This document shows, in pieces, positions 1 through 64,000 of a stretch of 64,000 bases of DNA. Position numbers and translations under genes: made by a program. Every line of letters starts with the position of its first letter. Within the stretch, counting starts at the first letter, position 1. Below the pieces are notes generated by a model. It made no database searches. It was not told the origin of the DNA and saw only the letters and a list, made by a program, of their open reading frames with translations. The stretch is from Nymphaea colorata (taxonomy: Eukaryota > Streptophyta > Magnoliopsida > Nymphaeales > Nymphaeaceae), in assembly GCF_008831285.2 (NCBI RefSeq), contig NC_045148.1:992001-1056000 (forward strand), in the 5' to 3' direction.

Positions 1-1240
1 ATCTAGACACTATACTGCTATGAATAAGCTAGCAAAATCCTTTTTTCTGTTAAGCTTTTAACATCTAGAAAATAACTGTTCTTATCACTTCTATTCTTAT
101 GGCGTCTCCATATCCCAGTGTTGCAGAAGATACTCTACTGCAGTATGGGTTCATGAAGAAGCCATTCTGTGGTGATATTTTTCCTCTGTTGGTTGGCCGT
201 TTCTTATTTTTTATCTAAATTTTTCATTGGTCGGGGACTGAAACCACAACATTGAATGCTAAAGTTTACAACCATGTGACAGCAGAGAAATATGTCTCTT
301 TCTTTTTTTATAGAGAAAATGGGTTTAGGCAGATCCGGCCAGCTTATGCCATGAGGTGCTCTCCAGGTACTCAACCTCCTCCACCTTGAATTATTCTAAC
401 TCAACCAAATGGATGAAGCTCTTCTTGGGAGCAGAGGTGTGTCTTTTGCAGATCGTCCATCCATCGAATTAAATTTCTAGGATGATGGCAAATGGTCGCA
501 GACATTGATTATCTGCATCACAGTTTAGATACTTGCCATTATCAAAAAGGCTGAACAATTTGTAAAATGAAAACAAGTAGATCTTACCCTCTGGCACTTG
601 TGCTCGTTTACATGGATGTTGGTCCCAGGTTACAGCAGGCACACAGTCATGCTCTTAATTGCAGTTCTTGCATACTATGCATAAGCTTCAGCAAATGATG
701 TGCCATGAATGAGTGCTTCTAAAGTACCACAGAATCTTACGATGTATAAATGATAAACGTGTATGAAACTTTTGCAGTCTATGTTAATTCTCTATCTGAC
801 CGATTTGATGGTGCAAGTCCATCAAATATTCTATCCAGCTTCTAGGAAAGTACTGTCAGTGAAGGGATTGGTACTCATGTTGGTTTGGATTGCTATTAAA
901 GTTTACGGATGCTAAATTTTGCCTATTTGGCGGAAGACATGAAATAGGAAAAGTGTCGCTACTTGTATGACCGCACTTGAATGTACGAAAGTACATTCAT
1001 GCCAAACTTTGAATATTTGGCAGAAGGCATGAACAAGAAAAAGTCGTTTTATGTTTCAGTGATTGTGTGATGGCACTCAAAATGCACATAGCACGGTCAT
1101 TCATCTGAGTTAGTCTGATCTACTATCTATAGTTTATCCAACTATGCTCATCTACCCATACCTCTGCTTTAGTATTCATCCTTGTTTTCTTTCCACAGTT
1201 GGCTTCTACTTAGCTGGAGTGTTTCCTCATATAGTCTGAG
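1..1240. other. Noncoding stretch, downstream flank of MIR169 cluster
   Basis: No gene is recognised here. A 39-codon ATG-led frame at about 100-219 has no recognisable similarity and was not called. The only structure seen is a degenerate direct repeat of about 50 bp, with copies at about 908-960 and 998-1048 that share 'atttggc' and 'catgaa' blocks. Because the hairpins to the right lie on the minus strand, this region should hold the 3' end of their primary transcript. Confidence 0.5.
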
Positions 1241-1364
1241 CCTTGCATGAGAAGAAGAGAGCACAATGTAGCCAAGAACAACTTGCCAAATCTCTGCCTC
1301 AAACAGGAAAAATGTCGGCAAGTCATCCTTGGCTGCACAGCACTCTCCGCCTCGCCATGTAAGG
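1241..1364 (-). ncRNA. MIR169: miR169 precursor hairpin, copy 1 (promoter-distal)
   Basis: On the minus strand the 5' arm at 1315-1335 reads CAGCCAAGGATGACTTGCC plus GA, identical to the canonical miR169a-type mature sequence as I know it. The 3' arm at 1267-1287 contains GGCAAGTTGTTCTTGGCTA, the usual miR169 star form. The two arms pair at 18 of 19 aligned positions, counting G-U wobbles. The stem extends outward to a closing pair of blocks at 1241-1246 and 1359-1364. The loop is about 27 nt. miR169 is known to guide cleavage of NF-YA (CCAAT-box factor) mRNAs; that role is inferred from family identity. Confidence 0.93.
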
Positions 1365-1452
1365 CCCTTGGATGGATGCTCTGCAAGCTTCTTTGACTCT
1401 TAACGTCTCCCCATCTTCTAATCGTACTGCCTATCATCTTGTATCATCCAAA

Positions 1453-1578
1453 CCTTGCATGAGAAGAAGAGAGTACAATGTAGCCAAAGACAAACTTGCC
1501 AACCCTCTATCTTAATACAGAGTGAATGTCGGCAAGTCATCCTTGGCTGCATACCACTCTCTGCATCATCAGGCAAGG
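1453..1578 (-). ncRNA. MIR169: miR169 precursor hairpin, copy 2 (middle)
   Basis: The second tandem hairpin carries the same 21-nt mature sequence on its 5' arm (minus strand, 1529-1549). The star arm at 1479-1500 is one nucleotide longer than in copy 1, giving a one-base bulge opposite the mature strand. The outer stem closes with CCTTGC at 1453-1458 against GCAAGG at 1573-1578. The loop sequence differs from both neighbours while the mature sequence is unchanged, which indicates selection on the small RNA. Spacing to the flanking copies is about 210 bp, consistent with local tandem duplication. Confidence 0.93.
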
Positions 1579-1663
1579 CCCCTCAGATGAAGATTCTGCA
1601 GGCTTCTTAGTTGTTTGGCATCTCTTGAACTTCTAATCATGCTTCTGGTCTTCATTTCATCTA

Positions 1664-1798
1664 GGTCTTGCATGAGAAGAAGAGAGCACAATGTAGCCAA
1701 GGACATACTTGCCAACTCTCCCACTCGTGCTAGCACAGAGTGAAGGTCGGCAAGTCATCCTTGGCTGCACACCACTCTCTGCCTCTTCAGGCAAGGCC
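1664..1798 (-). ncRNA. MIR169: miR169 precursor hairpin, copy 3 (promoter-proximal)
   Basis: The third hairpin has the identical mature sequence on the 5' arm (minus strand, 1747-1767) and a star arm at 1692-1713 with one bulge or mismatch. Its outer stem is the strongest of the three: eight consecutive pairs between 1664-1671 and 1791-1798, including one G-U wobble. It is the first hairpin after the putative TATA box, so it would be the 5'-most unit if the three share one transcript. Flanks such as 'gagaagaagagagcacaatg' are shared with copy 1. Confidence 0.93.
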
Positions 1799-1877
1799 TC
1801 TTAGATGAAGACTCTGTTTCTCTTCTCAAGCCAAGGAGGATTCTCATGTCCTGCTTTCCCTGGGATGGGGTGCCATT

Positions 1878-1887
1878 CCTTATATAG
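1878..1887 (-). promoter_or_regulatory. Putative TATA box for the MIR169 cluster
   Basis: The minus strand reads CCTATATAAGG here, a good match to the plant TATA consensus. It lies about 80 bp upstream of the start of hairpin 3. Transcription starting 25-35 bp downstream (about 1845-1855) would include all three hairpins in one primary transcript. No equally good TATA motif was noticed between the hairpins. This is sequence inference only. Confidence 0.55.
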
Positions 1888-4800
1888 GCAGACTAGTTAG
1901 CTGGTTAAATAAACAAATCGCTAATATTCTCTCTGACAATTCCTTTACTAGTGGGTCATGGAATGTCAAAATTTCTATCCCATATTTCAAATTCCAAAAG
2001 AGACAATCAGCTCCTTTGCTCATATACAGTTGCAGAACTTTAATCATTCCTGCTCTAGGGAAAATTTCCTTTTGTGGGTATCTGTGGTGGGCCTTAGTAA
2101 TATCTGGTCCCCCTATCTTCTATTAATGGAAATGATAAAAGTAGCAGTGTCTGTCCTTTCTTTGGGCCCGGCAAGTCCTAGAGATGATAGTCTGTGAAGG
2201 AATAGTATAAAATTGACAAGGAACATGCTTGGAACATTCAAAATAATGGAGATTAAGCGTTTTCCTTTTTCAGTATCTTTGTGTTATAGTGCTGCTAATG
2301 AGCAGCACAACTACCTGCTTGTTATGTTGAAAATGACCATAATTCTGCAAGTATGACTGGCTGGTATATACAACCTGTGGCTCTGCATTGCACAAGGATG
2401 TAAACAGTTCAGATTCAGATAATCTAACTATATTGTACATTGAATTTTGTCGAATTCTGCTGACCCAAAAAACCATATCATAAACGATTTATGTCCCTGC
2501 ATTCCACGCCAGGCTTGCTTCATTTAAACTTGACCTTCTCCAGCTTAGAAGAGGAGGCAAGCTTAGGCGACTGTCCCACTCTCAGTTATCTGAAAGATAA
2601 GATTGATCAACCAAATTAGTCTGATTAAGTTTGTTGATTTTGATCTGAAATATCACCTGCTATGTGATATTGTGAAGAGGCATATGTCTATTCAGATATA
2701 CTGGAGCAGCGTTGGCGATAAACTAATTGCCTTCCATCATCTCTAAAAGCTGCAAAAGCAGACAGGCAGTATTTCAACGTATTGAACAGTTAAAAGCAGA
2801 ACTTTTTCAAGGATGTCCTTTTGTAGTAAAAGCATATATGGGCTCCACAGTAGCATGGGCATTTGCCGTTATACTCCTCCAAGTTCATGTTCACTATGAT
2901 TTCTGTGGATCCATCTCCTCTCTTGTGAAAGATTTTGTCCAAATACAAAAATACTTTTGCAGATAAAGTTGGAGAGGAGAGGAATCCAATTGAGCGACAT
3001 CATGTGAGGCTGAGATGGGTCCAGTAACATGTCAACATGGCAAATTGCATGGCTTAGGTCGGCAACCATATCCTTCGCAAGAATCTATGTCTGTGTTATA
3101 ATATATGTTAGCTACCCATGATGGATGACGCTGACAAAGCGAACGTGTCAATCTGCGGTTCATCGTCAACCCACCCACTGGCATCCACATATTTCTGCAG
3201 ATTATGCCTTGCAAATGGCCATGCACATCCTAGAGGAAAAGATAGAGAGTGAGATGAATAGCTTCCATTTAAACAAGCAAAATTCCCAATCTAGAAGCAC
3301 TTTTTCTTCTCAATTCAAACACGAAGGATTCCTATCAGTGTTTCAGCGTCCAAGGACCATGCTTTCCAATGATATTGAATTGGTCAGAAATCTTTGGTTG
3401 GATTTGATAAAGTTTTTGGTACAATAGCAACTGTTTATTTTGATGGGTTTTGTTAAATTAAACATAAAAATGACCTGCTTTTATATACTTTTTTTCACAT
3501 TAAAATATGTTGGTCAGGCATACTGGTCTCGATTAAGCAACCAATGTGTGCAACTGCATTTTATTATATAAATTAGAACAAACCCAAAGGCGCCCGAGGT
3601 TCCAGTGCTTCTTCTAGTAGGGATTGTGGTTTTGATCCATGTCATTAAAATTTCAATCAGCTATTTATTTCTGTTTTTTCATCAATTGATGGATTTGCAG
3701 CTATTTATTGAAATTCAAAACTAATCTCCACTAAATAAAACTTATAGACCACATCAGTTTGGTTGGATTAGAAATAAGGGTATGTACAATCATTCACAGA
3801 AAACATGTAACAAACTGATTTACATAAAATTCTTTAGCATTTTTGGGGGTTTAATGGGATCAATCTATGTCGATTTATGGATGTAATGTATCTAATAGAG
3901 TGAGGGGATTACAACCCACTACCTCCCTTCAATTTAGATGTTGCTGCCCGCCTTTGAAGACACATAGACATAACTTGCATGCTGATAAGTACCTAATTAT
4001 CAAATATACACAGGGACATGCATAATCAACAGCGGAACCCATGTGGCGGTATTCTTTAGTTTATTAAAGAAAACATTGATTCTGTCCCTATTGGAGAACA
4101 AGGATTCTTTTCTCCTGCAGTGGTTCTAAGGCCGGTAGAACTTTCTAATATATCACAAAGATTAAAGTGTTCATTTATCTAAGGTCGTCACAGGTACGTA
4201 CCAAAAAAACTAAAGAAGATTTTGTCTTTATTAAAGGTGAAAAATATGCTCATGTTCAACCTTTCAATTAGATGCCAAAATAGGAATGCTGTAAAGTGCT
4301 TACGTGAATTAGTCAATTTGCTGCTTCGCCTAACGAATCTTGGAAGAGCCATAATGCCCTCTGAGTTTCGATTTTATGGCTTTAGATGTTATGACATTAA
4401 ATGTGTTTTAAAATACTATGTGCCGTCTTCAGTGGAGAAGTTAGGCTAGAATTTCTGTCGTATTAGATTATATTTTGAACGAAGAATGCATGATGGTTGG
4501 CACTCGTCACCCTTTTATCTTTGGACAAATATTCTTGCAGATATGCTTAATTTTAAACCGCTTCTGGGATGGAGGAAGTGATACATGAATCTTAAGTTTT
4601 CCATCTTATTGAAGACTGGAGCCCCTGATAACATGGCAGTGTGGTTACTGTTTATGGGTTTAATACAAATTTGTGAATACTCCACAAAAAATGACAATGT
4701 AAAGATTTGAGGTAGCTGGTCGGACCAGTGAATAGTAAAAGATGAGTATCCGATTTGATTTTCATGGGCACCACCCCTCAATGTAAACCAACACAGCCCG

Positions 4801-5222
4801 AGATCCTAAGAGCAGGAGGGGCTGGCTTCTGGTCATGGGATTTATTGGCCAACAAGTGCTTCATGAAGACCATCAAATTCAAGGAGATCAAGAGTTCAAT
4901 ATCATAGAGTTTAAGTCAAACATGTAGCTTTGTTGGCATAATCTGACTGGAGAACAGCGTAAGTTCAGGTTGTTTATTCAAAAAAGAAATGTAATGCATG
5001 CTTTAGATCTATTGTCATTAATTAAAGAAGTGATCTCCCTTGCTTTTCTTAAGTGCTAATCTTAGTGATGTGTATTAGTCTGTGCCCCTGAAGTTCTCCA
5101 GAATAAAATCATTCGAGAGGAACGGGAACAATATATGTGAAAGCATCAAATTGAAGATCTGTAGCTCCATTTGATGAAAGATAAGATAGGTTGACCCCTT
5201 AATATTATATTAGCCCATACAC

Positions 5223-5402
5223 GAGTAGCAGAGCCAGGATTTTCTGATCAAAGGGTGCTTGAGTTGGAGATACAAGTTTGGTGTAGGCACTACATGTAAT
5301 TTTTGAATCATGGTAATGTGATCTTGGGATATTCTAATAAGATTGTTGATGGGATGGTGTAGGCCGTAGCCCGCACCAACCAAACAAGTAGCTCCGCCAC
5401 TG
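5223..5402. mobile_element. Degenerate hAT-like MITE, same family as 23952-24130
   Basis: The right end reads GCTCCGCCACTG and the left end is a decayed version of CAGTGGCGGAGCC. Internal blocks match the better-preserved element at 23952-24130 in the same order: 'cttgagttg', 'aagtttggtgt', 'gaatcatg', 'taataagatt', 'gcccgcacca' and 'caagta/ttgctccgccactg'. No target-site duplication is recognisable at this copy. Confidence 0.6.
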
Positions 5403-5689
5403 CCACCTGCTGCTGTGGAACTTGGGGGAGGGGGGCAGGGCCATGGGCCCAATGAGTCTTTTGCAAAATAAAAATTTACCATATAAAATGTATAAAAATT
5501 TCACTTGGCCACAGTATAAATTTTGAAAATTACATAGTGCATGGGCCTCGATAAAAACAATCCTGGCTCCGCTCTTACCCAGAGACAAATATATTTAGTT
5601 CTTAATCTCGTCATCCTGAAACTAGGCCAACCCTGAAACAGAAGGCGTAAGAACTAAGAAGCCAAGCTTATGTTGGCATTTAAAAGTGC

Positions 5690-5757
5690 TCTCTCTCTCT
5701 CTCTCTCTTGGACTTATGTTAATGTTATTTTCCTCTCTCTCTCTCTCTCTCTCTCTT
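5690..5757. repeat. Two CT microsatellites
   Basis: Two (CT)n tracts, at about 5690-5708 and 5732-5756, are separated by about 25 bp of ordinary sequence. Confidence 0.9.
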
Positions 5758-8700
5758 TGCCTCTTGTATATTGATGTAACTTGACAGAAGTCGAGATCTT
5801 CCACTTAGTAATATATGGCCATAAATTTAAAGGTTTGCATTTATGAAAGCAATGATAATTCCTGAGGCTGCGTACTTTTAGCCAAGTGATATGAATATTT
5901 AATAGCTTTTGCCTATTGAAAGGGACTGATAGTGCAAGTTGCACCAAAATGTGGGCTGAAAAAATGAGATTCCAAATCATAATTTCATACATTATTATAT
6001 ACAACTCTTATTATTTGTGGGAGGGTGTGTGTGCGTCTTTCTCTATACATGTGTATATTTCCCCACTCTCACTTTTCTTTTTCTCTTCAGTTTCTCTTCT
6101 TATTTTTCTCTTCCCATCCTAAGATGGGTTGAATATTGGTTGCGGATGTTTACTGCATAGCTGAGATCTGACGTGCACGGTGATATGAGACCACGAAGGA
6201 TCTAAGCTCCATGGTTTGATGTTTGGCAGTTTAGACAAGCAGCGTGGAAATGAAATCCACGGATTGTTTAAACCGTAGTGTTGATTTGAGATCCCTTACT
6301 GATGTTCAAGGGGAAACAAACAGACGATGAGGATCTTAAAACCATGGATTTATGGCCCGATCCCCCCTTCATACTACAGATCCCTGTTTTTTTTAATGCA
6401 ACGTGGATCTCGAATCTGCAGTTGTAAAATCTACTAGTAATGCGAATTTCACTTAACGTGGATTTGAAATCATATACATATATCCGAGGTAGCAAACATA
6501 GCCTTAGATAATAAAAAAAGATATGAAAAATCATTCCAAAGTAAGACTACACACACTCATATTTATGAACACCTTATCTGTTTTCTAAGCTTGGTCTAAT
6601 TGATAATATATCAGGAAGTATATAGCATCTTTTGTTGGAAAGTTTTCAATGCGCATATGATTCCATGCATTCAAAGTGTTGATAGCATGTCATAAAGGGG
6701 TTTGGTGCACTGGTTCAGGTCTGTGGCTGGTAGATAACCAGACATTCGATTAAATGGCATGGATGTCAAACTCTCTCATACCAACAATGGGTGGAATTAG
6801 TGTATTAACTGACATACATTAGGGATCTTACACCGGACGCCAACTTATGTATTTATGCGGTGAGGGGCGGGGAGGGGAGGCATAATTTAAAAATTACTCT
6901 CATTTATGCCGTGAGATACTCCTTCAACTTACCTAATAAGTTGATGCCATATAAACTTGATGAAGAAATAAAATTTTGATTAGATGAAGTTCATCTCTGT
7001 CAGTTAAATACCATATTGAATGATTTATTTATCAAGTTGAGTTAGAAGGTCGCCAATGGTGATGCCTTCAAAACTAAAAAACGTGTAAAATTAAAGGATC
7101 ATCATTTATGTAGACAATTTGCACAATAGTTATACTAAGTTTGTTGACTTAATATGATCATATCACATTAACTTAATTCTCTATGAATTTCCATTTTGTC
7201 GGCTCTCTCTCTCTCTCTCCTGTTCGGGTAGATGAAACAATTTGGTATATCCTTGTCAAAATAACATTGATCCTTACTTATTTCTCTAAATTGGCGTCGA
7301 TTCTTCAACTTCTTTCGCCTTTGAGGAGCCAACCAACCAGCGGTCATCCATGAGTTCACGAATCAGATTCAAACAGAACCGCGGCAAACCTCAGAAAGGT
7401 TGTGTCCATTAGGCGGTAGCCCTGCAACCACGATGGCCCAAGCAGGAGGCTGCCTACATTTTTTTAACAATATTTCGATAAAGTGAACGTTAAACAATGG
7501 ATGTCTTTCAGAAATATTACGTTGGCACAGCCAGTGAGACTCAGAAAAGTGGCGGTGATGCCAAAAAGTGAATTCCAATGAAGACCAGGGGCAACGAATT
7601 TTTAGAGAGAGAAAGCGGGTTCTCTGGCAACTCTCAGCGACTTTGGCTAATGAAAATCGGAAGCTGTGATGCTGGAACAAGCATATCAGAACACCGTTTA
7701 AAGAGATGCACCTGGAATCTGATCTTGTTAGATTTTGTCCTTCTGGTACACGATCTCTTCATGCATAGGGGCACAGAAGGTCGAGCGCAATATACGGCTG
7801 TAAATTAAAGGTCTGCAGCCAACAGTAGGTGGCAACCAGTATTCTGAGCAGCACCAGTTGCAGGGTCAGAAAAGATAAATTTAACTTTTGAGGAGGCCAT
7901 TGATATTGTTCACAAATTTTAGGAAGTCCATTCATACTCTTCATAAATTTTAAAGAAATAAGAGATTTTCCTTACTTTAGCTTGAAAATCCAGTGGCTCC
8001 CATATATTCAATTTTCTACGTGCGTCCACATGGGTCGTGCTTATCCTTCTGCATGTTTTAATATCAATAAAAGGTGTTACTCAATCCTGAAGTGGTGATG
8101 CGCATCAAGGGTTTGAATTTTGAAATGCAGGAGAGGATATGATCTGAGAGACTACACCACTTGGTGATCTGTATTCAAGGATTTCCACTTCTGCAATTCC
8201 GCAATATCCTGTTGTCGGATACAACTAATTGCTGGGTAGCTCATTCAAGTTCAAGTTCTTGGTATCAAACTTTATGTGGAGAGCCGGAGAGAGAGAGAGA
8301 GAGTTCCTTTTTTCTGCAAGTGGGTGGAAAAATCATCAAAACAGTAATTCTGTTGATAGGAAGCGGCGACCCTTGTCAGCAACTTGCCTATGGAGCCCAA
8401 TCTGCAACCATCGACGTTGATGCTTTGTTCGATTATAATCACCAGCTGTATCATTAGTCACGGCATTTGGTCTTTACATATGTCACTGCATAATGAAAAG
8501 GGACGAGAGAGAGAGAGAGAGAGAAAGCTTATACTTTCTGGATATGGTGATTTTTACTGCCTCGTGGTGTCAGATGCAAGAATTCATACTCTGGTTCAGG
8601 GGGAAGGATAACGAAATACATCTTCTTGTGGCCCCCCTGTTCCTGCAAAATGCATTATTTTAGGTCCCAATCAACTTTGTTACTGATTATTTGTCAACCG

Positions 8701-9594
8701 TCCCTGCATGATTTCGGTGTGCAATTATTCCTGCGTATCTCTCCCTTTCCCATCAATCAAAGTCCTTTTTCTTTTCCCTTTTGTTTTCATACTAGCAGCT
8801 ATCCACCAATATGCGTAGTCCTTGTAGTTTTTCATCCTCCTGTTCTTCACGTCTTCATTGTACTCTAGGAAATTATAGCTGTTGCGTGGTAGTTTTATAA
8901 CAAATGGATAGCAGTAGCCTCAAGCTCTGCGTCCCCAACGAGTCTACTGGACAAAAGTGAAATCAATCGGTAATAAACGTCTGATCATAGCTTGCAACTT
9001 TTCTTTTTCAATTAGAACTGGTGTCAGCCTGGAATATGAGGGTAACAGATAAAGTTAAGACTAGAGTGTCCCGGTCAATCTAATCTTACGACATTTATAT
9101 GTGTGAGAGACCGGATATCTTCGGATGGCTCGAGGAATCCATGTTTACACTGCAAGATTTTGCTAGATGACAGAAGATTTAAAAACTATCACTAAAAACA
9201 CTAAGCACTAGCAACGATTTATATTTATGTTATAGGACAGTTTATGGCATTTTAAACAATAATTTATTGTACATTTAGCGACGGCTTAAGCCATTCGACA
9301 ATATCCACCAGTTGGCAGATTTCAATTTTCCTATGTATGTATGTATGTATAATTGTGTTTTCTAACAGCTTGAGCTCAAAGTATTGATAGCTTGCTTTTA
9401 TTTCAAAGGCGCAAACTTTACCCATGCTTATCTGATCTCAACAAAAAATTGAGGTCGATCATCTTTACGAACACATGCGTTTGACAAGCAAGGACTGAAG
9501 AGTTGAAGCCCCCTGTGATGGAAGGAAAGGCTTGCTCTCTCAAATTACAAAAACATGCGATGGTCAGTGTCCTTCTTAGACAACATTATAGGGG

Positions 9595-12500
9595 CTATTC
9601 CACTATAATTTCGGTCAGTAGGGTTCCAGCATGAATACATGCACCACCTCTAGGTCGACAACAGCTAGTCCTGCAGCACCTGCTGTCTCCCATGCCCTTA
9701 GCACAGCAAGTTTGCCCATTCTCCATTCCACTGAAGCTGCTGCCCAGCACCTCCTGGTGCTCTGTGTCTTCAGACTTGGTGCACTTGCCACATTCATCAC
9801 TCTTCTTTCTTCCATTGGTCTTGCTTACGCTTGAGCTTGGGCACTTGCAGGCATCTTTGGACCTTTCTTGAAACTTTTCAGCAGGCGGATCCTGGACAGT
9901 TTCAATGGCATCAATCTGATTGCTTACTCCTCCATCTCCATTGTTGCATGTGCCTTTGCACTCATCTTTATGTGAGTGCTTGCACATGGCAACACAATCG
10001 GTTGCTCTGCTGCTTTCGTCAGGATGCGGGTGTTTACACGTGCCAATGCATGGGGCCGAATGGCCACCATATGTCGCACATGTGATTGGCTCGCTCTGGC
10101 TACATTGTTGTAAGTGTCCATGGCAGTTGGTTATGCAGCTTGTATGTTCATGATCTTCTGAGTGAGCGCTTGGTCTAGCACTGGCTTTACATGTATCATG
10201 CTCTTTGCATGTGCCATGTGAGGAGTAATTGTGAGTACAATGTCCAGCACAAGGAAAGCAGCCTAGATGCACGTGAGATGTATGTTTAGTGTGTCCATCA
10301 CAAGGGGCACAAGTCTTAGTATGTGTATGAGGACTATGAGTCTGGTTTTTGCACTTGCCCATATGGTTATGCCCTTGCAGCAGCAGCAGCATGCTATTAA
10401 GAATCACCAGCAAACAGGTGCCTACATCAGCTAGAATAGCAGCCCATAGGCGCGGGTGGCCGCCGAAGGCAAGCCCAAGTATCACGGCCTTGGTCGCGAC
10501 TGACAACACTATGTTCTGTATGATCTTTCGGTGTGTTCTCCTGCCAAGTTTGATGGCTATGGCAATCTTTCCAATGTCGTTGGACATCAAAGTAACATGT
10601 GAAGTCTCCGTGGCAATGGCAGATCCAGAAACGCCCATGGCGATTCCAACTGTGGCAGTTGCCAATGCTGGGGCATCATTCATGCCATCACCAACCATTG
10701 CTGTTGGTCCCAGCTTCTTAAGGTCCTCAATTATGCTGACCTTCTTTGCTGGTAGAAGCTCTGCATGAACAAAGTCTATGGAGTTCCCCAACTGTCCAAA
10801 AAGAAGAATCAGTTTGAGCTATTCAAAGTGGTATCGTATGAGCATCATAATATGTACTAACTTCAGAGAAATGGCCATAAATTTGGGAATGAAACATGAT
10901 CTTCGATTTATCATCCATTAGCCACTAATGAAAACTTACGTCTCTGCTCCAAACATGATACATGAAGCTTAGTAGTTAAGAGGATAGAGTAACATTTTAA
11001 AAATGTCATTCCAGAGATACTTCGATGCTCTGACCCTGTCTGCTTGATACGACACCAGAAACAACTTTCTGACATTGCATACTAGTCCATGGACTACATA
11101 AAACCATAATATTTGATTCTTTGTTCTCGAACCATAGTTTTTCTTTTCTTAAATTTCGGCGACACTTTCTTTTCTTTCTGGTAGGTTGATGTTCAACAGA
11201 ATATACTAAAAAATGCACTCAATTACCAACAGTTCTTGACCTTTTCAAACATAGAGTGTTTTTATCTGGTAATGCTTAAGGGTTTTCTTATGCTTTTTTC
11301 TGAGCATAAACAAAAGAAAATTAACTTTCGACTTAGACCACGTAATCGGAAACTCCAGGGGAGGCCCAATCACCCTGACATACAGAGGACAATATCATAA
11401 GGAAACTGAGGGTATCTGCAGAATGGTAGGATTAAGACTTGATCTAGGGTCTTTATGTCAACGTCCTTCACAATTCCCCTCTTTCAAGACGTCAATTTTT
11501 GTTGCTAAAGCGGAACTTCTGATCATTATCCTGACACGCTAGGGTTTATCAGACATCAAAGAATTTGCAATCAATGGCAAAGATAAGGCAGAGGATAAAC
11601 AGGGAAAAAGAGGAGACCTCTTCTTGGACGTGCATAGCAGCCACTTGACTGTCCCCAGTAAGCATTGCGGTCTTAATCCCCAGCGACCTCAGTTGTTGAA
11701 CGACTGCCTTTGCCCCAGGTCGGCATTCATCGCATACCCCAAAATTCGCCGCCATCTTCCCGTCCACCATCACATATCCCATCGTCACTCCCCTTCTTCT
11801 GTCATCCTCCCCTTCATCTGAGACAGATTAGCAAACGAATTATTTTTGTTGAGGGAACGACTACGCCAGCACAACTGTTCCAACATTAGATGATTGAAAC
11901 TTGAAAGGGAGATGAGAATATGGCCGTTTACGAAATGCAATCATAAATGCAACCACAGTTGATATATATATATATATAACGTTTAGAACTTACCATTAAC
12001 GTGACATCCGAGCCTTTGTGCCATCCTTTTATTCCCAACGCAAACCTTTGTTCCGTCTATCTCCCCAGAGATGCCTTCTCCTGGAACTATGTGAAAATCC
12101 TTCACATTGTCTGAACATGCCTCTATGCTATTCAATCTGCTATACTCAACCAGAGCAGACGCCATTGGATGGTTTGATTTTCTCTCCAGACTTGAAAGCC
12201 TGCATGTCCAAAATGGGAGCCATAAAAGAAGGATTCTGTACCAAAACTGATTTCACAGGTATTTAGCTTATCAAAAACCTGGTTATGTTATTGCGCACCT
12301 TTCAAGAGCATTTGGCAAGAAGGACAATGTATTTTTGGAACAACGTTCATAGATACACATAATTGAGGATACCATATTCTTTTGTTAAGAAACATAATAT
12401 AATTGTAATTGTTGTTCATAAAATCTGACATGATATTAATTTAAAAAAAATGTTTTATAGGAGCTGCATCCTAAAACACTGTATGATTAAGAGATATTCA

Positions 12501-14722
12501 TATAACTTTATGGGTTAAATTTATAGAACATTAGAATCTAATGTTCCATGAATCTTTACTTATCTTTGAGATAAATTCATTGAGGCAGATTTATGAAACA
12601 CTAAAATAACACTTGATAGCTGTAGGTACCAGTAGAGCAACTTGTCTCTAGTTGCAGCATCACCATCCAAGTGGAAGTGAGAGACGGCGAACTTGCCACA
12701 TGTCATTGTTCCGGTTTTGTCGAATGCCACAACCTTAACCCGTGCGAGCGACTCGAGGTGATCCCCACCCTTGATCAGGAGGCCGATCGACGCTGCTCGG
12801 CGCAGTGCACACTCTGTGGCGACTGGTGTGGAGAGGACCAGAGCACAAGGGCAAGCACTGACCAGCACAACCAGGCTCAGATAGACCCAGTGCTGCAGGT
12901 TGTGGGCTCTGAGTATGGCTGGCAAAACTGCTAACCCAACTGATGCTATCACCACAGCTGCAGCGGAAGAAGGAGTTAACCAAACAATCTTCATCATTCT
13001 CATATGGTGCAATAAATCAAGAGGCGCGCCCCAAAAAAACATGTATTGGCAATGGACCAAATCCAAATCGATACATATTCATATCGAGTCTGGCTAGCAT
13101 GACTTGAGATCCAGATTACTCTTTTGTTTTGACCATTGCCAGACTGGATCCACATCTTGGTGCTTGTTGGACGTGGAGTACTGTGGTTTGGTGTAGGGGT
13201 GTGGATGGTTCGGATCTGGGTTGGACGTGGCAATTGCCATACCCCACTGTTTGGATCTGGAGTTTGGGTAAGATTGGTAACAATAACAGGTAGCAGAAAC
13301 AGGAGCATACTTGGAGTGTAGTACTTCGCGAATTCGTCAACTATGCGCTGTGTTTTGGACCTGTTCTGGTGTGCCTCTTCTACGAGCTTTGCCATCTTCG
13401 CCACTGCGGAGTCCTCGGCGAGGGCAGTTGTCTTCATGTTAATGTACCCTGCAGAGCAATTTGCCCACAAGTTAAGCATGTGTGGCTAGAATTGATATAC
13501 TCACTGCCAGTGGTGGAGCTAGAAATTAAACCAAAAGTTTTGAACTTTCCGACATGAGCTCAGTGGGTTTTTTGGGCCCGAACACCAAACTTGTGTTTGA
13601 TTCCTCACGTGCACGTGTGAAGGGGTAATTTTGTCTTTTTTAATTCATGCACGCTTGACAAACTCCCGATGAAAAGACAAAGAGCATGATGTCTGCTTGA
13701 GGATCTTAGGGGTCATTTGGCAAATAGAACTCTTTGTTACTGTTTCATTATACTAAGTTTTAGTGTTTTATGAATCTGCACCAATTTTTGTGGTAGACAA
13801 TGGAACGCTCAAATCTAACTGCCAAACGACTTCTTAAAAGACTGTTTAGCAGAAGAAAGTTTGGTTAGTATTTCATGTATCTACCTAATAATTGGGTTAT
13901 ATATATTAAGTTTTTTTACAAATATTCTATAAAACTATAGACATATATGCAACACTATGTTTTACATGCTTATAAAGGGATGTGCTTAAACATCAAGACG
14001 AGGAACAAAATTACCAGTAAGGTTCATAGTGCCGCCCCACACAAGTGATCCAACAGTCTTTTCAACTGGAGTCGACTCCCCTGTCAAGCTTTTCTCATCA
14101 ACCTCACTCATCCCGTTGACCACGGCGCCGTCGATCGGAATCACTTCTCCGGCCTTGACCACAAGCACAGTGCCAAGATTAACTTCATTTGGGTGGACAA
14201 CGGCGCCGGTCTCTGCAATGGTTGCATTTTGTGGCATCTCCTTCATGAGATTCGACATCATGTCGCGTGCCTGAAAATCGATTCTCCAAGGTAAATGGAA
14301 GCGCATATTTGAGGGTGGCCGTGACGGGCTAAGGATGGATAGATGGTGCGAACCTAGTTGCAGTCAACGCACCCAGGGGATGCATTGATAAGGCTTAGGT
14401 GAAGTTACCATTAGGTCTTGCTTATTCTTCTGATTCAAGGTGGTTACTTATTTCCTCTCAATTTCCCAGTGCTGCTAGGAGGAAAACTTGCATATACATT
14501 TGGTTTGTGCTTTAAATCAGGAGAATCCAAGAACGACAAAGAAGAATGTGGAAAGTGCATATGCATACATGCAACTCAAGTTACGTAATAAAGCCTGCTT
14601 TAAACTGAAAAAGCATAATGTATAAGTAAATTTACTTTTATGTTTCTCTCTTTAGTCTTGTAGTTTTACATGTTCTTCTAATTGATCTAGCAAGTTTTAA
14701 TTAATTTAATAGAAAAATAGTG

Positions 14723-14759
<37 letters not shown>

Positions 14760-16675
14760 GGAGGTGAAGGGAGAAATTTAACAGCATACCATTTGATACA
14801 TTTCGTTGGGTGGTATATTTAATTACAATGCATCAGCCAATGGTGATTGGATGAAACTCAATATGACAGGAAGATTTTATATATATATATATATATATAA
14901 TCCACCATTCAATTTCATTATACATGTATAACGATACTGAATTGGTTAAAATGTTTAGGACATAATGTTTATTAACTCGAGGATGCAGGTTACCTTGTCA
15001 CTTGCTCGGGATTCCAGCCACTCGGCAAACGTGAAGAGAAACACGATCGTTCCTGCCTCTTGATAATCTCCTAAACCGACGGCTCCACCAACTGCTCCCA
15101 GAAAAAAAAGGAAAGAAAACCAATAAACATATGCTTTTTCATTGATGTGATCGAATCAAACCATCTAATTACAAGTTTTTGGGGTTCGTATGTGAGACCA
15201 CAACTGCATCTCGATGCCTCTTCCAAGTTTCCAACCATTTGTATCTTGGCAGATATGGTTCCTGATTCACGTACTATAAAAAATCTATGTTGCTTTAGCA
15301 GATCTGGTAAATAGTGATTAAACAATTAAACATTCCTAATTTACAGATAAAAATCACATTAAGCATGACCGAGAGAGGCGAGGAAAAGGAGTATTTCTTC
15401 GTCTTCGTCTTCTTCTTCTTCTTCTTCTTTTTTAAGGCTTAAGGCTTAAGCTTGCTTTCAGTGTCTTAAGACTACCTATAAAGTGAACTATAAAGTGAAC
15501 CTAGTGTGATTCTTAACAATAAAGAAATATCATGAGAGAACTCGAGGTGAAGAATGCCAGGATCGGGATCTACTGTCGAGAGTGACAGATTTGGGACTAA
15601 ATCTAAGATCTTAGATTGGTAGTTTTTATTTTTTCCCCTCAGGATGTACTGACATGAAAATGGGTGGTCGTGGTGTTTTACCTTTTAAAGTAGAATCACA
15701 GTGAGACCTGTAATACACTCCATTTTGCCAGGTAGTCGGCCCTTATTGGCTACTTATTAGAAACATAAACTTTTCTAAGCATGAAAATATTCTACTTGTT
15801 TATGTCTGTGAGATTATGGACAACATTTTCAACTATCGATTGTCATGTAGTTGAGCCAGAATGTTTTGGTTGATGGGCACTAATGCAAAAAATATTAATA
15901 TTAATCCCTTCAAATACATGGTGAAATGATCGATTGAGCACTATACATAAAAAAAAAGTGAACGATTGAGGAGCACCAATATATGAAATGAGCAAATAAA
16001 TGAGACCAACTAAGATCTAAACAAGCGTATTCGGTGGAACTGTGCGGGCAACTGCCCACACACAAAGCCCCTACGTGGCTCCGCCCCTGTTATATGAGCT
16101 ACATAAAGATCCACTACGGTTACTACAGTCTACTGATCGATGAACATTGTCTACCTGCAATTAACAAAAGGATGTTTATGTCAAGCACTAGGCGCTGAAT
16201 CGCGGCATAGCTTCTCAAGATGACCGGCGGTAGTCCGACTAAAACGGCGGCCAATGCGAGCCATTGCAGCGGCCCGTAGAAGCCCTTGAAGAATGACGGT
16301 ATCAGCAAAAGGCCAGAGCCTACTGTGTATAAGCTAGGCCAACTCCTGGTGCTTGCAGGCTTTCCACCATAGCTGCGAACACTTGCATTGAGTCTGGCTT
16401 GATTGAGGGCCTTGACTGAGAAGATTGAGAAGGATTGGCTCAAGTTCAGCCATCGAAAGAGAGAGGAAGGGAAAGAGAGACAGAAAGTATATACCAATTT
16501 GAGTTTGGGAGGTCAGTAGGCTATTGTGAACGACAGTGACCGTCTTGGTTGGAACACTAACCGAGACCTTATGAACACCATCAAGAGGCTTCAATGTCCT
16601 CTCAATAAGTGGAATTTCTGAAGGGCAGCAAATGCCCAGCACCTCAAAATAGCTTTTCTGCAACTCTCCCTCCAT
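9595..16675 (-). CDS. HMA: P1B-type heavy-metal ATPase (Zn/Cd), HMA2/3/4 group
   Basis: Coding exons in order (minus strand): 16675-16495, 16415-16155, 15091-14994, 14270-14015, 13448-13311, 12957-12630, 12199-11994, 11817-11618, 10791-9595. The phases join without a break and give 954 residues, close to related proteins of about 950-1170. Motifs seen: N-terminal metal-binding domain with GICCPSE; TGES actuator loop; CPC membrane metal site near 347-349; DKTGT with the phosphorylated Asp near 391; HP near 431-432; GDGMNDAP near 590-597; DVGTCL in the last membrane segment; and a tail of about 250 residues with roughly 29 Cys and 23 His, ending EIIVE. GICC..E, CPC and the tail place it with plant Zn/Cd exporters (HMA2/HMA3/HMA4), which load metal into xylem or vacuole; which of the three is not resolved. 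The start follows a splice-acceptor-like pyrimidine tract at about 16679-16690, so a 5'-UTR intron is likely. Introns hold only AT-rich or microsatellite DNA. Confidence 0.93.
14724..14753. repeat. TA microsatellite in HMA intron 3
   Basis: A run of about 30 bp of alternating TA lies in the intron between coding exons 3 and 4 of the heavy-metal ATPase. A second, shorter TA run is at about 14878-14899 in the same intron. Confidence 0.9.
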
Positions 16676-19600
16676 TCTTCTGAAACAGCAAGCAAGAACA
16701 GGGAGAAAGAAGTTTGTAAGAATCAACCGAGAGGGAAAAAGAATAAGTAGGAAGTGAATTCTCACGCATTGGAATGAATACCCAAAAGTTTTTTTTTTTT
16801 TCTTTTTTTCTTTTAAGATTCAACCTAAAAGTAACACCAAGTGCTTAGTTGGGCAGATATCAATTCACTTTCAGTTAAGTAATTGCGATCTGACGCCTAA
16901 AAAGATCCAAAGGTTTGAGTACATGGGATCATCAAGCTTTCGCTTTTGAAGTGAGAATACTCCCACTGAAACCGCCTCTCATGTTAGGATGCTAGCTAGC
17001 AAAGCTTTAGGTAAAATAATTGAAACAAGTGCTTCAAAAAGTGAATCTTAAACAACAAAAAAGCACACTGATCATGTAAGAAAGATAGATTAAGGAGGAT
17101 TATAGGTAGTGACCTGGAACGATCAAGGGGCCTCCACTAGTAGATGATCATGGAAACAAGAAGTAAAATAAACGATGGGCATGTCAAGAAAAATACAAGA
17201 AATTGAATGCTTGAAGGCTGAACAAGTCATTGGTTGGGCATCCCCTGGCCTGTCAGGATAATATTTTATTGCCCGAGTACGAAGCGGAGTTAGAAATTTT
17301 TCGTTGCAGTGAGTGAATTATAGTTTCAAAATGTGATCGAAATATATTTCAAATCTTTACATATAGTTTGGAATGAATTTTTTAAAACTTATAAGTAATA
17401 TTTTTTTTTTTTTTAATCCGAGGGGTGGCCGTGGCCCCTGCACGTGGGATCTGGTTGGATGAGATAGCAAATCGCTACTTAAGATGAAATATATAGACTG
17501 CTAAGCTAAGGTTCCAAGCATTCGTCTAAACTTTCGACTCCCGGTATTCAACCAGCAATTGACACACCTCGGTCATACCTCACTAGCTGCGTCCTTTTCT
17601 CGGGCACAAAGATGTTGGCCAATGGTGCAACTCTAGTGGCTCCTCCTCAAGTTAGGCAGCTGGTTGACGAAAAGGCAATAACGGAGTGAAGAACCCACTC
17701 GTTCGATCAAGAATCCACTCATATGAACATATTCCCCAATAACAATCTAATCTTTGCCCGAGAAAAGGTTCTATTCATCCTGTTGTGCAACCAATTGGCT
17801 AAGACAAGCATCTAAGCGTATCAAAATATAAAGAAAATGAGTTCATTGCTAATAAAAATTCACAATGCATTGGCAACATGATGTTTACAAGAGCCTAATC
17901 CTTTTTTACCAACCATAACTTTGAGCAGAACTTAAATAACTCGCGAGTGTCTATCCTATTAACTCAAAAATAAGAAGTTTAAGGCAAATTAACGTCGCCT
18001 AAGCGTAGAGGGTTAGATTTAGGTGGGTGCTATTTGAGTTAATAATATATAATCCTTTAGCCAGGCTGATGATCAAGTACCAACTTTGTGATAGCCTTTT
18101 ATTGATCAACCAATGTGCTAATCAGCCACATGGTGTGTCCATCTGAGGCTGCTAATGACGACTTGGCTCATCACCAACTGGATCTTATAATGTTTGTTTC
18201 CAGGCTTAGTCAGTCATATAGGCCTGAAAAACTATAATTGGTTCGATCGTTACACTAGGGGTCTGTTCAAGGCAGGTCTATGGTTTGATTCTCATGGTCG
18301 GCATGTCTCTGTTTCTTGATGGGACATAATATCCAAAGCTGAAGGGTATATCACTGACATCAAAGCAACCCAAAACCCAGGAGGTGAGGGGAATGGGGGG
18401 CCTTTAGATCTCTTTTGCAAGCAGTGGATTGTAAACTTCCTACTCACTCGGAACAAGAGTTAACTCCCGACATCCTTTTGTATCAAGATGGTTTCAGGGA
18501 GACTCACTTAACCAAGTGCCTAACGCCGCGATAGAGAGGCATGAAGAAGAGGCAAGTCCACACCACTTTTCTATTATTATTATTATTAGGCCGAGCTAGT
18601 TTGATCAAGTTGTGATCACTTCCCTCATCTTCTTGGACTGCTTTAGGATGTGCTTAAGTCGCAATCTGATCATGCAGCTGAAAAGATCAGATTTTGTAGC
18701 CATGCTTTTCACTATGATGCATTTAAACTTGAAACAATTTAAGTAAATATCCAGTGATAAATGCACAAAGAGAGAGAAAGAGAGAGAGAGAGGGGGGGGG
18801 GGATGACCTTTTATGAAGGAAAGTAGCACCCAGAAGCCCAGCTCACGCAGTCTTTTCCAAGAGGTGGGTGGATATGAAGCCCTCATGCACAAGTCCCTTA
18901 ATATAGGAAGGGAACAAGCAGAATAACCGAGAAAGCAGCAACAGGATGGCCCATTATGTCATCTTGGATCAAACGGGTCAGCACTATTGCACGGATCCGT
19001 TCTCGCTTCCTAATAGGCCGTACATGCTTTTGAACTTCTTCTTTTTAAATCTGAATTTTTATAAGAAGCAGTGGGCTCTTTCAGTCGCTGAGTTAGGGTT
19101 TTTCTTTTAGTATCTTACACATTTTGTACTTATTTACACATTGATTGCCCTATAAATTGAAGCATTAGTGATCTTTAGCCAGAAAATTCATGCCCCGCTA
19201 CTTAGATAAAAAAAAATTAGCTGCTTAGCGAAGTATATGCTCGTGCCCCTTGTTGAGGCATAGAATGCATCTTCTCCACATTGTATCAACCTTTCTCTCG
19301 TAAAAGTTCAGTTTATAAGCACACATAGAGGTGTGTCACAACTAAAATACCTTTCATAAACTTCCATTGCCCCGTGGGCCATTGAAATTTTTTTAACAAG
19401 GGTGGTTTTGACAAATATGGCATCCGAGTAAAGCCTGCCAATGGAATAATGCTAGAGTTTTGAATCTTTCTCTTACAAGTTGAAAAGGAGAATCCAGAAT
19501 AAGAACAAAACCCTTCATTAGATACACCTTCTTAACCCTAAGCCGCAGGCATAGGAACTTGCTTTTTCATTTCTCCTCGATGAACAGTTATTGATTGGAC

Positions 19601-20192
19601 ACAAGCTTTCTTTTTGAAGGAAAGGAAACCACCGCTAATGAACATACTTTCGAAAAGAAAAATGGCCCTAGGAAAAAATTAATAATAAAGGAGCAGGCAC
19701 GAAGAATCATGTACTAGCCAAAAGTGTACTAACAAAAGAAAAGCACCATGTACTATCCACAACAAGTTTGATTGCGTGAAGAAAATGTTAACCACGGAAA
19801 AGTTTTCTTCTTCAAGTGCGAAACAATCCTAAAAAGTTTCTCTCTTCTTTTTCCTAACCGGAAGAGGAGTAGAACTTGTTTCAGTTTTTCTTTCAGGAAG
19901 ATCGAATTTTACTCGTATATTTTTCTTACAGCAGGTGGAAAAAATCATTTGAGACTGATGGTGAGTAGCCCCATTCTGGTTGGTATTAGTTAATAGTATT
20001 CTATAAATTTATCTCAAAGATTAGAGTAGATTCAAGAAACATTGTGTTTAATATCCATTGAATTATGTTGAACTTTTGAGTTAAATTCACGAAACATTGT
20101 GTTAGTATTCTTGTTGCGAACCTACAAAATAAAGCCAGCCTCACCAAGTAATGGTCTCACAAAGCTGGCTATCTATATGCACTACCCATGTT

Positions 20193-20340
20193 TAGGGCTG
20201 TACATTAATGAGTCATGCCAACCCGAACTAGCTCGGCTCTAGCTCAACTTGTCTTATATATGCTTAACTGTAAACTCAAGTTTATAAACGAGGTGAGTTC
20301 GAGTTACATTAACTCAACTCGCTTAGTCTATCTCGCCTTT
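20193..20340. mobile_element. Truncated hAT-like MITE (left end only)
   Basis: It begins TAGGGCTGTACA and continues with runs such as 'agctcggctctagctcaactt' that match the complete elements at 21286 and 29204. No matching 'tgtgcagccct' right end was found within 500 bp, so the copy appears truncated. The right border is approximate. Confidence 0.5.
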
Positions 20341-21285
20341 TTTCTTTTAATTTTCACAAATTAAAACCAAGGAATCTGAACAAATTCTTATTTAAACCAA
20401 ATGCAAATATGACTTAATGCCATTTTTAAATCAGAATCCCTTCTGATATGTCAAATTTCTTTTCCATTCCAGTCCTTTGGAAGGAGTTTGATTAGATACT
20501 CAATTCCAAATATGATGCATTGGCATCCCTACATGGTATATACCAGTTAAACGAAGCTAGCATTGTGGGCTTATAACGGGACATATCATAAATCTTCAAA
20601 ATCTTTTAGGAAGATAGATCAATGCCCACTTTTTACTGAAGATATGGCTGGCGTTTTATTCTGGCCACAGTTGGTGCTAAGATTAGGCCATTTATCTTGG
20701 GTGCCCTACAGAGTGAGCCCCATAGTTTAGGAGCTCAACTCTTCTTGCGATAAAAAAACTCACTATGTACATAGCAACGTTGTTAGAAACCGAAGGTGAG
20801 TGGGTTTTCTCATTATTTGTTGAAAGGGAAAAAGTTCACAAGATGACAAATCTACTAGTTTTTAAGTAGCTGCTTTGATTTTGATACTTTTACTTTCCAA
20901 AAGAAAGCATTATCCTTCATCTTCATTTGCGCATGATATTGACAGTTTATGTTCACCATTAATGCGGACATTTGTTATATATTAAAGCAGAAGAGAGTCG
21001 ATTATTACAACTACGCAGGGAATATATATATCATTGTATGAAAGAGTACAACAATGGGATTCAGGTAATTCAAAGCCACCAGGAAAATGGTAATAGGAAA
21101 GCTGCATTTTTTTTTTGTGTAACGTACTCATGGAACACTGTATTTTTTTTTGAAAAAAAAGGGAGCATTCCTGTTACCAAGTGGTCTCTACGGGTTACAA
21201 ACTTAGAAGGAGTTGAAACTTTATAAAAGTTCGAGTTAAAACAATTATCCATTTGACTCCAGTACTCCTGTAGGGAGGGTGTTTG

Positions 21286-21633
21286 TAGGGCTGCACAAGA
21301 GACGAGTTGAGATCGACTTTGGGTCAGTTCAACTCGACTCAAAAGGCTCAAGCTCGACTCGACGATACAACATCGAGTCCGGATTCAATTTGTTCAACTT
21401 GTTGATGTTAAGCATGTTTTGTTTCTTTTTAACTCTTTAAACTCTTTTAACTCTATTATGACATTGGTTATGCCTCGTGCATAAACTAGTCTGAGTTCTT
21501 ACAACTCAATACAACTCAAACTTGTCTCGTTTAACATTTTCAACATACGTTTGAACTTGACCTAGTTTGGATCGAAACTTGACAAGCGAGTTCTAGTCAA
21601 GCTAGAGCTGGCTCGACCCATTGTGCAGCCCTA
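21286..21633. mobile_element. Complete hAT-like MITE with 8-bp target duplication
   Basis: This 348-bp element has perfect 13-bp terminal inverted repeats (TAGGGCTGCACAA / TTGTGCAGCCCTA). It is flanked by an exact 8-bp direct duplication GGTGTTTG at 21278-21285 and 21634-21641. An 8-bp duplication with ends starting YARNG is the signature of hAT transposons. The interior has repeated GAGTTGA/CGACTC-type blocks and no transposase frame, so it is non-autonomous. Confidence 0.88.
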
Positions 21634-22099
21634 GGTGTTTGATTAGCAAGAACACTGTGTACCGGGTCAATGAAATTTTCACTTGTGCTATAAGGGTAGA
21701 TCGGACAATTTTTGCCTAAATCATTTCCAAGTACAATATGAAAAAAGTTAAAAAAGGGCAGCCTTTTTCGTGCTGTCAAATGCCCCGTAAAGGCTGAAGT
21801 AGTGGTAAGGTACGTCCTGACAAAACAATGAAATACGAGAGGGTTTTCCAACTCAAGCAGCTAATTTAAAAAGTGCGCGTCGCTAAAGTGAAAATAAGAA
21901 AATATTTTCAAATGATTCTTTCCACAAAATACAGCTCTTTTTTCTTTAGAATATTGGCAAGATAGATTTAACTAATCAACCTTTATAAGATTATCCTTAA
22001 AACAGCACAACCAAGGTGTTATTTACCAATTTCCTCTCTAATTTAATAATCTTCTCACAGCCTAAGCCACATGTAAATGTATTAAAAAGTTGACGCATG

Positions 22100-22111
22100 A
22101 TTATTATTATT

Positions 22112-22188
<77 letters not shown>
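22100..22188. repeat. Compound TTA/TA microsatellite
   Basis: About 17 bp of (TTA)n runs directly into about 70 bp of perfect (TA)n. Confidence 0.95.
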
Positions 22189-22189
<1 letters not shown>

Positions 22190-23951
22190 TATTGGAGGAC
22201 GCACTTTTAAGACATTATAGAAGACGAAGGCTGGCACGGAGGGAGCCTTTGTAGGTCTAAGTGAAGAAGCCCACTTTGGAAAATGTGGAGCACATTGTGG
22301 TGTTATATTGCATGCCCATTGGCCACAACATTGTCCTGAAGAATCCATCCACCTGGTACTCACCGGATGTTGTTATATAATTGACTCAATCTTGATGACA
22401 CAAGACACCACCAATGATCTTATCTCTATAGATCGCACTATCATTATTTTTATTCCTTTTCGCCGGCACAAAATCTAGCGCGCTCTCCACAGATATTTTG
22501 ACTTTTTCCCCTTGTCTACGACACTGTTGTTATATATATATATATATTTTCTTTTTGGATCATAGGGGATTCTTCAGTCCTCTTTACCAAACTTTCAGTA
22601 TTGGTGGCCTTGGTCGGTTTTGGTATGGTAGAAATTCGAAGTAGTGCTCTATCCCCTTAAGAATATATACAATCAAGTGGGTAAGTTCTACATATACTTT
22701 TCAATGGATTCAAGAGGAAGGAACACGAGCACTTTGTAAGAAGTCACTCATTTCAGTATTATTTCAGAGTTTTGATGGGATCAGATAAATATAATCGCAA
22801 CGAGTTCAGCTAATACTTAGGTGGTGTGCATGCCCACCACCATTTGACTGTGGAGGATATTCAGGATGCTCGACCCGAGCACATACCACCTCTCTCTCTC
22901 TCTCTCTCCCATTTTAGAGAGACATGCATGGTGGATCAAGCTTGCAGGTGGGCAGCTTTTTCCCGGACAATGGCATCTGGAAAGGCAGAAAACGACCGGC
23001 GTACTGCCGAACTTTTGAAAATATATTGCCGATGACCACTTGTTGATTCCCCTCGTGGGGCCGAAAAAAAGGCTCCGTGACGAGCAATATTTGCTTGGTC
23101 GCCGTCGACGGTGCTTCCACTATCTCAGATGATGGCTGACGACAGATCTGTCACTCAATTATTGGCCGGATGCTGTTTCTTTTTCCCTTTGCCCGATCAG
23201 CACTAGTCAACATGATTGGGAAGATATTAGAGTTTATTCATCTCATCTCATCTTTCTTTCTTTGCTTTATCAAAACCGTCTTATCTACCTTATCTGAATC
23301 ATCAAAGTTCCATTGTCTTCATTAATTAATTACATTAAGCCAGGGAAGAGAGAGAGAGAGAGAGAGGTGAATCTAATGGTGCAAGCATACCAGCCACAAG
23401 TTGCTGATGTGATCATATTATTGCTACTATTATTACTGTTATGATATATATATATATACATACATATATATGTATGTATATATATAGGACCACAAAATCA
23501 TTGTGTCAATGCCAACCAAAAAAGATGTGATGTCTGTTAATGACATCTCTTTCAACCCCCACAAATATTGGTGGATGTGCCATTTCCTCCTATATCAAGT
23601 TGGGTGATCAATGACTTCAGAAGCAGGTAAGAGCTGCAGCAATCAGTCACATACCTTAGTAACTATTGTGGTTGAACTCAAAATTCTTGAAGTAGAAGGA
23701 GCAGAGTTTAATGCCTGGCATGCACGCTTCCTTGGCGAAACTGGTTCCGTGCGGTGTGTAATGACTAAAATGTTGTTCCCATAAAGTAAAAAAAGGAACA
23801 TTTTTTGTTTTTGAAAAAAAGAAATTATTAAAATGTTAAAAGTCTAAAATGTACATACCTTTATAAAAAATATTCTAAAATGCCTCAACCTTTTTTTTTT
23901 CTTCTTGTTGAGTACATATATTTGTTGTGTGCACATAGGTGTACATGCATC

Positions 23952-24130
23952 CAGTGGCGGAGACAGAACTTTTTCGCTAAGTGGCACTTGAGTTGACGAC
24001 ATAAGTTTGGTGTGGGCAAAGCATGGAATCTTTGAGTCATGACAATGTAGCCTTGGAACGCTGTAATAAGATTTTTTTTGGGCTGATGTGGGCAATTGCC
24101 CACACCAGCCAACAAGTTGCTCCGCCACTG
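23952..24130. mobile_element. Short MITE with CAGTGGCGGAG ends, hAT-like
   Basis: This 179-bp element has perfect 11-bp terminal inverted repeats CAGTGGCGGAG / CTCCGCCACTG. The flanks are CATGCATC (23944-23951) and CATGCAAC (24131-24138), a target-site duplication matching at 7 of 8 positions. The ends fit the hAT YARNG rule. The internal palindrome 'gggcaattgccc' is also present. Related, decayed copies lie at 5223-5402 and, as fragments, near 13507, 16040-16090, 58860 and 61110. Confidence 0.8.
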
Positions 24131-25041
24131 CATGCAACTTGAACTTCTTCTTCCGTGACTTGAGAGTTGAGATCCCCTCTACAATCTTCATGAACTTATT
24201 TTTAAGGGGAAAAAGAAAGGCCTTTGGCTGGCATGTCCAACGCCTAAAGGGTGCAAAAAGTGCAAACATGATATGCGAGAGATGGGATTGGTTCTTCATA
24301 ACATCCCACGCTTAAAACAAAAAAGAAAAGAGAAACTAAAGAAAAAATTAAAGAGACTAATCTTATCTTTACTTTTTTGTTAAGAAAAGTTCACGTATTT
24401 ATAAAGGCTAAGATTTGAGTCTCCACTTTAAATTATTGAATCTAGCTATTGGAACTCGAGCTCGTACTCATAGTGAATGAGCTAAGTTAGTCTAAATGAA
24501 CTCCAGCCGGCCATTATGTTCTTAGAATGCATATTTCTAGAAGGCATGTTACAAAAACACCGTCTTTTGTTTCAGGAAACATGGTGTGGATGTTGAATCT
24601 AAAAGCAACACTCATAATCAAACCATATATTCTGAAAAAAAATGCCTTGAAAATTCAATCCTATGAAAAGTTTTAATTTCACATTTTTGGTTGAAAAAGG
24701 GCTACTTTAAAAGAGTTTTTTAAGAATCCGTCGCCTGTTCTTGATGAATTTCTTGGAACGCATGTTTCAATATTTTGCTTTATACAAGTATATATGAAAA
24801 ATTGCTCACATGGGTGTAAAACGATTAAAATGCCCTTGTTAAAATTTTTTAAAAACTTTTTAGAAGGATAAGAAAGGAAAAAGTCTAAAATTTCCACTAC
24901 TTTATAAAAAAAATTAAAAAAATACCCCAATACTTGTGTGCACATAAGTGTGTGCTTGCAACTCGACCTCCTTCATTAGCATGCAGACATTTTTTTTCAG
25001 AGCAATTTATATGAAACTTGAATAATCCAGCCAATCGGTTC

Positions 25042-25042
<1 letters not shown>

Positions 25043-25097
<55 letters not shown>
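25043..25097. repeat. Compound TC/AC microsatellite
   Basis: A (TC)n tract of about 34 bp is followed directly by an (AC)n tract of about 20 bp. Confidence 0.95.
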
Positions 25098-26789
25098 TCT
25101 GTTCTGTTTGTCCATCCATTACACTCTTCAGATGTATCCCATTGAAGTTTCTTTCAGCACTCTCTCTCTCTATCTTTCTCTCTTTCTATGTTAGCATTGA
25201 ACAAACAGAGGGAGGGACAGAATATAGTTGGGAGGGAGGAAGAGGGACAAAGGGATATTTTCAAAAATATCAAGATATTTGTGGCTAATATGAAATACAG
25301 GTTCTTAATGTTCAATATTCTCATGTCCATTTTAATTTTCCAAGGGGTGAAACATTGATTTGTAGAGTGATCTGTCCTATCCTTTTCATGCACTTTTGAC
25401 TAAATAGTAAAACAAAGAAAAAGATGCATCCAACAGTTTTCACTGAACAACTACTTTTTTCTTATTTTTAAAGATCTCACATGAGTTCTAAAAAGAATGG
25501 CTCTTCATAAAAAGAACTAATCCTATACTGTTTGGAATGCTCATAAGAACAACGATGCTGCTCCGTAAGTAGATGCATGCAGGGCCTTTATGGCACCATA
25601 GATGCCAATTCCTAACATGAATGGCTATTTACATATAGAATCCCGTATAGAATGTCTACAAGAACAAGGAAATTGCTCCATGTATAAACGGCTTGCGGTG
25701 CCTTTATGGCAACCATAGATGCAAATTCCACCGGAAAAGCTTTTTCTGGGTACCTGGTCCCTCAACATGATCTCGAGTTCTATATCTTGGTCGATTCTCC
25801 GGTTTCATGTTTTGGCTTCGAAAATTTTGCAGAAGCATGGAATCTAATTCCCTAGTCGAAGCACCCACTGTTTGAATTCAACTTTTTCTCATTTTTGTGG
25901 TATATATTACCAGAATTCCGGCAGATCTCAACTTGGCAGCCTCATCTTTTGTTCGATCGATCGGGATCGTATTCATTGGTCCTCAAAGATTTCATCAACC
26001 TCCAAAAGGTGGAGAAGCAATATCTGATTCTGTTTGGTAGAATAAGAGCCGGAGTCTCCAGAATTGCAACTGATCATGCTTCAAATGCCTCAAGCATCAC
26101 CATGCATCAGTAATCAAAACCATGCATGGAAATCGATTTAATTTCAGCCGTTTGCGAACAAGGTGCTTCTTCATCAATATAATGCCAATGGCCTCAGTTG
26201 TTTGGAATCGATCGTATTGCCAATATGTATATCACATTGCAGATGGAGTTGAAAATGCATCAATGTTGCTGAATAAAGCAGTCATTGGCAATTCACTGTT
26301 TAGTTTGAAGCATTATCAGAAATATTAACGCCATGCTTTTCAAAAAAGAGCAGGAGGAAGGGGGGAAATAAAGGTGAATTGAAAAAAAAAATGGGAAACA
26401 ATCATCATGCTTTGGAAAAAAAAATGCCAAAATGAAATGTTGTGTTTTCCCGGAAAAGTGAATATGTTCTAATTCTTTTTGGAGCCTTCTTAACATTTGA
26501 CAGACTATTTTGAATTGTTATTAATTTTTTTATAATAAAACTAGTACAAAGCTCAAGTTTCCATTTTTTGTTGATTTTTATCCTTTTTGACTTTTTAATT
26601 TTCTAAATCCTTTTCAGAAAAAAAAATTAATTAATACCCAAGAAAAAAAAATACCTATTGAACCGGAAGGACTATATATATTCATGACAATGAGTACTTC
26701 GGCTAAGCAGCAAGTTAATAACTACCTTCAGGGTCTTCGGCTGTATCAAGATCTGAGTGGGATATGATACATCCTTTAACTTGAGTGTC

Positions 26790-26882
26790 TCGATTCTACC
26801 TTTTATAGGTAAAAGAATAGCACCCGTGAGAATCAAACAAGCGACGTGTCTTTTATGTGCCCCCTGCCCAACCAAGTAACCC
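26790..26882 (-). repeat. SINE-like fragment with pol III box B-like motif
   Basis: On the minus strand 'tggttgggcaggggg' is followed about 30 nt later by 'gtttgattctcacggg', in the order and spacing of tRNA-type internal promoter boxes A and B. It does not fold into an intact tRNA cloverleaf by eye. It is best read as a tRNA-derived SINE relic; similar 'tttgattctc' motifs occur near 18285 and 50610. Confidence 0.35.
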
Positions 26883-27756
26883 CTTGAAACAATGGCAATG
26901 TTTTATCATAGAACATGAACAATCCCCTGAATTAAGAAAGCTATCTAAAATCAAATCGAAGTACTTTAAAAACTTGTGGGGGTATGTAAACTGGTAATTC
27001 GAGAAGTCATGCTCTACTAATATGCGGAAGTAAAATTCGCCGAAAACACAGTCTAAATTAATGGCATCTAAATTGTCAGCTTGGAGATGGATCGAGTGCG
27101 ATATCAATAGATGCATGTCCGGCACCGTTATGAACTTCATTATGTCTAAAGGTTCTGGCTGCACATAGCAAGGATGACGATTTTCGTATGATTGCGTGAA
27201 CTAAAGAAGCTTTAATGGCTTATCCTAGTATAAGAAGGAGATTGAGCACCTCCCAACGACTGAATCTGATGCAAAGCTATAGTAATATCCATCAACCACA
27301 GAATCTGATCAGAACTGTTGTCCTAATTATGCTTTCTCCTATCAATCTTTGGTTTAGCTCGACGCATTGAATTGGATCCTGAACTATTTCCTTTCTAGTT
27401 AAAGCAGTGAATGTATACATGGTTCTAGCTAGAGGAATTTTGATTAGAAAAGCGTCGTGTGCTTAGAAAAAGTTATTCCTAAAATCACTTGCATGTTAAA
27501 CACTATGTTCTTGTTTCATGAAATATAGTACGATTATGAAATATGTTGTCCAACAATTAAACATCATATATGATCTACTTTTCAAACATGTATGGGTTCT
27601 AGAAACATGGTTCCCGAAACACAATGTTCTTCATATTGAACAAACTTTAGTGTAGATACAGTCGAATTGTGACAAAACATAAACCATTGACCTTAGGAAC
27701 TTGTGGCAATTGTATCTAGTTTCACATCCAAACTCAGTTAGCTAGTTTCATACACT

Positions 27757-27780
27757 AGAAACCCTAAACCCTAAACCCTG
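27757..27780. repeat. Short interstitial telomere-like repeat
   Basis: Three consecutive units of the plant telomere repeat (AAACCCT, complement of TTTAGGG) occur here. Tracts this short (telo-boxes) are common in plant DNA and do not indicate a chromosome end. Confidence 0.8.
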
Positions 27781-28429
27781 GACATCTAAAAACATAAACC
27801 AAAATGAGATGGAGATCGGTTGACCCATGAAAGTAACCAATTACCTTAGGTCGTATCCACCTTGCATTCAGATTAATAATAGATTGCTTCCAATTTTTTT
27901 TTCCTTGGTATGATCAGTCTTGAGATATTCTTGTTAAAACGGATTGAATTATGCAATTATTTGCTATTTATAGGGCGTATTTTTATCAAATTCTGGTTTA
28001 AAATAACGGGATGTGGATTCAGTCAATCGGGTGCGGTATCTAAACTAAAACTACACAAGCTCGGTGTCGACCAAAGAACAAATGTCTATGACAAGACCTT
28101 CCAAGGTGAGTGCTACGTCTCACAAAGTGTAACTCTAGCTCATCCATGTTCAGTCACACCTGTCTCAAACTTTATATCTACTTTTAACTTCTGTTGAAGA
28201 GAACGGAGCCAAAAAAGAATGGTATATATAAAAACAAGTGGCATTAGACACTTATATGTCAGACTTCGAAGCGAATCATTTGAGTCCTTGATTTCAAGGG
28301 GATGGTGGACATGAAATTGTAAATATAGAAGCCCAGCTATTTTTTCAAGAATGTGAAATATCCTTCAAAAAAGACAATTTCTCTCTCATATTTGAAGGTT
28401 TTACCTATATATATATATATGTGAATGAC

Positions 28430-28687
28430 CTATGTCACAGGGATATGTCACTTCTAAGGGAGTATCCGTACCAGTATGCTGGAATGGTGGTACCGGTATG
28501 ACGATATGGCCCGATAAGTTTGGATTTGGTTTCGGGTCAGAACTAGATATAATGTAAAAAGTTTTTTTATTTATTTATGAGATTATCTACGGATTTATGA
28601 AAGAAACATTATCTTTACCAAAATTTACAAAAACGTCCTACCAATATTTTGTACCTCGATACTCGTACCCATATCATTGTGACATAG
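28430..28687. mobile_element. MITE-like element with CTATGTCACA ends
   Basis: A perfect 10-bp inverted repeat, CTATGTCACA at 28430-28439 and TGTGACATAG at 28678-28687, borders a 258-bp segment. The segment has 'gtaccagtatg' and 'gtacctcgatactcgtaccc' blocks, reminiscent of the 'tacgatac' element at 50141-50505. No clear target duplication is visible. Class is not assigned. Confidence 0.5.
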
Positions 28688-28792
28688 CATACAATAGTTA
28701 CAAAAGGGACTTATGTCAGAGCAGGCCTGAGCATTAATACCCTATCCAATCTCATCATATCAAATTTAATTAGAAAAAAATGTAACAGGCCA

Positions 28793-28872
28793 CAGAGCAA
28801 AAACGTTCGCATGGTAGGCACTGATTCTTGACTCTCATGCAGAAGTCCTGGTTCAAATCCCACCGGAGTCAT
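28793..28872 (+). repeat. tRNA-related SINE-like fragment
   Basis: The sequence contains 'ggttcaaatcc', a perfect fit to the RNA polymerase III box B consensus. About 40 nt upstream is 'catggtaggcac', which resembles a weak box A. 'ctctcatgcagaag' occupies the anticodon-arm position. The acceptor stem does not close, so this is not called a tRNA gene. Confidence 0.4.
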
Positions 28873-29203
28873 CTTGCACAAACTTGGGGGAATTGCTGCT
28901 CTCAAAACAAAAGCATATACACATCGATTGACGAAATCTGATATAGCTTCGTGATTCAGCTGGGTTATCCATCCACATCCAATCAAACAGAAAGGTTACC
29001 AAGATTCTCTGATCCAGTTGCTTCTGGCTCGACCACAAGGGTCACTTTAGATACCCTCGGCCATTGGAGTCGTTCAAGATTCTATTCTATCACCTACCAA
29101 GCCTTTTAGAAACGGGTGAATCAGATGCTTAGGTGAGGCATCTTTTTCTACTTGGTCCCGTATGGGGTTGAGATGGAGCTATCATTCATTTGTCTATTGT
29201 TAT

Positions 29204-29698
29204 TAGGGCTGCACAACAAGTCTGCTTTACTCGTTTATAAATGAGATGAGTTTTAGCTTACGAAGATACTCGAAACCATAAACGAGTCGAATTTGAGTTT
29301 TAGGAACTCGACTTGTTTATAATCAACTCGACTCAAAAACCGATATTCTATATAATATTGTTGAAACCGGTTTCACAAGTTACATGAGTTAAATGAGTTA
29401 CACGAGTTAACGCTTACACAAGTTAAATGAGTTAGTACTTATGTTAAACGAGTTAGCACCTAAGGGAATCAAATGGGTTAAACGAGTCGAATTTGAGCTC
29501 AATTTTGTATAGTCAAGTCGAGCTCGAGCTTGCTATAAGGAGCTTGAGTCGAGTTCGAGCTAAGCTCAAACTTAAATCGAGTTCAAGCCAAGCTCGAACT
29601 TAAATCGAGTTCAAGCCAAGCTCGAACTCGAGGTTTTTGAGCCGAGTCGAGCTCGAGCTGGCCAAGCTCGGGCTTGACTCGGCTAGTGTGCAGCCCTC
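29204..29698. mobile_element. Second hAT-like MITE, same family as 21286-21633
   Basis: This 495-bp element has ends TAGGGCTGCACA / TGTGCAGCCCTC, an 11-bp inverted repeat with one terminal mismatch. It is flanked by an exact 8-bp duplication ATTGTTAT at 29196-29203 and 29699-29706. The interior is rich in 'cgagtt', 'gagctcgag' and 'aagctcgaactc' motifs and is larger than the 21286 copy through internal repetition. No transposase frame is present. Confidence 0.87.
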
Positions 29699-31365
29699 AT
29701 TGTTATACACATAAGCCCTTTGAAGGAGGTGGATTTGAAGTGCTTGGCCGGAGAATAGGACACCATATTGTCTGAGCAGGGAGAGTTGGTGAGATGCTAC
29801 TCGTTTTTGTATCCCATATTTCGTTTCAATGGGAGTTTTGGGTGCTCGAATTCCCGACTCGATTATTGGTTGCTGTTCTGCTGCATGCCGATTTATGGGT
29901 TTGGAAATTAAACATAAGAAGCTACTGTTTTCCACTTTAGTTCGATTCAGACCTACTCATCAACCAAGTCCGACCATTAAATCTTACAAGAAAACAGCTC
30001 CATGATCGACCTCAAGCAACAGGATAACAGAATATTTGATTTAAGATCTTCAACTCTGCTCAATTTTAAGCAAGCAGGGGTTGATCACCGTTTGTGCCTT
30101 TAGATAAAGCACTCTCGAATCATGGTGCGTAAATCCGAGCCGTTTACATTCGCAGGCCCAATGGAAAGAAAGAGTCGATTCACCGACACGTTTGGTTGTC
30201 GACGTGGACTGCTGTTGACAGATGGACTCGTGTATGAGAACGCCCTCCCATGACGCCTCCTCCCCATTTCCGCCGGGGAGGAAAAGGGTAACAGGAGGAG
30301 GAGGACGAGGAGGAGAAACTAGTGACTGGAGGCGGAACACGAATTCCTAGAGGTTGGGGTCTCGATCGACTCGAATAACTTTTCATTCGTCTGCTACATC
30401 GTTTGGAGTTTATACTGAGATCTCTAGCTCATGGAGTAAACTGGGTGTTTTTCTTGCTTGTGTACGCTTCTGGATGATGGGTTTTCTTCAATTTTTTCGG
30501 AGTTCTGCTTTGCTTAATGTATTCCTTGTCTTGGTCATTGGGAATGGGTATGTTGATTTAGAAGGTTTTTCTGTAGAACTGAATTACGCAACTTGCTAGT
30601 AGCCAAAACCACCGGATTGTCTGCTCCGGTGGCAGTAGGCTTCTGCTTTCTTTGTAGAGTCGCCACTTTTAACATGAGAAGTCGGTTTTCATTCTGGTAT
30701 ATACTTTGTCTGATTAATAATTTGTGAGAAATTATAAGCTTTTTGCTCTTTGTCCGAGAAGATGTGGCTTTTTAATCATCATTTTTGTGGCGCTTCTGAT
30801 CAACTGTTGTTATCGTGGGAATGATTCAGTTTCGGTTTTCTCGGTTAGCCTGTCTTGTGAAGCTAGAGAATTTTTATTTAGGTAATAAAAATCAAGTCAA
30901 GGAAATTTTAATTTACTTCTATTTGTGCTTTTCCTTTTCCTGCTACGGTAACGTGTGTTTTCGGGACTGTCGGTGGTTAGCTTCTTTCCTCTTGAGAAGC
31001 ACAGAGGAATAAATAATAAATTCCCGAGGATACTAAATGATGGGCTTAGATTAGTATTGCATAAGGGTTCTGTGGTTTATTTCCTATCGTCGGTGGCTTT
31101 TTGTTAGATGAATTAGCTTACATGATCAAGCATATTAGAGGTGAAGTTGTAAAATGCAACGTTTTAGCTGCCTCATATCAAATCGGTTCAGAGAGTTGAC
31201 CTTGCTTTACCAAACTATAAGTTGTAGTAGTAGGTTTATTATTTTGTAAATTGTTGACATCAGTTTATTTTGCACGATGTGGCCCGCTGAATAGGAGAAT
31301 TACTTTAGTGTGTTGAACAGATAGGAAGAAACGTTGAAGAACAGTGGAGTTTTATAAATTTGTGG

Positions 31366-34054
31366 ATGGCGCAAGCTTCTGCAACCACTGAAGACTTTGA
31401 CTATTCCGTTGGGAAGCTTCCAGATCATTTGCTAATAGAAATTTTCACCAGACTGCCTCCTTCCCAATTTGTTGTGATATCCTGTGTTAAAAAACAGTGG
31501 GCTACTTTGCTCAAAGGAGAACCATTCTGGCAAGCTGCTCTTGTCAAGACTTGGCCTTTTGCTGGCGAAAGGAAGAGGTGGCCAGGTCCAATTTCTCAAG
31601 GCCCAAGCAGAAGGTAAAATCTCCAAAATTGATGAAATTGCCCTTCCGCTGCTATTTGGGTGCATCCATGTCCTGGGAGTTTTGGTTGCTTACACTTTCT
31701 TATATTCTTGTGCTTGGTATGTTGTATTTTTTAATTTTCGTAATTTGGACGCTATATCACTTTAGTTGCATTCCCTTTTTATTTGAGAGATGTATCAAGG
31801 CATGATTGATCCATAGGACATGCATAGAGCTTGTCTTGGCACGTACACGTAAATCTGAAATGGTTTTCTTGTGTTCTTGGAATCTAATGGACGAGCCACA
31901 TTGAGATAAGTTCTTTTTTAACATGAATTGAACATCAAAAGATAGACCTAAAGGAGCAAAGATATCTGGGCATCAATGCCCACTCTAGTACTAATAAATA
32001 TATTTTAACTTGCATGTGCAGGGTCTTATGCTTACCCATGTGAAACAACAACCGTGCTGTGTGCTTCCATTGTGTAGGTGAGATGATAATTGCATCTCCA
32101 TATAGTGAAATATGACGCTCAGTTTTTTTCAATCTATGCAGTCTATTGAGAACGTTCTACTGATGCACCGGTACAGATTATCAAGATACTTTAAAAGATT
32201 TATTTTGCTTCGCATATAATTGCTTTGAATTGCTTTGGGAACAAAAAACATATATTGGATGCAATGACACATATTGATCATTATAGTGGAACATGCTTCC
32301 TCGCGTCTACTTTTTAACTGCTGGTTATACCCTTTTACTAAATTTATTCACTCTGCTCGTTTATAGTCATAACTTACAAAATTAATAAATTTGTTCAGTC
32401 TGCTCGTTTGTAGCCTTTTGCTAAATTTGCCTTGTTATGATTGTCTTTGTGAGTTTGTTCTTGCCCTTTGGACATTTAACATGTTCTGATTGCATATTTT
32501 TCATGCATGATTGTTGTTCAAGTTTCTTTCTCCTCCTGAAGCTTCTTCTATGTCCTGTATTTCTTTCCATTAAGCACTACTATTCTTATACCTCCATTTA
32601 TAATAATGAAAAAAATGTTTTACCTTATGCATGTTGCGTTGTATTTAGAAATAAGTTCACCTTGATATTATATTTATGCAACCCCAGATTTGGATTGGCA
32701 TACTGATGTTGAACATGGTAATTCAGGCGATATGCAGCTTTGCATGTTACTAGAAATATTTTCTCAGTTAATGATGAGATTGGCGAGCTCATGGGCCACG
32801 TTTATTTGTTTCTGAAAGAGAAGCTTGAGAATGCAACAGGAACCCTACCAACCAGGATACTTCATGGAACTGTCATTGGTACAGCTGATACTGATACTTC
32901 ATTTGTGTATATTTGTTGGTGTCTTATTTGAAAGATACTGGTGTTGGTTATTTGTTTGTGAGTTTGATTGATTTTCAACAGGAAGAGAGCTAAACTGCTC
33001 AGTAGTTTAGGCAGTTGTCTGGTCTACTGCAGTCATAAATTTATGACTGGTGATCCAGCCATTTGTAAATTCCTTTTCTTGCGCATCAAATTAATCTGCA
33101 TCAGAAACTTCATGAGTTGGATGACAAAAAAGTTGCGCCGGGCAGTTTTTGAGCCATTAAAGACTTAGTGAACTTCTGAATGCAATAATTTGTTGATGCG
33201 CAGAAATCAATAAAGGTTGAAGGCAGTTTTGAGGAACCATATGAAGAGACGCATGAATGCTTTTGGATGGATATTTTCAGAATTTATGCTAAACATAGCC
33301 AGAAAAAAGTATGTGCTATATTTTTTTTTATGCATAATATTTTGCTCTCTTAGACAATTGCCTTTGGAATGAAGGATCTGGATCGAAAAGTATGATGTGC
33401 AGTTAGGTTAAGTATGTACTGCAAACATCTGCTAAACCTGGTTGAGTACATTTGCAGTTTGTCTCTTTCTTTGGAACAATTATCTCCATTTTTGCCATTT
33501 TAAGAAGGTGGTGTTCTGTAGTTTTCTCTTCATTCAAGTGCTTGTCCGTCGCCAAATTCTTTATACATTGTTTTCCCGTTGAAAACTCTTATTGCTTTCT
33601 GAACCATTTTTTTCTTCTCTTCTTTTAGGCCCAATGCATGTACAGGCGTAATCAAACTCTTTTCATGTGCAGATCAGTTTATCACCTGTGGCAAATCTAG
33701 AGATTGTGCCCATGAGCTTGCTTCACAAATATGGTTAGCTGTGATCAACAACTTGGAAGAGAATGAGCATACGTTCCAACTGCTCAAACATCTTGCCGAA
33801 AGAGCTGTGAGCATAGTCAACACTTTAATTTTCATCAACTGTGTTAAAAACATTGAGATCATGTAAGATTTTTCTTGGGTTCTCAGGCCTTTCTTCCAGA
33901 TGAGTATAGATTCTCTTCTGAGGTTCAAGGACGGATTTTCGAGAAGCTTTTCACAGATTTTCGTGATTGTTTAGTTCATGGGGAGCGAGATATTATGCTG
34001 GCCTGCGCAAGGAGCAAATTTCATCCGATTCCATGTGCATGGTTGGGCTACTAG
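31366..34054 (+). CDS. F-box protein, uncharacterised family
   Basis: Seven coding exons are proposed: 31366-31613, 32727-32878, 32982-33001, 33204-33308, 33458-33507, 33629-33806, 33887-34054. All borders are GT..AG and phases match, giving 306 residues and a TAG stop. An F-box lies at about residues 18-60 (LPDHLLIEIFTRLPP, then FW). F-box proteins are substrate adaptors of SCF ubiquitin ligases, binding SKP1 through this domain. Downstream there is no Kelch, LRR or tubby motif; segments such as HECFWMDIFRIY and PNACTGVIKLFSC look like a conserved plant F-box family I cannot name. The ATG at 31366 is the first in frame and sits six codons after a non-ATG extension. The 20-nt third exon is the least certain piece: it is needed to keep frame, and alternatives meet stops. 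The substrate is unknown. Confidence 0.8.
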
Positions 34055-36004
34055 CAGCTCCTCCACTTCAACGATGCCATGTGCAGGTCCGGGCACCGAA
34101 AGACCATTTGGAAGCTGTGCACGGGTCTCCGGAGATACATATGCGTCCTTTCATATTTTTTGTGCTTTTACAGGTGATGCGGCAAGGGAAGCTTCTTTGA
34201 TCTACCACCGAATGGGAACATGAGATGTATCCTCTCGACTGCCTCCAAAATCTTCCCTTGTTTTGTCAAATAGACGTCCGGATACAGTCTTGCTCATATT
34301 CTGTGATAACTATATATTTAGAAACTCTGTTACGTGTAGATACGCAATGTGTAGATATCCTCCATAGAATTCAGCGTCATGTCATCTGTATTTGCTCATA
34401 GTGATTCAGCTTTACTTGTGGCAACATGTACATTGACTTGGAAAACTTGATTCAGTATGCAGCTAATGAGACTGAGACAGGACTTGCTCTATCCAGTCAC
34501 TACCATGGACGAGCACAGGTCAGTCCTACTCAGCCTGCAGGGTGGCTCCTAAGCCTGTCATGGTCCCCATGGCCTTAGCCCATTATATGCTGGATTCAGT
34601 TTCTACGCCAGCCGTTTCCTTCTCAGTTATGGAAAGAAAAAGGGTAGTCACTTTATGCTGGTTGTTGGGTTTTAAGTTCTTCTGTCCTGTGTTCAGGCCA
34701 TTTTAAATGACATGGCACATCAGATCTGTCCTCCCTATTACATTCATCTGGATGTGACATCAGAAGGGTATCTTTTTTAGTGCAGATTTCATCACTGTTA
34801 GGTTGCAGGAGATAAATTTCATCGTTTCATTAGTTTACAGTGGATGACAGGGTGCCACCAAACTCATCGTGCTTTGCAGTCTGATCATTAAAGACCACCT
34901 TTAATCGGACTTCGCGACCTCCTGCGCTTATATAATGCCAAATTCCGTGCTATTGAAGTTCCAAGAAGCGGCACGAACAGAGGTCTTAAATTTTTATGGT
35001 TGCTACTTAAAGCTACTTTAGTCTTGGTCGGCCATGTCTCCGGTCAGGTTGTGGGGTCTATGCTCCGGTTGGTAAAAGCCTGGAGTACGTAACAGAAGAA
35101 TATGGGTTTCCATTGTAGGATTAAACATTAGGAATTTGCAGCCCGAATCCACTTACTGCAGATGCTGCCCATGTAACACGGATGCCTCGTTGTGGAACAC
35201 ATTGCTGGAGGCAAAAATTAGAATGACAGACTGGAGCAGCAGTATAATGAACACATGTACATGTCTGCTCACGTGTGAGAGAGAAAGAGAGCACCGATAA
35301 AATGCATTTACGGTGATGAGCTATCACCAAGATAAAATGATACGTCAACGGGAAAAAAGCTAGTCGAGTCAACTGCAAACGGTGGGCACTGCACCAAAGC
35401 CTACGTCCCAAAGTAGGCCAAGCAGGCCCTCAACCTCAAGGGGCAGGAGGTAGAAAATAGGCTTTAGCTTCTCGGGCATAACATCACACCCCCCCAAGAT
35501 AAACACACACACAAAACAGAGAGTATAGAAAAGGATGAAAGGAACCATGAAAGCGACCAATGCCAAAGGCCAAGGTAACATCGCTCTTTAGCAGCAGGCA
35601 GCAGATAGAAGAGAAGGCTGGCGTCCCTAAAAATGTGTGTGTGAGAAAGAGAGAGAGAGATTCTATCAACTGGCCTGATAAGAAAAACATTACTAGTGAC
35701 CAGTATTCAGCTTTTTGTTTTTTGCTGACCACAGTGCGAATCAGCTAGACAGGGTAGGCAGTGAGATTCATAAATTACAGAATATAGGTAAATACAGCTC
35801 TATTCTGATCCAAATTAGCACCTTCCTAAGAGATGATTTGAGCAAGGTAGTTTAGAATAATCCAACCACCAGGTTCAATACACGTAACTGTTCGCAATAC
35901 AGTCATTAAACCCAAGTACCCAACTTTATACTTAGCCACCAATACAGACGTCGAGCTAAATCTGCCACCAGAGACCAGGAAAAAGCCCATTCTAGTAGCT
36001 GGAA
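34055..36004. other. Convergent intergenic region between F-box and DUF1666 genes
   Basis: About 1.95 kb lies between the two stop codons, so it must hold both 3' UTRs. No further gene, inverted repeat or microsatellite of note was seen, apart from short GA runs near 35277 and 35645. Confidence 0.5.
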
Positions 36005-38618
36005 TCAACATGGAAAGAGAATAGGAGAGGCATTCCTCTGTAAGCTGCCTCCTGGAAAATCCAGCTTCCCGATCTTCTCTGCACACCAGTGCAACTGCTC
36101 TTCGTTAATCCTCCCCATCCTCAGCACCCTAGACACTATCCTCATATCAATGAGACCAAGCAAAAGTTCTATTTCTTCAGGTGACTCTGGCCAGGATTTC
36201 CTTTTCCACCCTTTCTTTTTCTTGAATAGCTCCTTCAGTTTCATCTTTTTCTGGATCCATTATAGGCAAAAACATTAGAAGTTCCACCACTCATCAATTG
36301 AGGATTCCGTTAATAATAATGGAAAAAAAAAACTCAAGCAGGGAAACAAATTCTTTTGCTACATAACATAGAACAGTGCTGATGTGACTGGGATTGCTTG
36401 TACGACTGCCATAATAGGCAGCCTCATGCCAATTGTTCTTGTCATGAATTGTGTACCCGAGAAATGTAAAGGCTAGAATAGAATATGTGAAAGAAAAGAG
36501 AATTTAAGGAGCACCTTGTCAAGATCAGTTTTAATCTGATGAAGTGGACCGGAAGCCTGGCTATGGCCTCCAAAAACATTCAGAAAGCTAGCTGGTTTTT
36601 TCTTATCTGCCTTGAGAAACTGGCGGAAGATCAGAATAGAATCTTGAATTAACCGAAGGAGGTCAGAGAAAGAGGCGGATGAATCCGAGTCCGACTCTTC
36701 ACTAGTTTCTTTCTGGTCAGCACCTTCACACATACAAGGGGCGATCAGTTTACCATGAAATAGAAAAAATCGAAACACTGCAAATGCAATAAAGCCTCAT
36801 TATCTCGTCGAAGAATTATGAAACCTAAAATTTAGGCTGCATATATGAAAGACACAGAAATCAAAAATAAAATGAACCCCTAGTAACATCTAAAATAACG
36901 TCACCAAAATAGTAGTTGTTCTGGCTTCTAAACATTCTAAAGAGAGAAGGAACACCAATAAAATAACATAAATAAGCAACACACCATTCTTGTCAAACGT
37001 ATGGAAACGAAGAAAAGGACAATATTCCAGGATCAGGTTACATTTCATTAAAATACACAGTAACTTTGCGGTTGCATATGTAAGATCGCAGCACCTAGCT
37101 CATAAAATTCCCTCACACGGCATAAATAGAAGGAACGATGTACTCGGCAACGGCAATCACCTTGAAAGCTCGGGACCTGAAGCAACTTTGGCATGGAAAC
37201 TCTAGCCCGGGCATAAATCTCCGGTCTATTACCGGGTTCAAAAGGCTCATTCTCAATGAACCTCTGTAGCAGAACTTGAAATTGCTGAAAGTGCTCAGCA
37301 ACACGGGCATAACATGGATGAAGTTGGCATTCAGTTGATATAATCTTCTCTCTGGCCTGTTTGTATAGGCAGTGAAGAGCTTCCCAAGTCAAGCAAACTT
37401 GAGCCACATATGCAGTTTCAAGCTCTTGATATGGATCATGCGGCGCTTGCAGCTGTTCAGCATCATCATGAAATCCCTGCTTCTTCAGTGACAAACGCCG
37501 AAGAGTTGATGCCAACTTCTTTGTTGTAGACGTTGGAGTTCTTTTGGCAGGCAAGGGCGACCCTGAAAGAAAAAAAGGGGAAGGTTATGACATTGAAAAT
37601 TAAAAAAGGCAATAAAGAACAGAATGACAGACTCGTCCATCCTATGATGCTTGAACACGACTCTAACGATGTTAATGGCCAATCCTGTTCTTGGCGATAG
37701 GTCACTAAAGTTTTTTCCCTGAGGAGTTTAGAAAAGAACAGTTTTTTCTAGTAATTCAGAAGTTTCAAAAGGAAATAACCAATTGCTGGAAATCCATATT
37801 TACAAACTTTCACAAGAAGAAATTTGGTTGAGAGAAAAAAATATCGAGACCCAAAACTATATGTTACAAGGTACTATCGACACGCTTAGCCATTAAAAAA
37901 CATCAACAAATAAGTAACCTTAAATACATGACAATCATAATATGCAATCATTATAAACCATTATCATATATTGCAGGCAAATACCAAACTGGAAATATTC
38001 AAAAATCAAATCGAAGAGAGTTCTATCAACTATCCGAGAAAAAACCAAGTTGCAAGCTACATAGAGACGCTACTTTCAAAAGAACAATGTAAGATGTGCT
38101 GCATTCACAAGAAAAAGATTTCATTTTCTCTTTGGCTGATCAGGTATCACTTTGTGTCATGAATCAACACAGCAAACGAAAATGCGATCAAAGAGTAATC
38201 TGCAACGGATACCTGCGTCAGGCATCTGCTCAGCAGTAACCTTATCAAAGAACAGCATCTTCTCGCTATACTTGTCGTACACGTTTTCGAACGCGGAACA
38301 TGAACTGCTATCCTCAGCCTCGGAATCTCTCCACTCACTGGAGCTCGATTCCTCCTCCATGTACCCATCCTCCTCGGGTATCTCTACCATGAAACTGTTC
38401 TTCCTTAGTTCTTTCAAACGCCTCTTCACTTCACCAGTTATGAAATCATCGTCGTCGTCCTCCATGTCTCCAGAATTATCATTGTCATTTATAACTGGTG
38501 CAGGTTGCGATTCCTCCTTTATAATGTTGACTTCGCTTGGTACCTGATTCAGTTCTGGATCTTTTCCCTCAGTTTTCTTATGACCCTTCTTAAAGAGTTT
38601 CCCATTAAAGAAATTCAT
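36005..38618 (-). CDS. DUF1666 family protein
   Basis: Four coding exons (minus strand): 38618-38213, 37562-37161, 36723-36515, 36250-36005. Phases join cleanly to give 420 residues. The N-terminal third is acidic and Ser-rich (runs of Asp near residue 53; SSSSEW and SSSCS near 100-115) and probably disordered. The conserved core has YQELETAYVAQVCLTWEALHCLY, then PEIYARARVSMPKLLQVP, FRQFLKADKKKP and a C-terminal LLGLIDMRIVSRVLRMG..NEEQLHWC, followed by a basic and then FPC end. This order is typical of plant DUF1666 proteins (in Arabidopsis At1g69610 and At3g20260 as I recall), sometimes labelled ribosomal L34e-like without clear support. Function is not established. The first ATG at 38618 is used; an upstream noncoding exon is possible. 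Confidence 0.88.
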
Positions 38619-41364
38619 ATTTACGCCTACGAGGTCCCACTTCTTTTACTAAACTCTCAGCAACTTCAGGTCGGATCCTCTACAAATTTTTAGCGACAAA
38701 GTTCCAGGCTTACAGAGAAGGGGGATGGGGACTGAAACTAAACTAAGTAATTGAACTACTTGGGATGTTCTAAAGATAATTTCTAACATAGACTTTGATA
38801 TCGAACTCTATGAAATCATGCACATGAGAATCGACCTAACTGACTGGTTCATTCGTTTGAGAAAGTATCAGCGCAAAAGCTACAAACCATCATCCCCTAG
38901 GCAACCGATCGACATGTCTAAGAGCTTCAAAATGACCCTTTTAAGAACCTGAGAGATGCTCCAGCACCACCAACCTTAAGCTCTTCTCCTCACCTTGGCC
39001 TTCACCTCCTTTAGATAAAAACCATCCTTTTGCAGCAGATCACCAACACCATTCTTCTGTATTGACAATGGGAATACAGGAAAGAGACAACATTCTCAAT
39101 GAAATGCAGATCATCAATGTGGGAAGGCAACCTTGAACTAAAACCCTCGCAAACCCTCCAACAGAGCAGATCTATGCAGAGCAAGAAACACCCTCAAAGT
39201 CTCAAGGGTTTACTGACTCATAAAGACCATGGAAGAGAAAGAAACCTCGAAAGGGACTGTATACACATAGATCAACCCCTTCCAAACCTAAAACCCTCTA
39301 ATTTCCCTCGCTTTTCCCAGCCGTTGTTTCCACACACCAAAAGATCACCCGGAAAAAAGGAAAGAAAAAAAAAAAGTGGGAGAAAAAGCGATCCTATAAA
39401 AGATAGAATCTCCGGCGGGTATAGAAGGGCAGTAGCTAGAACTTAAGGGCCTGGGATTCGAATCCAACGGGGTCTACCCCGAGCTTGCGTATCAAAAAGA
39501 AAATAATATAAAAGCAGTCTCTCCCAAAAACATGCGAAAAATCAAAACCCCAGGGAGTCTCACCAACTACAACCTCACCCACATTCCCTATCGCCAAAAG
39601 CCCCGCCTAAACGACCAAACAACTACTCCCCAGATCTACAACAACAGATCAAAGTGAAAAGATGAACAGGAAACCATGAAAGGAGTTCAGGACAGAGGAA
39701 AAAAAAAATCGAAAACTGGGAGCAACCAACTTGGAAAACCCTAAACCTCCTGCTCCACCAAAAAACCCCCTGAAAAGCCGAGAAACTCCAAGAAGAAGGA
39801 AAGGCATTCAGAGATGCAACGTCAAGCGTCTAGAGCTGTCGAGTATAAGCAAGTCGAGAAGGATAAAAACCCTTAATGAACAAAATGTGGGAGGAAGAAA
39901 AGTTGGCGGTGGAAGAGTGCCTGAGAGACACAGAGATTAAAAGAGAGAGAGAAAACAAAGCGTTTCCCTCCACCTCTAACCTCCACTCCTGTGCCATTTT
40001 TGTGGCAGAGTCGGCATGGAATTCTAGGACCAGTTGGAGCCTACGGAGGGGCAAAACGGGGATTTCGAGAAAGAGGAAGAGTAGCCTTCACTTTCCTCCC
40101 TTCACCTCCCTCGGCTGCACGGAGCCCTAGAGAGAGAGGGATCAGAGAGACTCACTGTGGTGCAGAGAGAGACGCACAGAGACAGTGGAGGCCGTTCGGG
40201 AGGGTGGGAGGGAAAATGTCCTCTTTTAGAAAATATTACCGTCTAACCCCTCATTACTTTTAAACTATTTCCATAATCCACAAAACATTTTCTGAAAATT
40301 CTTAATACCACCCACTGATCTGGGGCAAAGCTCGAGCTTTCGAGGGTTTTTTGAAATTAACAGTAACTTAAATGATGATGCAGAATTCACTGCAAAATTA
40401 TATGCGTATCTAAAATTTTCATTAATAAGCATCGGATTCTCCGGGTCCCAGCCGGATGCGGTACACAGAATCCGATCCAAATATAGTGCCTTTCTTTTCA
40501 CCGACGTAGGGATGGACACCCTGAACAAATCCGTTCTCGATCCATCTCGGGTTGGGAAACATATGAGACCAAATTCAAGAAGGTAAGTCAGAGGATGAGT
40601 CCGGCTCTGAACTCTGACCGCTTTGTTCCCTCCTCTTACTTGGCATGTGCATTGATTGATCAAGTTCAATCTTTCTTGGTTTGTAAATAATACATGAAGG
40701 ATCTTTTGGCAGTAGATACGTCATGTTACCTTCGTGTTTGATGAATCTGTTATAAATAATTGTTAGTTAGATTCATAAAAAGTTAGTTTTAGATTCATAG
40801 AAAGTTAGTTTTATAGTTTCATGAATCTGCTTCAATCTTTAAACCAGATCTGCTTCAATCTTTAAACCAGTTTACTCGTGGTAGTGACTGAACTTTTGTT
40901 TTAAAATTTTAACATGAGCTAAAATAAAATTTTTTAAATTTTCTTACATGAGCTAAGCTAAAATTTTAAAAATTTACATGTAATTTTTTATTTTTAAAAA
41001 ATCTAAGAAGAGCCCATGACCCCTACTTACGAAGTATTATTGTTGTCGTAAACCTTCCAAATTTTACAATTTGAGTATGCTATAACTTGGGCATAAGCAG
41101 ATTACTCCATTAAACAGCATTTTAAAGGCAAAACGATGATTTAATTTAATAAGATTATTTGCCTCAACTAGCTCTACGTTAACATCCGTATCCGATTTAT
41201 GTGATAATTTCAACAAATGCTTTTGTTAATATGTATATATAAAGTCAATGTTAATGGATGCAGGCAGTTGTCCAACTACTAATGTTAGTATAGTGACTGC
41301 TTTTGACAAATTTTTAAGCTTTAGCTGTTCACATCCGGCAAGATTGTATGTGTGTGCGCGCACG

Positions 41365-41412
41365 TATATATATATATATATATAATTTATTTATTTATTT
41401 ATTTATTTATTG
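41365..41412. repeat. TA plus TTTA microsatellite
   Basis: About 20 bp of (TA)n is followed by about six units of TTTA. Confidence 0.9.
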
Positions 41413-42055
41413 ATGAAACATCCTTGAGCGGATAATAGAGTACCTATAGAATAAGGAATAGAGAATCACTAGACAGATAAAAATTAGCATACATATTAAA
41501 TTGGTTTCATGAAATTTAGTTAAAAATGGGGTTTTTAGTCAGTTTGAGATAACTTGTTTTGCGTTTTTGGATAATCGCATCAAAGCACATTTTTTATAAA
41601 TAACCATAACCAAGGGTGCCAAGTTATTCCCTCCATTTAAAAAAAGAAAAAGCAGCTTTTGCTAAAAACGAATTTTAGAAAATCTCATGTGCCGTTTCAT
41701 CTAAATAAGCTTGAAATTTGGGAGGAAAACGAATTTTCACATCCAAAAATTGGGTTAAGACCCCTTTAAGTATTCGCTTCTTTACATTTTCTTTCAAGTT
41801 GTATATTAGAATCAATGTTTTTATATTAAACTAGTTAGCCATTTTATTTTATGTGTTTGATTCGACCGGACATCTGATAAGCATCTAACAACTCATTTTC
41901 AGTACGGACCCAAGATCAGAACGTGGGAGTAAATGCGTCCATGAATAAATAATCTCTCTGCCATTAAATCCGGAATCAGTCTGCCTTCGAATTGGCACCA
42001 AATCTGCTCTCCGAAAACCACGTTCCATCTCTTAGTTTTTATTTATTATAAATTT

Positions 42056-42057
<2 letters not shown>

Positions 42058-42140
<83 letters not shown>
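42058..42140. repeat. TA microsatellite, about 83 bp
   Basis: This is a perfect alternating TA tract, one of the two longest in the window. Confidence 0.95.
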
Positions 42141-42143
<3 letters not shown>

Positions 42144-42353
42144 ATCACTGGATATTGAGTTAAGAGATTTTGTTTGTTTCACCGAACATGGTGTTCTAAG
42201 ATCCTAGGATCTTAGATCCATGGATTTAAGGTCAGATCTCCTTTCATATTACCCTTAATTTATGATTTTTAACATGTAACATGGATTTAAATTTATGTTA
42301 TTATGATCATGATCCTTCAAAATACACCATTTTATGTAGCCTCAAATCTGAGA

Positions 42354-42916
42354 CTCCGTTTGATGGTAGGAAAGAATTTAACATGGTAAATTTTTTTGAA
42401 TATCCTGCCTCCTTCCTCACGCTAAAATAAGGAGCAAAGATGCCATCACCACACGATGAAGTTGAAATCTAAAATCGGTGGGAGGAAGAGGAAGGGAGGG
42501 AGGGAGAAGGGAATTGGAGAGCTTGCTGATGGGAAAGAGAAGGGGCGGAGATTGTTCGGTTGCCCAAAAGAGAGAGAGAGAGAGAGACTACTTTGTGATG
42601 GTGGTTCCTAGAGATTCGGTGGTGGTTCTTTTCATGGCCGGAATGTGGTGGTGGAGCTCAATAGCTGCAGCGATGATCGGCATAGAGGAACGAGAGAGCG
42701 AGAAAGGAGAGACAGCATTGCGGGTGAACTTCCCCGCGGTAAAAAGTCCGCCGTTAGGAGGTCGGATTTTTTTGCAGGTTAATTTTACCCTCGCCGTACA
42801 CATTTTTCGGGTGAAAAATCGATGTTTGATGCACACACCGCTCACCGGGGTAAATTTCCCTCAACCGTACGAATTTCATCCAATGCACAGGAAAAATCAT
42901 GTGCATCAAACAGGGC
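42354..42916. mobile_element. MITE-like element with CTCCGTTTGATG ends
   Basis: The left end CTCCGTTTGATG and the right end CATCAAACAGGG form an inverted repeat matching at 10 of 12 positions. The 0.56-kb segment between them includes GA-rich and GGAGG-rich DNA and an incidental 152-codon frame with no family resemblance. The 'gttTGATG/CATCAAAC' ends recall PIF/Harbinger-like or other MITE families, but no target duplication could be fixed. Similar ends are hinted at near 6217 and 44529. Confidence 0.45.
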
Positions 42917-43109
42917 CTAAGATCCGAGAGATCTAAGTTCTTCCCAAAGCATGTAGAAACATAATAGTCAGCGACGAAGAAAATGCAAATCTTAGAAACT
43001 CCCTGTACTTCATAAATGTGATAATTGCTTCTCGTGATGAACCCCTTGGGTTGGAGACTACCATTATTTGAGGTGCATGGTGCAGTTCAAAACTCATCCT
43101 CACAAATTT

Positions 43110-43448
43110 GTGGTCGCACTTGATTGATTTGGATCTCATCCCTAGAAAAATTTTAAACCCAAGGATTTGATATTTATTAGTCTCGTAATTGAGATCCACT
43201 TAGTCAATCCCCTCTCCCTTAAGAAACTCCTTCTTTTACCAGATATTCTCACTTTCATTGATACATTAAATGTTTATCAAAAGAAGTGGGAGAGGTAAGA
43301 GTAAGAATATTTGGTAAAAGTAGGGGTTTCTTCAGGGAGAGGGAATTGACTAAGTGGATCTCAATCATGAGACTGGAAAATATCTAATCTTTGGGTTTTT
43401 AAACTTTTTATAGGAATGCGATCCAAATCAATCAAGTCCAATTGACCA
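43110..43448. repeat. Long foldback (inverted repeat), arms about 140 bp
   Basis: The left arm (about 43110-43251) and right arm (about 43301-43448) are reverse complements over almost their full length, with about 80-85 percent identity by eye and a loop of about 50 bp. Matching blocks include 'acttgattgatttgg' / 'ccaaatcaatcaagt', 'gatccacttagtcaat' / 'attgactaagtggatc' and 'cttttacca' / 'tggtaaaag'. If transcribed it would form a long hairpin RNA. It may be a foldback MITE or a locally duplicated inverted repeat; no reading frame is present. Confidence 0.85.
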
Positions 43449-43783
43449 CAGCTCCCTAATGGTAAGTCCAGTCTATGACAGGGTTGGAGATCCAAAGGAT
43501 CTAAATTATTGAGATCTGTTGGGATCAAACCAATTGCATTTCAACTCAAAGTAGGATACTCAAGTCCATCTTAAAAGAAGGATGTCTATCTGTTTTATGC
43601 TAGATTAAGTCATTTTGTCTTTGATACAACGCAACCGGATACACTCTTTTAGTTTCACAAGGTAAATAAAAGCTTATTTCCTTTCACGCATGTCTAGATC
43701 TTTTGGATAGTTGAAAAAATTCATGTCCTATAACGTGAGCATTTGATGGTCGGAGAAATCCATGTCATATATATATATATAAT

Positions 43784-43945
43784 GTTGTCAAATGACAGAA
43801 TATTTGAAAATTATCACTAAAACACCGTGCAATGGAAACACCATCAATTGTTTATTGTATAAAGATAATTTATAGTGTTTTCAATGATAGTTTATGGTAA
43901 TGTTAGCCATGAATTTTTAAGTATTTAGCCATCTGACAGCCGATA
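43784..43945. repeat. Dispersed repeat, second copy of 9165-9305
   Basis: Blocks 'atgacagaa.attt', 'tatcactaaaa.cac', 'tttattgta' and 'agtttatgg' are shared with about 9165-9305, though not all in the same order. This suggests a small non-autonomous element present at least twice in the window. Borders are approximate. Confidence 0.4.
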
Positions 43946-44867
43946 TATTTTATTTCTTCATTTGTTCCTCGGGTTAGAGGCCTCTATGAGGAAGGTCTTT
44001 AGTTCGATTTTCATTGACGCTATGATCATGTGTCTTAAGGTGGTAGAGCGTGACATCCAAGTTGAAGGGTGCACCGTTCTATCACTGACGCAGCTGAGGA
44101 CCCCGAAGGCAAGGAAAATAGGGAGACCTTCGGGCATCGCTTTGGGCGATTGGATGATCCTCTCGCTCACCCCGAAAATGCGGTAGTGTGCATAATAAAT
44201 GCCAAATGGATAAAATTTAAAAATTCATCTCTTAAAGACCCACAAATTATCACTAAATTCATTATAGATACATATTCAGTGTTTACTCACCGTGGCAGCT
44301 AATCATTTAGTTACTACTTATAAACCCTTTAAATATTTCTAAAAATTTTATACGGGGGATGAAACTTTCTTAAGATCGGGTACTATGGAGAAGGACTCTA
44401 ATTCGAGATCTACAGTTTTCAAGTTCACATGCATCGAAGCTTACCTCGGATCCAAATTGATCAATACGGCGCAAGGGAGCATGGTTTAGCTGAACCAGAT
44501 TCAGTTAAGATCCGAACTCTTAGGTTGCGTTTGATGTCTTAAAGATTTCAGATCTGAGAGGTTTGAAATCCACGATGACTGAATTATCAAACTGTGAATT
44601 TCATATCCATCCTAACGTGGATCTCAAATCCACGATCCAGTATAAAAAGACATGGATTTGAGATTTGATGGGGGGTTTGGACTTCAAAACCGTCCGCGGT
44701 GATCTCAGAGTTTCAAGTCTGAGGATTCGAACCCAACCCGTTGAAGACTTGAAATCTGGCTTCAGGTTCAAGTTGTCCTCAAAGTCGAAAACACCCTTTA
44801 ATCTTATCTGAATTTACGGCGCCGTGGCGCCTTCGTCTTCCCCCCAGGTGGATCATTCTTTACAGGC

Positions 44868-44948
44868 ATGTGCGGCCGGCACGTGCCGCGATGGAGCCGC
44901 GTCTGCTCGTTTACCGGCTGCGCACGTGCACTAACCTCAGACAGGTGA
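44868..44948 (+). promoter_or_regulatory. Upstream ORF overlapping the PPR start codon
   Basis: An ATG at 44868 opens a 26-codon frame that ends with TGA at 44946-44948, past the proposed PPR start at 44891 and out of frame with it. If the transcript starts upstream of 44868, scanning ribosomes would meet this ATG first. That could reduce translation of the PPR protein. Confidence 0.45.
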
Positions 44949-46750
44949 AGCAGGTGCACTCTTTCTTGGTCGCGTCCGGCGTGCAGGAAAATTTCGGGGG
45001 AGCTATGGTGTTGAAGATGGTCGATATGGGCCTGCTGGAATATGCGCAGCAAGTATTCGACGAAATTCGTCAGCCAAATGTGTTCGTGTCCAACTCGCTG
45101 CTTTCTGGTCTTTCATGGTCGGGATTGAAGGAGAAAGCAGTGAGGTGCTTCGTGTCGATCCACCGTAAGGACCACCTGCTCAATTCATTCTCGTTTTCGC
45201 CTGTTTTGAAGGCGTGTGCGGCGATTCCGGAAGTGCATGCAGGAAAGCAGATACATGCGTTGATAGTTAGAATGGGTTTCGGCTCGAACGTGGTCGTCCG
45301 AACGGGATTAGTCGATTTCTACGGGAAGCTAAGGGATATGGATTCCGCTGAGTGCGCTTTCAATGAGATATTGTGGAAGGACGTGGTCTCTTACAACGCA
45401 TTGATATCTGGGTTCTCGAAGAATGGAAGAATGGAGGATGCTCGTCGAGTGTTTGATGAAATGCGGGAGAGGAATGTGGTGACTTGGAATGCGATGATAT
45501 CTGGATATATGCATAATGGGAAGCACATGGAGGGAATGGAAATGTTCGAGCGCATGTGTGTTGAAGGAGTGGAGCCAAGTGAAGTCACTTTGGTGACGGC
45601 ATTGTCTATTGCTGCTAAGCTTGGAGATCTGGAAAGGGGTCAGAGGATTAAGAATTTCATTGACGACATTGGATTCAAGATGAGCATGATTTTGTCAACT
45701 GCGGTCATGGAGATGTATGTGAAATGTGGGTCGGTAGGTGAAGCGCGCAAAATATTTGATGCAACTTCTGAGAGGGATGCTGTTTTTTGGACTACCATGA
45801 TTGCTGGATACACACAGAATGGGCAGTTTGATGAAGCTATCATGCTATTTGATCAAATGAAGGAAGAGAAAGTAAAGCCCAACGAGGTTACACTTGTTAG
45901 TGTGCTCTCTGCATGTGCTCGCTCTGGATCTGCAGACGTTGGTGACGAGTTGGGGACTTACTTAGAGAGTGAAGATATGAGCTCCAGTGTGTTTGTTGGA
46001 TCTGCATTAGTGGACATGTATGCGAAAACTGGAAAGATTGTAAAAGCTAGGCAAATGTTTGATAAAATTACTCATCGAGATGTTGTATCTTGGAATGCCA
46101 TGATTGGAGGACTTGCCATGCATGGGCTTTTCAGCGATGTGGTCGAGCTATTTGGACAGATGCGAGAATTAGCAATTGAGCCCAACGATGTAACCTTTGT
46201 TGGGTTGCTAACTGCTTGTGTGCATGCAGGTCTAGTTGAGATGGGCTGTCGAATTTATGACTTCATGGAAACTGATTTTGGGATCATTCCTCAAATTGAG
46301 CATTGTGCTTGCATCGTTGATCTCTTCTGCCGGGCTGGGCTGGTGAGAGATGCTTATGCGTTCATAAGAAAGATGGTTCTAAAGCCTAATGCTGTTATAT
46401 GGGGTACACTGCTGAGTGCTTGCAGGATCTGCAACGATGTAAAGTTGGCTGAGTTTGCGGCCAAGGAGCTGATGATATTGGAACCCAACAACTCGGGGAA
46501 TTATGTACTCCTGTCAAACATATATGCAAATGCTGGCAGGTGGGATGATGCAGTGAGGTTGAGGGCCTTGATGAAGGAGAAAGGAGTACAGAAGAATCCA
46601 GCTTATAGTTGGATAGAGGTAGAAAACGTTGTTCATAAGTTTTTGGTTGGTGACACATCGCACCCTCAATCGGATGAAATTTATTGTGCCCTCGAATGCC
46701 TGGGCCTTGCCATCGAAGAGAGCAATGAATATATGTCTCTTTCTAGATGA
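44891..46750 (+). CDS. PLS-class pentatricopeptide repeat protein, E-type
   Basis: One uninterrupted 619-residue frame with no intron, typical of this family. Tandem PPR motifs of alternating P, L and S lengths run from about residue 40 to 500; repeated signatures include VFDEMRERNVVTWNAMISGY, KDVVSYNALISGFSKNG and DVVSWNAMIGGLAMHG. The C-terminus (about 500-619) starts with VIWGTLLSACR and contains LLSNIYANAGRWDDAVRLR and SWIEVENVVHKFLVGD, the E/E+ domains; a DYW cytidine-deaminase domain is absent. E-class PPR proteins act in mitochondria or plastids in site-specific C-to-U RNA editing, recruiting a deaminase in trans; the target site is not predicted here. A clear transit peptide is not visible in the first 30 residues. 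The start is the first in-frame ATG; an out-of-frame ATG lies 23 bp upstream. Confidence 0.93.
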   Translation: MEPRLLVYRLRTCTNLRQVKQVHSFLVASGVQENFGGAMVLKMVDMGLLEYAQQVFDEIRQPNVFVSNSLLSGLSWSGLKEKAVRCFVSIHRKDHLLNSFSFSPVLKACAAIPEVHAGKQIHALIVRMGFGSNVVVRTGLVDFYGKLRDMDSAECAFNEILWKDVVSYNALISGFSKNGRMEDARRVFDEMRERNVVTWNAMISGYMHNGKHMEGMEMFERMCVEGVEPSEVTLVTALSIAAKLGDLERGQRIKNFIDDIGFKMSMILSTAVMEMYVKCGSVGEARKIFDATSERDAVFWTTMIAGYTQNGQFDEAIMLFDQMKEEKVKPNEVTLVSVLSACARSGSADVGDELGTYLESEDMSSSVFVGSALVDMYAKTGKIVKARQMFDKITHRDVVSWNAMIGGLAMHGLFSDVVELFGQMRELAIEPNDVTFVGLLTACVHAGLVEMGCRIYDFMETDFGIIPQIEHCACIVDLFCRAGLVRDAYAFIRKMVLKPNAVIWGTLLSACRICNDVKLAEFAAKELMILEPNNSGNYVLLSNIYANAGRWDDAVRLRALMKEKGVQKNPAYSWIEVENVVHKFLVGDTSHPQSDEIYCALECLGLAIEESNEYMSLSR

Positions 46751-47434
46751 ATCGTGTTATAATATTAATATGCGTTCGGACCCCATGTGTCTCCCACAAA
46801 GCATCAAGCGAAGAGGTTAGGTACAATGCATCTAAGAGAACCCTGAGATATTCAAGCTTTAAAGCTCATTATTTCGGGTCGACAAGAAGCCGAGGAATGT
46901 ATGGCATATAATAGCAACTAGGAGGTGAAGCTGACGCTCCTAAAGAATCTCTTGTTTCATGAAATCAATTACACTGTTTTGCAAGTATGTGCTTTGTTCT
47001 TGCATAATGGGAGTACGATGCTTTGTGGTTTCTAGCTTGAAGAAGCTAACCTAGCCCAAGGCAGTCTGGACATTTCTTGGGTAAGATAACTGACTTCAGC
47101 TAAAACAATTACATGTGCAGGCTCCATTTGCATAGGCTGTATCACGCCAACTCATGTACACTGTTGAAGCAGCAAACGCCATGGCTTCTAGTCAAAGGGA
47201 AGTCGCCACTAGAGTTCTTCAAAGGTAAAGTAAGGTTCCTAATAAAAACTTGGTGTGTCCACATGCTGATCCTTTGCTCATGGATAATGGATAATTAGTA
47301 GGTAAAGATCATCCTTTCAGTTGTCATTAAAAAAGTAATTAGTAGTTTGACATTGGAAGGTAATTTGGTCTAGCAACTATTGCAAAAAAGTTATCACAAA
47401 AATCTTCATGCTTATGCACGTAAATTGGACAAAG

Positions 47435-47820
47435 TGGGGGTAGTTTGAGGGTAAAAGCCTAAGAAAAACTTTCATTTTCCCTGTACTTGTCGTGTCTGCT
47501 GATGGTTCTTCAATATGGTGGAAGCGAAAAGAATCTAATGTGATCTTAGTTGTGCCGATGCCAATTGCTGTTCGGCTTTTCTAGTGTCAAGGTCTTCCAC
47601 TCATGGATCTTTAAAGCACCTATGTCCTATGGGGGTATTTTGATGGTAAAAGCCTAAGAAAAACTTTCATTTTTCCTATGCTTGTCATGTCTGCTGATGG
47701 TTCTTCAATATGGTGGAAGCAAAAAGAATCTAATGTGATCTTAATTGCGCTGATGCCAACTGCTGTTCGGCTTTTCTAGTGTCAAGGTCTTCCACTCATG
47801 GATCTTTAAAGCACGTATGG
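47435..47820. repeat. Direct tandem duplication, unit about 195 bp
   Basis: Two adjacent copies, at 47435-47629 and 47630-47820, are over 90 percent identical by eye. Offsets are a constant 195 bp for 'gtaaaagcct', and most differences are single bases. Both copies keep open one short frame through 'SADGSSIWWK', ending at the same TAG. The similarity suggests a recent duplication. Confidence 0.85.
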
Positions 47821-50140
47821 GACTTCAATTAAGAGGAGAAAACCCTATGAAATTTCTCTTCAGACTGTTACATGGGCGTGCATGTTGGCTTCATGCTGCT
47901 TTCTCATTCCCTTCTTGCTTATTGGAGGTGTATTCTTTAATTCATGCAGCTCTTGCTTTAGGATCATCAACAGACACAGGATTGGAGTAGTCGAACTACA
48001 AACCAGGTGCTTGAGGTTGCATTTATTGCAATGGTGTCAACAAAGTGCACAGGTAATGCAAGGTCTTACAGCAGGTTGGAATTAGTATGTGTTCAACAGA
48101 GAGAGAGAGAGAGAGAGCACGTCCGGAAAGTGCCAAAGATATGATGCCGAAGAAGTTATTGCTTTGCCTTACCCAAATGAGCCAAAAGCGTTGGAAAAGT
48201 TGAAAGAAATTGAATGCTTATCTCCTTCTAGGTCTCCACAATTTGGTAGACTGTGCTGAAAATTCTTTTTTTGGATAGGTGAAAGGGAAAAACCCCCCTT
48301 CAGAACCGTAGGTTAGCTGGCCTTCGGTTGGTGAAACCTTTGGTGTCTCTTTCTTGCTAGAGAGTACATATAGCTCCAACCTTGTGGGATGGGATGCTAT
48401 ATTTCTACTTGGATCACTTATTCAGAGACTAGAGTCCAGCAGATTTGCAGTGAAGGAACGCTACCAGCTCTTGTATGAGTAAACCTCTTCCCTCGTTGCT
48501 GTGATCAAAGCCCTCGTGATCGAGGCTTTCTTGCGGAAGGTTTACTTGTTATCAGGTGTGGATCATTCTCTTGAGAAAATCCCAGGAGATCTTAGTGTAT
48601 GAGAAAGCTAAAGAATATGGCATACTGTATAGAATATCAAAGACTTGTTACTGCAGAAATACTTGATAAACTGTAATGTTGAAAATCAGGAAAACGTTTT
48701 GTATCAGGACGCAAACACTTTCCAGTCCGAGCTCTAACATCTATAAAAATGAAATGTACGCGCTATTTATCATCTTCTACAATATGGTATAGGAGATGGA
48801 CTATGTCCATCGTTAGATGTAAAATAGAGTGGTATTTCGTGGCAGAGACTAGAAAAGTCCCAGAACAACTAATAAAAAATGAGCATAAGAACTGGGCGCG
48901 GTCACTCGAACCTAGTGAGCAGAGAAAAAAAAAATGCAAACTAGTGGCGCTTCAAATAAATGAACTTAATCCTTTCCTTTTGTTCCTCTATCATGCTCTA
49001 GAAACAAAGCACAGAACTTATGTTGGATTCTTTAATTTTCCCTGTTTCAATGCTAAGCTATAAAGATCGAAAACTGATTCAGTAAACCGTTTTCCCGTTT
49101 CAATCACATATTCTGAAAAAAAAAAAAACAATATTACATATATAATTTGGAAATAAGAAACACATTAAACATAACTAAAAATAAACATTATGTGACATGC
49201 TGCACCCTTCTATGAGCCAGTGAATCAAACCTGTTTGCCGTTAATTTAATTTGGTCTACTCAGACCGTCTTTTGCAACACAAGCTTGATCTACACATAAC
49301 CCAAGTTAGTTTTTCAGATCTGAAACTGTCTCAGACCTGCTTTGATCCGTCCTGCAAAAACTCCCCATGAATTTCTCGACCCTGAAGCTCTTCACAAAGT
49401 CGTTCTCATGCATGAGATGTTAGAACAGTTTTGAGTTCTGTTCAGACTTGCGAAATTCACCAACCCGAAACTGTGCAAGTTTACTGTTTATCCTCTCACC
49501 AAGGAAAACTCTCCTCCATTACTTTGCCCTCAACACAACAAAGCGATGCATATTTCAAACATCAAATTTCAAATTTAAACCTTACTGAACTTGAAGAAAG
49601 GCTTTAGGAGATGACCCACCTAACCTAGCATGCCGGCCCACAGTGAGCTTTAACATCTTATCACATAATTTACAGCATGAAAGGAAATGACAAATTTTAG
49701 AAAGATGACGACAGAACTCCCAATCCAGGACAATATGTACATAAAATGTTAAAATAAAACGTGGTCCTGTCCTGCCAACATTGGTCAGATGGACCTACCT
49801 CTTGGTTCATATCCAGCCCAATTACATGACCCATGAGCAGGAGCAGCTTACCAACAAAAGGAAGGTGTCCTGCCAAACTGTGTTCCTCATTTATGAGGTG
49901 TCCCCATCCACAGATGTGCACCAAATCTGAGAGGGACCACCTTGACTGCTCAAAACCCAGGGTTCTCTGCAGCATACTCATTATGAATGGTGGGACATGC
50001 CTTGAGGTTATATACCATTTTTTTTTCCCATGTAAACATCCTGCATGGCATTCCACATTCAAAATCATGGTATATAAATCCATTGTTTAACCAAACAGTG
50101 ATTTTCAATAGCGATCCAGCAGCATGAATTTCATATTTCA

Positions 50141-50505
50141 TACCTACAGTAATTGTTGTACGTATCGTACGATACGAGGCTGTATTGTATAATACGTATC
50201 GTCATGTTTCAAAAATGAGATACGATACACCACTTGTATCGTAAACAGGTGGTGTAACGTGCCTATATCTCACGTATTGTATGGTACAATGCCCTTCATG
50301 GTACGATACAATTACGATACAATTAGGATACATTTACGATACGTTGATTTTTTATGATTTTTTTTCGAATTTTTTTCTATTTTTTCTGATTATTTTTTTA
50401 AAAATACGATACAGTTACAATTCGTTGCGATATTTTAAGATATAACGTATCTTAAGGCCAGACCGATACGGCTTATGATACGCTTTTTACAACATTGTGT
50501 AATGC
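50141..50505. mobile_element. Element rich in tacgatac / gtatcgta motifs, MITE-like
   Basis: Dense GTATCGTA, ATACGATAC and TACGATAC motifs in both orientations fill about 360 bp. The left end ('aattgttgtacgtatcgta') and the reverse complement of the right end ('aatgttgtaaaaagcgtatca') are partly similar, which suggests decayed terminal inverted repeats. No open frame is present. The superfamily is not assigned. Confidence 0.5.
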
Positions 50506-53215
50506 ATCATGATTATAAGGTCCGACCAAGGGAAAAGGAGGTTGGATCTTAAATCCGTGGATCTGAGATTTTCGCATGGTGATCTAGCGGGGGAAGTCCT
50601 GCAGTTTGATTCTCGTGGGCAGTAGGCTGAAATTTACGCATAAAGATTGTTTAATTCTTCATGGATGTCACAGTTTCTGACGGCACAAATTATAAGAGCT
50701 TGTTTTTCATTGGGAGAACACTTGCCTTTCTTCTAATGAAGTGTTCCTGCTGCAGGCGAAGGGACCCGTGCATTCTAATCAAACATGGAACCACTGAATG
50801 CCTCTATTTTATTCGGGTAGAAGACTTTCCGCACATTATTCCATTCATTTTAGATCTGCCATGAAACACAAGAGAAGACACTGTGCTCCAAACAAGTGTC
50901 CTATTGTAACAATCAAATTTACCTCTAAGGAAGCATTCAACTGTTCTAATTCTGTTCTCGAAACAAGTGTTTGATTCTAACAATCAAACAAGGGAACGAG
51001 ATAAAACATTTCAAAGCTCCTCGAATTTGTCCATTGATCTGACTGAGAAAAACATAACAGCAGTGACTGAAATTGACATTTTAAAAAGTTCCAGGGGCAA
51101 TTACGTCAAATGCAAGCAATACCAACATCCCTCGTAAGGCATAAAATTTTTGTGGGGAGCTTTTGTAGAAGACCAGGCCGGCAGATTCCTCTTTTGCTTT
51201 TGCCGACTGCCTTTTGCTTTTTCTCCAAATCCCACAACCTGTTCCCAAGTCTTTAATTTTATTTTACTCACATAAAATTTTTTCTTAAAAATTTATTAAT
51301 GCCAACAAATTTTTCTTAAAAATTTATTAATGCCAACAAACTGTTCTTTTCGCTCAAAAACAGTACAAATTACTATACTTCAGATCAAATTCATTGTACA
51401 TAAAATGACATAAACAGCCTTCTACCAAAATATGGTGCCCCCATTGAGGGACCATTCGCTGCTTTTCTCCACGCGACTCTCTCCTGACTGTTTTGTCATC
51501 AGCCACTAAAGGAAAAGAAAAGTTACCACGCTAGGAGGCCTAGGCTTGAGGATGAGATAAGGTTCGAAAATTTTAACCTAACTTGGTCTGTCTTGGACCT
51601 GCCTAGTGGATTCCTTTAGCAAATTGGGTCGCCACCGCTGAGCCTGGTGCTTGGTTTGATATGGAACTTGATTGTCTATTTCCACCTTACAGTGTCATCC
51701 AGTTTTGAGACGTAAATTCCAGGCAAAGGAAATGAGAAATGATTCTTAGTTTGGATTCAGCTTCATCATACTTAAAATAGCCTTCTATGTGAATCAATTT
51801 TGTGGTCATATAAAGACTAACTCAACACAGTAACTGATACATCCAGTAATGCTTTTTAATATTTAGAACTACCAACCAAAAAATGTTGCCGTTTTAGAGA
51901 TTCATTAAAGGTGGATGAAATTTGAATTCGGTACATCTTGGCGTTCCGCGTTTGACTAGGTTTGGTGGAATATCATGAACTTTGGAGTTGGAAAATTTCA
52001 AAGTTTACTTGATGGTGTGATTCAATTCAAAACAGTTTGAGCCACAAGGGCCGAACATCATGTAATTTGAATGCAAAGAACGCCGCTACAGAAGGTCCAG
52101 GACTAGATGTGCAAGTTGGTCACAGACGGTGTAGTAGTACTTTTGTCATTTTCATTTGTGCTGCTGCTTCCTGTAGGAGTTTGGGCCGTTCCTTTGTCTC
52201 TGTGTGTGGCTGATCATCCTCTTAGACTAGCTGCTGATCTTCACCTCTGTAAGCCATTGCCTAGTGAACTACCAAATTAGATGTGACCCTTCCTCAGTTG
52301 TATTCCTCCTTTTTTGCTCCTTAACCTATAGAGTATTAAGCAGTTCCTCACTGATTCAACTTTCCTTGCATTGGGCTGTTAACCTATTCGGTTGATCTCG
52401 TCTAAACAAATTGCAGTTCTAAGCAAAATCTTAGCAAACTAACTGATGGTAGTTGCTTAATTGTTCTAACAAAATGAAGTTAATGAAAACAATAACCAAG
52501 TTAGAGGGCACAAAATGGTTTAATGATCAACATGATAACCATCTTCCTGTTACAACAACTTTTTTCTTTTTTTATGTTAACTACGTCGGCGTAAAATCCT
52601 GAAAGTCATATCTGTATCCTTCTAGGGTTCTACCTTGTTTTAGGATTTGGATGAACTTAAAGTGCAGTTTTTAACTAAGAGTGTTGTGATTACCACCATT
52701 TACACTCACTCTGTTCACTCTGTACAAGTGTAGGAGTAACACACAGCTGACACAAAATTCCAACATTCAAATTAGTGAAAAGGTTTAAAACAAAAAACAA
52801 AAGAAGGAAGTACCATTTTATTTGTTAATTTCTGGCTCGTTTTAACTGGAGGTTGCCGTGTATGTAGTGCAGTATCTCCTGGTGTGAGAGATGTGGGGAG
52901 TAAGGGTAGTCTGGTCGGTTTGAAATTTCAACGGCAATTTCGACATTTGAAAGAATCACGGGACTTAATATGGGGAAGATCTTTTCTTTACTGCAGGCAC
53001 TCTCTCTCTCTCTCTGCCTGTTGGCGGATCGCTTCTTTTCTGCGGTTGTTTCTTAAAAAAAAAAGAAAAATCTGTAAAATTTCCTTCTTTTTCCCTTTCC
53101 CGTCTTTGGCTTTTGAATATGAAGGAATGAGTTAATAACAGCGAAGTAGCAAGTGATACGTCCCATTCGTTCCTTCTTCCTCCCTGCCATCTTATACTGA
53201 GTATTATATTTGCTT

Positions 53216-53218
<3 letters not shown>

Positions 53219-53252
<34 letters not shown>
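53219..53252. repeat. TC microsatellite
   Basis: A (TC)n tract of about 34 bp lies about 1.7 kb upstream of the DUF630/DUF632 start codon, probably in its promoter or leader. Confidence 0.9.
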
Positions 53253-53254
<2 letters not shown>

Positions 53255-54961
53255 CCTGATGCTGCTACCACATAGCTCCACGGCCTTCGTCAGTTGACCG
53301 TTGCGCCTCTCTCTCCGTCTCCCCCTCTGATACACAGATGCACACACGGAAACAGTAATGAGGCCTGCAACAAGTTTCTTGTGAAAGGTATGGACATTTT
53401 CTTTTTCTGTGAAAACGCTTCTTTTTTTGAATATTAGAAATTTATGCACGCGCAGCGCCTGGCCTTAATCATCTTTGTGTTTACTGTTTAGTTTCCCATT
53501 TCTTGCGGAGGTATAACATTTTTTTTTGGAGAAAATCCTTTCTTCCTGAGCTTCGTTTTTGAAATTTAGAACTTCTTATGCAGCTACGCGTGGTGTTAAT
53601 CTTCCTTCTGTTTGGTATTCTATAAACGTTTGATCAAAATGGTGTTTTTGTACCTCTGCATTTCTCTCTCTCGCACGTCTTTTTTGTTTGCATTTTTTCC
53701 GTCTTTCGGTTCAATGCCGCGGTTATTGAGGATCATTTTTCCGTTTATTGGTTGCTAAGATTCCTGCCATCAATGAGTTTTCTAACTTTTGAGTGCTGCA
53801 GCTTTGAATTTTGAAGTTTGAACGCAAATCGTGCTCGGAAAAGCAGTAGTATGCTACGGAAAAGGCTTTATCTCCCTTCCCCAGAAAAAAAAAACACCTG
53901 TTGCTTTTTCCCCTTCGCCTGCGATGGAATATTTCAAAGTTTTACTGAAGATCTCATTGACCGGTTTACTCAATCATTTCATTCACTGAATCGCACTATC
54001 CTGTTCTTCTGTTTTTTCTGCTAGCCGATGAAGTATTGGTTTCCGCTATTACTTTAGCTCTGGTTTTAAAAGGGCCCACATTTCCCCTTTTGGGGGGAGT
54101 TTACAAGATAACTATGCATTTTCTCATCCTGGTTATATGGAAAGGTTTTTTGGTAAAGTAAACCGGTTGTTATTTTGCAAATGATGAGGATACGTGTGTT
54201 GGTGATAATCTGATTATCTACCAGATGATGATTTTCAAATTATTGTTTTGTCGAATCTTCTAAATTATAGAGTCGGATGCCTTTCTAGCCAAGCCACTTA
54301 ACATTTTCTAGAAAGAAAAAACTATACCCAACTTGGGCTTTTTTCCTTAAATTTCTTTTTACTGAATTGGTTCCAAATTTTCTGTAGGTGTTGCCAGTTC
54401 GCGTTGATGCTTTGATTTTTATGTTCGTTTAAGAAGATTGCAGACAAAGAGGTTTTCCAGCTGCCTTTAGTTTTAAGGTAAATGTTTTCTTCTACAAGTG
54501 CATATCAGAGCCTTCTCTATACGTCCCATAGGTAACAAGGAAATTGTTCACAAGCAATCTCGGTTTGAAACTCGAGATTCTGTACTTTGCTTCATTGTCC
54601 TTCTTGTGCCTGTTTGTTTCTTTGGAAGGCAACCTTCGTATATCTTAAAATGTATTGTAAAATGTCTAGATCTTCATACAGTTGAAGTTAAGGTTCTTAT
54701 TTTGGCTTATATTTATGGCTTTGATACTTAGATAAGAAGTATCAACTTCCTAGAAGTTCCTTGTCATTTCGTCGAAAGAGCTTACTTTTGATTATTTTAG
54801 AACATGATTTTATTATTGAAGAAACCAATCATATAGCTTACAAATCCAATCTTCCAAATGAGCAGCTGAGAGAACCATATGAGTTACAGGCGGTGGCATC
54901 TCTTTCATATAGAGGAATCTGGTTTCGATTCCAGTTTGGCAAATTCATAGAGGAAATAAGG

Positions 54962-57900
54962 ATGGGATGCTCAAATTCTAAGTTGGATGATGAAGAGGTT
55001 GTCAAAATCTGCAGCGAAAGAAAGAAATTTGTCAAGCAGGCCATTCAACAGAGGATTCTATTTGCCACAGGCCATGTAGCCTATATCCAAGCTCTGAAAC
55101 GGGTTTCAGCTGCTCTTCGAGAGTTTGCTGCTGGGGAAGAGAATCACGGGTTCATCTTTGAATTTACACCAACAAAATCTAAGCCTGAAACTATCACACT
55201 TGATTCACAATCCTTATCACCGAGTCCCATCAAACGTGAAACTGTTACAAATTATTTGAGGGCAGGTGCAAATCCATCAGTTCCAATAGAGGAAAGACCT
55301 CAATCTCCAGAGATCTTGAGGGTTGAATCTTATTCTCCATCTTATTACCGGAATGGAGGCGATGGTTTCTTCAGTGCACAATATCCTCTTTATTCATCGT
55401 TTTTTGGTGCACCGTACAACAAACGAAGCCCGCCTCCATTATCTCCACCTCGGTCTTCTCAATGGGACTTTTTCTGGAATCCCTTTTCATCTTTGGATTC
55501 CCAGATGTATCCCCCAAATAACAGCTTCTGTGGAATGACTGAGGATGAGATCAGAGGGATAGACAAGGTTCGTGAAGAAGAAGGGATTCCTGATTTAGAA
55601 GATGCAGTTGACGATGCTAAGAAAGACGAGATGCAGGAGGAGAAGGTGGAAGAGGATGCAGCAAGTAGTGAACCAACACTTCCAGATGAAACCTGCGAGG
55701 CAGAAAATGCGAAGCCATCATCAACCAAATCTTCTGAAGAAATCTCAGATTCCCTGTCTGACATTGTGATCGAATTTGGTCATGGCAAGATGGAACTTAG
55801 TGCTCACCCTGCTAACAGCGTTGAAGTATCAGAATTACGAAAGTCGGCAAAGCAGGGCGTGACAAGTGCAGAGGCTCCTGCTAACAAAACAGAAGCTGTG
55901 GTATTCTTTGACCAAGGCCCAGCAAACTTCTTTGAAGTCATTAAGAACATGGAAAATCAATTCATCATGGCATGTGACTGTGCTAATGAGGTAGCTACGA
56001 TGTTGGAAGCAAGTAAAGTGCAACACTTCGCTGCAACTGAGCTAACAGGTTAGTATGCAAATCAGCAATTTTGAAACAGCTAGCCTGATATCTGCTAGTT
56101 TCATTTGCAAATACCACTGATGTGAATCATCTTGGAAGTACCATGCACTTAGCCGTGTTGGCGTAATTCTCATTGGCAATGGATAATCCTAACCGAATTG
56201 CAAGCTTTGAGACATCATCATATACAGATTTTGAGCATAAATTTTAGCCTCTCATTGTTTTGGACTAAACTATTTCTCTTCTTTCTTTGATGAGTGATAA
56301 ACCTACCATGAACTAACGTTGGAACCTTGGTGTTCTTAAGATGTTGAATATGAGTTTCTTTCTTTAGCGAGTGTGGAAGACTTAGTTTGCCTTAATAGCT
56401 TACCTTAAAAATACTGAACTCTGAAGTTCTTTGGCACGATGGTGCAAACTCTGAACCATTTTGATTTTCTTCAGGTGTTAAAATTCTGAATCCAATTGCC
56501 TTGATTCGTTCTGCATCTTCTCGTTCATCATCTTCAAGAACTTTCCAAGCTTCTTCAAGTTCCAGGGACGATGATTGTGATACAATTAGTGACTTTTCTG
56601 AGGATCCTTGTATGCTTTCTGGAAGCCACAGGTCAACATTGGATAGACTGTACGCATGGGAGAAAAAGCTCTATGAAGAAGTCAAGGTACTCCTTATTTT
56701 TCCCCTCTTAGTTTCTGTCAAACAGCCTTTTATAATGTAAACGCAAATTAGGTGCACTGTTTATGTACCAGACCTATGTGTCTGAAGCAAGGAGCACAAA
56801 GGAAAGTTGTAACAAAAGCATGACGAATCTGGTAAAACTAGACATTCAGGAAACTGGAAAAATTGAGGCGCTCTAAATGTCTTAAATTTGGCATATCAAT
56901 TGATTTTGGTATACAGTATATTCCGCCAATGTAGTTAATTGTCCATATCTGTTTTGCTGTCTGCAACAGGCTGGGGAGCGAATTCGCATAACATACGAAA
57001 AAAAGCGTAAGCAAATGAAAGAACATGACAGGAAGGGAGAGGACCCCTTCTTAGTTGATAAAACCAGACTTTCAATCAGAGATCTCCGCAACCGTATAAA
57101 AGTTTCTTTACAGTCAGTTGAGTCTATCTCAAGGAGGATTGAGACTTTGAGGGACGAAGAACTTCAGCCACAGCTAATGGAGCTGATTCACGGGTATGGT
57201 GATCATTTAGAAGTTAGTAAATTGAACATTTTATTCCATGACAGAGACTCAGAGAGTCTATAACTGGAGAAAAGGAATAAGCGTGCGCATTCTTCATCAA
57301 GTTGCCCACCATATGGATATACAGAATTTTTTATGCTCCTTGAATGTTGAAGTATCTAAATTCAAGAGTTCTCGTCTTCATTGTTCTTTTTCTTCTTTTC
57401 AAATAGGTTGGCAAGGATGTGGAGAGGAATGGCAGAGTGTCACCAAGCTCAGAAGCAGATCATGCTAGAAGCCAGCCAGCACACTCTACTCCCTTGGGTT
57501 CCTGCAGGTGTCTCGCCTGAATCTCATCAGCGGGCCACTTCAAAGCTCGAGGCGGAGCTCGTGAATTGGCAGACCACCTTCAGCAACTGGGCAGAGGCTC
57601 AACGTGCTTACGTCCGTTCCCTCCTTGGCTGGGTACTCAACTGCCTACGCCTCCAATCAGAAAGCTCGTTCACGCTGCCCAACTCGCCGCACCGCCTCGG
57701 TGCACCACCAATCGTCACGATTACGGCTCGTTGGGCTGCCATGTTTGATGAGTTATCAGAAGCTCCGGCTGTCAGCCAGCTGAGAAATTTCTCGGTGAAC
57801 GTCCGAGATCTCTACGACCAACAATGTGAGGATTTGAAGCAAAGACGGAGGTCCGATCAAGTTGTCAGGAACCTGGAGGCCAAACTGCAAATGACCAACC

Positions 57901-58196
57901 TCTTGCTCGATCAGATCGAATCCGGCGCATTGCCGGAATCCGGCGGTGCCGCAGCAGAGCAGGAGCTGGCTATTGAGACTTTTCAAAAGCAGTTGGAGGA
58001 CGAGAAGGCAACGCAAAGGGACTTAACCGAACGATCGGCGGAAACGGCCGTCAGTGTTGTTTGCACCGGATTGACATCGGTGGTCGACGCCGTTTCAGAG
58101 TTCGCCGCTAAGTCTGCCGAAGGATACGGCGAGCTCGAGAAGGTGTGCGAGAAGATGAGGCAGATGGCGGGTGGAAGATCTAACGGTCAGTCATAG
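54962..58196 (+). CDS. DUF630/DUF632 protein, NRG2-like
   Basis: Four coding exons: 54962-56048, 56475-56686, 56970-57193, 57407-58196; phases match and give 770 residues, close to related proteins of about 780-800. The N-terminus MGCSNSKLDDEEVVKICSERK is the DUF630 domain (about 1-60); Gly2 and Cys3 fit N-myristoylation and palmitoylation, so membrane attachment is likely. A Pro-rich segment with SPPPLSPP and a WDFFWNPF motif follows near 158-180, then an acidic stretch. DUF632 (about 417-720) includes LDRLYAWEKKLYEEVK, RRIETLRDEELQPQL and WRGMAECHQ. Arabidopsis NRG2 (nitrate signalling) and rice REL2 (leaf form) belong to this family; which role applies is unknown. The frame is open 67 codons upstream, but MGCSNSK marks the family start, so 54962 is chosen. 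Confidence 0.93.
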
Positions 58197-60086
58197 GTCT
58201 GCGATTTGCAGAACGGTGCCTGTAACTTTACAGAACGGGTGAAAAAATCCCTTCTCGTTTAGCCGTCCTTCAATGGTCATTAATCACTATGTATAAAAAG
58301 CAATTAGCGTTATTCCATTTATTTTTTCCTTCAAATTTCAAAGTAGCCTTCAAGCTTGTTATGACATCCCACCATTGCATCTTTAATAACTTGTGTTCAG
58401 TTCAACCATGGTAAATTTAACTCGACGGTGGTTAAAATAATCGCTTGAAATACATCGAAAATATTAGGTGGTGATTGGAAACTTTCAAAATCTGAGTGAG
58501 TTTTATATTATTGGAAAAACCTGAGCGTGTTTTTGTTGTTAAGTTTTCATTCTAAAATATCCACAATTTAACAATTTGCACCATAAAAATAGTGCAAGCA
58601 TGCTTTCAGTAATATGCACTTCGTGCTGGAAATCGGTCATCTGTTAACCAAAGGCTTTGAAATTCCTTTCGCAATTGACCCAATTAAACTTACCTCTCAT
58701 ATATATATATATAGCCAAATTAAAGTTTTAAAATTTTGACTAGGATTGAAATAGCTTTTTTCAAAAATTTTATATAAAACAAGTAAAATATTCTAAAATT
58801 TACTTGTAAATTTAAAAGATTTTTTTTTTTTTTGAGGTGGGGTGAGAGCCCAAGCGGGTCCAATCTTGGCTCCGCCCCTAGTAAGGCCCTTCAGCCAACA
58901 AAAGGGGGCAGACTTTGATGCTTGTCTCTCTTATGGGCGGGCAGAGCACAAGTGTCGCCTCATCTGCTAAACTATAACCCTTATGTACTGTTCTTTGTTT
59001 CAACATAACATTCAAAGGAGCATATCACTTGCGTATAGGAAAAAAAATACAAATTTTGCTAGTTCCATTTTAATTGGATCTTTCTTCGTCAGAGTCAGCC
59101 TTGAATTTGAATTTGGACTTGAAATTTTGAAACCAAAGGTGGAATTGATGGGGTAAGATATGACTTTTATATAAGTTGAATTAGATCCTATTGGATTTCA
59201 AGCTCAAATTTGGTTTCAAGTACTTAGATCATATATCGAATCTAAGTCCAATGGTAGTTCAGATTCTTTTTGCCTTTTCAGATCTGACTAGATGGATTTG
59301 AGTTAAAGTCATTAATCAAATCTTCGTGACCCATTTATTCCCTATTTATATGGTTTGTCCTATCATCCAAGTAAAAATAGAAACTCATATGGCATGAGAA
59401 AATATCCAGTATTAGAACTTAGAATTTCGATATCCTGAAACTTTAAGACTTCCACTCTCAAAGAACAGTAAAAAGAAATGATTGGTGGGGAAATATTGCT
59501 TTACTTTTAATATTTAATATAAATATATTGGCATGCAGTAAAAGGAAAAGTACGATAAATATGAATACGAAATCTAAATTGAGAAAAAACTTGGAATTGT
59601 TTTTAGCATCCTAATTTTCACGATATATGCAACAGCTTTTTCAGAATCTGCATATTTAAAGTTTGTCATGATTTTACAATTGACCGACATTTGAATATCT
59701 CCTGAGAGAAGTAGCAAGCCTGATGAGCAGCCGCCGGCGGAATTTGCGACCGATGACCGAAGCATTCAGTAAAATGCCCGAAATTGATCCGGATCAGGAT
59801 CTGGACTTGGGCCGGACCCGGTGGCAGCCCTAGAAGTCGTTTCAATTTTCAGGGACTTGGCAGAACCCTTCTTCAACCTCTCAAACACCACTCTCATGGC
59901 TGTGGAGAAGCTTGTACATGTCTTCCTAACCACGCTTTCCCTCCAGTTTTCTTAGATTTTCTCCGTTTTCCACTCCAAACCCCAGTGTTCATCGTCTAAT
60001 GGTTTCTCTGTCCTCCTACCCATTTGCATTTTTTAGCTAAATCCCCTCCAAAGTTCTTCTTCCTATCTTTCTGAGCGCATTGAAGT
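58197..60086. other. Intergenic region between DUF632 and METAXIN genes
   Basis: It contains the DUF632 3' UTR and a decayed repeat at about 58700-58882 that ends 'ggctccgcccctag'. A fragment near 59790-59830 ends 'ggtggcagccctag' like the end of a transposon and lies about 250 bp upstream of the METAXIN ATG. No gene is seen. Confidence 0.5.
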
Positions 60087-63000
60087 ATGGGCGATCGTGG
60101 GCAGTCTGAGAATCTCGTTCTCGTGGCCAGAAAACCATGTTTTGGACTCCCAACGGGATGCCCGTCTTGCTTGCCTGTCTATATTTACCTCAAATTCTCC
60201 GGCATGCCATTCGAAGTTTGTTTCGATACTTCAAAACCGGATTCAGGTTAGTCGGTACCCTTCATGTGAACAAAAGAATATATGAGCGGTATTTTCTTGC
60301 TTAGTTAGATGTTGTCCATTTTAAATTTTTTGTACGATGTTACATCTGAAACTCTGAATTTACCATGTGATCACATATAATTTATGTCCAGGGGAATATC
60401 GAGATTGCGTGTAATTTGTGTCTAGGAATCTCAAAAGTAGTTCTCGGTTTGTAATACTGCTTGTCAGCTTTCAGTTTTAGCTTGATCATGGTAGTATTTA
60501 TGTATGTCGATTTTAGCTTGATTTATATTGCCAAATTTATTTATGTTGGGTTGTGGGGTCTGTGGAATAATGAGGAGACAGGGAAGTGAGGTTGAGGAGG
60601 AGAAGGGATTTGTTGGTTGCCTGTTACATCTTCATATTGGTGGTCGGCCGAGTTTTCAATTTGGTGCTCTATTTTCATTGATTTTTTTTTTTTTTTGGGG
60701 GAGGGGGCGCGTTTGTCCTAATAGCATCACAATTTGCCAAGCGCTGGACAATAGTATTTCTTAGAAATCCTTTCTGTTCTATATTTTCTATTTTTCTGTT
60801 CTGGGCAACAGAATTGTTGCATGGCTGGAGGAGGAGCTTTCTAGTGAGTTCTACACTTTTATCTGTTATCTCTTGGAGTTTGGAGCATTTCTCTTGTTAA
60901 TTTTCTTTATAAGGCCATAAAGGGCTGAGAAGATAATGAACTCGAATATAGTAAAAATATATATTCCGTTGCTGATAAAGAAAGAAGCCATATATTGTGA
61001 TCTACCAATATTATCTTACTGGAAATGTGTTATTTAGTTAACATTATCACGTTTCCCTTTTAGTTGATGTTTGTGAAACATCTGATAATATCATAATACT
61101 GTGGCTCCAGTGATGAAGCCAGAAAATTTCTTTCTAAGGAGAACTAATAATTCAATTGAAACTTTTAAGGGGCATCCATTGTGTAAATAAGTAAATCTAT
61201 ATGAGGTGCTAATGCATAAATAAGCAATTTATGTGGTCTGGTGTGGATTGCCTATATCAGCCCACATGTGCCTCTGCTCTGGTGCCATAATATAGTCATA
61301 GAATAGATATGGTTAAAATACACCCAAATAATACTTTTCTAAGTTGAAAAAGGAATTTTATTGAAAATGCAAGGGAGACTTATTGAAAGAGCTTTACCAT
61401 CTTGAGGAAATGTGCTTTGAAAGGGCACATCGCCGTGCTTGGGCCACTCTGGAAGCTGCAGTTGGCCTCATTCTTGGCAAATTTTATATGGTGTGCAATA
61501 TCTGCAAATGATACAGTTTGAGGAAGCGTCCTCCATAAATGCTTCATTGGTGCTTCTTTGTCATTGGCTTCTTCCCAGTTTCTGTTTCTATTGGACTTGA
61601 CGAGTTCTCATTCTAGCTGTTGCTTCTCCTTGTTTTCTCATTTGCTTCACTTTTTGTTGACTTTTGATGAGATCAGAAGGCATTATCCTAGCAGGTATTA
61701 GGCTGGTGGAGAGGCATCATGCTAGGGCTCTTATCCCTTATTTTAGCTGCTGTCTGACAGGGATACTCTGTGTTGATTATTGTTCTGTAACCTTCATATA
61801 GAAATCATATTGGAAACATCACAAAAATGGTTTCCTCTCCATATCTTCACCTGTATGTAAGTAACATAATGTAGCTGTCAAAAGTTCGCAAAAATATCGT
61901 CAACTATTTCAGAAGGCCTATTTGTCATTTTCAAAAGTCATCCTTCTTTCTTTTAATGTTTGAACAATCTTTCTCAGCAACAGAGTTTGATTTTTAGATG
62001 TCTTAGTCAATGTCATCGATGCGAAGTAGATACATTCATGATGTAGTTGGTATCAGCTTATGCAGTTATCTTTTGCCTTTGCTGCCTTTTTTACACTACC
62101 ACGTGGATTTGAGGTGTTTTCTGTGGCCTTACATGTTCCACGAGTTAGATAAGAGTTTATAAGACATAGCAAGAGAAGTGCAGGCGGTCCTCTGTGACTT
62201 GCCAAGAGAACAGCTTGTGAGAGCCATACACATCCACATGCATGCACTAGAATCCGGACATGTTTATATGTTTTATTGTTTTCTAAATCATTAACTCATG
62301 AGTTATTCTTAAATGTGTTCCAATACAAAGTCTGGTTCTTATATTGCCTCATTATCTTTGTTTTTCACATCTTCCATGATTTTTTTAAACTGAGATTTGA
62401 GGAGGGAGGCAGTTAAGTTCTTGTTTAGTCTGTATATTATGTGAATAGCATTTGGAGATTTTCCATTTTGTTCTTGCTTTTCATGGACAAAACTTGATCT
62501 TTTATTGGTCCACTTTTTTGTCATCTTGCTGCCTCTATCATCATTTTCTTTGGATCTGGTCCACTTATTCTTATCTCTTTTTGTGTTATTTCTTCACCTA
62601 TCTTGTCAAGCTTTACCTTTATAAATGGCAATCTAGGTACTATTTTTTGACATATATTCACTAAACATCCTCGGTTATAGTTTTTCAGTCATTCATTTTT
62701 TTTTTAATCTTTTGGTTGCAAGATTACTCATGAGTAAATTGAGTATTTCAAGCTGCTTATGCATGCATATTTTGATATTCAAGTGAAGAACTTAAGCAAA
62801 GGCGTTTATGGGATTTTCAAGATGTGTTAAATATCTTGTTCTCTAATGGTAATTGTAGTCGTGATGCACTAATTTTGAGCTCTATGATTTTGTCATTTCG
62901 TTTTTTTTTTTTTTTTTTTTTTTAGTGCATGTACTGGTATGTGTTTGGCGTGAAATTAGGTAATTGATGCAAGCTATGCCGCTTCTTGATAATGATGATG

Positions 63001-63446
63001 CTTCTCTATCTCATGCTTATTATTTATGAATTTGCACATTTGCATCCTGATTGAGGTGCCTCCATGTTTTGGTCATGTGTGTGTGATACGCTTCTGTCTC
63101 TGCAGAAGACATACCATCAGTGGAATATGGTGATTATGTAGCATTCAACAGTGAAAAGGGTGGAACTATTGAAGGATTGAAAGAAGATGGAATCCTTGAT
63201 ATGGATTCAAAACTTCTTAGTCACTCAATTCCTGAGTGGTTAGCAATGAAGGCAATGATTGATTCATGGCTTGCAGATGCTTTAGCTTATGAACTCTGGA
63301 TCGGTTCTGGTGGTAGTGCAGTTCGTCAAATCTATTACTCTGATCTCCCTTGGATAATTGGGAAGGCTCTTCACTGGAAGCAAACTCAAGCTGCGAAGCA
63401 AAGGCTTGGGATCACAATGTCTAATACTGCTGAAAGAGAGGCTGAG
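60087..63446 (+). CDS. MTX: METAXIN, mitochondrial outer-membrane import protein (partial)
   Basis: The first two coding exons are 60087-60246 and 63106-63446, joined in phase across a 2.86-kb intron. They give the first 167 residues. The opening matches plant METAXIN: LVLVARKPCFGLPTGCPSCLPVYIYLKFS, followed by EYGDYVAFNSEKGGTIEGLKEDGILD, a WL..AL.YELW segment and YYSDLPWIIGK. METAXIN has a GST-like fold and belongs to the sorting and assembly (SAM/TOB) machinery that inserts beta-barrel proteins into the mitochondrial outer membrane; in Arabidopsis it is At2g19080. The exon ends at a GTATAC donor; the remaining exons, including the C-terminal membrane anchor, were not found before the right edge, so the gene is cut by the window. 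Confidence 0.92.
62900..62925. repeat. Poly-T tract in METAXIN intron 1
   Basis: About 25 consecutive T bases lie roughly 180 bp before the second coding exon. Confidence 0.9.
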
Positions 63447-64000
63447 GTATACAATTTCAGCTCGCATATTGATGATTGATGTTTCGTCTCTTCAGACAGT
63501 TTAGCATGTAAGACTGTCTTACTCTGAAGAAAAAGTTGTTTTGTTTAATTTGTAATAGAAAAAATCATACTCAATTTCTTGTTTAAATAACATTTATTTC
63601 TTTAAATGTAATTTGTTATCTTGATTTTTCTTTGAAACGAAAGCTAAAACTGGTCTTTCAACACCTAATTTAGTACCTGACTGGAGAAGTTTAATTGCTG
63701 GGAGAGTTTATCTAAGTGCATCTGAAAATACCCTCCAACATCTTTGTTATTGCTGCCTGGCCGGAAAACATAGAAACTGCATACTTCAGCTTGCATTCTC
63801 TTATTGAGGTCTAAATGACATTTGGAGTTTTTATCTAAGTGTTATTCTCAATCAATCACTCCCTTCAGAATCTCACTGTTTCTAGGTGCTCAAAGGATTT
63901 TGCAAGCATCATCAAAATGCCCCTAAAAGATTGCACACACTGTGGTCTGCAGGTCTACTATTGTTTCCAGCTGGTTGGCTCCTCTTTATGGGTCAAAATT

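Follow-up and report, generated by a model that had tools for sequence, protein, structure and literature searches.

Clusters of MIR169 genes are described from Arabidopsis (MIR169i-n) and rice (MIR169n-o), in both cases with members of a single family, and the rice genes are probably driven by one promoter (PMC2812943, PMC2670843); MIR169n lies 3,707 bp from MIR169o (PMC2670843). MIR169 precursors are also known to release RNAs from their lower stem, so that clusters and lower-stem RNAs of this family are, as such, already known. In the parts of the literature on which we draw, Arabidopsis ath-miR169b is processed sequentially in the base-to-loop direction and shows a degradome peak 21 nt past its 3p end, and miR169 is listed among the families with a conserved processing mode (PMC8688358). 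The Arabidopsis lower-stem RNAs are mostly rare in the published counts we had (7 reads for b.2 against 4,444 for miR169b), and the available part of a cassava study reports that neither miR169b.1 nor miR169b.2 was confirmed by qRT-PCR (PMC5719433). In the legume Ammopiptanthus mongolicus, as given in the part of that report available to us, lower-stem RNA pairs were sequenced from the MIR169 precursors MiR_374 (78 reads for the 5p RNA and 244 for the 3p RNA, versus 11 for miR169) and MiR_1350 (8 and 340 reads, versus 17 for miR169). Two such RNAs were labelled non-conserved and newly evolved; they are reported to drop in drought, with their targets RB42 and ERFL rising (PMC5048172).

We analyzed a 64,000-nt stretch of the Nymphaea colorata genome (C11:992001-1056000; hereafter the window, in whose coordinates positions are given unless a contig is named) that carries three MIR169 hairpins on its minus strand. 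Hairpin A, the promoter-proximal copy (1681-1778), hairpin B (1468-1560) and hairpin C (1256-1346) matched the Rfam model RF00645 (MIR169_2) in cmscan with 77.0, 77.5 and 82.8 bits (E 2.5e-22 for C), all above the gathering score of 50 bits. The copies repeat every 212-218 bp and the array spans about 520 bp. As in Arabidopsis MIR169i-n and rice MIR169n-o, so far as these are described in the parts of the reports used here, several MIR169 copies stand in a row and have NF-YA targets; in contrast to those clusters, the N. colorata array packs three hairpins into about 520 bp and gives all of them one identical mature sequence. The initial annotation had proposed such a triplet of minus-strand MIR169 hairpins and had named stable folding as a check beforehand, and both the covariance model and the folds bore it out: minimum free energies were -77.0 kcal/mol for A (1663-1803; z -8.2), -66.3 kcal/mol for B (1450-1585; z -7.8) and -75.9 kcal/mol for C (1238-1370; z -10.4), and in each case 0 of 200 shuffles did as well. 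No fourth hairpin was detected in positions 1-6000, even when hits with E values as high as 5 were admitted, and no tRNA gene was found. At this locus a MIR169 gene has very probably been triplicated in tandem, and its one-promoter transcript would be cut from base to loop and would silence NF-YA genes; transcription, processing and silencing at the cluster are what we infer from its sequence.

The mature miR169 of 21 nt, CAGCCAAGGATGACTTGCCGA, is an exact match on the minus strand in A (1747-1767), B (1529-1549) and C (1315-1335). It sits on the 5' arm, where it had been placed, and has 2 unpaired bases in A and 1 in each of B and C. The folds and the rule of 2-nt 3' overhangs predict a star on the 3' arm of each hairpin, again as had been proposed, at 1692-1713 in A (22 nt), 1479-1500 in B (22 nt) and 1267-1287 in C (21 nt), all on the minus strand; a text search matched the star letters of hairpin C in print. 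Allowing as many as 3 mismatches, no further site for the mature sequence was present in the 64-kb window, and none arose in 100 dinucleotide shuffles. Viral and genome contig collections returned no match to the exact 21-mer, as expected for a plant sequence. DCL1 would work on each hairpin from its base towards the loop and make two successive cuts some 21 nt apart, of which the first would free a lower-stem duplex and the second miR169, the same from A, B and C with slightly different stars.

Related loci lie elsewhere in the 407.8-Mb genome. The exact 21-mer occurs at least five times, three of them in the window, and RF00645 gave at least 25 matches at E ≤ 0.001; as 10 of 25 represent the opposite strand, these reduce to 15 hairpins, 11 of them above the cut-off. 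Among them is a paralogue on C2 (C2:27629025-27629145, L001; 79.5 bits), which shares with the cluster its mature sequence, its 3' lower-stem block and its upstream stretch, and differs in being a single hairpin; the 1.4 kb downstream of it holds no remnant of B or C. Outside the duplexes, A is identical to the C2 paralogue at 60 of 91 positions and to B at 59 of 94. The C2 paralogue is a natural comparison for the array. With regard to synteny between C11 and C2, ORFs from the 10-kb pieces beside it and from L041 were compared by blastp with those of the window, and none matched at E 1e-4. A further hairpin at C2:28775698 carries the identical 21-mer and scores 42.9 bits, below the cut-off. 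Beside the C2 paralogue, C2:27617001-27627000 contains gag-pol-like ORFs that we take to be Copia-type.

We compared the four copies A, B, C and the C2 paralogue column by column, counting gapped columns as variable. The mature sequence is invariant throughout (21/21 columns), and second in conservation is the 21-nt block that follows the star on the 3' arm, with 20/21 invariant columns in three copies and in four. This 3' lower-stem block is our candidate second small RNA: TTGTGCTCTCTTCTTCTCATG at 1671-1691 in A, with counterparts at 1246-1266 in C and at 1458-1478 in B, which departs from the other two at one position, all on the minus strand. The star keeps 18/22 columns and the 22-nt block before the mature sequence, the 5' lower-stem block, 15/22; the outer lower stem keeps 11/18 on its 5' side and 4/13 on its 3' side, the upper stem and loop 11/57, and the outer flanks 3/18 and 3/20. 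With the outer 5' lower stem and the 5' block conserved to a similar degree, there is no sharp block edge on that side. The earlier proposal that loops and flanks have diverged around an invariant mature sequence therefore holds for the loops, the outer flanks and the mature sequence itself, but not for the 3' lower stem. Outside the mature sequence, invariant runs shared by the three window copies reach 20 nt, a length that 12 of 20,000 column shuffles attained. The consensus lower stem (columns 25-64 and 139-174 of alignment A1) is paired and conserved and has the length that a further cut of 21 nt requires, as sequential base-to-loop processing entails.

Part of the 3' block recurs across the family. 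A CTCATG box, counted with 5 or 6 of its 6 letters, is present in 12 of the 15 genome hairpins (shuffle mean 0.30, highest 4) and in 8 of 11 when the four near copies are removed; its end falls 23-25 nt past TTGGCTA, that is 21-23 nt beyond the star. The box was chosen by eye from these data and the loci are related by descent, so that we take it as evidence of conservation and not of independent origin. Where the letters CUCAUG appear in other published small RNAs, in the text available to us, these are unrelated RNAs.

The lower-stem blocks resemble the A. mongolicus RNAs in equal register. The end of the star and the first base of the mature sequence had served to fix the borders of the blocks, and with them the register, before we made this comparison, for which we used the sequences in the available part of the legume report. 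The 5p RNA of MiR_374, a MIR169f-type precursor, is identical at 20/22, 17/22 and 18/22 positions to the 5' blocks of A (1768-1789), B (1550-1571) and C (1336-1357), all on the minus strand, and its 3p RNA at 19/21, 18/21 and 19/21 positions to the 3' blocks. The C2 paralogue gave 16/22 and 19/21, and for every one of these MiR_374 comparisons 0 of 20,000 shuffles were as good. MiR_1350 is more distant, with 16/22, 15/22 and 14/22 for its 5p RNA and 17/21, 16/21 and 17/21 for its 3p RNA (A, B and C). A text search for the block core strings matched PMC5048172 and PMC12386007 in the portions searched; among open-licence papers we found no printed report that the 3' lower-stem RNA is conserved between distant plants. 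In A. mongolicus the RNAs themselves were sequenced, whereas in N. colorata the pair is known as sequence blocks alone, but in three tandem copies. A lower-stem sequence common to the window and A. mongolicus speaks against the label of non-conserved and newly evolved. A second, conserved small RNA is probably released from each hairpin; judging from the blocks and their legume match, we consider its production likely and its function possible. This match makes a second conserved MIR169 product directly testable.

The comparison with Arabidopsis, which covered the lower-stem RNAs b.2, f.2, i.2-5p, i.2-3p and n.2*, is more uneven. MIR169b resembles the N. colorata hairpins in its long lower stem, its 22-nt star and an in-register 5' block: miR169b.2 is identical to that block at 14/22 positions in A and at 13/22 in both B and C, with 52, 166 and 19 of 20,000 shuffles as good. 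It differs in that b.2 is a 5'-arm RNA, whereas the most conserved lower block of N. colorata, whose processing is predicted, lies on the 3' arm. The other RNAs compared fit poorly in A, B and C: i.2-5p, with which m.2 agrees letter for letter, at 10, 8 and 9 of 22 positions, i.2-3p at 11, 12 and 11 of 22, and n.2* at 7, 7 and 10 of 22. For f.2, of 21 positions, 4, 3 and 3 agreed in the register tried first, against 12, 12 and 8 once it was moved by one base.

Conservation of the lower stem may have another cause. The stem could be kept as a processing handle for DCL1, and the excised RNA would then be a by-product without targets; we give this explanation an even chance. Pairing alone would not keep the 3' strand at 20/21 against 15/22 for the 5' strand, and the A. 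mongolicus 3' RNAs, in the counts given above, exceed miR169 from the same precursors; both speak against it. Yet precursors cut from base to loop do tend to conserve a paired lower stem, as far as the part of PMC8688358 used here goes, and the genome offers few sites on which the RNA might act: only five could pair with the 3' block at 2 mismatches or fewer, four of them the MIR169 loci themselves and the fifth (C6:12367655) outside any clear gene. The wider reading, in which MIR169 is a long-standing two-product gene, the TTGTGCTCTCTTCTTCTCATG-type RNA is an old conserved regulator, and the array delivers both products threefold from one promoter, is tentative, and we rate it somewhat below the handle.

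The array itself points to a single transcription unit. RNA polymerase II would start on the minus strand near 1850, at one TATA promoter, and the single primary transcript made from it would fold into A, B and C as separate hairpins. The presumed TATA box, CTATATAA, lies at 1880-1887 on the minus strand within a run, CTGCCTATATAA, that is retained at the C2 paralogue. Upstream of hairpin A, at 1880-1886, is the single minus-strand occurrence of TATAWAW in 800-3000, with the looser TATAWA additionally at 2365-2370. Such a motif is weak evidence alone, because 13.5% of minus-strand positions have TATAWAW within 150 nt upstream by chance; its conservation at the C2 paralogue is what carries weight. 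In blastn, the C2 paralogue aligned with 1663-2241, comprising A and about 430 nt upstream of it, at 70.4% identity over 646 columns (E 1.7e-60), and we take 1804-2241 on the minus strand, the conserved upstream stretch, as the presumed promoter. A 757-nt model transcript formed the three hairpins separately in its minimum free energy structure: 19.3, 16.4 and 16.6 of 21 mature nucleotides in A, B and C were expected to pair with their own 3' arm, and cross-pairing between B and C amounted to about 3.3 of 21 nt. Searching 500-1240 on the minus strand for AATAAA, AATAAT, AATGAA and AATATA returned none. Close spacing, one conserved TATA-bearing upstream stretch and the lack of TATAWAW between the hairpins together favor a single transcript for A, B and C, which we regard as likely. 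Under this common control, the array would then raise the amount of a single microRNA and probably also that of the RNA from its lower stem.

It is improbable that A, B and C are instead three separately transcribed MIR169 genes with a promoter each. Every hairpin is a complete unit, set at the regular spacing given above, and a TATA box is not obligatory for a promoter; against this, no TATAWAW occurs on the minus strand in 1200-1879, between the hairpins, and B and C align with the C2 paralogue over the hairpin alone, whereas for A the alignment continues into the upstream sequence. Even less probable is that antisense transcription yields miR169-like RNAs as well, although RF00645 does match the plus strand (1258-1348, 1470-1562 and 1683-1780): these matches score 46-48 bits, all below the gathering score and as expected from a near-symmetric hairpin, and the plus strand has no TATAWAW in 800-2205. 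That the copies are silent or decaying duplicates without a product is slightly more improbable again, as all three folds are strong and the mature sequence is invariant in four copies that have kept so little of their upper stem, loop and flanks. Gene conversion among the tandem copies, which convert easily and share an unbroken run of 20 nt outside the mature sequence, is the least probable source of the invariant 3' lower arm, since the same block stands at the C2 paralogue and the A. mongolicus RNA, as published in the part used here, is identical at 19/21 positions.

The likely targets are encoded in the same genome. Searching it with PF02045 gave 10 exon matches, which we paired into five NF-YA genes, and a predicted miR169 site lies downstream of the stop codon in four of them, in keeping with the NF-YA regulator first proposed from the window. 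The sites lie 78, 103, 143 and 160 nt after the stop, with mismatch scores of 5, 2, 2.5 and 5 respectively, and 0 of 200 letter shuffles of each downstream stretch reached a score of ≤5; placing them in the 3' UTR presumes an uninterrupted reading of the last exon as far as its stop. AGO1 loaded with miR169 would cut these NF-YA mRNAs downstream of their stop codons. Three further miR169 variants of the genome fit the same four sites about equally, and the two of them on C1 better (4 versus 5), so that the cluster is not the sole likely NF-YA regulator. The cluster is an intact array that would multiply the dose of a stress-linked microRNA whose likely target genes are in the same genome. The fifth NF-YA gene, on C14 (C14:7516592-7516660), had no miR169 site in the DNA examined around it and is possibly free of miR169 control. 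An in-frame TAG in its exon, at first sight a sign of damage, more plausibly belongs to a splice acceptor.

Four pairs of MIR169_2 hairpins elsewhere in the genome are arranged head to head, their members about 1.3-2.2 kb apart: C10:21834333(-)/21836125(+), C10:21854396(-)/21855824(+), C5:17362241(-)/17364510(+) and C14:8441161(-)/8443516(+). Three of the eight members fall below the Rfam cut-off. The two mature variants of the C5 pair recur in the C14 pair with their order mirrored, and this suggests that both pairs are copies of one ancestral divergent pair.

Directly downstream of the cluster, a 57-nt direct repeat (898-954 and 988-1044, 75% identical) includes in its region (898-1044) a perfect 9-bp inverted repeat with a 4-nt loop at 978-999. 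About 8 kb from the cluster on the other side, minus-strand ORFs at 9595-16819 with HMA, E1-E2 ATPase and hydrolase domains make up a gene for a heavy-metal P-type ATPase whose C-terminal end is rich in Cys and His. At 44753-46750 an ORF encodes a PPR protein that has E and E+ motifs, and other ORFs of the window encode F-box, DUF1666, DUF630/DUF632 and GST_N_4 domains.
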